Assembly: GCA_947467395.1 (NCBI GenBank)
Contig: CANIIC010000006.1
Location: 1-53,075, forward strand
DNA length: 53,075 bases
Direction of reading: 5' to 3'
Source: Bryobacterales bacterium
Lineage (GTDB): Bacteria > Acidobacteriota > Terriglobia > Bryobacterales > Bryobacteraceae
Shown here: positions 1 through 53,075 of the stretch, piece by piece
How positions within the stretch are numbered: position 1 is the first letter of the stretch
How the letters are laid out: every line of letters begins with the position of its first letter
The notes under the pieces: generated by a model
Told to the model about the DNA's origin: nothing
Databases searched by the model: none
The model's input: only the letters and a program-made list of their open reading frames with translations
Made by a program: the position numbers and the translations under genes

Positions 1-1034
1 CCGCCGGAGTTCGGGTCCACGATGTTGCCGCTGCGCAATTCGTAGGTGCGCTGGTAGGTATGTTCGTGACCGTTCAGAACTAACTGCACGCCGTTCTTTT
101 CGAGGATCGGCACGATGTGATCGCGCACGCGAGCCGCTTCTGGCTCTGACGCATGCTTGCCAGTCGCGTAGCCGGGATGATGGAAGAACGCGATGCGCCA
201 GAACTTTCGCGTGTTCGCCAGATCCTGCTCCAGCCAGCGCAACATCGCGCCGGTGCCATCGGCCGCCTGTTGCAACGGGAGGTTCGTATCGAGCGCGACA
301 AAATGCGCATTCGCCCAATCGAAGGAGTAGTAGCGGCCCCAATCCTCGTAAGGCACGCCGTTGACCGGATGCACGCGGCCCGACAAACTAGGCTTTGCCG
401 CATCCGTGTAGTACTCGTGATTGCCGAGCGTCGCAAAAAACGGGACTTGCGCCATCAACTCGCGATAGACACCGTAGTAGTTATTTTCGATGCTGCTGTG
501 CGTCGCCAGATCGTAGGCCAAGTCGCCGTTCGCCAGGACAAAATCGACATCATGCTGGTGCATCTGCCGGGCGACCGCGAACTGTTCGGGACTGCCCTCC
601 CCCGCGTCCGCAAAATGCAGGAAACGGAATGCGCCTGGGCCCTCGGTGCGAAACTGCAGCGGTCGACTCAGCGGCGATGCCAGAGGCACGCCACTCGCTT
701 CGACATGATACTGATACTGAGTGTCGCGGGTAAGGCCGTACAACGTCGCGCGGTACTGATAGTAGCTGGCGTCAAGGCCCGTCAGCGAAGCGTCGAACTT
801 TGTGGATTGGGCATCGTAGGACCGCGTCTTGCCATCCGGATCGGTGACCACCACGCGAGCCACGTGCTGCGAAGGCATAGTCCACAGCACTGTGGCTTCG
901 CTCGCACTGACGTTCTGAATAGTCGGCGTGCGTACGAACGTGCCCGTCGAGGACGCGCTTTGCGCTCGCAACACCGAACTGCCGGTTACCGCAACTGCTG
1001 CGCCGAGAAATCCCCGGCGGCTAAATTTCGACAT
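1..1034 (-). CDS. Tat-exported metallophosphoesterase, purple acid phosphatase-like (partial)
   Basis: The frame is open to the left edge, so the C-terminus lies outside the window; about 344 codons are visible. The ATG at 1034 has GGGGA five bases upstream. The protein starts MSKFSRRGFLGAAVAV, a twin-arginine signal, so it is exported folded, probably with its metals already bound. An Ig/fibronectin-like domain follows (about residues 35-125), then a calcineurin-like phosphoesterase domain. Visible metal-site motifs are FADAG, NGDLAYD, LGNHEY, FFHHPGY and NGHEHTYQR. This order matches purple acid phosphatase-type enzymes, which hydrolyse phosphate esters. The first metal motif is a little unusual (ADAG rather than GDxG). 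The substrate is unknown. It lies downstream of the CotH-like gene on the same strand, separated by 68 bases. Confidence 0.88.
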   Translation of the reverse strand, partial: MSKFSRRGFLGAAVAVTGSSVLRAQSASSTGTFVRTPTIQNVSASEATVLWTMPSQHVARVVVTDPDGKTRSYDAQSTKFDASLTGLDASYYQYRATLYGLTRDTQYQYHVEASGVPLASPLSRPLQFRTEGPGAFRFLHFADAGEGSPEQFAVARQMHQHDVDFVLANGDLAYDLATHSSIENNYYGVYRELMAQVPFFATLGNHEYYTDAAKPSLSGRVHPVNGVPYEDWGRYYSFDWANAHFVALDTNLPLQQAADGTGAMLRWLEQDLANTRKFWRIAFFHHPGYATGKHASEPEAARVRDHIVPILEKNGVQLVLNGHEHTYQRTYELRSGNIVDPNSG

Positions 1035-1102
1035 CTAAATCCCCAACGCTCTAACGAGCGCAGTTGGCATCAGACTACCAGAACACCCGCTGCCGAACAA
1101 GG

Positions 1103-2992
1103 CTAACGTACGGGCAACGCGTAACCTCCGCCGGGTTCCCCCAGCATCACCAGCCGTAATCCCCACTCCCCGGAACTCAAGCCTTCCGGTACCTGCACCA
1201 CCACCTGTTGCATCGCCGCATACCCCGGCGACAACCCGGCCCACAGCACCGTCCCTGGCACACCGCCCACGGTCGCCGAAACGACATTCTTCATCTGCAC
1301 TAACCGATCCACCGGCGCGGGCTGGCCGCTGGCATCGTCGCTCTGCGCACGCCCCAGCCCCGTCGCCCACGTCACGATCCACTCGCCAGCCGTTACCGGA
1401 TCGGACGCCGTCACCGATCGCCCATCAGCATGCGTAACGGTAAAGATCCCCGGAGAGGCGATCCACACCTCCACTGGCCACGCATGGCTGCTCCCCGCCG
1501 CATCGGTCACCACCACAGAGGTCGGTCCACTCAAGACTTCCGACGGAGTCTGAAACCAGATTCCTGTTTCGGATGCAATCAACATTGGTGCCGGGATGCC
1601 GCCGACAGTGACAGACACGCCACCTAAGTTCGTGGGCAGCGGCCAGGAGGTCGCTCGCTCCGTGCCGCGAATCGGCAGCGCTACACGTAACAAGCCCATC
1701 ATCCCTGGGGCCAGGACGGGCACGCCGGAAGCAGCATTCATCACCGCACCCAACGTCAAGCTCGGAACACTGGAGGATTCCACCCACCCCTCCGCCTTCA
1801 ACGCCGCTGTGACGAACGCAGCCCGCTCCTGCGCGAACTGCCGCGCCGCGTTCACATTCGCCTCAAAGGATGGCAGCGGGCACGCCTGTGAGGATCCGTC
1901 CACCAGGCAGACGCGCGAGGGATCCTGTGCCACTGCATCCCGGACCATCAGATACTCTCGCTGCAACTCTGTTTCCAGCCACCCGCCCGGACCACCAATC
2001 GCCTCGCTCGCTTCATGCAACGTGTCAAAGTAACGCTTGCGGAGCTCGGGAACCTGCAACGCGCGATGCAACAGCACATTGTCGTCGACCGCCTGGAAGA
2101 TCGGCCAACGCGAACTCACGAAGGTCATCTCCTTGTCCCAGGGCAGCGCAAAGAACCGGTCATCCCCTGCGCGCCGATACAGGTAGAAATTCGTCATGCC
2201 TCCGGTACTGAACATCCCGTCGGCCTCACCCATGAATACTTCGACGGCCGCGTAGGCGACAAACGCACCTAAGTCGGTGTACTTACTGACTGCGGCCACG
2301 AACTCCGCGTCGGAGGAAAGATTCACGGCCTTTACCCACGCCGCGATCACTTGCCCTTGCGGATCATCGGTGTGCGTCTTCGGATCAAAGAGCGTCGGCA
2401 CATACGGCGTCGCGGCGTCGCCCAGATACTGGAAGTGGTTGTTCTGCCCACCCTGCGCTTCATACAAGTAACCGCTATCGTCGCCGAAGCGTGTGATCAG
2501 GAAGCGCGAATCAATCGGCTCGGCCATCTCATACATCGCCACGTACTGCCCGTTCACGAATAGGCGCGCGTGCGCCGTCCGCTGAAACGGCATCCCCATG
2601 CGTTCAAACACGCGCATCGTCAAAGTTTCATGCAGCGTCGAAGAATCCTCCAAGAAGTTCCGCAGAATCACCGACTGCAGACCCAGGAAACGCTGTCCTG
2701 CGGTGAACTTGTCGAACTCGATGCCGATGCCCGGCTTAATCGGATTCAAACTCCCGGTGCCGCGCGTATGCACACCCACCGACTGAACCGTCATCCCGCG
2801 CCATACAAAGTCGGCGCGGTAGTTGGTCTTCTTGTCGGTGTAGTTGTCGTGCAGCTTCTGCCAGTCCGCAGGCGCCATAGTGAGGCGAATCTCCTGCAAG
2901 ACGCTACCGTCCAGGAAATCCGCCGCCAGTTGCGCCCACCCGCAGTGGGCGACCAGCGCCAGCAGGAAGCCGAGCTTGAGGAACCGTGTCAT
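1103..2992 (-). CDS. Secreted CotH-like protein kinase-fold protein with Solibacter C-terminal domain
   Basis: 629 residues. I chose the ATG at 2992 because GGAGG sits just upstream and the protein then begins with a normal signal peptide (MTRFLKLGFLLALVAHCGWA). A longer frame to 3085 has no such start. Residues about 20-400 match the CotH family, known for spore-coat protein phosphorylation in Bacillus and common as secreted proteins elsewhere. Visible motifs are RGTGSLNPIKPGIGIEFD, LRNFLEDSSTLHE, GQYVAMYEMAEPID and LPWDKEMTF. Residues about 410-629 look like the Solibacter C-terminal domain: NAASGVPVLAPG, GGVSVTVGGIPAP, SPGIFT and TWATGLGRAQ. That domain is thought to be a surface or secretion-associated beta domain; its role is unproven. 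Whether this CotH is catalytic cannot be judged here. Confidence 0.87.
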   Translation of the reverse strand: MTRFLKLGFLLALVAHCGWAQLAADFLDGSVLQEIRLTMAPADWQKLHDNYTDKKTNYRADFVWRGMTVQSVGVHTRGTGSLNPIKPGIGIEFDKFTAGQRFLGLQSVILRNFLEDSSTLHETLTMRVFERMGMPFQRTAHARLFVNGQYVAMYEMAEPIDSRFLITRFGDDSGYLYEAQGGQNNHFQYLGDAATPYVPTLFDPKTHTDDPQGQVIAAWVKAVNLSSDAEFVAAVSKYTDLGAFVAYAAVEVFMGEADGMFSTGGMTNFYLYRRAGDDRFFALPWDKEMTFVSSRWPIFQAVDDNVLLHRALQVPELRKRYFDTLHEASEAIGGPGGWLETELQREYLMVRDAVAQDPSRVCLVDGSSQACPLPSFEANVNAARQFAQERAAFVTAALKAEGWVESSSVPSLTLGAVMNAASGVPVLAPGMMGLLRVALPIRGTERATSWPLPTNLGGVSVTVGGIPAPMLIASETGIWFQTPSEVLSGPTSVVVTDAAGSSHAWPVEVWIASPGIFTVTHADGRSVTASDPVTAGEWIVTWATGLGRAQSDDASGQPAPVDRLVQMKNVVSATVGGVPGTVLWAGLSPGYAAMQQVVVQVPEGLSSGEWGLRLVMLGEPGGGYALPVR

Positions 2993-3120
2993 AGACCTCC
3001 TAACCCTAATAGAGGCACGCGAATAGCCATGAGTTTCCCCAACAGGATCAATTAGATGGATTCTGAAGGTGCGGAAAGGCGACAAAAAAGGTGCGTGAAA
3101 GGACTCAGCGGAGGGGTGGA

Positions 3121-3197
3121 TGGTGGGCCCGACAGAACTCGAATCTGTGACCTCTACCGTGTCAAGGTAGCGCTCTAACCAACTGAGCTACGGGCCC
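3121..3197 (-). tRNA. tRNA-Val(GAC), CCA encoded
   Basis: The complement folds into a full cloverleaf of 77 bases: acceptor GGGCCCG/CGGGCCC, D arm GCTC/GAGC, anticodon stem CTACC/GGTAG around loop TTGACAC, T arm ACAGA/TCTGT with TTCGAGT loop. The anticodon GAC reads valine codons GUC/GUU. The 3' CCA is encoded (3121-3123). It lies 60 bases downstream of the MOSC gene on the same strand and could be co-transcribed or use its own promoter (an AT-rich TATATT at 3222-3227 is the only candidate seen). Confidence 0.97.
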
Positions 3198-3257
3198 GCG
3201 AACAAAGCGTGGGAATCTCAAATATAACATGGCCGCCCCCAAACCGCAGCATTTGGG

Positions 3258-3998
3258 TCACGGGAAGATGACGGAATCGCCCACTCGGAGGGTCTTGCCT
3301 GCCTCGCCGGACCCGATTCGGGTGTTGGCCGCGAAGCGGTAGAAATGATCGAACCCCGCACGCGGGGCAAAGGCGGGTAGCTGCGCCTGGCGAAGCTCGG
3401 CAAAGCGCTTCTGGAAGCCAGCGTCCTGCGCTCCCGTGCGCGCATCTCGCGAGGGCACCACGCAGCGCTGGCAGGGGTTTACGGCGTGAACCTCGACGTC
3501 GCCGACACGGAAGCTGGCGCCAGAAAGGCGATCTTCCCAGAAGGGCTCGGGGGCATCGAATTCGATGTTCGTGCGAAAGCGACGGCGGACCTCCGCCTCA
3601 TCCAAAGAGAACCAAGCCGCGACCTGCCGAAGCGACGGGCTGGACACAAACGTCGGCCCCGGGGAATCCAGATCATCCGGAAACCCCACTTCCGCGTTCT
3701 CCCGACACTCGACCGGTTCGCCGAGCCGTTCGGAGAACCAGTGCGCGATCGCCGGACCCTGACGATCGAGTGAGAAGACATCACCGTCGAGCGCGACCTC
3801 GCGTGCCGTCAGATCGTAGACTGCCCGAATCGCGTAAATCTCTGCCCGGTTCTTGCCGTTGACGAATCGCCCACGCGCGTCGACCATAGCCCAGCGTCGA
3901 TCAAATTCCAGGGCGCCACTGGGAAGCACACGTGCAAACTCCACCCGCAAGGCATCGAGCGCCTTGATCGGGTGGAGTTGGATTGCGGTAACGATCAC
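3258..3998 (-). CDS. MOSC domain-containing protein (YcbX-like)
   Basis: 246 residues from a GTG one base after the stop of the receptor gene, so translation is probably coupled. The N-terminal half (MIVTAIQLHPIKALDAL, then FDRRWAMVDARGRF) is a MOSC_N beta-barrel. The C-terminal half is the MOSC domain, with the conserved cysteine in NPCQRCVVPSRDARTG and a closing beta strand LRVGDSVIFP. MOSC proteins bind or transfer sulfur on molybdenum cofactor; YcbX-type members reduce N-hydroxylated compounds. No ferredoxin domain is fused, so an electron donor must come from elsewhere. Family assignment is firm; the substrate is not known. Confidence 0.87.
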   Translation of the reverse strand: MIVTAIQLHPIKALDALRVEFARVLPSGALEFDRRWAMVDARGRFVNGKNRAEIYAIRAVYDLTAREVALDGDVFSLDRQGPAIAHWFSERLGEPVECRENAEVGFPDDLDSPGPTFVSSPSLRQVAAWFSLDEAEVRRRFRTNIEFDAPEPFWEDRLSGASFRVGDVEVHAVNPCQRCVVPSRDARTGAQDAGFQKRFAELRQAQLPAFAPRAGFDHFYRFAANTRIGSGEAGKTLRVGDSVIFP

Positions 3999-3999
3999 T

Positions 4000-6900
4000 T
4001 TAGAAGATCAGCTTGAGGCCACCCTGCATCTGACGCGACGACGTGGTGGTCGACGTGATCAGACCGGCGGAGGCCGCGAAGGACGTGCCGCTGAACACGA
4101 TCGGATTCGGTGTACCGAAGTTCGCGCGGTTCAGCAGATTGAACGCTTCGGCGCGGAACTGCAGCGTGAAGCGTTCGCCCAGCTTGGTGTTCTTCATCAC
4201 GGAGAGATCCACGGTCGCCACGCCCGGTCCACGCAGGATGCCACGACCGGCGTTACCGAAGGTGCCGGCGGTCGGCAACAGGAACGCGTTCGGATCGAAC
4301 CAGCGATTCGGATCGCCCGTCACGATGCTACCGGTGAAGTTCGGGTTGAGGTTCGGCCGATCAGGATTGCGCGTGTCGCCGTTGCCGGAGCGGTTCGAAC
4401 CCACCGTAGGCGTGAACGGGAAGCCGCTCAGCATCGTGGCGATGGTATTGAGTTCCCAACCACCGACAATCTTGCTGACCGCGCCCTTGCTGCCCTGCAT
4501 CCAGCGCTGGCCAGGTCCGAACGGCAGTTCGTAGCGAGCCGAGATGGTTGACTGCGTACGGACATCGAGAGCCGACGGGCCCCAGTCGCGGCGCAGATTC
4601 GTACGATCCAGCAACATCTGCGGCTGATTGTTCGATTGCGCGCCGGTCAGGGCCGAGTTCAGATCCAGGTTCTTCGACCACGTGAAGTTGCCGCGGAACT
4701 GCAGGCCCTTCGTCATGCGACGCGTCAGATCGATCTGCATGCCGTTATAGCTGGAGTTGGCTTGCGTCATCCAGAAGAAGCCGCCCGCCAGATACTGGTT
4801 CGGGCGCGTGGCCACAGGGATGTACTGCTGACCCTGCGTGACGACGCCGCGCGAAGCCGCAGCCAACGTGCCGCCAGAGATACAGGTCGCCGACTGGCAG
4901 GTTCGCGCCGCGACCGAATTCGGATCCATGCTGAGCAAACCGTGGTAGCCAAAGGAGCCGACGTACGCGATACGGATCGATGTATTGGAACTGAGTTGCT
5001 GCTCAATTGAGAAGTTCCAGTTCTGCAGCGCCGGGGTCTTCGCATCCGCCTGAACACCCTGCGGAGCGTAGGTAGTGCAAGGCGTGGGCACGCCGGGACC
5101 GCACGTCGGAGCAGGCTTCACTCCGGACACGACCGGCAGGTAGTTGAACATCGAACCCGTGGTGTAGGTCACTGCACCGTTGTACGGGGCGATCGAATTC
5201 AGCAGGAACGCCAGGTTGTCGATCAACGTGTAGTAGGTGCCGTAGCCCGCGCGAATCGCGGTCTTGCCGTTACCGAACGGGTCCCAGGCGAGGCTCACAC
5301 GCGGCGCGAACAATTTCTTCGCGTTGTTGGTGGTGAACGCTGAATTCGAGGTGCGCGGTTCGGTGATCAGAATGCCGTTCGCATCCATCATCCAGTTGCC
5401 CGCGCGGCCGGCCACTTCGTTCCATCCTGTAGTGAATTCGTGGCGCAGACCGATCTGCACCGTCAGGTTGCGGCGCACGCGAATCGTGTCATCCACGAAC
5501 CACGCACCGAACAAGCTGCGGAAGCCCAGACCGCTGGGATTCGGGATCACCTGAAAGTTCGTCGGGGTGCCCTGCAAGAATCCCGTGAGGTTGGCGAAGG
5601 TCGCTTGTCCCAAGCGGCGCGACGCGCTGTTTTCGTTGTCCTGCATGCGCTGGAACCACGCGCCCACACTCAGTTGATGGCGCCCCGCCGTGATTGCCAC
5701 CGTATCAGAGTAGGTGAACAGGTTGCGGCGATTCAGAACGTTCGCCGCGTTATTCGAGCCAGCCGCGGTGATCGAGGCCAAGCCCGTCGTCGTGTTGCCA
5801 CCGCCGACGATGAAGCCGCCGATCTGCTGGCCTTGCACGAAGGAGAGGCTGGAGGGGAACTGCTTGAACTCCAGGGCATCGAAGTTGAAACCGGCGCGAG
5901 AGAAGCCAGCGCGGAAGGTGTTCAGGACACGCGGAGAGAACACGTGCGTCTCTTGCAAACTCAACACATGCGCCCGCAGATGCACCGCGGAACCGAACAG
6001 TGGATCGGCGTTCGGCACCTGGCTGTTGCCGTCGTCGATCGTGTAGCTGGTGGTCAGAATATCGTTCGAAGTGATGTTATAGTCGCCACGCGCTGTGCCG
6101 AAATCTTCGCGAACCTTGCGCTTGGGGTTGTTGAAGGAAAGCGCAGAGCCCGTTTCTACACCATTGGCCAGCAACTGGGGACCGTTCACTTCCGGCCACA
6201 ACTGCATGTAAGGCAACATGCGCAGATCCAGATTCGCCACCGTGCTGTAGACGCCACTCGCGTTGGGCAGGCGGCCCTGGCGGGCTTCATTATTCGGCAC
6301 CACCGTCACGTTTGTCACATCCAAACGTTCGCGGAAACCTTCCCAGTTGCCGAATAGGAACAACTTGTCCTTCTTGATGGGACCTCCCAGCGCGGCGCCA
6401 AACTGATTGCGGCGGAACGGCGGCGTAGCGCCTCGATCATAGAAGTTGCGCGCATCCAGCTTGTTGTTACGGATGAATTCGAACAGCGATCCGTGCACCG
6501 CGTTGCTGCCGGACATCGTCACCACGTTCACCTGCGCGCCAGCGCGCTTGCCGTATTCGGCGGAGTAATTGTCGGTCAACAGGTTGAACTCGCGCACCGC
6601 ATCCACGCCCAGTAACTGGCCGCTCACGCCACCCGGCGTGTTCGACAGCTGACTCGATCCCGTGTATTCGATGCCGTTCAACAGGAAGATATTTTCCAGC
6701 GGACGACGGCCCGCGACAGCGAAGTTGCTGCCGTTACTGGTGCTGGTACCCGAACTGCGGAGCGGATAATTGATGGCGCTGGGATTCAGCGTGATCAAGT
6801 TATCGAAGCTGCGGCCATTCAGCGGCAGTTCCTTGATTTGGCGCTCACTCACGATTCCGAATACCGGCGACGTGGTCGTATTCACGACCGGAATTTCTTC

Positions 6901-7266
6901 AGTCACCGTGATGGAATCGCTCACCGCCCCCAGTTCCAACATGAAGTTCACGACTGCATCCTGCCCCACAACCAAGCTGATTCCCGTACGCAGCGTCGCG
7001 CGGAACATGTCCTTCTCGGCACGCACTTCTTGCGCACCCAGAGGCAGCCCGAACACTCTGTAGTTGCCGCTGCCGTCGGTCATCACGGTGCGCGTCGCTC
7101 CGGTTTCGATGCTCTTCACTGTCACAGCGGCGGAGCTCACGCCCGCGCCGGTGGTATCTTCCACGCGACCTGAGATGGATGCTCCGACCTGCGCAAACAT
7201 GGCAGACGTCAGCAGCAACGCAAGGAGCGTAGTCTTAGAAAAACTCAGGACCGACCAGCCATGCAT
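4000..7266 (-). CDS. TonB-dependent outer-membrane receptor with carboxypeptidase-regulatory domain (Oar-like)
   Basis: 1088 residues from the ATG at 7266, which gives a signal peptide (MHGWSVLSFSKTTLLALLL...FAQ) and a 32-base overlap with the DUF58 gene. An ATG at 7341 in frame would add 25 residues and a 107-base overlap. After the signal comes a carboxypeptidase regulatory-like domain (ISGRVEDTTGAGVSSAAVTV, GNYRVFGLPLG), a plug region (ELPLNGRSFDNLITLNP), then the long barrel with RNQFGAALGGPI and FRAGFSR-type strands, ending GGLKLIF with a terminal aromatic as expected for outer-membrane insertion. Acidobacteria carry many such receptors, which probably import large substrates using a TonB complex; the ligand cannot be told from sequence. 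Confidence 0.92.
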   Translation of the reverse strand: MHGWSVLSFSKTTLLALLLTSAMFAQVGASISGRVEDTTGAGVSSAAVTVKSIETGATRTVMTDGSGNYRVFGLPLGAQEVRAEKDMFRATLRTGISLVVGQDAVVNFMLELGAVSDSITVTEEIPVVNTTTSPVFGIVSERQIKELPLNGRSFDNLITLNPSAINYPLRSSGTSTSNGSNFAVAGRRPLENIFLLNGIEYTGSSQLSNTPGGVSGQLLGVDAVREFNLLTDNYSAEYGKRAGAQVNVVTMSGSNAVHGSLFEFIRNNKLDARNFYDRGATPPFRRNQFGAALGGPIKKDKLFLFGNWEGFRERLDVTNVTVVPNNEARQGRLPNASGVYSTVANLDLRMLPYMQLWPEVNGPQLLANGVETGSALSFNNPKRKVREDFGTARGDYNITSNDILTTSYTIDDGNSQVPNADPLFGSAVHLRAHVLSLQETHVFSPRVLNTFRAGFSRAGFNFDALEFKQFPSSLSFVQGQQIGGFIVGGGNTTTGLASITAAGSNNAANVLNRRNLFTYSDTVAITAGRHQLSVGAWFQRMQDNENSASRRLGQATFANLTGFLQGTPTNFQVIPNPSGLGFRSLFGAWFVDDTIRVRRNLTVQIGLRHEFTTGWNEVAGRAGNWMMDANGILITEPRTSNSAFTTNNAKKLFAPRVSLAWDPFGNGKTAIRAGYGTYYTLIDNLAFLLNSIAPYNGAVTYTTGSMFNYLPVVSGVKPAPTCGPGVPTPCTTYAPQGVQADAKTPALQNWNFSIEQQLSSNTSIRIAYVGSFGYHGLLSMDPNSVAARTCQSATCISGGTLAAASRGVVTQGQQYIPVATRPNQYLAGGFFWMTQANSSYNGMQIDLTRRMTKGLQFRGNFTWSKNLDLNSALTGAQSNNQPQMLLDRTNLRRDWGPSALDVRTQSTISARYELPFGPGQRWMQGSKGAVSKIVGGWELNTIATMLSGFPFTPTVGSNRSGNGDTRNPDRPNLNPNFTGSIVTGDPNRWFDPNAFLLPTAGTFGNAGRGILRGPGVATVDLSVMKNTKLGERFTLQFRAEAFNLLNRANFGTPNPIVFSGTSFAASAGLITSTTTSSRQMQGGLKLIF

Positions 7267-8305
7267 GCGCTGACTGCGACGAACACCAACCAAGAGCCCT
7301 AAATCGTTCAGGATTTTGTGTAAATACGATGTGGAAGTCATTGTTGTCCGGGACCGTTTCGGGCCTGCCCTTCCGTGGGGAGACCAACGCTAAATATTTA
7401 AGGATAGTATAGATGTCTTCGGAGGGGGCATCCCACGTTTGGGTGATAAAGCGAAGCCGAGTATGCCGCTCGGCCATCTCAAAGGCGAGAAATGCCGCGC
7501 ATTCGACGGCGGTTTCAAACCACTGTTCTGCGCCTTCCGGAATATCGAGATCCAGATAAATCACCACCGCGCCCGATTGTTCCTGAACAAACTCCCGGAC
7601 CTGTAATTCGCCGGTATGCGCCGTCGCTTTCCAGTCCACGTTCTTCGCACTGTCGGAGCCTTCGTACGGGCGAATACGGTAAAAGTCGCTTCCCTGCCCC
7701 CGCTCCATCGCGGCGAGCCCCTCTTGCACGGAGTTGAGCAATGTCTCGAAACCCGGCTTGGGATCGAGGCACGGATACACAATGACTTCATGACGGATGG
7801 TGACATCCTCGCGCCGCTCCACGAAGCCGAACGGGAAGCGCGTGGAGAATTGGAAATTCCGTTCGGTGTGCGCACCACGCGTCGGAAAGTAGAGTTCGAC
7901 GGGTTCGTCAATAGACCCGCCTCCGGTCACCATCGGAAAATACAGCGTCGGCTTCGGCACGCCGCCGGGCTCGCGACTGAAGGCCAGGTGCACACTGAAC
8001 GACGGCACCCACTGTTTCAGATTCTTCAAGCGCACACCCGCGCGAACCTGACGACGCGCCGATGCATGCGGCGGTAGCAGGAGCTCCAATCCCAACCCCG
8101 CGAGGCTCAGTCGCCCGACGAAGCCGGAGATCATCAACGTTGCGACCATGGCCGCCAAAATCAGGAACAACAAATTGTTCGCCGATACGAAGGCCGCCAC
8201 CCCAACAAGCACGATCGCGGCTACGTAAGCCAGCCCGAACAGCGTCAGCCGTTGCCGGAATCGGGCATCCCACGCGGCTTGCACGCGATCGAGCCAGCGC
8301 CTCAT
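7235..8305 (-). CDS. DUF58 domain-containing membrane protein
   Basis: 356 residues. The ATG at 8305 is preceded at ideal distance by GAGGTG, so I prefer it over the GTG at 8311. Two hydrophobic helices at the N-terminus (about residues 18-70) anchor the protein. The C-terminal half carries the DUF58 signature: DFYRIRPYEGSDSAKNVDW followed by TGELQVREFVQE, then a VWA-like strand VVIYLDLDIP. DUF58 proteins normally sit beside a MoxR-type AAA ATPase and VWA proteins. None of these is visible here; instead the gene lies between a UvrC-like gene (8 bases upstream) and an outer-membrane receptor gene it overlaps. Function is unknown. Confidence 0.88.
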   Translation of the reverse strand: MRRWLDRVQAAWDARFRQRLTLFGLAYVAAIVLVGVAAFVSANNLLFLILAAMVATLMISGFVGRLSLAGLGLELLLPPHASARRQVRAGVRLKNLKQWVPSFSVHLAFSREPGGVPKPTLYFPMVTGGGSIDEPVELYFPTRGAHTERNFQFSTRFPFGFVERREDVTIRHEVIVYPCLDPKPGFETLLNSVQEGLAAMERGQGSDFYRIRPYEGSDSAKNVDWKATAHTGELQVREFVQEQSGAVVIYLDLDIPEGAEQWFETAVECAAFLAFEMAERHTRLRFITQTWDAPSEDIYTILKYLALVSPRKGRPETVPDNNDFHIVFTQNPERFRALGWCSSQSAHAWLVGPEFF

Positions 8306-8312
8306 AGACACC

Positions 8313-9401
8313 TCATAGACGGGGCCCCGCTACACGTGCCACCGAGTTCACAATGCGACGATAGGGCACTTTCTCTGGAGCATCAAAGCCCACCCACTCC
8401 CCATCGCGCCAACTGGATCCATACCAGCGCATCAACACCGCCAGATGCTCCAGGTTCGGTTTACCCGTGAGTGGCACCTGCGCAATCATCTCGCGTAGCC
8501 GGCGATCCAGGCTTTGCCCTGCATCGACGGAATCCGCCAGCAACAGACGACGCGGCTCCTGCCATTGCCCACCCGCCAGGAACACCAGTTCAATCGCCGT
8601 ATCCGCCGCCGATCGCACTACCGCCACGCCCACCAGTTGATCCAGCGGGCGGGCGAGGTCACCCATCGAGGAAGTCACCTCTTGAATCCGGGCCACGCGA
8701 GCGTGCATGCGTTCTGCCTCTTCAAACTGCATCTCCGCACTGGCGCGGTCGCGAGCCGCTTCGGCAGGCTCCAACAAGGAGATACCGCGGGTCTTCAGGA
8801 ACTGCACCACGCGATCCGCTTCGTGCCGGTATTCGTCCGGCGTCACTGCAGCTTGGCAGGGCCGCAGGCACTTGTTCATCTCGCCGTAGATACAGCCCGG
8901 GTGCTGAGGAGTGGGCACCAAGTTCTCTTCGCAGCGCCGCACCTGGAATAGATCCAGCACTTCGTTCTCGCAACGTTCCGCAGCCGCGCGACTCGGGAAC
9001 GGTCCGGCAAATATCCCCTTGCCGAGGCGCGTTGTGATCCGCAACCGGGGAAACTCATTCTCCGTTACCAAGTGCACAAATGCGGGCGCCTTTAATCGCG
9101 TGATCTTCTGCCACTCATCAGGAAAGTGCTGTTTCGCCAGCTCCAGATGCACCAGCATCGCTTCCAGCTGCGAGCCGACCGTCCAGTACTCCAGACGTTC
9201 CACTACGCCGCCAAGGCGCAGCACGCGCGATAAGCGATCCGTGCGCGACAATAACCGCCGCAATCGTCTGCGCAACAATGTTGTCTTCGCCAGATAAGGC
9301 TGACCCTCGGCAGCCCACAGCAGAAACACAGCGGGCCGGTCAGGGATGTCCGGCATGTCCTCGCTCAAGTCCGCGAGTCGAATCGTAACGGGGGAACGCA
9401 C
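8313..9401 (-). CDS. Short UvrC-like protein with degenerate GIY-YIG domain and UVR motif
   Basis: 362 residues from a GTG at 9401; TACAAT lies eight bases upstream. The order matches the first half of UvrC. A GIY-YIG-like region (residues about 20-90) comes first, then FPRLRITTRLGKGIFAGPFPSRAAAE, a cysteine cluster (RRCEENLV, GCIYGEMNKCLRPCQ), and a UvrB-binding UVR motif (DRASAEMQFEEAERMHARV). True UvrC is about 600 residues and continues with an RNase H-like nuclease and HhH domain; both are absent. The GIY-YIG core is altered: GVY is AVF, YVGK is YLAK, and the usual YN motif is missing. It may be a non-catalytic UvrB partner or a Cho-like relative. The reading of domains is firm, the function is not. 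Confidence 0.8.
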   Translation of the reverse strand: MRSPVTIRLADLSEDMPDIPDRPAVFLLWAAEGQPYLAKTTLLRRRLRRLLSRTDRLSRVLRLGGVVERLEYWTVGSQLEAMLVHLELAKQHFPDEWQKITRLKAPAFVHLVTENEFPRLRITTRLGKGIFAGPFPSRAAAERCENEVLDLFQVRRCEENLVPTPQHPGCIYGEMNKCLRPCQAAVTPDEYRHEADRVVQFLKTRGISLLEPAEAARDRASAEMQFEEAERMHARVARIQEVTSSMGDLARPLDQLVGVAVVRSAADTAIELVFLAGGQWQEPRRLLLADSVDAGQSLDRRLREMIAQVPLTGKPNLEHLAVLMRWYGSSWRDGEWVGFDAPEKVPYRRIVNSVARVAGPRL

Positions 9402-9409
9402 CTCATTCG

Positions 9410-9415
9410 ATTGTA
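9410..9415 (-). promoter_or_regulatory. Putative -10 (TACAAT), leaderless-type, for the UvrC-like gene
   Basis: TACAAT in the context CTACAATC ends eight bases before the GTG at 9401. No -35 or ribosome-binding site is obvious. Transcription starting at the usual 6-8 bases downstream would begin at or next to the start codon. Confidence 0.5.
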
Positions 9416-9434
9416 GACGCGCGCGGCGATTCGC

Positions 9435-9440
9435 TACCCT
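9435..9440 (+). promoter_or_regulatory. Putative -10 (TACCCT) for the small gene at 9449
   Basis: TACCCT ends eight bases before the ATG at 9449; GAGAA between them is at best a weak ribosome-binding site. It is divergent to the TACAAT at 9410-9415. Confidence 0.35.
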
Positions 9441-9448
9441 GAGAACCT

Positions 9449-9715
9449 ATGCGTCAGCCACCGGAATACTTCGGCGAGCAGGATCTCGACTTGGTTTACG
9501 TCGCCAAGAAACTGGACGAAGCCTTGAAGATTGAGGAGTTGTTCACAGGCGTCGAGCTCGACTATCTGGTCGAACCGGATCGCTACAAAGGCGGGCTGAT
9601 TTTTCCATCAGAACGCATCGGTGCGTTCTTCTATGTGGTTCCTGAACAAACGGAGGCAGCTCGCGCGACCTTGAAGGGTGCGGGCTACAAGCCGTACGAC
9701 GTACAGAATCCCTAG
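9449..9715 (+). CDS. Small conserved hypothetical protein (DUF2007-like)
   Basis: 88 residues, no signal peptide or membrane segment. Acidic N-terminus, then KLDEALKIEELFTGVELDYL, and FFYVVPEQTEAARATLKGAGY near the end. The pattern (a residue-rich alpha/beta fold in which a value is compared along a chain ending in AARATL..AGY) weakly resembles the DUF2007 putative signal-transducing family; I am not certain. It is the only plus-strand gene in the first 19 kb. Its TAG stop overlaps the stop of the convergent NHL gene in a shared CTAG. Confidence 0.72.
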   Translation: MRQPPEYFGEQDLDLVYVAKKLDEALKIEELFTGVELDYLVEPDRYKGGLIFPSERIGAFFYVVPEQTEAARATLKGAGYKPYDVQNP

Positions 9716-12516
9716 TTGCCTTCGGTGGAGGCGAACGGATCTCGAATGGGGACGTTCACCGTGTTACTGGTGTAGATCCACTGTGAGATCGTGAGCCCAA
9801 TGTACTTATTCGTCCCCACGGATGTACCTGGACCGATTTCGAGGACGACTTTGTAGAGTCCAAATGTTCCAGGTTCCAGGCCCGCCGAAACCACCTGAGC
9901 CGTGGAGCCACTGCCCAGCGAGGAGACGAATTCCCGAGGATTATTCAGAGCCGGACCGCTATAGCGTTCGCCGGTTAGCGCGACCACTTGGGCAGCCTGC
10001 GGATTCACTGCGCCCAAACCCGTCGCATAGAGGTAAATCTCTTCGCCAGGAACCGCGGGATTGTCGAGCGTCACGCGCGAGTCTTTCACATTGGAGCAGC
10101 ACAACTGGGCACTGTAGCCGCTCAGAATCAGCGATACGGTGGTGTTGTTGCCTTCCGCCGTAGTCGCCGAATATGGCGTGCCTTCGCCGGCCGGGCCAGG
10201 AATCTTGGAGCGCAATTGGAAGCGATGGAAGGCCGTGACCGGAACCGCCACAACCGATTCTTCCGGGTTCGCATTGATTAAGGCCACGAATGCATCACGG
10301 ACGGTATCCAGCGTATCGTCCGCCTTGACCGTGTAGACGTAGGAGCGATCATCGATGGTGACCGTCGCGACGTCACCTTCTTCGATGAAGCCGTCCACGT
10401 TGACTAGACCGGTCGCATAGCTGGAGGCGTGGTACGCAATCGCTATACGCGGATCCGATTCACCGTCCTCGGCAAAAATTCCGGGGTTCTGGTTGTCGAT
10501 GGGTACAGCCAAAGCGGTCGTTGCGATCACACTGCCGTCCGGGCGCTTGATACGCAGGTAGAAGCTGACGCTGTTGGCGTCCGCCACTTCAAACGGAATC
10601 TGGGAGTTGATCTGCGTCGGAGAAACAAACATCAACGGCGAACGGATGCCGTCGACGTACACCTGCACATCGGCAAGTTCGAGAGGTAGGTTCTTGCCGC
10701 TGGTATCGCCAGCCTTCGTGATCGAAGCCAAGTTAATACCCAACGCTGAAATCAGAGTTCCCGGCGCGAGCACGGTCGCGTTCTGGCCACCCTGCAAGTT
10801 GTTCCCGCTAGCTCCCGCAACGATACCCGCATCTTCGCTGGTCGCAACCGCGATCGTGATGTCGTTACCATCGGTGCCGCCCTTCTTCGCCTGGAGTTTC
10901 ACCAAGCCAAGAATAGGTTCATATTTCGCCACGACCTGAATATCGCCATTGCCTGCGTTGATCGCAGCGGCCATGCCAATCATGATCGTCTCCAGCGTGT
11001 CATCCGCGACCACCGTGTAGGTGTACTTCCGGTCACCTGCGATGGTCACGGTAACAGTGTCATCCGCAGTGATCTTGCCGGTATCGAGCAAGCCCGTGGT
11101 CTGGTTGATCGTCTGGCGCAGCTGCACCGCCACCGAACCGAGCGCGAAGACTTCGCGGCTGGCTGCGTTGCGCACGCCATTGATCGGAATCAGTGCTTCG
11201 CCTTCGGTGAACACCATGATGCGGCGATTGCTGGGGTCGGTGACGTATAAGTTCGTTCCGTCCCAAGCGAGCGACGTCGGCGTTGCCGTGATATCGGCCG
11301 CCGATTGCCGCAGCAGCGGGTGGAAGAGGTCGGTAGAACTGGAAACCGTGCTCTGGAATTCATCAGGCTGGCCCAGGATCACGTCCGCGGCCACCGCATT
11401 CTGCGTTGGGACCTTGTTGTAGATCAGCACTCGGTCGTTACCGCCATCGGCCACGAACAAGCGCTTGCCATCACTCAACGCAAAGCGCGGGAAGTTCATC
11501 GTCTTCGCGCAGCGGAACGGGTAGATCAAGTTGCCGTCCGTGTCCGTATCGGAAACGCCGTCTTTGTTGGCATCGATCGGATTACAGAGCTTGGTGACAT
11601 TGTTCGACAGCGAGGACGCCATGTCCGGCTGACCAATCACGATATCGGCGGCCTGATGATTCTGCGTCGGAATTGTGTTCCAGATCAACACACGATTCAG
11701 GCCGAGGTCAGTCACGAACAAACGCACACCATCGCTCGATACAGAGGTCGGCGTCAGCAACGTATCGGCCGCGATCGTGATGTTCTTCTTGATCGGGTCC
11801 AACTCTTCGTTGGAGTTCATGTTGCCCTGGCCCAACACAATGTCGGCGGGCTGTTCGTTGACCGTCGGAATCGAGTTCCAGATCAACACGCGATGATTCT
11901 GCGCATCGGCGACGAACAATTTGCCGTTCTGCAGCCACACACCCTGCGGCGCGCGCAGGCTCTTCGCGTCGGTCACAACCGGGGTCTTGTTCTGATCCAT
12001 GCGGGGCTGGCCGATGACGATGTCCGCCGGCTGGCCATTTGTATTGGGCAGCGAGCGCCACAGCAGCACGCGATTGTTCAACGTGTCGGAAACCGCAAGC
12101 CGCACTCCGTCGGAGTGAATCCCAGTGGGCAAGCGGAAGTTAGAAGCCCCAACACCCGAAGCAGAATCGGTGAAATTCGTCTGTCCAAGTACAAGATTCG
12201 CTTGGCCCACGCACACCGGGCAGCGCGAGCTGTAAGGAGTCAGCACATCCGTTGCCTTGGGAAAGGTCGCCGTGTCCATCACGAGAACGCGGTTATTGAT
12301 AGGAGTGAGACCAAGCCGGTTGGAGTCCGCAATGTAGAGCTTGCCGTTCGCGTACGAAACTGCGCCAACACCGCCGAGCAAATTCTGCGCAGTTCCGGCT
12401 TCTTGGGCGGTGAACGTTCTTTGTCCGATGACCAGCCGCGCCCCTTGACCGGTGACAAAGTCGGCCGCGGAGCCCACCAGGGCACACAGTGAAATTAGGG
12501 CACAGTATTTGAGCAT
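9712..12516 (-). CDS. Secreted NHL-repeat protein with an interrupted Solibacter C-terminal domain
   Basis: 934 residues from the ATG at 12516, which starts a signal peptide (MLKYCALISLCALVGSAA). A GTG at 12564 in frame would add 16 residues ahead of it and is less likely. Residues about 20-440 hold about six NHL-type beta-propeller blades with a recurring unit like VLIWNTIPTQNHQAADIVIG. The rest is a Solibacter C-terminal domain: NGVRNAAS, LAPGTLISALGINL, SPTQINSQIPFEV, NPGIFA and YATGLGAVNPQ. It is split by two homologous inserts of about 90 residues (DTVTVTIAGDRKYTYTVVAD... and DVATVTIDDRSYVYTVKAD...). Such proteins are secreted and probably bind carbohydrate or protein; no catalytic site is seen. 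Confidence 0.87.
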   Translation of the reverse strand: MLKYCALISLCALVGSAADFVTGQGARLVIGQRTFTAQEAGTAQNLLGGVGAVSYANGKLYIADSNRLGLTPINNRVLVMDTATFPKATDVLTPYSSRCPVCVGQANLVLGQTNFTDSASGVGASNFRLPTGIHSDGVRLAVSDTLNNRVLLWRSLPNTNGQPADIVIGQPRMDQNKTPVVTDAKSLRAPQGVWLQNGKLFVADAQNHRVLIWNSIPTVNEQPADIVLGQGNMNSNEELDPIKKNITIAADTLLTPTSVSSDGVRLFVTDLGLNRVLIWNTIPTQNHQAADIVIGQPDMASSLSNNVTKLCNPIDANKDGVSDTDTDGNLIYPFRCAKTMNFPRFALSDGKRLFVADGGNDRVLIYNKVPTQNAVAADVILGQPDEFQSTVSSSTDLFHPLLRQSAADITATPTSLAWDGTNLYVTDPSNRRIMVFTEGEALIPINGVRNAASREVFALGSVAVQLRQTINQTTGLLDTGKITADDTVTVTIAGDRKYTYTVVADDTLETIMIGMAAAINAGNGDIQVVAKYEPILGLVKLQAKKGGTDGNDITIAVATSEDAGIVAGASGNNLQGGQNATVLAPGTLISALGINLASITKAGDTSGKNLPLELADVQVYVDGIRSPLMFVSPTQINSQIPFEVADANSVSFYLRIKRPDGSVIATTALAVPIDNQNPGIFAEDGESDPRIAIAYHASSYATGLVNVDGFIEEGDVATVTIDDRSYVYTVKADDTLDTVRDAFVALINANPEESVVAVPVTAFHRFQLRSKIPGPAGEGTPYSATTAEGNNTTVSLILSGYSAQLCCSNVKDSRVTLDNPAVPGEEIYLYATGLGAVNPQAAQVVALTGERYSGPALNNPREFVSSLGSGSTAQVVSAGLEPGTFGLYKVVLEIGPGTSVGTNKYIGLTISQWIYTSNTVNVPIRDPFASTEGN

Positions 12517-12544
12517 TGAGACGAGCGGATCGCGAGTGTTTTTC

Positions 12545-12550
12545 AGTATA
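12545..12550 (-). promoter_or_regulatory. Putative -10 (TATACT) for the NHL gene
   Basis: TATACT lies 28 bases ahead of the ATG at 12516, in the 84-base gap between the CDF and NHL genes. It predicts a leader of about 20 bases. No convincing -35 is seen. Confidence 0.4.
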
Positions 12551-12600
12551 ACAGTCTGGCTCACTCTAAGGTGCAGAGCCCCCTAAGTAGAGCCGGAACG

Positions 12601-13569
12601 TTAGTGCGAATGCACGTCTTGGGCCATCTCGATTTTGGCTCCACCCGCGCAGGCATCGGCAACGGCGCAGCGCTGGTGTTCGAACTGAATGGTGGTGTGG
12701 TGAATGTCGAACCGGGCCCCCAACATCGCGTTAACATCCTTTAGAATCAGCTCACTCTCCGATGTCGGCATATCTTGGATCACCAAGTGACAGCTGAGAG
12801 CGCGCGCATCGGACCCCAAACTCCAGATGTGCAAGTCGTGTACGTCCCCGACACGCGATACGCGTCGGATCTCCCCAGTCACTTCGCTGAGGTTCATGCC
12901 CTTGGGAAGCCCCTCCAACAGGATGTTGAGCGAATCCTTAAAAATGTCCCAAGCGGTCCAGATGATCACGAGGGACATGACCAGGGACAGAATCGGGTCA
13001 ATCATCAGCCAGCCTGTGAAATGGATCACAACCGCCCCGGCGATGATGCCGACGCAACTGGCAGCGTCGCCGATCTGGTGCAGGAACGCGGCTCGGAGAT
13101 TGAGATCGTTGCCGTGTCCGCCCAAGCCCCATGCGATGCCGAGGTTTACCGCTAAGCCGATGCCGGCCACGATCATCATGATGTCATCGTTGACGGGTTC
13201 GGGCGCGCGCAGGCGCTGGATACTTTCCCAGATCAGGAATACCGACAAAACCACCAACATCAACGCGTTCACGAACGCTGCCAGCACGCCGGTGCGCTGG
13301 TAACCGAAGGTCTTGAACTGATCGCCGGGTTTGGCGTCGAGCGAATACGCGGTGGCCGCCAGCACCAGGCCGAACGCATCGGTGAAATTGTGCCCCGCAT
13401 CGGACAGCAGAGCCAAACTGCCGGACCACCAGCCAGCGATCGCTTCGGTGGCGACGAACAGAATCGTGACCACCAGAGAGGCAATCAGCACCTTGCCCGT
13501 CTTCGCTCCATGAGCGTGGGCCCCATGGTGATGATGATGACCGTGCCCGTGGTGATGGACGTGAGCCAT
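12601..13569 (-). CDS. Cation diffusion facilitator (CzcD/ZitB-type) metal exporter
   Basis: 322 residues. Begins with a histidine-rich cytoplasmic tail (MAHVHHHGHGHHHHHGAHAHG) that could bind zinc, then six membrane helices. The two metal-binding helices carry SDAGHNFTDAFG (helix 2) and LHQIGDAASCVG (helix 5), giving the HxxxD pairs expected of zinc/cobalt CDF proteins. The cytoplasmic C-terminal domain contains DVHDLHIWSLG and HHTTIQFEH. The family exchanges cytoplasmic Zn2+ or similar ions for protons. The gene starts only seven bases after the toxin gene and may be co-transcribed with it. A TAGGAT nine bases before the ATG could also act as its own -10. Confidence 0.93.
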   Translation of the reverse strand: MAHVHHHGHGHHHHHGAHAHGAKTGKVLIASLVVTILFVATEAIAGWWSGSLALLSDAGHNFTDAFGLVLAATAYSLDAKPGDQFKTFGYQRTGVLAAFVNALMLVVLSVFLIWESIQRLRAPEPVNDDIMMIVAGIGLAVNLGIAWGLGGHGNDLNLRAAFLHQIGDAASCVGIIAGAVVIHFTGWLMIDPILSLVMSLVIIWTAWDIFKDSLNILLEGLPKGMNLSEVTGEIRRVSRVGDVHDLHIWSLGSDARALSCHLVIQDMPTSESELILKDVNAMLGARFDIHHTTIQFEHQRCAVADACAGGAKIEMAQDVHSH

Positions 13570-13576
13570 GCTAACC

Positions 13577-13996
13577 CTATCCTAGCTCCCACGGGTTGAC
13601 GACGCGAATCCCGCAGCCGGAAAATTCGTCGGGCGTCCGGGAGGCCAGCATCGCGCCGCGCGAACGGGTGATCGCCGCCAACATCGCTCCGGCGACGTTC
13701 ACCGTCCGCCCCATCATCTTCTGGTTCTGAACGATGGTCGGATAGGCGCGCGCGGCGTCCTGGTCAAACGGCAGGATGCGCTTCTCGAAGAACGCGAAGA
13801 TTTCCCCGACGGCGGCCAGCAGGTCGCTCTTGCGTTTGCCGGGGGGCAAGCGCTCGATCCCGAGCAGGATGTCCGCAAGGGCGATGCTGGTTGTATACAG
13901 GTCGTCCCGCTGCTGGGCGCCGAGCCAGGTACCGATCCTCGGATCCGGGGCGGGACGGATGACCTCGGCCAGGATGGTGGTGTCGAGAATCAGCAT
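13577..13996 (-). CDS. vapC: PIN-domain toxin, VapC/FitB type (altered active site)
   Basis: 139 residues, the usual VapC length. Begins MLILDTTILAEVIRP, giving the first acidic residue (D5), and ends with the FitB-like tail (FSGCGIRVVNPWE). PIN toxins use three or four acidic residues to hold Mg2+ and cut RNA, often tRNA. Here the second position is D42 (usually E). The third, normally VADA, reads VAGA with glycine at 103. The usual TRN..DF is SRTPDEF. So activity may be reduced or lost. It starts three bases after the antitoxin stop, the normal antitoxin-first layout, and the CDF exporter follows seven bases later. Confidence 0.88.
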   Translation of the reverse strand: MLILDTTILAEVIRPAPDPRIGTWLGAQQRDDLYTTSIALADILLGIERLPPGKRKSDLLAAVGEIFAFFEKRILPFDQDAARAYPTIVQNQKMMGRTVNVAGAMLAAITRSRGAMLASRTPDEFSGCGIRVVNPWELG

Positions 13997-13999
13997 CGG

Positions 14000-14209
14000 C
14001 TAGTCCCGGGGAGACTCGATCCCACCCAGCGGCTCGACCACCTTCCGGATCGCCTCAAACAGGTTCGGTTGGGTCGACGGAGCCTGGGCCAGACCGGCCG
14101 TCAGAAGCTCGCGGGCTTCCTCTTCCATGGACCGGCCGTTCTGCGCCGCGCGGACCCGGAGCCGGGCCTTCACGGAGTCGTCGAGGCGGCGAATCACCAG
14201 GGTCGCCAT
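14000..14209 (-). CDS. vapB: Ribbon-helix-helix antitoxin, VapB/FitA type
   Basis: 69 residues. The N-terminus is a ribbon (MATLVIRRLDDSVKARL) followed by two helices (RVRAAQNGRSMEEEARELL), a typical FitA-like ribbon-helix-helix DNA-binding domain. The C-terminus (PNLFEAIRKVVEPLGG) should wrap the PIN toxin and block it. Proteins of this kind also repress their own operon; a 20-base perfect palindrome lies at 14227-14246, directly upstream and over the predicted -10. Confidence 0.92.
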   Translation of the reverse strand: MATLVIRRLDDSVKARLRVRAAQNGRSMEEEARELLTAGLAQAPSTQPNLFEAIRKVVEPLGGIESPRD

Positions 14210-14226
14210 GTGGAAAACACCTGATT

Positions 14227-14246
14227 TAGCATTGCTAGCAATGCTA
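14227..14246. promoter_or_regulatory. Operator of the toxin-antitoxin operon (20-bp perfect palindrome)
   Basis: TAGCATTGCTAGCAATGCTA is a perfect inverted repeat ending 18 bases before the antitoxin ATG. The flanks TGAT (14222-14225) and ATCA (14246-14249) extend the symmetry outward with a small offset, recalling the TGATAGCA/TGCTATCA arms I remember for the FitAB operator. It covers the predicted -10 and start site, so binding would block transcription. Confidence 0.75.
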
Positions 14247-14269
14247 TCACTACTTCACAAGTGATTCAA
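14241..14269 (-). promoter_or_regulatory. Promoter of the vapBC(-CDF) operon
   Basis: TTGAAT (-35, 14264-14269), a 17-base spacer, and TAGCAT (-10, 14241-14246) preceded by TGA, an extended -10. It overlaps the last codons of the UPF0182 gene, and its -10 lies inside the palindromic operator. Confidence 0.6.
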
Positions 14270-16964
14270 CTAATTCGAGTTCCCGGCCTGCCTCGGCGAG
14301 CTTCCCTTGAGCGGTCAAATTTCGGTAGCGCTCCAGATGTTGCCGGATCGTTTGGATCCTGGAGTCGGATGGCGGAGCTGCTGCAGGTGCCTGAGGCCCG
14401 GTTTGGGTGCTCGTCACCCGAGTGGAAGGCGCCGGCCGAGCTCCTCCCTGCCTCGCGGCCAGCATCTCCAGAGCCTGTGGATAAGTGTCCGCATAGACCA
14501 GATCCTCACCCGAAACCAGAGCCACTTTTTCCAGCTGCGGCATCCGCGCCTGGGCCGCCTGGATGTAGATCGGGGCGACGAACAGGAAGGTGTTGCTCAC
14601 CGGCAGGACCAGCACCTGGCCCCGGAGCACCTGGGAGCCCTGCTGGTTCCACAGGGAGAGGTCCTTCGAAATGACGTCGTCCTGGTTGATGAGTGCCTCC
14701 ACCTGGAGCGGCCCCGGCAGGATCTCCTGCTTCGGGAGCTGGAGGAAGACCAGCTCACCCAGATGTTCACCGTCGCACCGGGCGGCCATGAGGCCGATCA
14801 GGTTCTGCTTGCCGCGGGGGGTGAAGGGAATCGTCAGCAAGAACTCGGGCTTGGTCTCCCCGGGCAGCGTCGCGATCACATACGTCGCGTCGACCGGCTT
14901 CGGCTCCATATTTTGGCTGCTGGTGAACATGGCGAGATCCCAGGAATCGGCGCGGTTGTAGAAGGACTCGGGATTCCGCATGTGATACACGCGGTACATC
15001 TCAGCCTGCGTGCGGAACAGGAACTCCGGGGCGCGCGTATGACGCCGCAGGTCCGCCGGCATGTCCGCGCCGGGCTTCAGCAGCCCCGGGAACAGGTTCT
15101 GGTAGCCCTGAATCAACGGATCGTCGGCATCGAACACATAAATGTTGACGGTGCCGTCGTAAGCGTCCACCGTAGCCTTGACCGAATTCCGAATGTAGTT
15201 GAACGCTTCCCCGTCGGCCCGCAGTCCCCGGGCGTAGGGATGGAGATCACTGGTCGTGTAACCGTCGACCATCCACTGCAGGTGGCCGTCGTCGCCAATA
15301 ACGATGTACGGATCGCCGTCCCATCGAATAAAGGGAGCCAGCGTCTCCAGTCGAGGGCGCACCGCGCGACGCAGCATCATGCGGGTCTCACTGGTCAACG
15401 CATCGGAGAGCACGATGTTCCAGTCACTCAGAGCCCAAGCCGCCGCCAAGCGCAGTCCCGCAGAAGTGAGGAACCCACCCTTGCCTTCATAACGGGTGCT
15501 GACATCTTCCGAACCCGATGGGTAGTTAAACTCCGGCTGCGTCGTGCGAACAAAAACGGGATCATGCGACTGTTCGCCGTAGTAGATCTCAGGCTGTGTC
15601 AGCTTCAAGCCCGGAGCCGTCACTTCAATAGGCGCATTGCGGATCAACAGTTCCGGCAACCCGGCTGAAGTGATGCGATTCGATTCGGCCAGCGCCAATC
15701 CGTAGCCGTGCGTGTAGATCGTATGCGAGATCACCCAGCGATCCTGAGCCGCGCCCAGTTGCTGCAAGTCCAGTTCGCGCGGGGCGACCAGCACCTGCCG
15801 CATCTGTCCGTCGATCGTATAACGGTCGATGTCTGTGTCCGCGTACAGATACGGACGCAGAGGCTGACTCTGGCTCAGCGTGTCGTGAAACGCCTGCCAT
15901 TCCCACAGCCGGACGTTATCCAGCATCGTCGCATTGGCTTGGAAATCGATCGGCGCATCTTTGCGCGCAGCAAAGTCTACTTCCTTCGCCCGCCGATCCA
16001 GCCCGAACGCACTGCGCGTCGCTTCGATGTGGCGCTCCAGATACGGACGCTCCAGGTTCAATTCATTGGGACGAACGTAGAACGAGCTGACCAACGGTGG
16101 CAGAGCCACATCGGCGACCAGCACCAGCGCCATCGACATCGCGAGCTTGCGCCGCCCAAACATCACCAGCACCGCAGCGAGGATCGCCGCTACGGCCTTG
16201 GCGGTCTGCATCGGCAACCCGACGTTCTGCTCCACGTAATCGAGCCCGACCATCAACTCGCCATGGTCGGAATACAGCATCTCGTAGCGCCCCAGCCAGA
16301 AGCTGACGGCTAGCCCCAGCAGAAATAGCGCGATCATCGCCTTGAACAGGTGCGTCTCCAGACTGCCGAGCCGCTTCACGTCATCCCATTCGATCTGGCC
16401 TTGCTTCCACATCTCGGGGAAGCGCAAGCGCAGTTGCCACACTCGAGCGGTCGCATAGTACACAACCGCTCCAGCGGCAGCGCACACAGCCAGAAAGCTG
16501 GCGGCGCTGACATAGAAAGGAAGTTGGAAGAAGTAGAAGCCCAGCGATTCGCCGAAGACCGGATCGCGCCACGCCGATTCGACGGCACGGCCACCGAAAT
16601 AGCGCGCGACCACCCAGCCATCGACGGCTGAAGCCAACAGGAAGAACGCCAACACCATCGCGGCGAGCGTCGCCAGCCGGGCGTATCCGCGATGCTCACG
16701 CAAACCCGTTCCCGCGTATTTCATCCCGCGAGCATGCGCCCACCACAGCGTGACGAACAGCACCAGCCACTGCACGACGACCGGCGCCCAGCGATACAGC
16801 CACATGCGAGCCCAGGTATCGACCTGGCCCATCTCGCCCCACCAGTTGTAATCGAGGATGAGACCGGCGATACTGCGGCTGCCGAGGAACAACACGACCA
16901 AGGCGGCTAGGATCAGCAGACCTTTCGGACGAGGGGTTGTACCAGAGGGAAGGGTGGGGTTCAC
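14250..16964 (-). CDS. UPF0182 family large membrane protein (COG1615)
   Basis: 904 residues from a GTG; AAGGG abuts the start codon. The N-terminal third (about residues 15-320) has around seven membrane helices, including GLILDYNWWGEMGQVDTW, typical of UPF0182. The rest is a large, probably extracytoplasmic domain containing HTIYTHGYGLALAESN, RYEGKGG and FTPRGKQNLIGLMAARCDG, the best conserved parts of the family. The C-terminus has a low-complexity Ala/Pro/Thr linker and a short helical tail. No biochemical role is established for UPF0182. The stop of the TonB-like gene is nine bases upstream, so the two are probably one transcript. Confidence 0.92.
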   Translation of the reverse strand: MNPTLPSGTTPRPKGLLILAALVVLFLGSRSIAGLILDYNWWGEMGQVDTWARMWLYRWAPVVVQWLVLFVTLWWAHARGMKYAGTGLREHRGYARLATLAAMVLAFFLLASAVDGWVVARYFGGRAVESAWRDPVFGESLGFYFFQLPFYVSAASFLAVCAAAGAVVYYATARVWQLRLRFPEMWKQGQIEWDDVKRLGSLETHLFKAMIALFLLGLAVSFWLGRYEMLYSDHGELMVGLDYVEQNVGLPMQTAKAVAAILAAVLVMFGRRKLAMSMALVLVADVALPPLVSSFYVRPNELNLERPYLERHIEATRSAFGLDRRAKEVDFAARKDAPIDFQANATMLDNVRLWEWQAFHDTLSQSQPLRPYLYADTDIDRYTIDGQMRQVLVAPRELDLQQLGAAQDRWVISHTIYTHGYGLALAESNRITSAGLPELLIRNAPIEVTAPGLKLTQPEIYYGEQSHDPVFVRTTQPEFNYPSGSEDVSTRYEGKGGFLTSAGLRLAAAWALSDWNIVLSDALTSETRMMLRRAVRPRLETLAPFIRWDGDPYIVIGDDGHLQWMVDGYTTSDLHPYARGLRADGEAFNYIRNSVKATVDAYDGTVNIYVFDADDPLIQGYQNLFPGLLKPGADMPADLRRHTRAPEFLFRTQAEMYRVYHMRNPESFYNRADSWDLAMFTSSQNMEPKPVDATYVIATLPGETKPEFLLTIPFTPRGKQNLIGLMAARCDGEHLGELVFLQLPKQEILPGPLQVEALINQDDVISKDLSLWNQQGSQVLRGQVLVLPVSNTFLFVAPIYIQAAQARMPQLEKVALVSGEDLVYADTYPQALEMLAARQGGARPAPSTRVTSTQTGPQAPAAAPPSDSRIQTIRQHLERYRNLTAQGKLAEAGRELELVESLVK

Positions 16965-16973
16965 CCCTTCAGG

Positions 16974-17939
16974 CTACAGTAAGTGGAAGCTGACAGCGAT
17001 GGTGGCCTGCACGGCGACGGGCTTGCCGTCTTTCATGCCGGGCTTGAAGCGCCATTTGCGAACGGCTTCAATCGCTTTTTCGTCCAGACCCAGGCCAAGC
17101 TTGCGCGTGACCTTGATGTCCTGCGGGACGCCCTTTTCGTCGACGATCACCGAGAGCCATACTTCACCTTGGTATTTCGCCTTGCGGGCTTCTTCGGAAT
17201 ATTCAGGCTCCGGCTTGTAGGTGGCCTGCGGAGCACTCACGCCGCCGCCGATCTTGTACACACCGCCGCCGAATCCACCGCCACTGCCCGGACCCACGCC
17301 CGCGCCTTTGCCCGGACCAATACCGCCACCGCCGCCAATACCGGTGGACGCCGGGCCGATGCCCGCCAGCGGGTCACCGAAGTTCGCAGCGTCGATATTC
17401 GGCAGGTCAGCCGACGCAATGATCGTCGGATCCATTGCCAGTTTCGGATTATCCACGGTCCGTGAAGGCGGGACGAACTGCTTCGGAGCAACCTTGGGTA
17501 GCTTGCCCTTCGATTCCGGAATTTTGTCGGCACCACCACCGCCACCACCCGACATCTCCTTCTGAGGAGGCAACGGTGGGGGCTTGCGAACCGCCAGGTT
17601 CGGCGCGATCAGGATCACCTTCTCTTTGATCGCTTCCTGAACAACCTTGTTCGTACCGATCAGCAACAGCAGGCCCAGAATACTGAGGTTGATAACAACA
17701 GACAGCACCCCAGCCTTCCATTCATTGCCCGCATAACTGTTGGAATACTTGATCTCGACCGGCTTCGAAGTTACTTCCAAAGGAGGCAGCTTCGGCGGGT
17801 TGATCAGTTCTTTGATGCCCTGAATCAGGCTCACCAATACGGGCGTATTGACGGAAGCAGGGGTCAGCAGATGGTCCAGATGCGAGTCTGCATCGTTGTG
17901 GTCGCGATTCGGATGGTTGCCGGGAAGCTGTTCTGCCAT
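16974..17939 (-). CDS. Energy transducer TonB-family protein
   Basis: 321 residues. ATG at 17939 with GGAGG upstream. A cytoplasmic N-terminus of about 75 residues, one membrane helix (AGVLSVVINLSILGLLLLIG), then a periplasmic part with KPPPLPPQK and long glycine-rich stretches, ending in a TonB C-terminal domain: YKPEPEYSEEARKAKYQGEV, VTRKLGLGLDEKAIEAVRKW and RFKPGMKDGKPV. TonB proteins pass energy from ExbB/ExbD to outer-membrane receptors such as the one at 4000-7266. ExbB/ExbD are not in view. The linker is glycine- rather than proline-rich, and the long cytoplasmic tail is unlike classical TonB. Confidence 0.9.
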   Translation of the reverse strand: MAEQLPGNHPNRDHNDADSHLDHLLTPASVNTPVLVSLIQGIKELINPPKLPPLEVTSKPVEIKYSNSYAGNEWKAGVLSVVINLSILGLLLLIGTNKVVQEAIKEKVILIAPNLAVRKPPPLPPQKEMSGGGGGGADKIPESKGKLPKVAPKQFVPPSRTVDNPKLAMDPTIIASADLPNIDAANFGDPLAGIGPASTGIGGGGGIGPGKGAGVGPGSGGGFGGGVYKIGGGVSAPQATYKPEPEYSEEARKAKYQGEVWLSVIVDEKGVPQDIKVTRKLGLGLDEKAIEAVRKWRFKPGMKDGKPVAVQATIAVSFHLL

Positions 17940-17947
17940 ATGCCTCC

Positions 17948-17960
17948 GCCTACAGTAGGC
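17948..17960. repeat. Short inverted repeat upstream of the TonB-like gene
   Basis: GCCTAC-A-GTAGGC, arms of six bases, nine bases ahead of the start codon and next to the ribosome-binding site. The single-base centre is too tight for an RNA hairpin, so if it matters it is a DNA-binding dyad. The rest of the 122-base gap (17940-18061) holds a possible -10, TAGACT, at 18029-18034 and nothing else I can name. Confidence 0.3.
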
Positions 17961-18061
17961 TGGTACCTCTTTGGACGCCTACCGCAAGCGCCGCGTTTCA
18001 ATTTCGTGGAGCCCTATCTACTACTTGGAGTCTAACATACACATTTACGGAACGGATGTCT

Positions 18062-18685
18062 TCAAAGTTCCAAGAACTCTTGCGTTCTTGCCCACATAGC
18101 GTCCAACACATCGGTCAGTTCGTGGCCCGATTCCATCAATTGGACCTGAGCGTTCGGATGCCCCGCGGCGAACCTTAGAGAGACCTCAGCCGGAACCACA
18201 TCATCTTTCGTCCCATGGAAGATCAAGGCGGGCTGGCGGGCATCGGGTTCATCGGGATGCCGCTCGGAATCCTCCATCAGTTCGTATCCCAGCTGCATCG
18301 GCCGCCCCTCGCCGTAGTGGAACACCGGCGTGGACCCGGCCGCTTTCCAGTTCGCCAACTGGGCCTCGGTATAGCGCTGCCGCCAACGGCTGGGGAACTG
18401 GAACGCAGGGGCCAGCAGCACCAACTTCTCGATTTCCGGATGCTGTGACGCATACAGCGCCGCGAGATACCCGCCCATGCTGGAGCCGAACAACACGCTC
18501 GGTCGCCCGCCTACAGTTTCGTGGATTACACGCAGTTGTCCGGTCAGGGTCAGATGCTCGAAATCGCCGCCGTCCAACTGCGGGATATCTACATCCACAC
18601 CGCTGGCGGTGAGTTGCCGCTTGAAGAACTGGGCCTTGCTGGAACGCGGGCTCGATGCGAACCCGTGCAGATACACAACGCGCAC
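18062..18685 (-). CDS. Small alpha/beta hydrolase (YqiA/UPF0227-like)
   Basis: 207 residues from a GTG that directly abuts the stop codon of the upstream gene (TAA then GTG), so translation is coupled. Starts MRVVYLHGFASSPRSSK, the oxyanion strand-turn of YqiA-like esterases. Nucleophile elbow GSSMGG (Ser69), Asp in HGTKDDVVP (161/162) and His in ESGHELTD (188) complete the triad. No signal peptide, so cytoplasmic. YqiA-type enzymes cleave short acyl esters; the physiological substrate is unknown. Confidence 0.88.
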   Translation of the reverse strand: MRVVYLHGFASSPRSSKAQFFKRQLTASGVDVDIPQLDGGDFEHLTLTGQLRVIHETVGGRPSVLFGSSMGGYLAALYASQHPEIEKLVLLAPAFQFPSRWRQRYTEAQLANWKAAGSTPVFHYGEGRPMQLGYELMEDSERHPDEPDARQPALIFHGTKDDVVPAEVSLRFAAGHPNAQVQLMESGHELTDVLDAMWARTQEFLEL

Positions 18686-19558
18686 TTATTGAGGATCCTC
18701 CGCTTCAAAGATGATGTCGGCAGAGGCTCCGAAGCGTCGGAAACCTTCGTAGGTGAAGTGATTTTCCGCCGTCACCTCGCCGTTGCGGCTCTCTCGATGA
18801 TCGGTACGCACCGGCAGCACAATGCCGTAGCCGGACATCGCGTATTCGACGCTGGCCTCCTGCCGCTGAGCATCCTCTCCGGACCGGATCGAAATCCGCA
18901 CCGGCTGGTAGGTATCTTCGTTCACCCAGATCTCGCCGCTCACCTCCAGTGCCGTAGCCACTTTGCTGCGCGCGTCAATCACCGTGACTGGATTGGGACC
19001 ATCAATCTGCCGGTAGGAGAAGACCAGCACCGGCCGGTCACTCTGGGTCGCCCTACGAACAAAACCGAATTCGTAGCGGCCGATATTGCCGGGCGTGAAC
19101 AAAAGAATCACCTGTCCGAAGTCCGTAACGGCGCCCTGCAGTCCATAGTTCGCGAACTGTTCCAGCAGCTCCCGCTTGCGCCCTTGATCATCGGCCAGAA
19201 TCAGCTTGGCCAGCGCTTCCGGCCCTTTGTTCTTGACTGGCTTGCCATCCACGGACGTCACCTGCCGCAGTTCGTGGAGGCTACCTTCCCCGAAGGTCGA
19301 AAACGCGTACTCGGAGACAATCTTGCGTTGTTGCCACTCCACCGGTGGAGAGCGCTTGGCATTATCGCCCACGCGGACGCGGAAACGTTTGGGTGGTTTT
19401 TGTGCTCTCTGTTCCAGAGTCTCAACACCTAGGACCCGGGGCGCGGCGCGTTCAAAGGCGGAGGCTTCTTCAGCCAGACGCAACGCCAGCCGCTGGGTTC
19501 GTTCGTCCGCGCGAACTGAGACCGTCAATGCCAGGAGCAACCACCAAATTCGAACCAT
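18686..19558 (-). CDS. Exported protein of unknown function
   Basis: 290 residues. Signal peptide MVRIWWLLLALTVSVRA, then a helical stretch and a mainly beta region with LVFSYRQIDGPNPVTVID, LEVSGEIWVNEDTYQPVRI and a final HFTYEGFRRFG. The later part resembles the unclosed beta-barrel seen in LolA/LppX-like periplasmic proteins and in uncharacterised acidobacterial exported proteins; this is an impression from strand pattern only. TAGACT ends nine bases before the ATG. It is followed without gap by the small hydrolase. Confidence 0.75.
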   Translation of the reverse strand: MVRIWWLLLALTVSVRADERTQRLALRLAEEASAFERAAPRVLGVETLEQRAQKPPKRFRVRVGDNAKRSPPVEWQQRKIVSEYAFSTFGEGSLHELRQVTSVDGKPVKNKGPEALAKLILADDQGRKRELLEQFANYGLQGAVTDFGQVILLFTPGNIGRYEFGFVRRATQSDRPVLVFSYRQIDGPNPVTVIDARSKVATALEVSGEIWVNEDTYQPVRISIRSGEDAQRQEASVEYAMSGYGIVLPVRTDHRESRNGEVTAENHFTYEGFRRFGASADIIFEAEDPQ

Positions 19559-19567
19559 CTGACTTTC

Positions 19568-19573
19568 AGTCTA
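19568..19573 (-). promoter_or_regulatory. Putative -10 (TAGACT), leaderless-type, for the gene at 18686-19558
   Basis: TAGACT ends nine bases ahead of the ATG at 19558. No ribosome-binding site lies between. It shares a 50-base divergent intergenic region with the glycosyltransferase promoter. Confidence 0.4.
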
Positions 19574-19589
19574 GCTCCCTTAAAGACGC

Positions 19590-19595
19590 TATACT
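19590..19595 (+). promoter_or_regulatory. Putative -10 (TATACT) of the surface-glycan cluster
   Basis: TATACT lies 13 bases before the ATG at 19609, with GAGAGG between them as a ribosome-binding site. It is the only promoter-like site before the four-gene cluster 19609-24503. Confidence 0.45.
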
Positions 19596-19608
19596 GAGAG
19601 GCGCAAGC

Positions 19609-20754
19609 ATGCGATTCTCAGTTGACGCGCACGCCATCGGCTGTCATCTGACGGGGAATGAAGTTTATATCCGCAATCTCTTGAATGAGTTTGCGCACCT
19701 GGATCAGGATAGTCACGTCGTCGCGTACATTTCGAAGCCCAACGCGCCGGAGTTTATTCCGAAGCGCTTCGAAACGCGCTGGGTTTCCGACAATCCCTAC
19801 AAACGCCTCGCCTGGGACATGCCGCGTCACGTAGCGCACGACCATCCCGACCTGCTGCACGTCCAGTACACCGGCCCGCTCGGCACCTCTGTGCCCTTGG
19901 TGGTCAGCATCCACGACGTCAGCTATCTGGAACATCCCGAATATTTCAGCACCTTCCGCGCAACGCAGCTCAAGCTGACCGTGAAGCGCACTGCGGAACG
20001 CGCGGCGAAGATTCTAACGCCCAGCGAATTCTCCAAAACCGCGATCATGCGCCACTACGGCATCGAAGATGAGCGCGTCGTGGTGGTTCCGAATGCCGTC
20101 TCCAGCCAGTTCGTTCCGATGGATCGCAACCAGGCGCAAGCCCGCATCCAACGGAAGCTCGGGATCCCAGCCCCGTTCGTTCTTACTATTGGGGACTTGC
20201 AGCCGCGCAAGAATCACATGGGCCTGCTGCACGCCTTCGAACAGGTGATCGCGTCTCACCCGAAGCTGCCGCACCACTTGGTCTTCGCTGGCAAAGAAAC
20301 CTGGTATTCCCCGCGCCTACATGAAGCCGTCGCGAAGTCCAAGGTAGCCGATCGCATCCATTTCACCGGCTTCGTGGAAGATGAGGACGTGGTTACGCTC
20401 TACGGAGCCTGTGACCTGTTCGTGTACCCGTCGTTTTACGAAGGCTTCGGCCTGCCGATCCTGGAAGCCATGGCCTGCGGTCGCGCTGTCGCGTGTTCCA
20501 ATGCAACTGCTATGCCGGAAGTCGCCGGCTCCGCCGCGCTCCTGTTCGATCCGAAAAATACGGAAGAAATGGCTCACATGATCTGCGATGCGCTGTTGAA
20601 TCCGGATGTCCGCACACGCCTCGAACTGCTGGGCCCGCAGCATGCCGCCACGTTCAGCTGGGAGAAGGCGGCCGCCGAAACCTTGAACGTGTACTACGAG
20701 GTGGCCGGTGCCGCTCGACGCGTGGAAGTCGCCGTCAAAGCGGGTGTCGCGTGA
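19609..20754 (+). CDS. Glycosyltransferase family 4 (GT-B)
   Basis: 381 residues. The ATG at 19609, with GAGAGG upstream, is chosen over a much longer open frame because the GT-B fold begins here (MRFSVDAHAIG, then a glycine-rich loop HLTGNEVYIRNLL). The C-terminal nucleotide-sugar-binding half has IGDLQPRKNHMGLLHAF, HFTGFVEDEDV and the EX7E motif in YEGFGLPILEAMACG. GT4 enzymes transfer sugars from nucleotide-sugar donors with retention, usually on the cytoplasmic membrane face. It starts a four-gene plus-strand cluster and overlaps the next gene by GTGA, so the products are probably made together. Confidence 0.93.
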   Translation: MRFSVDAHAIGCHLTGNEVYIRNLLNEFAHLDQDSHVVAYISKPNAPEFIPKRFETRWVSDNPYKRLAWDMPRHVAHDHPDLLHVQYTGPLGTSVPLVVSIHDVSYLEHPEYFSTFRATQLKLTVKRTAERAAKILTPSEFSKTAIMRHYGIEDERVVVVPNAVSSQFVPMDRNQAQARIQRKLGIPAPFVLTIGDLQPRKNHMGLLHAFEQVIASHPKLPHHLVFAGKETWYSPRLHEAVAKSKVADRIHFTGFVEDEDVVTLYGACDLFVYPSFYEGFGLPILEAMACGRAVACSNATAMPEVAGSAALLFDPKNTEEMAHMICDALLNPDVRTRLELLGPQHAATFSWEKAAAETLNVYYEVAGAARRVEVAVKAGVA

Positions 20755-21410
20755 AGCATCTCATTCTGACTGCGGCTCTGCTCTGTGCCGCAGCCAACGC
20801 CGAATCGCTCCACTACACCATCAACTGGCAGAGCGGACTCAGCCTTGGAGAAGGCGCGCTCATATCAACGAAATCGGCCGAAGGTGTTTGGTCCTCCGAA
20901 CTCACGCTGGACGCGGCCGTGCCCGGCTTCACCATTCGCGACGAATATCGCTCGAAGGCCAACGCGGGTTTCTGTTCGGACTGGCTCGAACGGACCACGA
21001 TTCGTGGCTCCCGCAAGAACAGCGAGAAAGTCACCTTCGATCAGGAACATCACAATCTCAAGCGTGAAACGCAGGGCGGAGGGAACAGCCAGTCGCAGAT
21101 CGCCGATTGCGGGCGCGACGCTCTCACGTTCCTGCAGTATGTGCGGCAAGAACTATCGCAGGGCCGCATCGCGCCGAATCAGCCCGTCTACCTGGGTTCG
21201 AAGTATGACCTGCAACTAACCTACACCGGCACTGAATCGATCAAACAAGCCGACCAGCGCATCGAAGCCGACAAAGTTCGCGTCTCCATTCACGGACCGA
21301 AGTCGGATCTCACCATCGAGCTGTACTTCGCGCGAGACGATGTGCGGACGCCCGTGCTGGCGCGCTTGCCGCTCGCGCTCGGCGTGTTCACAGTGGAGTT
21401 GCTGCCGTAG
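20751..21410 (+). CDS. DUF3108 exported protein
   Basis: 219 residues from a GTG overlapping the stop of the glycosyltransferase (GTGA). The signal peptide is MKHLILTAALLCAAANAE. The mature part is a mostly beta protein matching DUF3108: LHYTINWQSGLSLGEG at the start, CGRDALTFLQYVRQEL in the middle, VYLGSKYDLQLTYTG after it, and VLARLPLALGVFTVELL at the end. DUF3108 proteins are predicted periplasmic lipid-binding-like barrels of unknown role. Its position between two cytoplasmic glycan-assembly genes suggests a periplasmic part in the same glycan pathway. Confidence 0.8.
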   Translation: MKHLILTAALLCAAANAESLHYTINWQSGLSLGEGALISTKSAEGVWSSELTLDAAVPGFTIRDEYRSKANAGFCSDWLERTTIRGSRKNSEKVTFDQEHHNLKRETQGGGNSQSQIADCGRDALTFLQYVRQELSQGRIAPNQPVYLGSKYDLQLTYTGTESIKQADQRIEADKVRVSIHGPKSDLTIELYFARDDVRTPVLARLPLALGVFTVELLP

Positions 21411-21415
21411 CGCCC

Positions 21416-23356
21416 ATGCGCCTCGCGTTCTTCTCTCCCCTGCCCCCCGCGCGTAGCGGCATCGCCGATTATTCGGAGGAGTTGTTGCTTCATCTGCGCA
21501 AGCTCGCGGAGATCGACACGTTCAGCGAACAACCCGCTGTCTTCGATCCCGCCGGTTACGACACGTGCGTCTACCAGCTGGGCAACAATCCGTTTCACAC
21601 CTTCGCCTATGAAGCCGCGATGCAGCATCCCGGTATCGTGGTGCTGCACGAAGCGAACCTGCATCACCTGGTCGCGGATCTGACCATCAAGCGCGGCAAT
21701 TGGGATGCGTACCTGAAAGAAGTGGAAGTCGACGGCGGCGCGGAAGCGCTCGCGTATGCGAAGCGCTACGTGCAGCCGGTGCGCCGCGGGCCGGACTACG
21801 ATCTTCCGCTACTCACCAGCATCCTGAGACGTTCTAAAGCCGTGATCGTGCATAGCGAGACCGTGGCACAAGTCGTTCGGCAGCGCGGCTTCAAAGGACC
21901 GATCGCCAAGATCCCGCACGGGGCCTGGACCGTCGATACCGACGGCTCACCGTGGCGCGCGAAGCTTGGGCTGGCGGCGAATGTTCCGCTATTCGGCATC
22001 TTCGGTTTTCTGAAGCCGTACAAGCGCATCGCCGAATCGCTGCGGGCGTTCCGACGCGTAATTGCGGAGCACCCGGAAGCTCGCTTGATCCTGGTCGGCG
22101 AGGCACATCCGGAGTTGCCGCTGGCAAATCTGATTTCGTCACTCGGCCTCGGTGCCCACGCCCGTCACATCGACTACGCGCCCATCGAAGACTTCAACGG
22201 CTACTTGGCCGCGTGCAACGCGATCCTGAATCTGCGTTACCCCACGGTCGGCGAGACTTCGGGCACCCTGCTCCGTTCGCTCGGCATGGGCAAGCCTGTG
22301 TTGATCAGCGAGATCGGCAGCTTCTCCGAATACCCGGACGACATCTGTCTCAAAGTTCCCGTCGACGCCAGCGAAGAAGAACACATCTACGAGTACCTAA
22401 AGCTCCTCGTCGAGCGCCCGGAAGTCGGCCGCGCTCTGGGCCTGCAAGCGCGCAAGTGGGTGGAACGCGAGTGCAACTGGCCCTCGGTCGCCCAGCGCTA
22501 TGCAGAATTCGCGCATGCCGTCGCTAACGGTACCGCGCAAATCGTCGAGACACCGCCCGCACCTGTCGACGTTCCCGCAGAGTACATCCTGTCGTGGACT
22601 AAAGAAGAAGACGGTTCGCGCGGTTACGCCAAGACGCACCAGACACGACTCAAGAAGACGCTCGACGTCACGCCGCCCGGCGGCCCTGGCGATCGTGCGC
22701 TGGAGATGGGCGCCTATCTCCAGATCACACCCGCACTACGCACCAAGCTCGGCTATGGCGAGGTGCGCGGCTGCTATTTCGGCACGCTCGGCAAAGTGGA
22801 CCATCGCACCGTCACATCCGAAGACGGCGAGACGTTCGACTGCGATATCGATCACTTCGACGCGGAGCAGGATCCGTTCCCGTACGAAGACAACTCCTTC
22901 GCGACCGTACTGTGCTGTGAGCTGATCGAGCACTTGCCCACCGACCCGATGCACATGATGAGCGAGCTGAATCGCATCATCCGTCCCGGCGGCCATCTGG
23001 TGATCACCACGCCCAATGTCGCGTCGCTGCGTGCGCTGGCGGGCATCCTGCAGGGCTACCATCCGATGCTGTTCCCGGCCTACATCAAGCCGAACCCCGG
23101 TGGCGATCCCGATCCGCGCCACGCACGCGAGTACACACCGCGGGAGCTGGAAGCGCTATTCCAGAACTCTGGCTTCGAAGTAACGTTGCTCGAAACCGGC
23201 CCGTTCCTCGATGAGCCGACACCCGACCTTCGCTGGGTGGAACACCTCCTCGACACCTATATCCTGGACCCGAAGCATCGCGGCGACGGCATCTACATCG
23301 TTGGCCGCAAGACCGGTCCCATCAGACAGCGTTATCCTGACTGGCTGTACAGCTAG
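21416..23356 (+). CDS. Fusion protein: glycosyltransferase (GT4) plus SAM-dependent methyltransferase
   Basis: 646 residues, ATG five bases after the DUF3108 stop. Residues 1 to about 375 form a GT4-type GT-B enzyme: FSPLPPARSGIADYSEELL, GIFGFLKPYKRI, a donor-site region LNLRYPTVGETSGTLLRSLG and GKPVLISEIGSFSE. Residues about 420-600 are a class I methyltransferase: DFATVLCCELIEHL-type motif (FATVLCCELIEHLPTDP) and LNRIIRPGGHLVITTPN, although the usual glycine-rich SAM loop is weak (ALEMGAYLQ). A single chain that adds a sugar and methylates it, or its partner, would fit capping or modification of a surface glycan before export by the next gene's product. Confidence 0.88.
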   Translation: MRLAFFSPLPPARSGIADYSEELLLHLRKLAEIDTFSEQPAVFDPAGYDTCVYQLGNNPFHTFAYEAAMQHPGIVVLHEANLHHLVADLTIKRGNWDAYLKEVEVDGGAEALAYAKRYVQPVRRGPDYDLPLLTSILRRSKAVIVHSETVAQVVRQRGFKGPIAKIPHGAWTVDTDGSPWRAKLGLAANVPLFGIFGFLKPYKRIAESLRAFRRVIAEHPEARLILVGEAHPELPLANLISSLGLGAHARHIDYAPIEDFNGYLAACNAILNLRYPTVGETSGTLLRSLGMGKPVLISEIGSFSEYPDDICLKVPVDASEEEHIYEYLKLLVERPEVGRALGLQARKWVERECNWPSVAQRYAEFAHAVANGTAQIVETPPAPVDVPAEYILSWTKEEDGSRGYAKTHQTRLKKTLDVTPPGGPGDRALEMGAYLQITPALRTKLGYGEVRGCYFGTLGKVDHRTVTSEDGETFDCDIDHFDAEQDPFPYEDNSFATVLCCELIEHLPTDPMHMMSELNRIIRPGGHLVITTPNVASLRALAGILQGYHPMLFPAYIKPNPGGDPDPRHAREYTPRELEALFQNSGFEVTLLETGPFLDEPTPDLRWVEHLLDTYILDPKHRGDGIYIVGRKTGPIRQRYPDWLYS

Positions 23357-23357
23357 C

Positions 23358-24503
23358 ATGGCGACTTACAAGGCAGTTTCGGCCGCGCTCGAAGACGGCT
23401 CGATCCGCGTACGCTTTGAGAGCGACGCGCGCGGCGTCATCGGCTGGCAACTGTTCGATCCCGCGACCGGCGCGTTCCTGAGTGAAGGCGAATGGAGCGA
23501 ATCGCAAGGCGCGAACTCGCTGAAAGTCACGCTGCCTCCCGAAGAAGGCGCGTATCGCATCCAGGTGGCTCCGGTCGAGGATCGCGACCGCTACATCGCC
23601 ATCGATGCCGAAGTCGGCGAGGGCCGACTCGCTATCACCGAGCCGCGTGTCGTCAGCGCATCCGGCGAACGCTGGTCGCGCACGATGCAGGCGATCCCCA
23701 AGGCGTTCACGCTGCCCGTCGCGAGCCTGTGGCGCAATCGCAAGCTGATCGGTTCGATGGTGAAGCGTGACATCCTGGCCCGCTATCGCGGCAGCTTCGG
23801 CGGCGCGCTTTGGACCATGCTCACGCCGCTGCTGCTGATGGCGACCTACTTCTTCGTCTTCGGCGTTGTGCTCAAAACGCGCTTCTCCGCCGACTCCAGC
23901 GGCACAGGCTACGTGCTGTACTTCCTGGCCGGGATGCTGCCGTGGCTTGCGTTTTCCGAAGCCGTCGGCCGGTCACCCTCGGTGATACTCGAATACCGCA
24001 CGTTCGTTAAAAAGTTAGTGTTTCCGCTCGACACGCTTCCCATGAACCTAGTGCTGGCGGGTCTGGTCACGGAAGCCTTCGGCATCCTAATCTTCCTGAT
24101 CGGCCTGTTCGTAGCGCGCGGCGGGGTACCTGCATCGATCGTGTGGCTGCCCGCCGTGTTGATCCCGCAGATCCTGCTCACCGTCGGCGTCAGCTGGCTG
24201 CTGGCAGCCACAGGCGTGTTCGTGCGCGATCTTGGCCAAGTAATCGGCTTCCTGCTGACGCTGTGGTTCTTCCTGACGCCCATCTGCTACGAGGAACGCC
24301 ACGACCTACCGACATGGATCTCGAGCATCCTCGGCTTCAATCCGATTCTGGTTTTGGTACGAGGGTATCGGGCGATCCTGCTGGAGAACGCATCGCCTTG
24401 GACGCCAGGAATGGCTGCTTTATGGGTGGGTTCCGCGGCGGTGGCGATCCTGGGCTATGCCTGGTTCCACCGCCTGCGGAAGAGTTTCGCGGACGTGATC
24501 TAA
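23358..24503 (+). CDS. ABC-2 polysaccharide export permease with extra N-terminal beta domain
   Basis: 381 residues; the ATG follows the previous stop by one base. Residues about 110-381 are a six-helix permease of the Wzm/TagG class: LIGSMVKRDILARYRGSFGG, LTPLLLMATYFFVFG, GMLPWLAFSEA and TLWFFLTPICYE. These form the channel that passes an undecaprenyl-linked glycan across the inner membrane with an ATPase (Wzt/TagH). Residues 1 to about 105 precede the first helix and are a beta-rich domain (GWQLFDPATGAFLSEGEW, AYRIQVAPVEDRDRY) not normally present in such permeases. No ATPase gene is nearby, so the partner must be encoded elsewhere. Confidence 0.9.
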   Translation: MATYKAVSAALEDGSIRVRFESDARGVIGWQLFDPATGAFLSEGEWSESQGANSLKVTLPPEEGAYRIQVAPVEDRDRYIAIDAEVGEGRLAITEPRVVSASGERWSRTMQAIPKAFTLPVASLWRNRKLIGSMVKRDILARYRGSFGGALWTMLTPLLLMATYFFVFGVVLKTRFSADSSGTGYVLYFLAGMLPWLAFSEAVGRSPSVILEYRTFVKKLVFPLDTLPMNLVLAGLVTEAFGILIFLIGLFVARGGVPASIVWLPAVLIPQILLTVGVSWLLAATGVFVRDLGQVIGFLLTLWFFLTPICYEERHDLPTWISSILGFNPILVLVRGYRAILLENASPWTPGMAALWVGSAAVAILGYAWFHRLRKSFADVI

Positions 24504-24511
24504 TTCTTGAA

Positions 24512-24537
24512 GTCGCACAACGCATTCGCTGTGCGAC
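24512..24537. terminator. Hairpin between convergent genes (possible bidirectional terminator)
   Basis: Perfect 8-bp stem GTCGCACA/TGTGCGAC with a 10-base loop between the permease stop (24503) and the sodA stop (24547). There is no T-run on either strand, so classical rho-independent action is uncertain. Confidence 0.45.
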
Positions 24538-24546
24538 CAAGCCCGA

Positions 24547-25155
24547 CTACTTCGCGTTGAACAGGCTCTCAGCCTTTTCCCAATTCATCACGTTCCACCA
24601 CGCGGCCAGATAGTCCGGGCGGCGGTTCTGATACTTCAAGTAGTAGGCGTGTTCCCACACATCGCAACCGATGACGGCGGTCTTGCCTTCCATCAGCGGG
24701 TTGTCCTGGTTCGGGGTCGAGATGATCTCCACACCGTTGCCGGTCTTGATCAGCCACGCCCAGCCGGAGCCGAAGCGGCCCACGCCAGCAGCGTTGAACT
24801 TGGTCTTGAAATCGTCGAAGCTACCGAACGCAGCGTTGATCGCTTGCGCCAGGTTGCCCACCGGAGCGCCACCCTTGCCGGGTCCCATGAGTTCCCAAAA
24901 CAGCGAGTGATTCCAGTGGCCGCCGCCGTTGTTGCGAACGGCCGTGCGGATCCCTTCGGGCACTGTGGCGCAATTATTGGCCAGCAGTTCTTCGATGCTC
25001 TTACCGGCGAGTTCCGGGGCCTTTTCCAAGGCAGCGTTCAGATTCGTCACGTAGGCGTTATGATGCTTGCCGTGGTGAATCTCCATCGTCAGTTTGTCGA
25101 TGTGCGGTTCCAGTGCGTCGTGCGCGTAGGGCAGTGCGGGTAGAGTGAATGCCAT
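24547..25155 (-). CDS. sodA: Superoxide dismutase, Mn type
   Basis: 202 residues, full length. The metal ligands are visible: H27 ([12 protein letters not shown]), H83 ([10 protein letters not shown]), D165 and H169 ([19 protein letters not shown]). NNGGGH with glycine and Gln150 in TPNQDNPL point to manganese rather than iron, although cambialistic use cannot be excluded. It converts superoxide to peroxide and oxygen. No signal peptide, so cytoplasmic. It is the last gene of the DUF721-gatC-gatA-sodA operon, 14 bases after gatA, with AGGAG about ten bases before the ATG. Confidence 0.97.
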
Positions 25156-25169
25156 AAATCGATTGTCTC

Positions 25170-26597
25170 CTAGTTAGTCGAACGTTCGTACGCTTCCGCG
25201 AGCCTCAACATGCCCGCTTCGTCGAAGTGTTTCGTCAAAATCTGCAAGCCCACAGGCAGGCCGTCGGCGGTCTTGCCACACGGGACGCTCATACACGGGA
25301 TGCCCGTGAGATCGCCCGTAACGGTGTAGATGTCGGCGAGGTAAATCTGCGAAGGATCTTCCACCTTCTCGCCCAGCTTGAACGCCGGATGCGGAGATAC
25401 GGGACCGACAATCGCATCCACCTGTTCGAACGCCTTGGCGTAATCCTGCGCGATCAACGCGCGCACTTTCTGCGCCTTCAAGTAGTAAGCGTCGTAGTAG
25501 CCTGCGCTCAGCACATACGTCCCCAGCATGATGCGGCGCTTGCACTCGGCACCGAAACCTTCGTCACGCGTGACCCGATACATATCAGCCAAGGTGTTCG
25601 CCGAAGCCGCGCGATTCGTGTAGCGGACGCCATCATAACGAGCCAGATTTGAACTCGCCTCCGCCGTGCAGACGATGTAGTAGGTAGCCACCGCATACGC
25701 CGTGTGTGGCAGATGAATTTCCTTCACTTCGCAGCCGAGCTTCACCAGTTGATCCACCGCAGCCTGAATCAGGTCCCCGGTTTCCGACGGGAGCCCGTCC
25801 ATCCATTCCTTCGGCACGCCGATCTTCATGCCCTTCACATTGCCGTCCAGTGCGGCCACATAATCGGACACCGGAACGTCGGCGGAGGTCGCGTCCATCT
25901 CGTCTTTCCCAGCGATCACCTGTAAGAGCCGAGCGCTATCGCGGACGTTTCGCGAAAACGGACCGATGTGATCCAGCGAACTGGCGAACGCGGTCAAGCC
26001 GTAGCGGGAAACGCGTCCGTACGTGGGTGTAACGCCCGTGATGCCGCAGAAGGAGGCAGGCTGGCGGATCGAGCCGCCCGTATCGGAACCCAGCGAAACC
26101 ACCGCCGTGTTCTGCGCAACCACGGCAGCCGAACCACCGCTGGAGCCACCCGGCACGCGATCGAGCGCAACCGGATTCCGAACCGGTCCGAACGCCGAGT
26201 TCTCGTTCGACGAACCCATCGCGAACTCATCGCAGTTCGCCTTGCCGATGATGATGCCACCGGCTTGCTCCAGACGGATCACCGCCGTCGCATCGTAGGG
26301 AGGGATGTAGTTCTCGAGCAGCTTCGATGCGCACGTGGTCCGCAGACCCTTCGTGACAATCACGTCTTTCACGGCAACAGGAACGCCGGCCAGCGCGCCG
26401 ATGTCTTGGCCAGCGGCAATCTTGGCATCTACAGCCTTCGCCGCAGCCAGAGCGCGCTCCGGCGAAAAGGTGAGATATGCGTTGGTCTTCGGATTCTCGG
26501 CCTCGGCGTACGCGAGCGCCTGCTTGGTCAGTTCTTCAGCCGTGAATTCCTTCTTCAGCAGGCCGGCGCGGATGGAATCAATCGAGTGGTTCGTCAT
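25170..26597 (-). CDS. gatA: Asp-tRNA(Asn)/Glu-tRNA(Gln) amidotransferase subunit A
   Basis: 475 residues, the usual GatA length. The amidase-signature Ser-cisSer-Lys triad is visible: K77 in GVPVAVKDV, Ser152 region in [10 protein letters not shown] and S176 in [10 protein letters not shown]. GatA releases ammonia from glutamine (or asparagine) for conversion of misacylated Glu-tRNA(Gln) or Asp-tRNA(Asn) by GatB. gatC lies two bases upstream; gatB is not in the window. Confidence 0.97.
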
Positions 26598-26599
26598 CG

Positions 26600-26899
26600 C
26601 TAGCGCTCAATCACCCGAGGAACTTTGTAGTAGCCGCCGCTGGTCACAGGAGCATTCGCCACCGCTTCGGAATTGGACAGCGAAGGCTTCTCGACATCGG
26701 CCCGCAACGTCGCCGTCTCTTCGGCTTCGTACAGAACCTGCGTCATCGGCTCGACGTTGGTGGTATCCAACTCATTCAACTTATCGATGTGGACGAGCAC
26801 GGCGCTCATGTCGTGCGTCATGCGCACGATTTCGTCGTCGGTCAGCGCGAGCTGAGCCAGCTCGGCCACGCGGCGGACTTCTTGTTCGGTGATCTTCAT
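26600..26899 (-). CDS. gatC: Asp-tRNA(Asn)/Glu-tRNA(Gln) amidotransferase subunit C
   Basis: 99 residues. Begins [20 protein letters not shown] and carries the family's [21 protein letters not shown] centre, then [20 protein letters not shown] and VPRVIE at the end. GatC is a small belt-like protein that stabilises GatA on GatB. The ATG overlaps the DUF721 stop by four bases (ATGA). Confidence 0.96.
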
Positions 26900-27276
26900 G
26901 CTTGTTTTTTGAGGGACTGCTGGTACAGCAGCGACATCACCGGATCGGCGATGCCGTGTTTCGGACGCGGCGCCTCTTCACGCATCGGTTTGCGACGCGG
27001 AGGCATGGGGCGGAAGTCGAGGTCAGTGACCAGTTGCTCCCCCAGGATCGTTTCGAGATTGCGCAGCAGGAAGTGGCGCAGCGTGAACAACTGCCGCTGC
27101 CAGGTCATGTCGCCGACCTCAATGATCAGCGTGCCGCGCACCAGACTGGCCGCGATCGTGTGCTTCTCAATCTTGGATCCGGCCGCAATCCGCCATGCCG
27201 CTTTCGCCCGCTCTTCCGGGCTGTCTGAACCGGCAGGCATCTTCAATTTTCCGAGAAGGCTTGCGGCGCGTTGCAT
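26896..27276 (-). CDS. DUF721 (DciA-like) protein
   Basis: 126 residues from the ATG at 27276; the frame continues to a TTG at 27345 but the family motif begins after this ATG. It contains AAWRIAAGSKIEKHT, GTLIIEVGDMTWQRQL and LRHFLLRNLE, the DUF721 pattern. Some DUF721 members (DciA) load the replicative helicase DnaB in bacteria lacking DnaC; the C-terminal tail here (PPRRKPMREEAPRPKHG) is basic and could bind DNA. It heads the operon with gatC, gatA and sodA. Confidence 0.83.
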   Translation of the reverse strand: MQRAASLLGKLKMPAGSDSPEERAKAAWRIAAGSKIEKHTIAASLVRGTLIIEVGDMTWQRQLFTLRHFLLRNLETILGEQLVTDLDFRPMPPRRKPMREEAPRPKHGIADPVMSLLYQQSLKKQA

Positions 27277-27311
27277 GGTGGTTCCGAGGGTTACTTTCCG
27301 GGGGAGCTTCG

Positions 27312-27317
27312 ATTGTA
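27312..27317 (-). promoter_or_regulatory. Putative -10 (TACAAT) of the DUF721-gatCA-sodA operon
   Basis: TACAAT, in the same CTACAATC context as at 9410-9415, 35 bases ahead of the ATG at 27276. It implies a leader of roughly 28 bases, with GGAA near the start as a weak ribosome-binding site. Confidence 0.45.
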
Positions 27318-27392
27318 GCGCGACGGCTCGGGGCGCCGCAGCCAATCCGTAACTTACAGAGCCCCTTACGCTTCATTGGGGGCAAAAAATGG

Positions 27393-27398
27393 TAGGAT
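27393..27398 (+). promoter_or_regulatory. Putative -10 (TAGGAT) for mrr
   Basis: TAGGAT lies 13 bases ahead of the ATG at 27412, after an A-run (AAAAAA at 27384-27389). No ribosome-binding site is visible. Confidence 0.3.
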
Positions 27399-27411
27399 CG
27401 GCCATTGACCC

Positions 27412-28314
27412 ATGCCCATCCCGTCCTACGAAGACCTGATGTTGCCCTTCCTCCGCTACCTTGATCAACGCGGGGAACTGTACATTCGGGAGATTTCCGA
27501 AGAACTCGCGACCGAGTTCAAGCTGACCACGGAAGAGCTCAGCACGCTGATCCCTAGCGGCCAATCTACGGTATTCGCCAACCGGGTGGGATGGGCACGG
27601 ACATATTTGAAGAAAGCGGGGCTCATTGAGGCCGTTGCGCGAGCTCGCTACAAAGTTACTCCACGCGGGAAAGACTTGCTCGGCACCAACCCGTCCCGCA
27701 TCGATGGCAGCATCCTCAAACAGTATCCAGAATTCCTAGAGTTCATCAAGCCCCGAAGCGACGGGGGAACAACCGAAGAACCGGCAACATCAAACGGGGA
27801 AACTCCGTTAGAGGTCTTGGAGACCGCGCACGAGAGGCTTCGTGGGCAACTCGCAGATGATGTCCTTCAAACCATTCGGGCGGGAAGTCCAACCTTCTTC
27901 GAGCGGCTAGTGGTGGATGTATTGGTGAAGATGGGCTACGGCGGATCTCTAAAAGATGCAGGCCAAGCCGTCGGCAAGTCCGGCGACGGCGGCATCGACG
28001 GCATCATCAAGGAAGATCGCCTCGGCCTGGACCAGATCTACGTGCAAGCGAAGCGGTGGGCCAACGTGGTTGGCCGCCCCGAGATCCAAACTTTTGCGGG
28101 TAGTCTCGAAGGCCATCGCGCACGCAAGGGTGTATTCATTACCACCTCACAATTCACAAAAGAAGCACGCGACTATGTCACCCGAATCGAGAAGCGAATT
28201 GTTCTCATCGATGGCAGCGAACTCGCCCGGCTAATGATCGACTATGGGGTAGGCGTGACGGACGTCGCAACATATCACGTCAAGAGACTCGACCCTGACT
28301 ATTTCGAGGAGTAG
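27412..28314 (+). CDS. mrr: Mrr-type restriction endonuclease
   Basis: 300 residues. The N-terminal winged-helix region (MPIPSYEDLMLPFLRYL, VGWARTYLKKAGLIE, YKVTPRGKDLL) matches Mrr_N. A charged linker (about 113-135) follows, then the Mrr catalytic domain: FERLVVDVLVKMGYGGS, the nuclease D-QxK site in KSGDGGIDGII (D196) and VQAKRW (Q212, K214), and KGVFITTSQFTKEA. Mrr enzymes cut DNA carrying foreign methylation. No methyltransferase is adjacent, as expected for a type IV system. By eye its third codon positions hold more A and T than its neighbours', which fits acquisition by transfer. Confidence 0.94.
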   Translation: MPIPSYEDLMLPFLRYLDQRGELYIREISEELATEFKLTTEELSTLIPSGQSTVFANRVGWARTYLKKAGLIEAVARARYKVTPRGKDLLGTNPSRIDGSILKQYPEFLEFIKPRSDGGTTEEPATSNGETPLEVLETAHERLRGQLADDVLQTIRAGSPTFFERLVVDVLVKMGYGGSLKDAGQAVGKSGDGGIDGIIKEDRLGLDQIYVQAKRWANVVGRPEIQTFAGSLEGHRARKGVFITTSQFTKEARDYVTRIEKRIVLIDGSELARLMIDYGVGVTDVATYHVKRLDPDYFEE

Positions 28315-28371
28315 ATCCGATCAAGCCTTCACAACTTGCGCGATGCCCGACCATGTGCGACAACGGTTCCC

Positions 28372-29283
28372 ATGCGTAAGACATGGTTGTTGGGGATGAT
28401 GGCGGGAGCCGCGATCTGGGCGCAGGCTCCGCAGAACGCGCACAATGATGCAGCCAAGAAGCTCGCCGGGGCAAAGTGGGCGTCGGCCTACAACTTCTTC
28501 TGCGTGGCTCCGAAAGCGAATGCCGCCACCGATCCGCCCATCCAGCCGACCAAGGTCTTCGACAATTTCTACGCCATCGGCGACTCCGGCACCACGGCCT
28601 ACGCGCTCGTCACGAGCCAGGGCATCATCCTGATCGATTCCCTTCCCGCGAATCAGACCGAGACCGTGCTGTTGCCGGGACTCAAAGCGATCGGCCTCGA
28701 TCCGGCAAACGTGAAGTACGTCATCGTGACGCATGGGCATGGCGATCACTCGGGCGGTTCATTCACTTTCCAGGAGCGATGGGGTGCGCACGTCGCGCTA
28801 TCGAGCGTGGATTGGGACGGCATGAACCCCGCGGCGGGCAAGGGAAAGGCAGCCGCGAACAACCCTCGTCGTGATGTCGAGTTGAAGGACGGCGATACAG
28901 TGAAGCTCGGCGATGTCACGGTCACCGCAGTGCTAACACCCGGCCACACGCCGGGATCGCTGGGACTCATCTTTCCGGTGAAGGACGGCAACACGACGCA
29001 CATGGCCGGCATGTTCGGCGGCACGATTCTGCTTCCTGGCCGACCGGATGTTCCTACACTCCAGACCTACCTCGCGTCGATCGCACACTTCAAGGAAGCG
29101 ACCACGAAGGCCAAGGTCGACGTCGAGATTCAGAACCATCCGTTGATGGATGACGCGGCTCGCCTGACCAGTGCTCGCGATCACAAAGCCGGCACGCCGC
29201 ACCCGTGGGTGGTGAACGACTACAGCACCTACCTGGACGTGATGGCCGAGTGCCTGCATGCCCAGCGGCCTGAGCTGCCGTAA
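28372..29283 (+). CDS. Exported subclass B3-like metallo-beta-lactamase-fold hydrolase
   Basis: 303 residues from the ATG at 28372, which gives a signal peptide (MRKTWLLGMMAGAAIWAQ); an upstream ATG in frame would put 12 polar residues before it. The zinc site is complete: HGHGDH at 121-126, H192 in TPGHTPGS and H256 in QNHPL. The N-terminus (VFDNFYAIGDSGTTAYAL) is typical of B3 enzymes. B3 members cut beta-lactams, but many environmental ones have other substrates, so resistance cannot be claimed. It may be in a transcript with the following secreted hydrolase, whose -10-like site overlaps its stop codon. Confidence 0.88.
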   Translation: MRKTWLLGMMAGAAIWAQAPQNAHNDAAKKLAGAKWASAYNFFCVAPKANAATDPPIQPTKVFDNFYAIGDSGTTAYALVTSQGIILIDSLPANQTETVLLPGLKAIGLDPANVKYVIVTHGHGDHSGGSFTFQERWGAHVALSSVDWDGMNPAAGKGKAAANNPRRDVELKDGDTVKLGDVTVTAVLTPGHTPGSLGLIFPVKDGNTTHMAGMFGGTILLPGRPDVPTLQTYLASIAHFKEATTKAKVDVEIQNHPLMDDAARLTSARDHKAGTPHPWVVNDYSTYLDVMAECLHAQRPELP

Positions 29284-29286
29284 AAT
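29281..29286 (+). promoter_or_regulatory. Putative -10 (TAAAAT), leaderless-type, for the gene at 29293
   Basis: TAAAAT begins on the stop codon of the upstream gene and ends six bases (AGCGCC) before the ATG at 29293. No ribosome-binding site is present. Confidence 0.5.
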
Positions 29287-29292
29287 AGCGCC

Positions 29293-31182
29293 ATGCGTCT
29301 TTTCACCGTCGGCCTGCTCTGCGCGATTTCTACTTGGGGCGCAGTCACGCGCGTAGAAGTGTTGCAGCGTGCCGACTTGCCTGTAGCCGGATTTGAGCGA
29401 ATCCAGGGCAAGCTTCACTTCGCGCTGGACCCGAAGCTGACGGCAAACAAGGCGATCGTAGATCTCTCGCTGGCACCGCGCAACGCACAAGGACTGGTCG
29501 AGTTCACTTCTGACTTCCTGGTGTTTCGCGCCAAAGACCCGGCCAAGAGCAACGGCACCATGCTGCTGGGCATCGCCAATCGCGGCACACCGTCGATCTG
29601 GACCTCGCTCAACACCGGCAGCAACTCGGCGATGACGTCGGCCAAGGACTTCGGCGACAACTTCCTTCTTTCTCAGGGCTACACGGTGGCGTGGGTCGGC
29701 TGGCAGTGGGATGTGGTCGCGCAGCCGAACACGTTCAAGGTCTACGCGCCGGTCGTTCCGAACGTCACGGGCCCTACCCGCCTTGAGGTGCTGCCCAACA
29801 ACAAGCAGACGTCTGAGACCCTGACGTATCCTGTCGCCGATCTGAACTCTGGATCGCTGACGGTTCGCGATGCGCCGTACGCACCGCGGGTGGTGCTCCC
29901 CAAGAGTGCGTGGCGCTACAGCGCCGACCACTCGAAAGTGGAGTTCACAACTCCACTGACACCGGGCCGCATCTACGAATTCATCTACACGGCGAAAGAT
30001 CCCGTCGTCGCCGGTACAGGCTTCGCTGCGGTGCGGGACTACATCTCTTACGTGAAGAAGAATGGCGTCGCCGGAACGTCCACGACCCCGATTCAGCGCG
30101 CCATCGGCTTCGGCATCTCGCAGAGTGGACGCATGCTGCGCACCATGATGTTCGAAGGCTTCAACGCCGACGAGCAGGGCAAACAAGTCTTCGATGGTGT
30201 ATGGGCGCACGTGTCCGGTGGCGGCCACGGCGGCTTCAATCAACGCTTCGCACAGCCCACCAAGACCACGGGCCAGTACAGCGGCTCCTTCTACCCCACC
30301 GATCAGGCCCCCTTCACACCCGAGGCGCTGCTGGCGAAAGCCACGCAGGCCAAGGTCGCGCCGAAACTGATCCTGACCAACGGCTCGCACGAATACTGGG
30401 GCCGCGGCGCAGTGCTCAATCACATCACTGAAGACGGCAGCAAGGACGTTACCCAGCCTGCGAACGTCCGCATCTACTTCATCGCGGGCATCCAGCATAG
30501 CGGCGCGGGAGGCGTAGTGAATCCGTTGGTGCAGAACGTGACCAACTCACTCGAAGTCACCTTCGTCATGCGCGCCACGCTGACGAACCTCAACGCCTGG
30601 ATTACTCACAACACGGCTCCGCCGCCGACCAACGTGCCGCGCATGGACAAGAACCAATTAGTGCCGATCTCCGCCCTGAAGTTTCCATACATCCCCAACT
30701 TCGGCATGGTCAGCTACGCCTACGCGCCGCGCCACTTCGATTGGGGTCCGGAGTATCTCAGCAAGGGCATCGTCGCCTATGAACCCGGGCACGCCGGCGG
30801 AGCCTACCCCGTGCTCGTCCCGCAGGTGGACGCCGATGGGATCGACGTCGGCGGCGTGCGTATGCCCGAACTCGTCTGGCCTCTGATGACCTACACCGGC
30901 TGGAACCCGCGCAATCCGAACGTCGGCGCGTCGGATCAGCAGTATTCACTGATCGGTTCAGAGGCTCCGTTCGCGCGCACGAAGGCCGAACGCGAGCGCA
31001 CTGACGACCCGCGTCTCTCCGTTGGCGAACGCTACCGAAGCAAGAGCGAGTATCTCTCGCACATCGAAAGCACAGCTCACCAATTGGTGACACAGCACTT
31101 CCTGCTGGATGTCGATGTGCAGAAGATCGTGAACCTTGCCGGGCGTCACTGGGACGCTGTCATGAACCCGTCGACCAAGTAG
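29293..31182 (+). CDS. Secreted alpha/beta hydrolase domain protein (PF20091-like)
   Basis: 629 residues with a signal peptide ([17 protein letters not shown]). An N-terminal beta domain carries the family's [11 protein letters not shown] and [16 protein letters not shown]. The hydrolase core has the nucleophile elbow [12 protein letters not shown], then [28 protein letters not shown] and [12 protein letters not shown], which supplies the likely histidine. Members of this family (Abhydrolase_10) are uncharacterised secreted hydrolases, common in soil bacteria. Long internal open frames on the other strand across this gene are coding shadows. Confidence 0.88.
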
Positions 31183-31192
31183 CCCCGCTTGC

Positions 31193-31198
31193 TACCAT
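31193..31198 (+). promoter_or_regulatory. Putative -10 (TACCAT) for mrp
   Basis: TACCAT ends nine bases (CGAAAGTTC) before the ATG at 31208; no ribosome-binding site is seen. Confidence 0.35.
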
Positions 31199-31207
31199 CG
31201 AAAGTTC

Positions 31208-32029
31208 ATGCACCCAAACGAAGCTCCCAAGATGCCGATTCCCGGCGTTCGCAACCTGGTCGCGATCGGTTCCGGTAAAGGTGGCGTTGGCAAAACCACG
31301 GTGTCTGTGAACCTGGCGATCAGCCTCGCGCGCCTCGGTCACAAGGTCGGACTGCTAGACGCCGACGTGTACGGTCCGAACGTGCCCTTGATGATGGGCA
31401 CCACGGAGACGCCCCTCGGCAACAACGAACAGATCCGCCCGATCGAGAAATACGGCGTGAAGCTGATGTCCATGGGCTTCCTGAATCCCGGCGACAAGCC
31501 ACTGGTGTGGCGCGGCCCGATGCTCCACAACGTGATTCAACAGTTCCTGCGCAACGTGCAGTGGGGCGAGCTCGACTACCTGCTGATCGATCTGCCTCCG
31601 GGTACCGGCGACGTCGCGCTGTCGTTGATTCAGACTGCCGCGATCACCGGCGCGATCGTTGTCACGACCCCTTCGGATGTGTCACTCGAAGACGCGCGCA
31701 AGGCGATCAACATGTTCGCGCAGGTGCGCGTGCCGATCCTGGGCCTCATCGAAAACATGAGCTACCTGATCGCGCCCGGCAGTGGCGAACGCATCGACGT
31801 GTTCGGCCAGGGCGGCGGCAAACGCACGGCGGAGCAGATGAATGTTCCGTTCCTGGGCGAGCTCGCGTTGAACCCGGAAGTCCGCATCGGCGGCGATTCG
31901 GGAGCACCGGTGACCACGCGTGCGGGCGAAGACAAGTCCGCTGCCCCGTTCCTGGAACTGGCGGAGCGCGTCAACACCATCTGCGGCAGCTCGCACGCGG
32001 GCGGCCCGAAGATCACGATCGAAGACTAA
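31208..32029 (+). CDS. mrp: Mrp/NBP35-family iron-sulfur carrier ATPase
   Basis: 273 residues. Deviant Walker [12 protein letters not shown] (21-31), then [25 protein letters not shown] and [15 protein letters not shown], all diagnostic of Mrp/ApbC. It helps assemble or deliver Fe-S clusters. It lacks the N-terminal MIP18-like domain of E. coli Mrp. It also lacks the C-terminal CPxC that binds a bridging cluster in many members: after ENMSYL it reads [13 protein letters not shown], a cysteine-free variant seen in several bacterial groups. Its stop codon overlaps that of convergent fabD. Confidence 0.93.
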
Positions 32030-32961
32030 GCTTCGGCCGAGGCCGCAGTCACCTTTTCGAGGTCTGCGGCCTCACCGAACTTCGCACCCACGATCGATCC
32101 TTCAATCTGCTTCAGCAAGCCCGTCAACACCGCACCCGCACCCACTTCTACCGCACGCGTCACGCCCAGCGTCGCCATCAAGCGAATCGAGTCACTCCAC
32201 CGCACCGGGCTCGGCACCTGATGGAACAATCCTTCGCGAGCCTCTACACCTGTCGTGATCTCCCGAGCCTGCCAGTTATTGATCAACGGCACGCGCAGAT
32301 CGCCAAAGTGCGTCGCGTCTAAATCTTCCTTCAAGCGATCCTGAGCCGGCTTCATCAAGGGGCAGTGAAACGGAGCGCTCACCGGAAGCGACACCGCGCG
32401 CTTCGCACCTGCGGCCTTCGCCAACTCCATTGCGCGAGCCACAGCCGCCGCGTTGCCTGCGATCACTACCTGATCCGGCGAGTTCAAGTTTGCGGCGGTC
32501 ACTACTTCACCTTGCGCCGCCTCCGCCAGAATGCCTTCGAGTTTCGATGGATCCAACTTCAATAAGGCCGCCATCGCGCCGACACCCGACGGCACGGCTT
32601 CCTGCATGTACTGACCGCGCTTGCGCACCAGCCGAACCGCATCGGCGAACTTCAAAGAACCCGCCGCCACCAGCGCCGAGTATTCGCCCAAGCTGTGGCC
32701 CGCCACATAGTCCGGCTTCATCCCGCGCGACGCGAGGACAGCGTACGCCGCTGTCGACACGGTGACCAGAGCGGGCTGCGTGTTCTCCGTCAGTTTCAGC
32801 TGATCCTCCGGCCCTTCAAAGCACAGCGTGGAAAGCGAGAATCCCAGCGCGTCGTCAGCTTCTTCAAACACACGCGCAGCTTCGGGAAACGCTTCCGCCA
32901 GCGACTTGCCCATGCCAGCGAACTGGGAACCTTGTCCGGGAAACAAAAATGCGGTCTTCAT
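32026..32961 (-). CDS. fabD: Malonyl CoA-acyl carrier protein transacylase
   Basis: 311 residues. [12 protein letters not shown] at the N-terminus, the nucleophile in [11 protein letters not shown] (S90) and the partner histidine in [13 protein letters not shown] are all present. It moves malonyl groups from CoA to acyl carrier protein to feed fatty-acid elongation. The usual neighbours (fabH, fabG, acpP, fabF) are absent. ATG at 32961 has AAGGA upstream, and TAAAAT (32973-32978) lies 11 bases ahead of it. Confidence 0.97.
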
Positions 32962-32972
32962 GTATTCCTTCG

Positions 32973-32978
32973 ATTTTA
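32973..32978 (-). promoter_or_regulatory. Putative -10 (TAAAAT) for fabD
   Basis: TAAAAT followed by CGAAGGAATAC and the ATG at 32961. Here an AAGGAA ribosome-binding site fits in the short leader. Confidence 0.45.
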
Positions 32979-33000
32979 ACGCGCGGCTTCACCGGCACGA

Positions 33001-33006
33001 TATAGT
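33001..33006 (+). promoter_or_regulatory. Putative -10 (TATAGT), leaderless-type, for the gene at 33013
   Basis: TATAGT ends six bases before the GTG at 33013. AGAGGT fills the gap but abuts the start codon, which is too close for a normal ribosome-binding site. Confidence 0.45.
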
Positions 33007-33012
33007 AGAGGT

Positions 33013-33249
33013 GTGAAACGGAAACGCCCCATCGCTGAGCCCGCCCCTGAAGAAGCCGTCATTCCCGACGCTCTTCTGGAGCAAGCCAAGCGCGCCATCG
33101 AAGCAGAGCTCCGGGTCAAGCCCGCGAACTGCGTCGTGTGTGGTGGCGAGTGCCCGTCGAACGCCAGCGAAGGCCTCTGCTGGGTGTGCCGCCGCCTCAA
33201 ACTGAGTGCATGGCGCGACACCGACTCGCAGATGCCGATGCAGGAATAA
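33013..33249 (+). CDS. Small zinc-ribbon protein of unknown function
   Basis: 78 residues from a GTG. A helical N-terminus (VIPDALLEQAKRAIEAEL) is followed by a likely zinc ribbon with pairs CVVCGGEC and CWVCRR, then a short polar tail. Four to five cysteines in this spacing suit one Zn2+ site. No family is recognised. It lies divergent to fabD with 51 bases between them and ends two bases from the convergent gene at 33252. Confidence 0.68.
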   Translation: MKRKRPIAEPAPEEAVIPDALLEQAKRAIEAELRVKPANCVVCGGECPSNASEGLCWVCRRLKLSAWRDTDSQMPMQE

Positions 33250-33251
33250 CG

Positions 33252-33452
33252 CTAGATCTCCGGGTAGAACTCAAAGAACGCGTCGAGCGACTGTTCCAGT
33301 TGTTCGCGGACCTCTTTTTCCCCGCCCTCAATCAGGTGCATCGTGATGTGCGCCGTCTTGCCGTTCTTCAGCTTGATCTCCGCATCCCCCACTTCTTCCA
33401 GATCTTCGGCGGGCAGCAGACGGATTCCGTACACCAGGGCAAGTTTGGCCAT
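33252..33452 (-). CDS. Small conserved hypothetical protein
   Basis: 66 residues, soluble and acidic, with two strands (LVYGIRLLPAEDLEEVGDAE, KTAHITMHLIEGG) and a helix (EKEVREQLEQSLDAFFEF). No family recognised. TAAAAT ends five bases before its ATG. The upstream exported-protein gene is only three bases away on the same strand, so it may also be read from that transcript. Confidence 0.65.
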   Translation of the reverse strand: MAKLALVYGIRLLPAEDLEEVGDAEIKLKNGKTAHITMHLIEGGEKEVREQLEQSLDAFFEFYPEI

Positions 33453-33455
33453 GCC

Positions 33456-33905
33456 CTATTTTAGGCCGGGAGCTTTTTCGAAGACTTGCTTCACGTCGAA
33501 CTCGCCGTTCGGCAACTTCACGTGACTCTGCACCGTCAGCGTTTTTTTGTCCGGCGACAAGGTCCAGGTATCGCGCTGCGTCAGCTTGGCTCCCTGCGCC
33601 TCACGCGAACTTTCGATAACCAAGGCATCGCCTTCCATGCGTGCGATGCCGGTGCTCGCGCCGTTGAACGACGGCTTGCCATCAGTGGTGTACTTCAGTT
33701 CGCTGGTGACTTCACCCTGGGCGCCCTTCTGATACGTGGACATGCTCAACTGCGTACCGGCCATCTTCACGGTGCGCATCATCACGTCCGGCGCGGGGAA
33801 CTGCCCGTACTGGCTCTTGGCGACATTCAACATCCAGCTGCCCGAAAAATCCGCGGCCATCATTGGAGCCACCATCGCAACCAGCATCAGAAGTTTGCGC
33901 TTCAT
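33456..33905 (-). CDS. Small exported beta protein (lipocalin-like)
   Basis: 149 residues with signal peptide MKRKLLMLVAMVAPMMAA. The mature part begins DFSGSWMLNVAKSQYG and continues as beta strands, ending RDTWTLSPDKKTLTVQSHV and VFEKAPGLK. The FSGSW..N..KS opening is common to a set of small acidobacterial exported proteins with a lipocalin-like fold; ligand and role are unknown. TATGCT ends six bases before the ATG. Confidence 0.75.
   Translation of the reverse strand: MKRKLLMLVAMVAPMMAADFSGSWMLNVAKSQYGQFPAPDVMMRTVKMAGTQLSMSTYQKGAQGEVTSELKYTTDGKPSFNGASTGIARMEGDALVIESSREAQGAKLTQRDTWTLSPDKKTLTVQSHVKLPNGEFDVKQVFEKAPGLK
33458..33463 (-). promoter_or_regulatory. Putative -10 (TAAAAT), leaderless-type, for the gene at 33252-33452
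   Basis: CTAAAATA context; ends five bases (AGGGC) before the ATG at 33452. It overlaps the last codons of the upstream gene. Confidence 0.42.
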
Positions 33906-33911
33906 GTTGGC

Positions 33912-33917
33912 AGCATA
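33912..33917 (-). promoter_or_regulatory. Putative -10 (TATGCT), leaderless-type, for the gene at 33456-33905
   Basis: TATGCT ends six bases (GCCAAC) before the ATG at 33905; no ribosome-binding site. Confidence 0.4.
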
Positions 33918-33978
33918 CCAGCGACCTTCCTCAATTACTGCCGGGTGAATCCCTTAGGATGGGAGAACGGAGCAACCT

Positions 33979-34833
33979 TTGGAACCCGCATCGCACTTCT
34001 TCTATTCCGACCGTTTGAAGCTGCAGTTCTGGGATTGGGGCAATGAAGGCAAGCCCGTGGTGGTGCTGGTCCACGGCTCGCGCGACCACGCCCGCAGTTG
34101 GGATTGGGTGGCTCGCGAACTACGTGAGGACTATCACGTCTACGCCATCGATCTGCGCGGCCACGGTAACAGCGCATGGGCTCCTGGCGCGCTCTACAGC
34201 ATCCCAGAACACATCCTGGATCTCGCGGTCTTCGCCGACGTGATCAACGAGTATCCGATCCGCATCGTCAGCCACTCTCTGGGCGCGATCTCGTCGCTCT
34301 ACTACACCGGCACGTTCCCCGAGAAAGTAGCTCGACTGGTCACCGTCGAAGGCGTTGGCGTAGGACCGCTGGGTTCCACTCCCCCGCCCGCGCCCGATCG
34401 CATGCGCAAGTGGATCGACAAAACCCGCGATCTGGAGCGCCACTCCCAGCGCACGTATCCGACGTTGCAGGATGCCGTCGCCAGGATGCAGGAGGCCAAC
34501 CCGTTCCTCACCGCCGACGTCGCCCGCCACCTCACGGTGCACGGCACCAACTTCAACGCAGAAGGCGACCTGATCTGGAAGTTCGATCACTACACGCGCG
34601 TGATTCACCCGTTCGGCCTCGGCTTACCGGAAGCTCGCGAGATTCTGGCGCAGATCGAGTGCCCGACGCTGCTGTTCTGGGGGCGCCAAAGCTTCGCCCG
34701 CGATCCTGAGATCGATCCGCAGGCCGAAGTCATTCGCAACAAGAAGATCATCAAAGTCGATCAGGCAGGCCACTGGCTGCATCATGACCAACTGGACCTG
34801 TTCGTCCGCGAAACGAAGGCGTTCCTGAAGTAA
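33979..34833 (+). CDS. Alpha/beta hydrolase
   Basis: 284 residues from a TTG preceded by GGAG at good spacing; TAGGAT (33955-33960) is a possible -10. Typical fold: VVVLVHGSRDHARSWDWV, the dipeptide region LRGHGNSAW, nucleophile in VSHSLGAISSL, and histidine in QAGHWLHHDQ. No signal peptide. The cap domain (about 125-215) is helical. The family includes esterases, epoxide and haloalkane hydrolases; the position expected to hold a dehalogenase halide-binding Trp is not clear, so the reaction is unknown. Its TAA stop directly abuts the ispG stop on the other strand. Confidence 0.9.
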   Translation: MEPASHFFYSDRLKLQFWDWGNEGKPVVVLVHGSRDHARSWDWVARELREDYHVYAIDLRGHGNSAWAPGALYSIPEHILDLAVFADVINEYPIRIVSHSLGAISSLYYTGTFPEKVARLVTVEGVGVGPLGSTPPPAPDRMRKWIDKTRDLERHSQRTYPTLQDAVARMQEANPFLTADVARHLTVHGTNFNAEGDLIWKFDHYTRVIHPFGLGLPEAREILAQIECPTLLFWGRQSFARDPEIDPQAEVIRNKKIIKVDQAGHWLHHDQLDLFVRETKAFLK

Positions 34834-36075
34834 CTACGCCTCGATGGTCTCTGCGGCCCGAGCAGCGTACGTGCGATCGACGTAGTTGTTGAGGATGTCC
34901 ATGAACTCCTCAGCAATCTTGTCCCCGCGCAACGTGCAGCTCAGCTTGCCATCGACGTATACCGGAGCCACCGGATCCTCAAATGTGCCCGGCAGAGAGA
35001 TCCCTAAGTTCGCGTGCTTGGATTCGCCGGGTCCATTGACCACGCAACCCATCACCGCGACCTTCATCTCTTCGACGCCCGTATACTTCGATCGCCACGT
35101 CGGCATCTGCGTGCGCAAGTAGGTCTGGATCTGATCCGCCAGATATTGGAAGTACGTGCTGGTGGTGCGGCCACAACCCGGGCAAGCCGTCACTTGCGGT
35201 GTGAAGCTACGCAGTTCCAGGGCCTGCAGAATCTGCTGGCACACGATCACTTCTTCGCTACGATCCCCGTTCGGTAGCGGCGTCAGCGACGCGCGAATCG
35301 TATCACCGATCCCGTCCTGCAGCAGAATCCCGATCCCCGCCGTCGACGCGACGATGCCCTTCGAACCCAGGCCCGCTTCCGTCAACCCAACATGCAACGC
35401 GTAATCGCACTCGGCCGCCAGCATCCGATACACGGTGATCAGATCCTGCACGCCACTGACCTTCGCGCTAAGGATGATGTGATCCTTGCCCAGTCCAAAT
35501 TTTTCCGCCGAGCGCGCCGATTCGGTGGCACTCACCACCATGGCCCGCATCATCACCGTCTTGGCGTCCTCCGGATCGGACTTCAGCTTGTTCTCATCCA
35601 TCATCCGCGTCAGCAACGATTGATCCAGCGAGCCCCAGTTCACACCGATGCGCACCGGGCGATCGTATTCGACGGCCGCTTCAATCATCGTCCGGAAGTT
35701 ATCGTCGTGCTTCTTGCCGATGTTCACGTTGCCCGGGTTGATGCGATACTTCGCCAGCGCCCGAGCCATATCCGGGTACTTCTTCAGCAGCAAGTGGCCG
35801 TTGTAGTGGAAGTCGCCCACGATCGGCACCTTGATGCCGAACATCCGCACCGTCTCGACGATTTTCGGCACCGCGATCGCCGATTCATCGTTATTCACCG
35901 TGACGCGCACCAGCTCGCTGCCGGCTTTGGCCAGAGCCATCACCTGATTCACGGTGGACTGCACGTCCGCCGTATCGGTGTTCGTCATGGACTGCACCAC
36001 AATCGGGTGCCCTCCACCAACCCACACGCCGCCCACATTCACAGCAACCGTACGATGACGCGGATTCACGCTCAT
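34834..36075 (-). CDS. ispG: 4-hydroxy-3-methylbut-2-en-1-yl diphosphate synthase (flavodoxin/ferredoxin type)
   Basis: 413 residues. [18 protein letters not shown] near the N-terminus, GVNWGSLD and HVGLTEAG in the TIM barrel, then the Fe-S ligands in ACPGCGRTT and [10 protein letters not shown]. It reduces MEcPP to HMBPP, the sixth step of the MEP isoprenoid pathway, using a [4Fe-4S] cluster. It is the short bacterial form of about 400 residues. TACAAT (36084-36089) ends eight bases before the ATG. Confidence 0.97.
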
Positions 36076-36083
36076 AACTCACT

Positions 36084-36089
36084 ATTGTA
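36084..36089 (-). promoter_or_regulatory. Putative -10 (TACAAT), leaderless-type, for ispG
   Basis: GTACAATA context, followed by AGTGAGTT and the ATG at 36075. A GATAAT on the plus strand at 36096-36101, 14 bases before the ATG at 36116, may serve the divergent gene. Confidence 0.48.
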
Positions 36090-36115
36090 CCGTGCGATAA
36101 TCCCGAGACACCCTT

Positions 36116-36517
36116 ATGAGCCAGGAAAACATCGCAATCGTGCAGTCCTTCTATGACGCCATGAGTCGCGGAGATGTGGGCACACTGCTCGGCTTGCTGG
36201 ACCCCAAGATCGAATGGAACGAAGCCGAGCACTTCGTCTATGCCGACAAAAGCCCCTACATCGGCACCGACAACCTCCTGAACGGCCTCTTTATGCGCCT
36301 GATGACCGAATGGGAAGGCTTCAAAGCGATCCCCGAGAAGATCATCGGCACCGGCGATACCGTCGCCGCCATGGGCCGCTATCACGGCACCTACCGCGAG
36401 ACCGGCAAGGCCGTGAACGCGCAGGTGGTCCACGTCTACACCATCGCCGATGGCAAGATCGTTCGCTTCCAGCAATACACCGACACCGCACAATTCCGTG
36501 ACGCGACCACCGCGTAA
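36116..36517 (+). CDS. SnoaL/NTF2-like protein
   Basis: 133 residues. Opens with the helix-strand pattern VQSFYDAMSRGDVGTLLGLL followed by DPKIEWNEAE, then EKIIGTGDTVAAMGRYHGTY and VVHVYTIADGKIVRFQQYTD, a classic SnoaL-like cone fold. Such proteins are small-molecule isomerases, cyclases or binding proteins; the pocket cannot be assigned. It is divergent from ispG with a 40-base gap. Confidence 0.88.
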   Translation: MSQENIAIVQSFYDAMSRGDVGTLLGLLDPKIEWNEAEHFVYADKSPYIGTDNLLNGLFMRLMTEWEGFKAIPEKIIGTGDTVAAMGRYHGTYRETGKAVNAQVVHVYTIADGKIVRFQQYTDTAQFRDATTA

Positions 36518-36525
36518 GCGGCATC

Positions 36526-36531
36526 TATAAT
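36526..36531 (+). promoter_or_regulatory. Putative -10 (TATAAT), leaderless-type, for the POT transporter
   Basis: Perfect TATAAT followed by only five bases (CAGAC) and the ATG at 36537. No ribosome-binding site can fit. Confidence 0.55.
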
Positions 36532-36536
36532 CAGAC

Positions 36537-38000
36537 ATGGCGACTTTGAGCGGCGTTCCGTCCTCCAGCGACACCGGATTCTTTGGCCACCCCCGCGGGC
36601 TCTCCACACTGTTCTTCACCGAGATGTGGGAGCGGTTCAGCTACTACGGCATCCGTGCCTTGCTGATCCTCTACATGACCGCCACCGCCGAAGCGCACGG
36701 GCTCGGCCTCAGCGTCGCCGTCGCCGGAGCCATTTACGGGCTCTATACATCCTGCGCCTACATCTTCGCGCTACCCTCCGGCTGGATCGCCGATCGCTTC
36801 CTCGGTCATCAGAACGCCGTTATCGTCGGGGGGCTCCTGATCGCGGCGGGCAACTTCGGCCTGATGTTACCGTCTGTCGGCACCTTCGTCTTGTCGCTGC
36901 TGTTGATGGCCGTGGGAACTTCCTTCCTGAAAACGAGCTGCACCACCGTCGTCGGTTTTTTGTACGGCGAACATGACCAGCGCCGCGATTCTGGGTTCAC
37001 ACTCTACTACGTCGGCATCAATATCGGCGCAGGCCTCGCGCCCGTCATCTGCGGCTACGTCGGCCAGAAGATCGACTTCCGCTACGCCTTCGGTCTCGCC
37101 GGCCTTTTCATGCTCGCGGGACTCACGCAGTTCAGCATCACCCGCGGCAACCTCGGCCCCGCGGGTAAGGGCGCCGCTGTACAGGCAACATCAAGTGATC
37201 GTAAAGTTCTCAGCCTGGGCTCCTTCGCCCTGATCGTTTCTCTTGCAGCGCTCTACTTCGCGCAGGCCTCGGTTGAAAACATTGCCGATGGCTTCGCCGC
37301 TCTGCTGCTGATCGCCGTCGCCGTCACCTTCGCCGGGCTGATCTTCTCGAAGGACTTCAACGCAGTCGAAAAGAAGCGCATCTACGTCATCCTGGTTCTG
37401 TTCATCGCCTCCGCTCTCTTCTGGTCGATCTTCGAACAGGCCGGCTCCACGCTGAACCTCTTTGCCGACCGCAGCACCCGCAACGAACTCTTCGGACTGC
37501 CCTTCCCGTCGACGTACTTCCAGTCGTTGAACCCGCTCTACATCTACGCACTGGGACCACTACTCGCCTTCACGTGGCTGAAGCTCGGCGAACGCAATCC
37601 TTCGCCCGTCACGAAATTCGCATTCGGCCTCCTCGGCGCAGGTGGGGGATTTCTGCTGATGGTCCTGGCTGCGCAGGCCGCTGGCGCCGAAGGCAAGGTC
37701 AGTCCCCTTTGGCTCTCTGGCGTTTATCTGATCCACACGGTCGCCGAACTCTGCCTCAGCCCGGTTGGCCTCAGTTCGATCACGAAACTCGCCCCGGCGC
37801 GCATCGCGGGTCTCACGATGGGCGTGTGGTTCCTCTCGATCTCCGTCGGCAACTTCTTCGCCGGCCGCATGGCGTCGTTCTACGAATCCATGCCTCTCGA
37901 ACAGCTGGTCGGCTACGCAGGCGCAACCGGCGTGGTGTTCGGATTTCTGCTTTTGCTCATCTCCCGCCCCGTGACCAAGTTGATGGGCGGCGTGAAGTAA
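36537..38000 (+). CDS. Proton-dependent oligopeptide transporter (POT/PTR2 family)
   Basis: 487 residues with about 14 membrane helices. The family signature ExxERFxYYG appears as EMWERFSYYGIRALLILYM, followed by GGWIADRF-type loop (PSGWIADRFLGH). ALFWSIFEQAGSTLNLFADR matches the conserved helix-7 motif. It imports di- and tripeptides with protons. The product of the M20 peptidase at 41870 could process such peptides, but the two genes are not linked. Confidence 0.95.
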   Translation: MATLSGVPSSSDTGFFGHPRGLSTLFFTEMWERFSYYGIRALLILYMTATAEAHGLGLSVAVAGAIYGLYTSCAYIFALPSGWIADRFLGHQNAVIVGGLLIAAGNFGLMLPSVGTFVLSLLLMAVGTSFLKTSCTTVVGFLYGEHDQRRDSGFTLYYVGINIGAGLAPVICGYVGQKIDFRYAFGLAGLFMLAGLTQFSITRGNLGPAGKGAAVQATSSDRKVLSLGSFALIVSLAALYFAQASVENIADGFAALLLIAVAVTFAGLIFSKDFNAVEKKRIYVILVLFIASALFWSIFEQAGSTLNLFADRSTRNELFGLPFPSTYFQSLNPLYIYALGPLLAFTWLKLGERNPSPVTKFAFGLLGAGGGFLLMVLAAQAAGAEGKVSPLWLSGVYLIHTVAELCLSPVGLSSITKLAPARIAGLTMGVWFLSISVGNFFAGRMASFYESMPLEQLVGYAGATGVVFGFLLLLISRPVTKLMGGVK

Positions 38001-38015
38001 CCACACGCACCGAGA

Positions 38016-38021
38016 TAGACT
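38016..38021 (+). promoter_or_regulatory. Putative -10 (TAGACT) for the secreted helical pair
   Basis: TAGACT, then 11 bases (GGTGGGAACCG) and the ATG at 38033; GGTGGGAA is a weak ribosome-binding site. Confidence 0.35.
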
Positions 38022-38032
38022 GGTGGGAACCG

Positions 38033-38716
38033 ATGCGGATCCGTTCTACAGTCTTGCAGTGCGTCTTCTGGGCCTGCTCCAGCGGCGTCGTCCTTGCGCA
38101 ACAATCCCTGGCAGAACTCGAACAAGCGGCATTGAACACGCACACGGCGTGGTTCACCTTAGCCTCAAACCTGGACGTACGCGTCGCGCGCATGTTGCCC
38201 TGCGATGCGGCAGCTACCTCGGCCATCGAAGAAGTTAACCGGACCTCGACTGCTCGCCTCGTCGCGCTCAGTAACTACGTCAAGGCTGTCGCCGATCAGT
38301 CTGCGAAGGACGTCGCCACCGCGCGCCAGATCCAACGCGCCGAAACGGCGTATCTCACCGGCGTCGGCACCGAGCGCACCGACACCGAACAGGAACGCGC
38401 CGGCATCGAATCCCAGATCAACAACTTAGCAGAAAGCGTTCGCAAGAAGGTTTCCCTCACCGCCGCCAGCGACGACCTCCGCCAAATCGAGGCCTCCGTC
38501 CGTGAGCGCGCCAACATGATCACCTCCAACGCCTCGGCCGCCGAAGGCTCGCTCAAGTACTTCGAGGAATTCGCCTCCACCCTCGAAAAGCGCGAAGCGG
38601 CAATCCGCAAATTCATCGCATCGCTCGACGAGGAGCGCACGAAATGGAACGGCTACTACACTGCGCGACTCGCGCGCGCCAGAGTCGAATGCTCGGCCAT
38701 GGGAGCTGGAAAATGA
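38033..38716 (+). CDS. Secreted alpha-helical protein of unknown function, first of a pair
   Basis: 227 residues from the ATG at 38033, giving a signal peptide (MRIRSTVLQCVFWACSSGVVLAQ). The mature part is almost all helix, with heptad-like stretches such as IESQINNLAESVRKKV and DDLRQIEASVRERANMI, so a coiled coil is likely. Two cysteines remain (MLPCDAAA and VECSAMG). No family is recognised. The stop overlaps the next start (ATGA), so both proteins are probably made in equal amount and may act together in the periplasm. Confidence 0.75.
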   Translation: MRIRSTVLQCVFWACSSGVVLAQQSLAELEQAALNTHTAWFTLASNLDVRVARMLPCDAAATSAIEEVNRTSTARLVALSNYVKAVADQSAKDVATARQIQRAETAYLTGVGTERTDTEQERAGIESQINNLAESVRKKVSLTAASDDLRQIEASVRERANMITSNASAAEGSLKYFEEFASTLEKREAAIRKFIASLDEERTKWNGYYTARLARARVECSAMGAGK

Positions 38717-39789
38717 AGCCTTACGCGTTCCTGATGCTCGCTGCGGCGCCGCTGCTCGCACAAACTACGCGCGAATCGTACCGCGTGCCCTACCAAGCCT
38801 GGCGCGATGCTGCGCCCACGCTCGAACAAGACGCAGCCACGCCCAACCTTGAGTTCGCGGGCAAGGCGCAAGCCGCCGCACAAGCCGCGGAGAAGTTCCT
38901 GGCCGCCAGAGCCGACTTCATCACCGCCACCCGCGCCGATTCCACCACGCAAGCCGAGTGGGCCGCCAAACCGCTCGAGCATGCCGAAGCCATGCTCGCC
39001 CCCCGCGCCGAAATGCAGACCCTGCTTTCTCGCGCCGGCGACTTCCTCAACACCAACATCGCGAGCTTCAGCAGCATCAAGGATCCGGCCATCCAACAGG
39101 TCCGTCAAGCCATGGAGCGTGAGCGCGCCGCACTGAATTCACTGAACCAGACGCTCTCCGCCCGCCAACCCTTCCTCAAAGATGTAGTCGAATCCACGGA
39201 AGAGGCAGAGATCCTGCGCACCACCGTCGCGCAAGCGTTGCGGAACGCATCCTCAACCCGCGAACAGGTCGCCGCACACATTCGCAACGAAGCCGGCGCT
39301 TGGACCACCTACTATCGCGATCTCACCGAAGGCGCGGCCAGCACCGCCCGCGTGTCCAGTTCCGGCGCACCAAATCCGGCCGCACCCGCGAAACCCGCGT
39401 TGGTGCAGCGCCCGTCGCCTGCGGGCCAAACGCCGTTGTCTCGCTACGTGGGCTCCTGGGCCTACCCTGCTCGCAACGGCATCTTCCTCGGAGCCGAACC
39501 GCAGACCGTCGAGCTCCTGGTTCGTGAAGACAACGGGAAACTGACCGGAACATTGGTCGCCAAGTTCGTCCCTTCGGCCACGGTCACCGATCCCAACTTG
39601 CGCTTCGATTTCACAGGTTTGATCCAGCAGACTCGCAAACAGGTCTACCCTCTGATGACGCCCGAAGGCGTTGCCGGAACCATCGAACTCATCCCCGGCG
39701 CGGCCATCAATCTTCTCGAAGTAAATCTTCAGACCGAAGCCAACGGAAACAAAGTGCGCTCGGCGAACTTCGTCCTACTGAAGCGCTGA
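38713..39789 (+). CDS. Secreted two-domain protein of unknown function, second of the pair
   Basis: 358 residues from the ATG at 38713. Signal peptide MKPYAFLMLAAAPLLAQ, then about 200 residues of Ala/Glu-rich helix similar in style to the preceding protein. A Pro/Ala linker follows (GAPNPAAPAKPALVQRPSP), then a C-terminal beta domain of about 120 residues that starts SRYVGSWAYPARNGIF and includes VELLVREDNGKLTGTLVAKF. No family recognised. The 3' end overlaps the convergent TPR gene by 15 bases. Confidence 0.75.
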   Translation: MKPYAFLMLAAAPLLAQTTRESYRVPYQAWRDAAPTLEQDAATPNLEFAGKAQAAAQAAEKFLAARADFITATRADSTTQAEWAAKPLEHAEAMLAPRAEMQTLLSRAGDFLNTNIASFSSIKDPAIQQVRQAMERERAALNSLNQTLSARQPFLKDVVESTEEAEILRTTVAQALRNASSTREQVAAHIRNEAGAWTTYYRDLTEGAASTARVSSSGAPNPAAPAKPALVQRPSPAGQTPLSRYVGSWAYPARNGIFLGAEPQTVELLVREDNGKLTGTLVAKFVPSATVTDPNLRFDFTGLIQQTRKQVYPLMTPEGVAGTIELIPGAAINLLEVNLQTEANGNKVRSANFVLLKR

Positions 39790-40899
39790 GACGGTCACTT
39801 CCCGAAGATCAAACGCGGCCTCGGCACGTACCTCGCCACGCGGCCGAACGTACCATAGCTGCAACAACTCGACCGGATCAACACCTGTGAACTCACCCTG
39901 GATCGCCCGCCCCGCCAGGCGCCACTCCAGCCCCGCCGGAGCGCCCTCGATCTTCGCGTCCAACCGATAGCGACTCCCCACACGCAGCCCGCCCACATAC
40001 TGACTCAACAGCAGCGTAGCCTCGGCCTGCTTGCCCGAAAGCCGAACCCTGTGACCACGGCCCCCCTCCAGTTGCTGATGAACGACGCCCTCAGCAGCTT
40101 CTGGTCGCCAACCGAATCCCGGCCCCGTCTTCTCAAAGCGCGATGCAGTCACACCCTGCGGAGCCCGTTCACCGGCTTGTGTCCACACAACCACCGCATC
40201 GCCATACCGCTGCGCCCGTAGCAGCGCATCCGTGGCATCCAGCAACACGGCGCGATCCGCAACACCCGCCGCCGCTGCCACCACCGCGGACCAGTGCTCC
40301 CGCTCCAGCACATACCGCAAGTACGGCTCGCGTACCTGCGCAGGAATCACACGTTGAATCTCCCCTGCATCCTCACTCATGCGCCAACATAAATCGAACA
40401 CCGGCCGCCGATCGCCGTAGGACATCTCCAGAGCGTCGCGAATCCACGTCCAGAACTCTTGCGCACGATTCTGGCGCAGATAAAAGTTCGCCAGTGTCCA
40501 GCGCGTCTCAAATTGACGATCCACACGATAGGCGTCCAACAGCCACTTCTCCGCCGACGCCACATCCCCGCGACTCTCCGCAGTTAGCCCCAACCGGATG
40601 CGTGGCGCAGACGACGTGGGATTCAATTGCGCAACCTGCTCCAGCAACGCGCGTGCATCGCGACCGTCATACTCTGCCTGCAGAGCCCCCACCGCCAGGT
40701 ACGCGCTGTTCTGCGGCACCAGGGCCATCGCGCGAGCAACCCCCTCCACCGTCCCCTCACGAAACGCCGCATCCGCCCGCGCAAGATGCACGGACCACGC
40801 AGCCGCTGCGCCCAGCGGGATCAAGATCAAGATGGAGACAATGCGTCGCACTCGTATACGTTGCGCATACGCGAAAACAGCTTGCCCGCCTCCGCGCAT
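39775..40899 (-). CDS. TPR-like membrane protein
   Basis: 374 residues from the ATG at 40899; a further open 27 codons upstream run into the divergent gene's promoter. A short cytoplasmic tail and one membrane helix (RIVSILILIPLGAAAAWSV) are followed by helical repeats (about 55-250) with spacing like TPRs: AYLAVGALQAEYDGRDAR and LGLTAESRGDVASAEKWLL. The last part (about 270-374) is a beta domain with VRLSGKQAEATLLLSQYV and GSRYRLDAKIEGAPAG, resembling a carbohydrate-binding jelly roll. Similar proteins occur in acidobacterial exopolysaccharide regions; this is from memory of layout, not proof. Confidence 0.78.
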   Translation of the reverse strand: MRGGGQAVFAYAQRIRVRRIVSILILIPLGAAAAWSVHLARADAAFREGTVEGVARAMALVPQNSAYLAVGALQAEYDGRDARALLEQVAQLNPTSSAPRIRLGLTAESRGDVASAEKWLLDAYRVDRQFETRWTLANFYLRQNRAQEFWTWIRDALEMSYGDRRPVFDLCWRMSEDAGEIQRVIPAQVREPYLRYVLEREHWSAVVAAAAGVADRAVLLDATDALLRAQRYGDAVVVWTQAGERAPQGVTASRFEKTGPGFGWRPEAAEGVVHQQLEGGRGHRVRLSGKQAEATLLLSQYVGGLRVGSRYRLDAKIEGAPAGLEWRLAGRAIQGEFTGVDPVELLQLWYVRPRGEVRAEAAFDLREVTVSALQ

Positions 40900-40905
40900 C
40901 AACCT

Positions 40906-40912
40906 TATACTA
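40906..40912. promoter_or_regulatory. Overlapping divergent -10 elements (TATACT plus, TAGTAT minus)
   Basis: TATACTA reads as TATACT on the plus strand (40906-40911), eight bases before the GTG at 40920, and as TAGTAT on the minus strand (40907-40912), seven bases before the ATG at 40899. The two start codons are only 20 bases apart. Confidence 0.5.
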
Positions 40913-40919
40913 GCTTCCA

Positions 40920-41846
40920 GTGAAGCTCCGTAGCGCAGTTTTCGCGTCCCTGTTTGCCTCCACCGTATTCGCCGGAGCACCGGCCATCGGAGTGGCCACC
41001 GCTAGCGGACCGTTTCAATTGGAAGGGTCCCGCATCTGGGGCAACTCTACGCTGTTTGAAGGTGCGAAAATCGAAACCACGGATGCATCGTCCGAACTCA
41101 AACTCTCGAACGGTGTGAAGGTCCAACTCGCGGCCGGCAGCTCGGCGCGCATTTGGAAGAATCGCGTGGAACTCGAACGCGGTGTCGGACAAGTCACTTC
41201 TTCAAATTCGTTTCCTGTGACCGTCGGCGGCATGACCGTCGAAGGCTCGCGCTATCGGGTCGGAGTTACCTCGGAAGCACGCATCGAAGTCGCGGCCCTC
41301 ACCGGCAACGCGCGAGTCCTGGGCGCACGAGGCACACTGGTCGGCTCGGTCCCTGCGGGCCGGAACCTGAGCTTTGCCATGCAGCAGACGCTCACCCGCA
41401 CCGGATGTCTGCTCTACAAGAACACCGGCTTCATTCTCCAGGTGGACGATTCTCCGGAAGTACTCCAACTCACCGGCGGGAATCTCCAGCCGAACCTCGG
41501 CAACCATGTGCAGATCGTCGGCGTACCCACGGGAGCCAACGCGACGATCAACCCTGCAAGTCAAGTTCTCAGCGTCAGCGCCGTCACCTTGCAATCGAAC
41601 GGTGGCTGCCTCACCGCAGCCGCAGCCCTGACCGCACAGACCACCATGCCCACCGCGACCACCCCGGTGACACCCGGCGCAACCGCGCCGGCCACCACTG
41701 CGGGAGCCGCAAAATCCGCACCGCCCGTGCTGAAATCCGCAGGCATGTCGACCGGAGCCAAAGTCGCTATCGTCGGCGCCATCGGCGGCGGCGGAGCTGG
41801 CGCGGCCATCGCCCTCAGCGGCAAGAAGAAGTCCACCAGCCCGTAA
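40920..41846 (+). CDS. FecR-domain exported protein with C-terminal membrane anchor
   Basis: 308 residues from a GTG. Signal peptide MKLRSAVFASLFASTVFA. The mature N-terminus is a FecR-like beta domain: GNSTLFEGAKIETTDASSEL, LSNGVKVQLAAGSSARIW and VELERGVGQVTSSNSFPV. A Thr/Pro/Ala-rich stretch (about 240-275) leads to a final helix (GAKVAIVGAIGGGGAGAAI) and KKK, probably a membrane anchor. FecR domains usually relay signals to sigma factors, but no sigma factor is adjacent; here it is more likely a surface protein. Confidence 0.83.
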   Translation: MKLRSAVFASLFASTVFAGAPAIGVATASGPFQLEGSRIWGNSTLFEGAKIETTDASSELKLSNGVKVQLAAGSSARIWKNRVELERGVGQVTSSNSFPVTVGGMTVEGSRYRVGVTSEARIEVAALTGNARVLGARGTLVGSVPAGRNLSFAMQQTLTRTGCLLYKNTGFILQVDDSPEVLQLTGGNLQPNLGNHVQIVGVPTGANATINPASQVLSVSAVTLQSNGGCLTAAAALTAQTTMPTATTPVTPGATAPATTAGAAKSAPPVLKSAGMSTGAKVAIVGAIGGGGAGAAIALSGKKKSTSP

Positions 41847-41858
41847 CGAAAACGCTCC

Positions 41859-41864
41859 TATAAT
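41859..41864 (+). promoter_or_regulatory. Putative -10 (TATAAT), leaderless-type, for the M20 peptidase operon
   Basis: Perfect TATAAT, five bases (GGAGT) and the GTG at 41870. GGAG is too close to the start to act as a normal ribosome-binding site. Confidence 0.52.
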
Positions 41865-41869
41865 GGAGT

Positions 41870-43240
41870 GTGCCGATCTCCACTCAGCCGTTCGTTGATG
41901 CCAACAAAGACCGCCTGCTGGAAGAACTGAAAGAGTTCCTCCGCATCCCCAGCGTCTCCACTGTTCCCGAACACAAAGCCGACGTTCGTCGCGCTGCTGA
42001 ATTCGTCGCCCAAGCCCTCCGCGACGCCAAGCTCGAAAACGTCGAAATCATCGAGACCAAGGGCCACCCGCTGGTCTACGCCGACTGGCTCAACGCCCCC
42101 GGCAAGCCCACCGTGCTCTGCTACGGCCACTACGACGTCCAGCCGCCCGACCCGCTCGACGAGTGGATCAGCCCGCCCTTCGAACCCACCATCCGCAACG
42201 GCAACATCTACGCCCGTGGCGCCACTGACGACAAGGGCCAGGTGTACATGCACATCAAGGCTGTGGAATCGCTGTTCGCCACCCACGGCACGCTCCCGCT
42301 GAATGTGAAGTTCCTCATTGAGGGCGAAGAAGAGTGCGGCGGCGAAGCCATTGCCGACTATCTTCCGAAAAACAAGACCAAGCTAAAGGCCGACGTCGCG
42401 CTGGTTTCCGACACCGAACTCTACGCCGAGGGCATCCCGACTCTTTGCGTCGGCCTGCGCGGCTTGGTCTACACCGAGATCGAAGCCCGTGGCGCGATGC
42501 GCGACCTGCACTCCGGCGTCTACGGAGGAGCGGCGCCAAACCCGTTGTTCGCCCTCGCGGAAATGTTGACCAAGCTGAAGGACGCGAACGGCCACATCCT
42601 CGTCCCCGGCATGTACGACGACGTGACCCCTCCGACGAAGGAAGAGAAGGCCAGTTGGGAATCACTGCCTTTCGACGAGGAAGAATATCGCAAGACGGAA
42701 GTCGGCTCCACCGAACTTACGGGCGAGCCCGGTTTCTCTGTCATGGAGCGCACCTGGGCACGGCCCACTCTCGAAGTTCACGGCATTGTCGGTGGCTACA
42801 TGGCTCCCGGCGCGAAGACCGTGATCCCGGCCAAGGCCACAGCGAAAGTCAGTATGCGCTTGGTTCCGGATCAGAACCCGGACAAGATTGTCGACGCGTA
42901 TAAAAAGTACGTCGCCTCGATCACCCCCAAAGGGATCCAGACCGAAGTGCGCGTGCTCAGCGCCAGTCCCGCCAGCAGCGTGAATCCCGATCATCCGGCG
43001 ATCCACTTTGCGGCCGAAGCTTTCGCCGAAGTATTGGGACGTGACACCGTATTCACGCGCGGCGGCGGCTCCATCCCGATCGTGGGTGACTTTAAGAACC
43101 ACCTCGGCATCCCGACCATCCTCATGGGTTTCAGTAACCCGGACGACGGCCTCCATTCCCCCAACGAAAAATATCCGGTAGCGAACTACTACGCCGGGAT
43201 TGTGACCATTGCCCATTTCTTTGAAAAATACGGCCGCTGA
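41870..43240 (+). CDS. M20 family dipeptidase
   Basis: 456 residues from a GTG. Metal-site motifs of M20 peptidases are in order: CYGHYDVQPPDP, YARGATDDKGQ and IEGEEECGGE, then a lid domain (DLHSGVYGG, GGYMAPGAKTVIPAKATAK) and the last ligand in the GFSNPDDGLHSPNE region. These dinuclear zinc enzymes cleave dipeptides or remove acyl groups. No signal peptide, so cytoplasmic. It overlaps murJ and heads the operon M20-murJ-TPR. Confidence 0.94.
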   Translation: MPISTQPFVDANKDRLLEELKEFLRIPSVSTVPEHKADVRRAAEFVAQALRDAKLENVEIIETKGHPLVYADWLNAPGKPTVLCYGHYDVQPPDPLDEWISPPFEPTIRNGNIYARGATDDKGQVYMHIKAVESLFATHGTLPLNVKFLIEGEEECGGEAIADYLPKNKTKLKADVALVSDTELYAEGIPTLCVGLRGLVYTEIEARGAMRDLHSGVYGGAAPNPLFALAEMLTKLKDANGHILVPGMYDDVTPPTKEEKASWESLPFDEEEYRKTEVGSTELTGEPGFSVMERTWARPTLEVHGIVGGYMAPGAKTVIPAKATAKVSMRLVPDQNPDKIVDAYKKYVASITPKGIQTEVRVLSASPASSVNPDHPAIHFAAEAFAEVLGRDTVFTRGGGSIPIVGDFKNHLGIPTILMGFSNPDDGLHSPNEKYPVANYYAGIVTIAHFFEKYGR

Positions 43241-44888
43241 GCCGACCGGACCGGAGCCTACACCCGCCGCGCAATCTGAAAAAGTGATGCGCTCGGCAGG
43301 TGTGGTCTCGCTTGCCGTCATGGCAAGCCGCGTCACCGGCCTGGCCCGCGAAATGGCGATGGCCTGGTTGTTCGGCGCCAGCATGTCCTACGACGCGTTC
43401 ATGCTGGGGTTCCGCATCCCGAACCTGACGCGCGACTTGTTCGCCGAAGGCGCCCTCTCCAGCGCGTTCGTCCCCACCTTCACGGAGTACCTTGCCAAAC
43501 GCAGCAAGGAAGACGCCGCGCGCCTTGCGAACCTGGTCGCCACAGCGATCATCCTGGTCGTCGGCACCTTCTGCGCACTCGGGATGATCTTCGCGCCGCA
43601 GTTGGTCGACCTGCTCGCCTCTGGCTTCCGCGCCGTCCCCGGCAAGTTCGAGCTCGCGGTCGAAATGACGCGCATCATGTTCCCGTTCCTGCTGCTGGTT
43701 GCACTCGCCGCGCAGGCCATGGGTGTCTTGAACGCGTGCAATCGCTTCGGCGTGCCCGCGATGTCGTCCACGTTCTTCAACATCGGTTCGGTGTTCTTCG
43801 GGATCACGCTCGGCGTGGTCCTTGGACCCTACATCGGCCTTGATCGCATCGAAGGCATGGCCATCGGTGTCGTCTTCGGTGGCCTGCTGCAACTTCTCTA
43901 TCAGGTCCCCAGCCTGATCGGTCTGGGCTTCACCTTCAAGCCGATGATCGATTGGTCCGACCCCGGCCTGCGCCGCATTCTCAAGTTGATGGGCCCCGCA
44001 ATCCTGGGCAATGCCGCCGTTCAGATCAACGTGATGGTGACCACGAACTTCGCCTCGCAGATCAACGATCCCGTGCGCGGCTTCGACGGACCCGTCAGCT
44101 GGCTCTCCTACGCGTTCCGATTCATGCAGCTGCCGCTCGGAGTCTTCGGCGTGGCCATCGGCTCAGCTACCTTGCCGTCCATCTCCCGCAGCGCCGCCGC
44201 CGGGAACATGGATGAGTTCCGCCAAACCATCTCGAACTCGCTCGGTACGGTGTTTCTGCTGACGCTGCCTTCTTCGATCGGGCTCGCGGTGCTAGGCGAG
44301 TCCATCATCGGCGCGATCTATCAGCGCGGCGCGTTCCAAGTCTATGACACCGAACAAACTGCCCTCGCGCTGTCGTTCTTTGCCATCGGACTCAGCGGCT
44401 ACGCGGCCTTGAAAGTCCTGGTACCGGCTTTTTATTCTTTGGGCGATGCACGCACGCCGATGCTAGTGAGTATTGGGTCAATCGTGATAAATTGGGGAGT
44501 TGCGGCCACCATGGTCCATGGGGTGGAACTGAGACAGGCCGGGCTCGCCTTGACCACTTCCGCGGTCGCACTCTTCGGATTTTTGGTGCAATTTTTGATG
44601 TTACGGAACCGGATTGGTGGCATCCATGGCCGGGCGCTGCTTGCGAAGCTCGTTCGCATCGCGGCTGCTTCGGCGGCAATGGCGGCAGTCGTATGGCTGT
44701 CGAGCCGTGGCATGCGCGCCTGGACCGGCACTGACCACTGGGCCCGCCTCGCCGACGTTGCGGTCTCCATGCCATTGGGCGTCGCCGTCTATTACGGTGC
44801 AGTAAAGGCCCTGGGCCTGCACGAAATCGACATGGTCGCCCGCTCCTTCACTGGCCCGCTGCAACGCCGCCTGCGGAGACAGTCGTGA
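43209..44888 (+). CDS. murJ: Lipid II flippase MurJ
   Basis: 559 residues from a TTG at 43209 that overlaps the M20 gene by 32 bases; an ATG at 43287 (MRSAGVVSLAV) is an equally possible start and gives 533 residues. About 14 membrane helices follow. Family features are SRVTGLAREMAMAWLFG, FRIPNLTRDLFAEGALSSAF (the signature RDLFAEGALS) and PLGVFGVAIGSATLPSISR. MurJ moves lipid II across the inner membrane for peptidoglycan synthesis and is essential in many bacteria. Confidence 0.95.
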   Translation: MPISLKNTAAEPTGPEPTPAAQSEKVMRSAGVVSLAVMASRVTGLAREMAMAWLFGASMSYDAFMLGFRIPNLTRDLFAEGALSSAFVPTFTEYLAKRSKEDAARLANLVATAIILVVGTFCALGMIFAPQLVDLLASGFRAVPGKFELAVEMTRIMFPFLLLVALAAQAMGVLNACNRFGVPAMSSTFFNIGSVFFGITLGVVLGPYIGLDRIEGMAIGVVFGGLLQLLYQVPSLIGLGFTFKPMIDWSDPGLRRILKLMGPAILGNAAVQINVMVTTNFASQINDPVRGFDGPVSWLSYAFRFMQLPLGVFGVAIGSATLPSISRSAAAGNMDEFRQTISNSLGTVFLLTLPSSIGLAVLGESIIGAIYQRGAFQVYDTEQTALALSFFAIGLSGYAALKVLVPAFYSLGDARTPMLVSIGSIVINWGVAATMVHGVELRQAGLALTTSAVALFGFLVQFLMLRNRIGGIHGRALLAKLVRIAAASAAMAAVVWLSSRGMRAWTGTDHWARLADVAVSMPLGVAVYYGAVKALGLHEIDMVARSFTGPLQRRLRRQS

Positions 44889-45766
44889 AGTTTGTCCTCG
44901 CTCTGTTCGCCGCCACCAGCCTGTACGCACAATCCGTACAGAGTCTCACCGCGCAGATTCAGCGCACGCCCACGGCAGCGCTGTACATCGAACGCGGCAG
45001 CGCCTACTTGGAAGCGGGCGATGCCAAGCAAGCCGTGGCCGACTATGACCGCGCACTCGAACGCGATTCCGTCAATCTCAAGGCGCTCACCTTACGTGCG
45101 CAAGCCTACACCAAGCTGAACCGCTTTCACGACGCCATCACGGACCTGAGCGGCGCCATCGCACTCGCGCCCGCCGACGCGATGCTGTATGTGGCGCGCT
45201 CGGACGCCTACGCGGCCGCAGGCGATGCACGCCACGCAAAGGAAGATCGCGAAGAAGCCGTACGTCTGGCCCCCGACGCGCTGGATCGCGCCCGCGAAAA
45301 AGAGGAATCCGCCGGAAGCGCGCCGAAGGAAGCCATCGCGTCCGTAGCCCCCGCAACGCCTCCCCCACTGGTTCGCAAGGTCACGCCACCCGCTCCACCA
45401 AAAGCACAGGAGCCCGCACCCGCTAAGACGGAGAGCAACGATCATGTCTCCGCCGCCGTCCACTATCAACGCGCCCACGACCTCATCTACAAGGGCAAGC
45501 ACGCCGAAGGCCGCGCCGAACTAAACGAAGCCATTCGGATGGAGCCGAACAATCCGGTCCTCTACAACACTCTCGGCTTCAGCTACTACTCTGCGAGGGA
45601 CTACAAGCGAGCGATCCAACAGTTCGACCGGGCGCTGCAGCTCAAGCACAACTACTTGAACGCCATGCGCAATCGCGCTCTCGCAAAAAAAGGGGCGGGC
45701 GATCTCAAAGGCTACGAAGCCGACCACCAGCATGAGTTGGAACTGAGCAACAGTCAGAAGCGCTAG
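44885..45766 (+). CDS. Exported TPR protein
   Basis: 293 residues from a GTG overlapping the murJ stop (GTGA). Signal peptide MKFVLALFAATSLYAQ, then three TPR-like units (ALYIERGSAYLEAGDAKQAV, RAQAYTKLNRFHDAITDL, RSDAYAAAGDARHAKEDR). A Pro/Lys/Ala linker (about 155-185) separates them from two more (YQRAHDLIYKGKHAEGRAEL, TLGFSYYSARDYKRAIQQFD). It is likely a periplasmic scaffold, possibly for cell-wall work given its operon with murJ. Its stop shares CTAG with the convergent NUDIX gene. Confidence 0.85.
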   Translation: MKFVLALFAATSLYAQSVQSLTAQIQRTPTAALYIERGSAYLEAGDAKQAVADYDRALERDSVNLKALTLRAQAYTKLNRFHDAITDLSGAIALAPADAMLYVARSDAYAAAGDARHAKEDREEAVRLAPDALDRAREKEESAGSAPKEAIASVAPATPPPLVRKVTPPAPPKAQEPAPAKTESNDHVSAAVHYQRAHDLIYKGKHAEGRAELNEAIRMEPNNPVLYNTLGFSYYSARDYKRAIQQFDRALQLKHNYLNAMRNRALAKKGAGDLKGYEADHQHELELSNSQKR

Positions 45767-46326
45767 ATCAGGCGCGCCGTCTTGGCGACCATCCGCCGCA
45801 TCGATGCATCCGTGTTCAACGCCGCGATTCCCGACAGCGGCACCCACGATACATCCTTCGATTCCGCACTCACCACCAACTGTTCCGTGGGATCCGCTTC
45901 CAGCAGAAACCGAACGTCGTAGTGATAGTGCGCCGGCTCACCCTTGCGCTCTGGAATCAGGTGGACATCCAGATCGAAGACGGCAAACGAAACCGGCCGC
46001 ACACGCGTCAGGCCCGATTCTTCCTGAGCCTCACGCATCGATGCTTCGAGCAAGCTCAGATCCCCCGGCTCTAGGTGCCCGCCCATCTGCAGCCACCGGT
46101 TCAGTCGCTTGTGCCACGTCAGCAGCGCTTGCCCACGCCGGCGCTCTCCGGGAGGCAGCGTATTCACAATCCAGCACGAAGCCGTGACGTGTCCCTCGGG
46201 AAACTCGCGATCGAAGCATCGTTCGCTCTGTCCCACGAACTGAAGCATGCGGTCGCGCATCTCCAGTTCCGTCGTATCGAACGGACGGTACCCTTCCAGG
46301 TGCTCGAGAAAACTCTGACGGTCCAT
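45763..46326 (-). CDS. NUDIX hydrolase
   Basis: 187 residues. The Nudix box is MGGHLEPGDLSLLEASMREA followed by QEESGL, with the expected REx2EExG; the spacing between the first glycine and the box is one or two residues longer than standard. An N-terminal helical region of about 45 residues precedes the fold. Nudix enzymes cleave nucleoside diphosphates linked to another group; the substrate is not evident. It starts on the last base of the chdC stop (TAATG), so the two are translationally coupled. Confidence 0.9.
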   Translation of the reverse strand: MDRQSFLEHLEGYRPFDTTELEMRDRMLQFVGQSERCFDREFPEGHVTASCWIVNTLPPGERRRGQALLTWHKRLNRWLQMGGHLEPGDLSLLEASMREAQEESGLTRVRPVSFAVFDLDVHLIPERKGEPAHYHYDVRFLLEADPTEQLVVSAESKDVSWVPLSGIAALNTDASMRRMVAKTARLI

Positions 46327-47144
46327 TACAGCGTCAACAGCGCTTCAAAGCCCGCGCGATCCAGGCGCTGTCCCACGAAGAACTGCCCGAAGGCCGCATA
46401 CACCGCGCTGACTTCGTCAAAACGCATCTCGTAGATCAGCTTCTTGAACACCAGCGGATCTTCGGCGAACAGGTCGACGCCCCATTCCCAGTCATCGAAC
46501 CCGATCGAGCCGGAGATGATCTGCCGGACCGTGCCCGCATAGCGGCGACCCACCATGCCGTGCTCTGACATCTGGCGCTGGCGCTCGGCCATCGGCAACT
46601 GATACCAGTTCTTGTGCTCGCCGCGACGGCGATCCATGGGGTAGAAACACACAAACTTCGCATCCGGAATCTCGGGATACAGGCGCGGCTTCATCGCCTC
46701 ATGCTGCCGCTGCATCGTCTCTTCAATCGCCGCGTTCCACTCCGGCGAATGCGGCACGATGCCCTTGTCCGTCAGCCCGCCGTAAGTCTTCATGGTCGAT
46801 TCGTACAACCCCAGCTCGACCACCGACACGTACGACGTCGGTTGTTCCAGGTAGTCCCACAACCGCAAGTGCGAAATTGCGGTCTGCACGCGGCCCAGCG
46901 TCTCGAAATCCGGACGGAAGTGGATCAGCATCAGGTCACCTTTGTGACCCAGCAGCGTAAACGCCGCAGTGCCGTCTTTCTCCATCCCTGCCAAGGCTGC
47001 GGAGGCCTCCTGAAGGATCGAGCTACGATCCGCCGCGGGCAGCGCTCGCCACGCAGCCCACCGGACGCGCAGCATCTGATGGAGCAGGCTAGCGCCTTCC
47101 AGGGTCAACGGAACTTCAGGCAGGTGGGGGGCGTGTTCGTGCAT
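46326..47144 (-). CDS. chdC: Coproheme decarboxylase (HemQ), chlorite dismutase family
   Basis: 272 residues. The C-terminal domain carries the coproheme-binding signature: CFYPMDRRRGEHKNWY with the catalytic Tyr168 and SEHGMVGRRYAG with the likely proximal His195. IISGSIGFDDWEWGVDLF, then FKKLIYEMRFDEVSAVYAAFG complete the pattern. It oxidatively decarboxylates two propionates of coproheme III, the last step of the coproporphyrin-dependent heme pathway. That route is characteristic of Gram-positives but also used by Acidobacteria and others. The Arg that makes true chlorite dismutases active is not in place, so chlorite breakdown is not expected. Confidence 0.93.
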   Translation of the reverse strand: MHEHAPHLPEVPLTLEGASLLHQMLRVRWAAWRALPAADRSSILQEASAALAGMEKDGTAAFTLLGHKGDLMLIHFRPDFETLGRVQTAISHLRLWDYLEQPTSYVSVVELGLYESTMKTYGGLTDKGIVPHSPEWNAAIEETMQRQHEAMKPRLYPEIPDAKFVCFYPMDRRRGEHKNWYQLPMAERQRQMSEHGMVGRRYAGTVRQIISGSIGFDDWEWGVDLFAEDPLVFKKLIYEMRFDEVSAVYAAFGQFFVGQRLDRAGFEALLTL

Positions 47145-47184
47145 CGTTTCTATTCTCGCTCAGTGACTGGAGCTGCCGCCATGC

Positions 47185-47190
47185 TAGAAT
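47185..47190 (+). promoter_or_regulatory. Putative -10 (TAGAAT), leaderless-type, for the zinc-ribbon protein
   Basis: CTAGAATC context; ends nine bases (CAAGACTCC) before the ATG at 47200. No ribosome-binding site. Confidence 0.48.
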
Positions 47191-47199
47191 CAAGACTCC

Positions 47200-47928
47200 A
47201 TGCACCCAGACGTAGCTCTGGTCACGCAGCTCCAACAGCTTGACCACCGGATGAGCGCTATTGAGAAGGAAGTTGCCGAACTTCCCCGTCACATCGCCGC
47301 CATTGAAAAGACCCTCGAATCCCATCTGCGCCGGCTTGAAGCCGACAAGGCGGCCCTAGCCGCTAATCAGCGGGATCGCAAGAACTTAGAACTCGAAGTC
47401 GGAACCCACCAGGCCAAAATTTCGAAACTCCGTGACCAGATGGCCGGAGCCAAGAATAACGAGCAGTACAAGGCGTTCCAGAACGAGATCGACTACGCCG
47501 AAAAAGAGATCAAGAAGTGCGAGGATCGCTCCATCCAACTGATGAGCGCCTCTGAACCTCTGGACGCCGCCGTCAAAGCTGCCGACGCCGCGCTCAAAGA
47601 GGAGCAGAAACTGGTGGAAGCCGAGAAGGTGAAGGCCCGCCAAGCCACCTCCGCCGATCAGGCCGAGCTGGAAAAACTGCGCGCCGAACACAAAGAAGCC
47701 TTCGCCAAACTGCCCCGTACCTCCCAAGCCGCGTACGAACGCATCCGCAAAAAGTGGAAGGGCACTGTGTCGGCCGAAGTGAAGGAAGGGCGCTGCTCCG
47801 CCTGTCAGATGATGCTCCGCCCGCAGTTCTTCCAGGACCTACGCAGGGGTACCGATCTGATGTTCTGTGAAACCTGCACGCGCTTCCTGTACTACAACGC
47901 CCCGGACCGCGCCGTCGACATGAGCTAG
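47200..47928 (+). CDS. Coiled-coil protein with C4 zinc ribbon (CdsZ-like, zf-RING_7)
   Basis: 242 residues. A long antiparallel coiled coil (about 10-185) contains [20 protein letters not shown], the family's best conserved stretch, and ends in a zinc ribbon at 195-232: [15 protein letters not shown] and [13 protein letters not shown]. Proteins of this shape are widespread, usually next to GTP cyclohydrolase-like or RNase H genes. Proposed roles as adaptors for nucleic acid or secretion are not settled. Confidence 0.88.
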
Positions 47929-47931
47929 GTG

Positions 47932-47937
47932 TAGAAT
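47932..47937 (+). promoter_or_regulatory. Putative -10 (TAGAAT), leaderless-type, for the ComEA-like gene
   Basis: GTAGAATC context; ends seven bases (CGTCTCC) before the ATG at 47945. No ribosome-binding site. Confidence 0.5.
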
Positions 47938-47944
47938 CGTCTCC

Positions 47945-48286
47945 ATGAGACGCATTCTGCTCCTGTCGATGTTTGCCCTGTGCGCCGTGCTTACCGCGAC
48001 CGCACAGGCCCCGAAAGCGGCCACTAAGACCTTCCCGAAAGCCGAAGCCAAGGTCGCTGACGCCAAGGCCAAAGCCTCCGACCTCCTGGACCTCAACAGC
48101 GCCACCGCCGCGCAATTGAGTTCCCTGCCCGGTATTGGCGAAGCCTACTCGAAGAAGATCGTGGAAGGCCGCCCATATGCGGGTAAGGACGATCTGGTGA
48201 ACAAGAAGATCGTTCCCCAAGCCACCTACGAAAAAATCAAAGACTTGGTCATTGCGCGTCAAGGGGCGAAGGCTCAAGCGAAGTAG
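47945..48286 (+). CDS. Exported helix-hairpin-helix (ComEA-like) protein
   Basis: 113 residues. Signal peptide [20 protein letters not shown], a Lys/Ala-rich spacer, then a ComEA-type double helix-hairpin-helix: [38 protein letters not shown] and [14 protein letters not shown]. It should bind duplex DNA in the periplasm, as ComEA does during uptake for natural transformation. No other competence gene is nearby, so this role is inferred from the domain alone. Confidence 0.9.
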
Positions 48287-48301
48287 TCTTGAAATCGAAA
48301 A

Positions 48302-48321
48302 GGCTGCCTTATGAGGCAGCC
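48302..48321. terminator. Rho-independent terminator between convergent genes
   Basis: Perfect 8-bp GC-rich stem GGCTGCCT/AGGCAGCC with a TATG loop, followed by CTTTCATTT on the plus strand and by a T-run (TTTTCGATTTC) on the minus strand, so it may act in both directions. It is the clearest terminator in the window. The rest of 48287-48359 is T-rich without other structure. Confidence 0.78.
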
Positions 48322-48359
48322 CTTTCATTTCTGACTTCTGTTTTTTAACTTCTGCCTTT

Positions 48360-49241
48360 TTAAGCTTGGAACGGCGTGCGCTGCAGTGCTTCCGCTTCTT
48401 CGCGCATGCGAGCGCGGCGGCGGCTGCCCGGCCATTCCAGGCGCATGTCCTCGCAAACCTCGTCCAGCATCTCGACGGTGCAGGTTTTGGTCTCGGCGGC
48501 AAACGCGCTTAACAGCAGATTGTCACAGACAGCATTGATCACGCGCGGGATACCTTGCGTGCGCAGATGGATCTCCGCCATCAGTTCTTCCGGAAACACA
48601 GACTGGTTCGGCATGCCGGCGTGTTCCAGGCGGGATTCGATGTATTCCACCGCATCGCGCAACGTGAACGGTTGCAGGTTACAGCGCAGCACAATGCGTT
48701 GCTTCAATTGCCGCAGGTTCGGTGCATCCAGCTTACGATCCAATTCCGGCTGACCCGCCAGGATGATCTGGATCAACTTCCCGTTGCGATTTTCGAGGTT
48801 CCCCAGCAGGCGAATCTCTTCCAGCACTTCCCATTCCAGGTTGTGCGCTTCGTCGACGATCAGCACCACTGTGCGACCGTCCTGGGCCTGCTCCACCAAC
48901 AGTTGATTCAGGGCGAACAACACTTCCGTCTTCGACGTCCTGGAACACGGCAGATCCAGATCGTAGGCGATCATCTCAAAAAACTGTTCCGCGTTGATCC
49001 GCGAATTGAAGAGGAAGGCGAATTCGATGAACTGCGCTTCCATGTAGTCGCGCAGGCATTCGAGCATCGTCGTTTTGCCGGTTCCGACCTCGCCCGTTAG
49101 GACGATGAACCCTTTGCGCGCCTGCACCCCATAAACCAGATTCGCCAACGCTTCCTCGTGCTGCTCGCTGCGATAGAAGAATGCCGGGTCCGGACTGAGG
49201 TTAAAGGGGCTCTCCGAAAATCCAAAGAAAGCGTTATACAT
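48360..49241 (-). CDS. ExeA-like AAA ATPase (PEP-CTERM/exosortase-locus type)
   Basis: 293 residues from the ATG at 49241, which gives the family start MYNAFFGFSESPFNLSPDP; an ATG at 49286 would add a 15-residue leader containing a palindrome. Walker A TGEVGTGKTTM, Walker B VVLIVDEAHNL and LLGNLENRNGKLIQIILAGQ (sensor region) are present. This form resembles the ATPase found in polysaccharide and PEP-CTERM loci rather than type II secretion ExeA itself. It lies near a GT-C glycosyltransferase, in keeping with a glycan role, although the rest of such a locus is absent. Confidence 0.9.
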   Translation of the reverse strand: MYNAFFGFSESPFNLSPDPAFFYRSEQHEEALANLVYGVQARKGFIVLTGEVGTGKTTMLECLRDYMEAQFIEFAFLFNSRINAEQFFEMIAYDLDLPCSRTSKTEVLFALNQLLVEQAQDGRTVVLIVDEAHNLEWEVLEEIRLLGNLENRNGKLIQIILAGQPELDRKLDAPNLRQLKQRIVLRCNLQPFTLRDAVEYIESRLEHAGMPNQSVFPEELMAEIHLRTQGIPRVINAVCDNLLLSAFAAETKTCTVEMLDEVCEDMRLEWPGSRRRARMREEAEALQRTPFQA

Positions 49242-49268
49242 GTGGGGGTTTTGGCCCTCTCTTACAAC

Positions 49269-49282
49269 TACTATCGATAGTA
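49269..49282. repeat. 14-bp perfect palindrome upstream of the ATPase gene
   Basis: TACTATCGATAGTA, 28 bases before the ATG at 49241 and in the 157-base gap between divergent genes. It may be a regulator-binding site; TACTAT could also be a -10 on the minus strand. The remaining gap shows no other element. Confidence 0.4.
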
Positions 49283-49398
49283 CCATGCGTTTTCAGGAGG
49301 GCTCCCTGGAACTTTGTTCCACCGAAGGAGGCGGCTGGTTCCGGTATTCCTGACCCGCAGTCCTACAGCCCCACCGGAGCTCTGTCGATCTCCCGTAA

Positions 49399-50979
49399 GT
49401 GAAGCGTGTCTCTCATCCCGTAGTTGCGCCCGTCGCGGCCGCCTTCGTGGTGCTGGGCACGATCCTGTTCTTCTACTGGACTGCCGCCTACCGCTTCGTC
49501 CTCAGCAACGATGAGGGCATCTTCCTGGATGGCGCCCGCCGCATCCTGAACGGACAAGCTCCGTATCGCGACTTCTTCATCCTGATGGGCCCCGGCAGCT
49601 TCTGGCTGCAAGCGCTTGCCATCAAGATCTTCGGCATGACGCTGGCCGCCTCCCGCGCCGTAACCTTGCTCGATTATGGAGTCATCGCGGGATGTGTGTT
49701 CTGGCTGGTCGCCCGTCGTTCCAGCCCTGCCCTGGGTGCCTTCACCGCAGCCGTCTGTTTGATTCTGGAAACCGCGGATCCGGTAGTGGCCCTGCCGAAT
49801 CATCGCTGGGACAGCGCCGCGCTGGCAATGCTGGCCGTCACCATCGTCGCCTCCGAAGCCTCCCCCGCGCTGCTCTTCCTCGCAGGCGCCTGCGCTGCCT
49901 TCGCCGCGTGGGTCACACCGACGGTCGGCTTGGTGGGGCTCGCACTCGGACTCTACCTGCTATGGCTGCGACGGGCCGATGGCATCCGCTTCGCCGTGGG
50001 CGGGATCGGCATCAGTGCCGTATCCACAGCGGTCCTCGCCGCCCAGGGAGCACTGCTCCCGCTCATCCAACAGATGTTGTGGACCGGCAGCAACTACAGC
50101 CGCGCGAATCGCATGCCCTACGGTAGCCGCTTCGGAGGCTACGGCCAACTATTCGCCGGTTCGGAAGGCGGTGAACTCGTTGTGCGGGCCCTGATCGTCT
50201 TCGGTCTCACCCTGCCCGCCATCCTGCCACCGGTAGTCGCCATCGTCGCGTGGCTGCGCCGCCGGGAGGCCGCAAATCTGATCGTCGTCATCGGGGCCTT
50301 CGCGCTTCTCGCCTCTGCATACCCGCGTTTCGACGTGCCCCATCTCACGTACGCCGCACCGCTGTTCTACGCGCTCCTGGCCCCGGAATTCGCACGCTTC
50401 TCCAGTAATAAAGCGCGCGTGGCCGCCTTCCTGGGCACGTGCCTGCTGACGACTCTATTCGGAGGCTACGCAGTCCTGCTTCGTTTCTCGGAAACCCCGA
50501 TCCTGTCGCAGGTCGGCAACATCCGGGCCAGCGCTGAAGATCGTGCGCTCATCACAGGTCTCCAGCAGCAGGTCCCGCGAGGCAGTACTCTCTTCGTCTA
50601 CCCGTATCTGCCAGTCGCGTACTTCCTCACCCTCACCGAGAACCCGACGCGCTACTCGTATCTACAACCCGGCATGATGAGTGACCACGACGAACAGACA
50701 GCTCTCGCTGAGTTGGAAGCCGCGCCGCCGGAACGCGTTTTATTCTTCGATCTCCCTGAAGCCCAGATCCTGCACTTTTGGCCTGGCAGCGATCAGAATC
50801 GATTGCGCATGCGTCAGATCGAGGCCTTCCTGGCACAGCACTATCGCCCGGCGTCCGAGATCAAGTACGGCAGCACTGTTTTTCGAGTCTTAGAGAGAAT
50901 GTCTACGCTGGCCGCTACGCGTTCACTTCCAGCAACACCCAGCCCGGAACCTGCGCAGCCTTCCCGCCCTGGAAGATGA
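49399..50979 (+). CDS. GT-C membrane glycosyltransferase
   Basis: 526 residues from a GTG. About ten membrane helices follow. After the first comes the catalytic-type loop FVLSNDEGIFLDGARRILNG and APYRDFFILMGPGSFWLQA, typical of GT39-like enzymes that use polyprenyl-phosphate sugars. A soluble C-terminal part of about 110 residues contains LQQQVPRGSTLFVYPYLPVA. The normal end is probably near TVFRVLERM. The last 20 or so residues (ATRSLPATPSPEPAQPSRPG) are low-complexity and overlap the end of csm5 by 65 bases, so they look like an extension created where the CRISPR operon abuts. Confidence 0.87.
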   Translation: MKRVSHPVVAPVAAAFVVLGTILFFYWTAAYRFVLSNDEGIFLDGARRILNGQAPYRDFFILMGPGSFWLQALAIKIFGMTLAASRAVTLLDYGVIAGCVFWLVARRSSPALGAFTAAVCLILETADPVVALPNHRWDSAALAMLAVTIVASEASPALLFLAGACAAFAAWVTPTVGLVGLALGLYLLWLRRADGIRFAVGGIGISAVSTAVLAAQGALLPLIQQMLWTGSNYSRANRMPYGSRFGGYGQLFAGSEGGELVVRALIVFGLTLPAILPPVVAIVAWLRRREAANLIVVIGAFALLASAYPRFDVPHLTYAAPLFYALLAPEFARFSSNKARVAAFLGTCLLTTLFGGYAVLLRFSETPILSQVGNIRASAEDRALITGLQQQVPRGSTLFVYPYLPVAYFLTLTENPTRYSYLQPGMMSDHDEQTALAELEAAPPERVLFFDLPEAQILHFWPGSDQNRLRMRQIEAFLAQHYRPASEIKYGSTVFRVLERMSTLAATRSLPATPSPEPAQPSRPGR

Positions 50980-52030
50980 TCCGGCGCGTCTTGGGGAACG
51001 GCAACCCGGTCTGCAACGCACGCTGATACAGCGCCACGCGTTTGGCCAGTGCCCGATACGACGGATCCGCCGTATTCTCCACCGCTAGTTTCGACAGCAA
51101 GCCACCGCCCCAGCCGATCGACAGCAAACATGCCTTCGGACCCGCAGCCTTCAGCTTCGCTTCCAACGCATCGATCGTCGCCGCCAGCGGAGCCAGCCCC
51201 GTCCACTGCGCATACTGCTTGTGTCTCTCGAGTTGTGCCGCGGCGTAGCGATTCGCCGACTGAAACAGCTTCACGCGGTCCTTCTCGGTCTCTTCCGACC
51301 AGCTGCCTGCAAACGATGTCCCTGGCGCCGCCATCTCGGCAAACGTCGGCGTCGCGTCGTCAATCCGGCGAGCATCCGCCGTCCCGCGCTGCGACTTCCA
51401 GCCCAACTCGTACTTACCCTCGCCGCGCGCGATCAACGTTGACGTGCGCAGCAGATACACCTTCATGCCGGTGTACGGCACGTTCGCGGAATCACCCGCC
51501 GACACGCGGCGCATCACATTCTTCCCCGCCCCGCCCAGTACGGAGTCTTCCGCCTTCGTCGCTGGATTCCGGGGAGCGCGCCGACCTTCGGCCTCTTCCG
51601 CCGCGATGCGCGTGGCCAGGTCTTTCAAACTTGCTTCACTCCAGCGATCAAACACCGCACCCGTACGCAACGCGCCTTTGATGGCAGTCGCAGGCAGATA
51701 CGCGCCCGTCGACGATGCTGCGAACGTCGGGATGAACAGCCCCGGAGCCGGAGTTTTCTCCCACGCGTTCACCACACTGGGATCTTCAAACGGAATGCGC
51801 CGGTCCGCGTAGTTCTGCGCGAACCCGCCCCACGACGCGAAATCCAACTTCTCCACGCGCTTCAACTGCTGCAAGTAACTTTCGAGGCGCGGCCCCTTGG
51901 CCAGCAGCTTGAAGATGCGCCGCTGATTCAGGACGTTGATGTGGTCCTTCCACACCATGTAATCGATCGGCGCGAGTTGGTTGCCGTCGCCCACCAGCGT
52001 CGGGGTTAGACAGGTGACGCGGTAGTTCAT
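50915..52030 (-). CDS. csm5: Type III-A CRISPR-associated RAMP protein Csm5
   Basis: 371 residues. LTPTLVGDGNQLAPIDYMVW and INVLNQRRIFKLL at the N-terminus, FIPTFAASSTGAYLPATAIKG then ALRTGAVFD (111-130), and a glycine-rich LLSIGWGGGLLSKLA near the end are the Csm5 pattern. Csm5 caps the 3' end of the crRNA-bound Csm complex and helps recruit ribonucleases that trim crRNA. Its ATG overlaps the csm4 stop by four bases (ATGA). It is the last gene of the operon in view; no csm6 follows on this side. Confidence 0.92.
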   Translation of the reverse strand: MNYRVTCLTPTLVGDGNQLAPIDYMVWKDHINVLNQRRIFKLLAKGPRLESYLQQLKRVEKLDFASWGGFAQNYADRRIPFEDPSVVNAWEKTPAPGLFIPTFAASSTGAYLPATAIKGALRTGAVFDRWSEASLKDLATRIAAEEAEGRRAPRNPATKAEDSVLGGAGKNVMRRVSAGDSANVPYTGMKVYLLRTSTLIARGEGKYELGWKSQRGTADARRIDDATPTFAEMAAPGTSFAGSWSEETEKDRVKLFQSANRYAAAQLERHKQYAQWTGLAPLAATIDALEAKLKAAGPKACLLSIGWGGGLLSKLAVENTADPSYRALAKRVALYQRALQTGLPFPKTRRIIFQGGKAAQVPGWVLLEVNA

Positions 52031-53031
52031 GCGCCCCCCTTAACCGAAATCGGAATCGTCAACGCGAAGCCGGCGCGATACACCGGATGCGCGAACCCAT
52101 CGGGCGCCACATCCGGAGCCGATCCCTTGGGAGCCGACGACGCCATCAACACCGAGCCTTCGGCCACCATTCGCGTCAGCTTCTTCGGCTCGCCCCAACC
52201 CGCCGCGCTCTCCACACGACCACCGCGCGTCGTTAGAGTGTAGTCGCCCTGTTGCCAGTCAATTCCATCGGAATCCGCCGGATGAAATAGCGACAACAAC
52301 CAGAACCCGTTCGGCTCCTTGGCCGGCTGCTTCAGCACCAACGAGGCCACCTCGCCGGAGCTGATCTCCGGCATCTCCGCACGACCCCAGCCGCGCGAGC
52401 GTTCGCCACCAAATCCCGAATCCGCCAACAACCGGAACGTAGCCGTCAGCGGAGCCGTCCACTGCTCGCGAGCCGCATCATCGGCGAACTCCGCCAGCGT
52501 CCACAATCCGCAGTCCGGCGTAAACTCTAAACAAGCCGTCGAGTGCAGCGACACCGCCGACCCTTCACGATCCATCCCCGCAGCCGACCGTACGGCCACA
52601 CGGAAGGGTCCCGCGACAGTAGGCGTGCGCTGCGGAATCAGACACTCGCTTTCGCCATCGATCGCCCACGCGCCTTCCGACAACATGCGACCCGCAGCCA
52701 AGGTTTCGACAACACTCACCGGCACAAAGCGCGCGCCCTTCCAGCGAATCTTCGATGATTCCTTCGGCGGCCACAACGTGCGCGGAGGCGTCACGTACAA
52801 CGTCTCCCCGACATATGGGAAGCACGACCCCAGCCGCACCGCAGGCGCGCTCGCGCGTGCCGTGGCATCCAGCCATGCTTCCAACTGCCCCAGCTGCGCC
52901 AGCGCGCTCGAAACCGCCGCGAACAAGGCATCGCTGTGATACACGCGACCCACGCGATCCCGCACGCCGGAGTCCGGCCCGATGCGCCACGGCCCCGTAG
53001 GCCGCAGCTTGATGAGTAGCCCTTGCGGCAT
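52027..53031 (-). CDS. csm4: Type III-A CRISPR-associated RAMP protein Csm4
   Basis: 334 residues. The N-terminal RAMP domain has LIKLRPTGPWRIGPDSGVRD and YHSDALFAAVSSAL. The second RAMP domain has the glycine-rich loop GFGGERSRGWGRAE (206-219). Csm4 binds the crRNA 5' handle and joins Cas10 at the base of the Csm complex. The ATG is two bases from the stop of the gene before it, with AGGG at the junction. Cas10 and the other subunits lie beyond the right edge. Confidence 0.92.
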   Translation of the reverse strand: MPQGLLIKLRPTGPWRIGPDSGVRDRVGRVYHSDALFAAVSSALAQLGQLEAWLDATARASAPAVRLGSCFPYVGETLYVTPPRTLWPPKESSKIRWKGARFVPVSVVETLAAGRMLSEGAWAIDGESECLIPQRTPTVAGPFRVAVRSAAGMDREGSAVSLHSTACLEFTPDCGLWTLAEFADDAAREQWTAPLTATFRLLADSGFGGERSRGWGRAEMPEISSGEVASLVLKQPAKEPNGFWLLSLFHPADSDGIDWQQGDYTLTTRGGRVESAAGWGEPKKLTRMVAEGSVLMASSAPKGSAPDVAPDGFAHPVYRAGFALTIPISVKGGA

Positions 53032-53033
53032 CC

Positions 53034-53075
53034 CTAGCTCAGTTTTTCGCCAAACGCAGAATCATTCACCAGCGC
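53034..53075 (-). CDS. 3' end of a CRISPR subunit gene, probably csm3 (partial)
   Basis: Thirteen codons and a TAG: ALVNDSAFGEKLS. The tail is too short to recognise. Gene order in type III-A operons (cas10-csm2-csm3-csm4-csm5) and the two-base gap to csm4 make csm3 the likely identity. Confidence 0.55.
   Translation of the reverse strand, partial: ALVNDSAFGEKLS

Follow-up and report, generated by a model that had tools for sequence, protein, structure and literature searches.

A conserved four-gene cluster of an Acidobacteriota bacterium as the probable main piece of a dispersed WzmWzt-type glycan exporter

We analysed a four-gene cluster at positions 19609–24503 of the window (the whole stretch of DNA under analysis, 53,075 nt), which is hosted by an Acidobacteriota bacterium. 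With a probability of roughly 0.7, the cluster is the main piece of a broken-up WzmWzt exporter for a lipid-linked, probably O-methyl-capped glycan. The evidence supports an ABC-dependent glycan export cluster, which may serve O-antigen or another surface glycan. The gene identities, the conserved gene order, the permease–ATPase pairing, the conservation of the cap pocket and the predicted folds were computed. The features of the cluster were as follows:

19609..20754, + strand: GT4 glycosyltransferase of 381 aa, which opens the cluster (Pfam Glycos_transf_1, 109.8 bits)
20751..21410, + strand: DUF3108 exported protein, 219 aa, GTG start (Pfam DUF3108)
21416..23356, + strand: GT4-methyltransferase fusion, 646 aa (Pfam Glycos_transf_1 and Methyltransf_23)
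23358..24503, + strand: Wzm-type export permease, 381 aa (Pfam ABC2_membrane; profile and structure matches)
23358..23657, + strand: Ig-like beta-sandwich domain at the permease N-terminus

Gene coordinates and Pfam assignments confirmed the tight packing of these four genes described in the initial annotation. The GT4 and DUF3108 genes overlap by 4 bases, the gap between DUF3108 and the fusion is 5 bases, and that between the fusion and the permease is 1 base. The same annotation had reported that ATPase, polymerase and ligase were all missing. This holds for an ATPase in the cluster itself but not in the genome, which encodes a Wzt on contig C12, and Wzy_C and Bac_transf proteins are encoded outside the cluster in the same genome. 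An upstream gene of ~405 aa, which gave a first impression of an ATPase based on its size, proved to be a GT4 enzyme.

The expectation that the cluster would stay together in relatives was mostly borne out when gene order was compared. Of 54 loci in other genomes, 41 possess all four genes, arranged identically on a single strand and separated by gaps of <1 kb; this conservation exceeds chance. Among the 13 loci without the full set, eight were truncated by contig ends, DUF3108 was absent between its neighbours in two (L072 and L086), and a paralogous fusion without the four-gene set was found in three (L083, L085 and L090). The GT4 and methyltransferase halves formed separate reading frames in L091, as assembled. 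DUF3108 was also absent between its neighbours in genomes G022 and G029; G022 possessed the GT4 and fusion genes only, though 1.9 kb of contig was left past the fusion. Near the fusion, there was no match to GT4 in G053 and none to GT4 or DUF3108 in G057.

The permease was identified by Pfam (ABC2_membrane, 67.7 bits, residues 131–341) and by a profile match to 6m96_B (E 3.6e-38). Its core matched Wzm, TarG and KpsM structures, with structural Z-scores of 29.6 for TarG (9cfl_A), 27.9 for Wzm (7k2t_B) and 26.0–27.9 for Aquifex Wzm chains. The permease alignment comprised 44 of the 46 locus permeases; L059 and L076 were left out due to doubtful ends. The permease additionally carries an unusual N-terminal domain of ~100 residues, which the initial annotation had overlooked. 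In this phylum, the domain also occurs outside permeases: 17 of the 20 carriers scanned are methyltransferases, Wzy_C proteins (O-antigen ligase type) or glycosidase-like proteins, with one GT4-methyltransferase and one sulfatase among them. An origin of the domain as a transferred Wzt_C was unsupported: hhalign gave a probability of 12% over 52 columns, no Pfam family exceeded its cut-off for the 45 members, and Wzt_C was absent from the 18 families listed. Profile matches to the PDB (short repeats of designed armadillo proteins and a weak GH158 match) were taken as chance. Because the VIA-align structure comparison covered almost solely the membrane part of the permease, there is room for a known fold in this domain, which may help to recognise the glycan chain. 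Literature searches on the N-terminal domain of Wzm and on the NBR1 FW domain in bacteria yielded nothing on this system.

A search for Wzt homologues, as the initial annotation had proposed, identified the partner ATPase on contig C12 of the window's genome. This orphan ATPase (P0004) aligned with Aquifex Wzt over nearly the full length (E 5.3e-89) and possesses a C-terminal carbohydrate-binding Wzt_C domain (114.2 bits, cut-off 30.4). By pattern, Walker A was detected in 30, Walker B in 29 and the YSSGM signature in 25 of the 30 members of its family; the copy in the window's genome has all three.

Cap formation and cap recognition were assessed via the fusion and the ATPase, respectively. 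The fusion consists of a GT4 domain (~residues 1–370; Glycos_transf_1 match at 180–348) and a class I methyltransferase domain (~residues 420–600; Methyltransf_23 match at 481–590). Motif I of the methyltransferase is atypical (LEMGAYxQITPAL). In methyltransferases, an acidic residue usually holds the SAM ribose; after motif I of the fusions, Tyr454 and Gly456 are invariant (48/48) and no acidic residue occurs at this position. Judged from these residues, the domain may be altered or inactive. On the other side, all 48 fusions share seven fully conserved motif I residues, which argues for function (a length and stop filter had removed one row from this alignment, by count the split L091). The cap-pocket residues of Aquifex Wzt used for comparison came from PMC9445017. 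Among 30 ATPases, the residues of the methyl pocket were kept in 28 (L300), 30 (N313), 29 (T346), 30 (A348) and 30 (W362), the cap contact His350 was replaced by Gln in 30, and Tyr233 was not conserved. The terminal capping suggested by the initial annotation thus gains indirect support from the Aquifex O-methyl pocket retained by the partner ATPase and is weakened by the atypical SAM site of the methyltransferase, because of which we infer capping rather than report it as a result. We consider it unlikely that the exporter is the same one but the methyltransferase does not cap, being inactive or acting on internal sugars, with Wzt_C reading another hydrophobic end group. The SAM motif, the only partial retention of the Aquifex contacts and the separate frames in L091 would fit such an arrangement, but the domain is fused to GT4 and remains beside the permease, motif I is conserved, and the methyl-contact L, T, A and W residues are kept in 28–30 of the 30 ATPases.

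We assigned the C12 ATPase to the window permease based on synteny and co-occurrence. In five genomes (G039, G044, G049, G053 and G057), all relatives outside the window's family, a P0004-type ATPase lies directly 3' of the fusion and permease. The contiguous order in G049 is GT4a-GT4b-GT4-DUF3108-fusion-permease-ATPase-PepP. In the window's genome, this set is split over three places, with permease and ATPase unlinked, and the PepP reading frame still overlaps the C12 ATPase. Across 61 genomes, 30 had both fusion and ATPase, five the fusion only, none the ATPase only and 26 neither; these counts ignore relatedness, and some of the genomes overlap the 54 loci. The five genomes with a fusion and no close ATPase match were G021, G022, G032, G016 (a fragment) and G037 (GT4 half only, at a contig edge). 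None of the 54 loci has a P0004-type ATPase beside its permease, although several of their contigs stop at that gene or shortly beyond it; the sole P0004 match within these neighbourhoods (L074, 33%) was distant from the permease. The first ABC ATPase pattern applied to them was too strict for Wzt signatures, and a looser one yielded 12 scattered matches of varied size and strand.

That the permease uses the other intact Wzt (on C137) or a general ATPase, with the C12 ATPase serving something else, appears very unlikely. No ATPase adjoins the permease in the window's genome, the C137 Wzt sits in a glycan cluster, and in G016, G021 and G032 the N-domain permease is present but a complete and close match to the ATPase is missing. 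Nevertheless, among 40 tabulated adjacent pairs, only ATPases of the C12 type adjoined N-domain permeases (5/5, 58–61% identical to P0004), whereas permeases without the N-domain paired with other Wzt (35/35, at most 56% identical to P0004), and no genome had the ATPase alone. A further Wzt, the degenerate P0005, belongs to a separate conserved Wzt family with dead ATPases, which occurs in many of the same genomes and keeps the cap pocket. It was set aside as a partner due to mismatched presence: at E 1e-60, P0005 was also detected in G002, G003, G006 and G010, all without the fusion, and was not found in seven fusion-bearing genomes. At least one of its presence counts (G039) was a cross-match to the ordinary ATPase. 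That the cluster is a decaying remnant which lost its ATPase and whose genes are disappearing is hardly credible: the ancestral set does lie in three places, but all four reading frames are intact, the proteins have relatives at 30–80% identity in the 54 loci, and the ATPase is intact, with Walker A in 30/30 of its family.

The DUF3108 protein (PF11306, 44.7 bits, cut-off 26, residues 22–217) has a signal peptide readable in its sequence (...AANA|ES), and its Cys75 and Cys120 are invariant in 47/47. The only Pfam matches up to E 0.1 were DUF3108 and a weak LptD_N. Its model has a beta-rich fold. The highest match, chain Xh of axonemal complex 9fqr (Z 18.1), has no interpretation and was followed by Brucella EipB (Z 17.3 over 201 residues). 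The DUF1089 protein 2h1t (Z 12.0) ranked above VioE and LolA. YmcC-like (Z 9.9), LolA (9.6) and GfcB/YmcC 2in5 (8.4) matched more loosely, with a Foldseek TM of ~0.4 or less for YmcC and LolA, and autotransporter barrels matched equally (Z up to 9.9). The predicted fold, EipB-like and loosely LolA- and YmcC/GfcB-like, suggests a periplasmic carrier. The initial annotation had suggested for DUF3108 in a glycan operon a periplasmic acceptor or chaperone role that is not known to have been described. In the literature consulted, DUF3108 itself was not seen in a glycan export operon, but GfcB/YmcC, a loose fold relative, sits in a capsule operon (PMC8592465), and a periplasmic glycan-export role is therefore not unprecedented.

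We compared the cluster with known systems. Aquifex aeolicus WzmWzt is an O-antigen transporter with a Wzt domain that reads a methyl cap (PMC9445017). It gave the closest ATPase match and the best or nearly best match to the permease core among solved structures, and it shares Wzt_C and the kept pocket residues; it differs from the window's system in the permease N-terminal domain, the DUF3108 gene, the non-adjacent ATPase gene, and His350 and Tyr233. The permease core fits TarG of the wall teichoic acid exporter TarGH as well as Wzm, but the ATPase is closer to Wzt than to TarH/TagH and carries Wzt_C. TarGH is a Gram-positive system. WbdD and ORF6-O7, O-antigen chain terminators of E. coli and K. 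pneumoniae, similarly couple a methyltransferase to chain termination within ABC-dependent export, and ORF6-O7 also combines methyltransferase and GT modules in one chain (PMC11231755). Unlike these, the window's fusion has GT4 first and the methyltransferase last, and no kinase family was among its Pfam matches up to E 0.1. In E. coli, GfcB/YmcC is encoded in the group 4 capsule operon; it resembles the DUF3108 protein in export, LolA-like fold and a polysaccharide export operon (PMC8592465). GfcB, a lipoprotein, has GfcC and GfcD as partners; no sequence match between the DUF3108 protein and GfcB was seen, and no GfcC- or GfcD-like partners were recognised alongside the DUF3108 gene. EipB (DUF1849), the best interpretable fold match, is periplasmic with a cell envelope role, but it belongs to another sequence family (7% identity), and its locus contains the envelope genes bamA and lpx rather than a glycan exporter (PMC10787603).

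For the exporter as a whole, we infer methylation at the non-reducing end, cap reading, the roles of the N-domain and DUF3108, and the final surface destination. The GT4 enzymes would assemble the glycan in lipid-linked form at the cytoplasmic face, and the fusion would attach the last sugar and methylate the growing end. The permease would pair with the C12-encoded Wzt, whose Wzt_C would recognise the methyl cap and license export, probably with the Ig-like domain assisting glycan docking. Once the lipid-linked glycan has been exported, DUF3108 would carry or handle it in the periplasm. A bolder and rather unlikely extension is that this Wzm captured a mobile Ig-like domain, so that the channel subunit would itself read the glycan in addition to Wzt_C, that the ATPase-dead Wzt serves as a third reader or chain-release regulator, and that DUF3108 ferries the lipid-linked chain across the periplasm.

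Literature searches on O-antigen ABC transporters, methyltransferases and Wzm in Acidobacteria found no such system, and those on Bryobacter and Solibacter glycans yielded nothing on this one. Acidobacteriota are common in soil. The analysis offers a worked case of a displaced transporter subunit recovered via synteny, and three novelties: a permease with a putative glycan reader, a predicted EipB-like DUF3108 protein tied to glycan export, and an ATPase-less Wzt family. Cap-dependent O-antigen-type export would thereby be extended to a phylum for which none turned up in the literature searches.

All four tightly packed frames described in the initial annotation were present, and Pfam confirmed the family of each:

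19609-20754, + strand, GT4 (gene 1)
20751-21410, + strand, DUF3108 protein, GTG start
21416-23356, + strand, GT4-methyltransferase fusion
23358-24503, + strand, permease, 381 residues

The three junctions measured -4, +5, and +1 bases. A plain signal peptide was seen at the N-terminus of the DUF3108 protein sequence. The permease was Wzm-like as proposed, with a Pfam match to ABC2_membrane from residue 131, but the N-terminal domain preceding that match had been missed. Superoxide dismutase-like and GatA/GatC-like genes (named by eye) followed on the opposite strand. Upstream, 50 bases away and divergent, lay a gene for an exported-looking 290-aa protein (18686-19558, - strand) that matched no Pfam family; it also adjoined the cluster in L040, a locus titled Bordetella parapertussis MAG that carries the same cluster and whose label looks wrong.

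Scanning genome contigs with the fusion yielded 54 loci; the MAG titles were Acidobacteria, Terriglobia, Bryobacterales, and similar names, with one Bordetella. Gene order mostly held across relatives, with the complete ordered set on a single strand (gaps <1 kb) in 41 of the 54. Eight of the remaining 13 ended at contig borders, two (L072 and L086) lacked DUF3108, and three (L083, L085, and L090) had a paralogous fusion without the set. The latter represent another type of GT4-methyltransferase fusion, with 43-45% identity. A further GT4 gene, GT4b, preceded gene 1 in 33/54 loci, and another, GT4a, lay ahead of GT4b in 28/54.

The cluster was described as having no ATPase, which is correct for the cluster itself, but Wzt homologues are encoded elsewhere in the genome. 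Three Wzt_C proteins were found there, along with other parts of the set:

C12, P0004, 399 aa, orphan Wzt flanked by an M24 peptidase gene (PepP) and a gene identified by eye as protein-kinase-like
C137, Wzt in its own glycan cluster
C13, P0005, Wzt-like protein with no recognisable ATPase motifs
C12, about 20.5-22.6 kb, GT4a-GT4b
C12, 37.0-39.3 kb, ATPase-PepP, the PepP frame overlapping the ATPase

A matching Wzt stood beside the permease in none of the 54 loci, several of these contigs ending at or soon after the permease. The suggested hunt for Wzt homologues pairing with the permease was productive: when 61 genomes were searched with the fusion, ATPase, and permease, five relatives outside the window's family (G039, G044, G049, G053, and G057) carried the C12-type ATPase immediately 3' of the fusion and permease. 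In G049, a single run comprised GT4a, GT4b, GT4, DUF3108, fusion, permease, ATPase, and PepP; in the window's genome this set occupies three places, the four genes on C6 and the GT4a-GT4b and ATPase-PepP pairs apart on C12. Of 30 ATPase loci, 13 had PepP near the ATPase and three had it at the locus edge; in the other 14 it was not found. The G039 contig begins within DUF3108, G053 had no gene 1 match despite 8 kb of upstream sequence, and neither gene 1 nor DUF3108 was matched near the fusion in G057. G029 had GT4a, GT4b, gene 1, fusion, and permease with DUF3108 unmatched, and G022 gene 1 and fusion only. Given these gaps, DUF3108 is less constant than the core of fusion, permease, and ATPase, and can be dispensable or replaced.

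With cut-offs set at E 1e-100 for the fusion and 1e-140 for the ATPase, both were present in 30 of the 61 genomes; five had the fusion alone, 26 had neither, and none had the ATPase alone (Fisher p 1.6e-12, uncorrected for relatedness). The fusion-only genomes were G016 (ATPase fragment), G021, G022, G032, and G037 (GT4 half only, contig edge). Fusion and N-domain permease occurred together in 33 genomes, with two fusion only, none permease only, and 26 neither. Because the 61 genomes and 54 loci overlap in part, neither count is independent of the other. We tabulated 40 adjacent permease-ATPase pairs: the five with N-domain permeases had ATPases 58-61% identical to P0004; in the other 35, without the N-domain, identity was at most 56%. 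The genome's other Wzm (C26, L099:5570-6376, 268 aa) lacks the N-domain and adjoins no ATPase; as pairs sort by N-domain, its partner is probably the C137 Wzt.

P0004 aligned with Aquifex aeolicus Wzt over nearly its full length. The methyl pocket of the Aquifex protein comprises Leu300, Thr346, Ala348, and Trp362, with further contacts at Asn313, His350, and Tyr233 (PMC9445017). In the P0004 family (n = 30), the pocket residues were kept in 28, 29, 30, and 30 members, respectively. Asn313 was shared by 30/30, whereas Gln replaced His350 in all and Tyr233 was not kept. P0004 thus likely has a pocket for a methylated sugar, judging from these alignments, and the exact sugar may differ from the Aquifex one.

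The fusion's methyltransferase could be the maker of a methyl cap. Its motif I reads LEMGAYxQITPAL, with L429, E430, G432, Y434, T438, P439, and L441 invariant and no acidic residue following in 48 sequences. Both features are unusual for methyltransferases and place its activity in doubt. In L091 as assembled, the GT4 and methyltransferase halves form separate frames.

Separately, the C13 protein (L095:9033-9971) and its relatives (L131-L160) form a conserved, ATPase-dead Wzt-like family. None of 30 members had a Walker A, signature, or Walker B pattern, and most of the region between Q-loop and signature was missing from the 10 members inspected. The cap pocket is retained (N313 30/30, T346 30/30, A348 28/30, H350 28/30, W362 30/30; Leu or Met at L300). 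In several genomes the gene adjoins a beta-helix protein.

The permease model (mean pLDDT 88) showed nine strands across residues 4-100, followed by the Wzm fold. No Pfam family scored above cut-off for the N-domain in 45 members; weak resemblances were to the NBR1 Ig-like domain (7/45) and Y_Y_Y domain (7/45). Of 297 genomes sampled from across the phylum, 54 matched an N-domain profile, the cluster's own permeases (G000 and G014) scoring by far best and the others at E 1e-11 to 1e-5. We extracted 22 matching frames and scanned 20 for families: six methyltransferases, one GT4-methyltransferase (Ig-like match C-terminal of the methyltransferase), two Wzy_C, seven glycosidase-like (three below cut-off), one sulfatase, and three without informative family. 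None of the 20 matched ABC2_membrane. L220 and L226 are Acidobacteriota Wzy_C proteins (O-antigen ligase/polymerase-type) with a domain like the permease N-terminus. From this mix of carriers, the N-domain appears to be mobile and to belong chiefly to proteins with glycan-related roles; here it is joined to an export channel. The known Wzm topology would place it on the cytoplasmic side, near the chain end and ATPase.

The DUF3108 model (pLDDT 94) had its best interpretable fold match in Brucella EipB (6ntr, Z 17.3), followed by a DUF1089 protein (12.0) and VioE (10.5). Resemblance to YmcC-like 3fzx and 4fvs (Z 9.9), LolA (9.6), and E. coli YmcC/GfcB (8.4) is loose because autotransporter barrels reach Z 9.9 and Foldseek TM for the YmcC-like and LolA matches is about 0.4 or less. 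The fold has been termed YmcC-like (PMC4364669), and GfcB, a group 4 capsule operon member, is described as LolA-like with a proposed shuttle role (PMC8592465). Two cysteines were invariant (47/47). The likeliest role appears to be periplasmic handling of a lipid or a lipid-linked glycan.

The cluster likewise contains no polymerase or ligase, as first described, but five Wzy_C proteins (candidate ligases or polymerases) are encoded elsewhere in the genome, as are four Bac_transf proteins (candidate initiating enzymes); their absence from the cluster is therefore no obstacle. We take the cluster to be genuine, a conserved and dismembered glycan export system of the WzmWzt type that most likely depends on a cap. 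The mechanism is likely in outline, with putative capping and periplasmic steps. It is a variation on an already known type of export, with an unusual permease and a DUF3108 partner.
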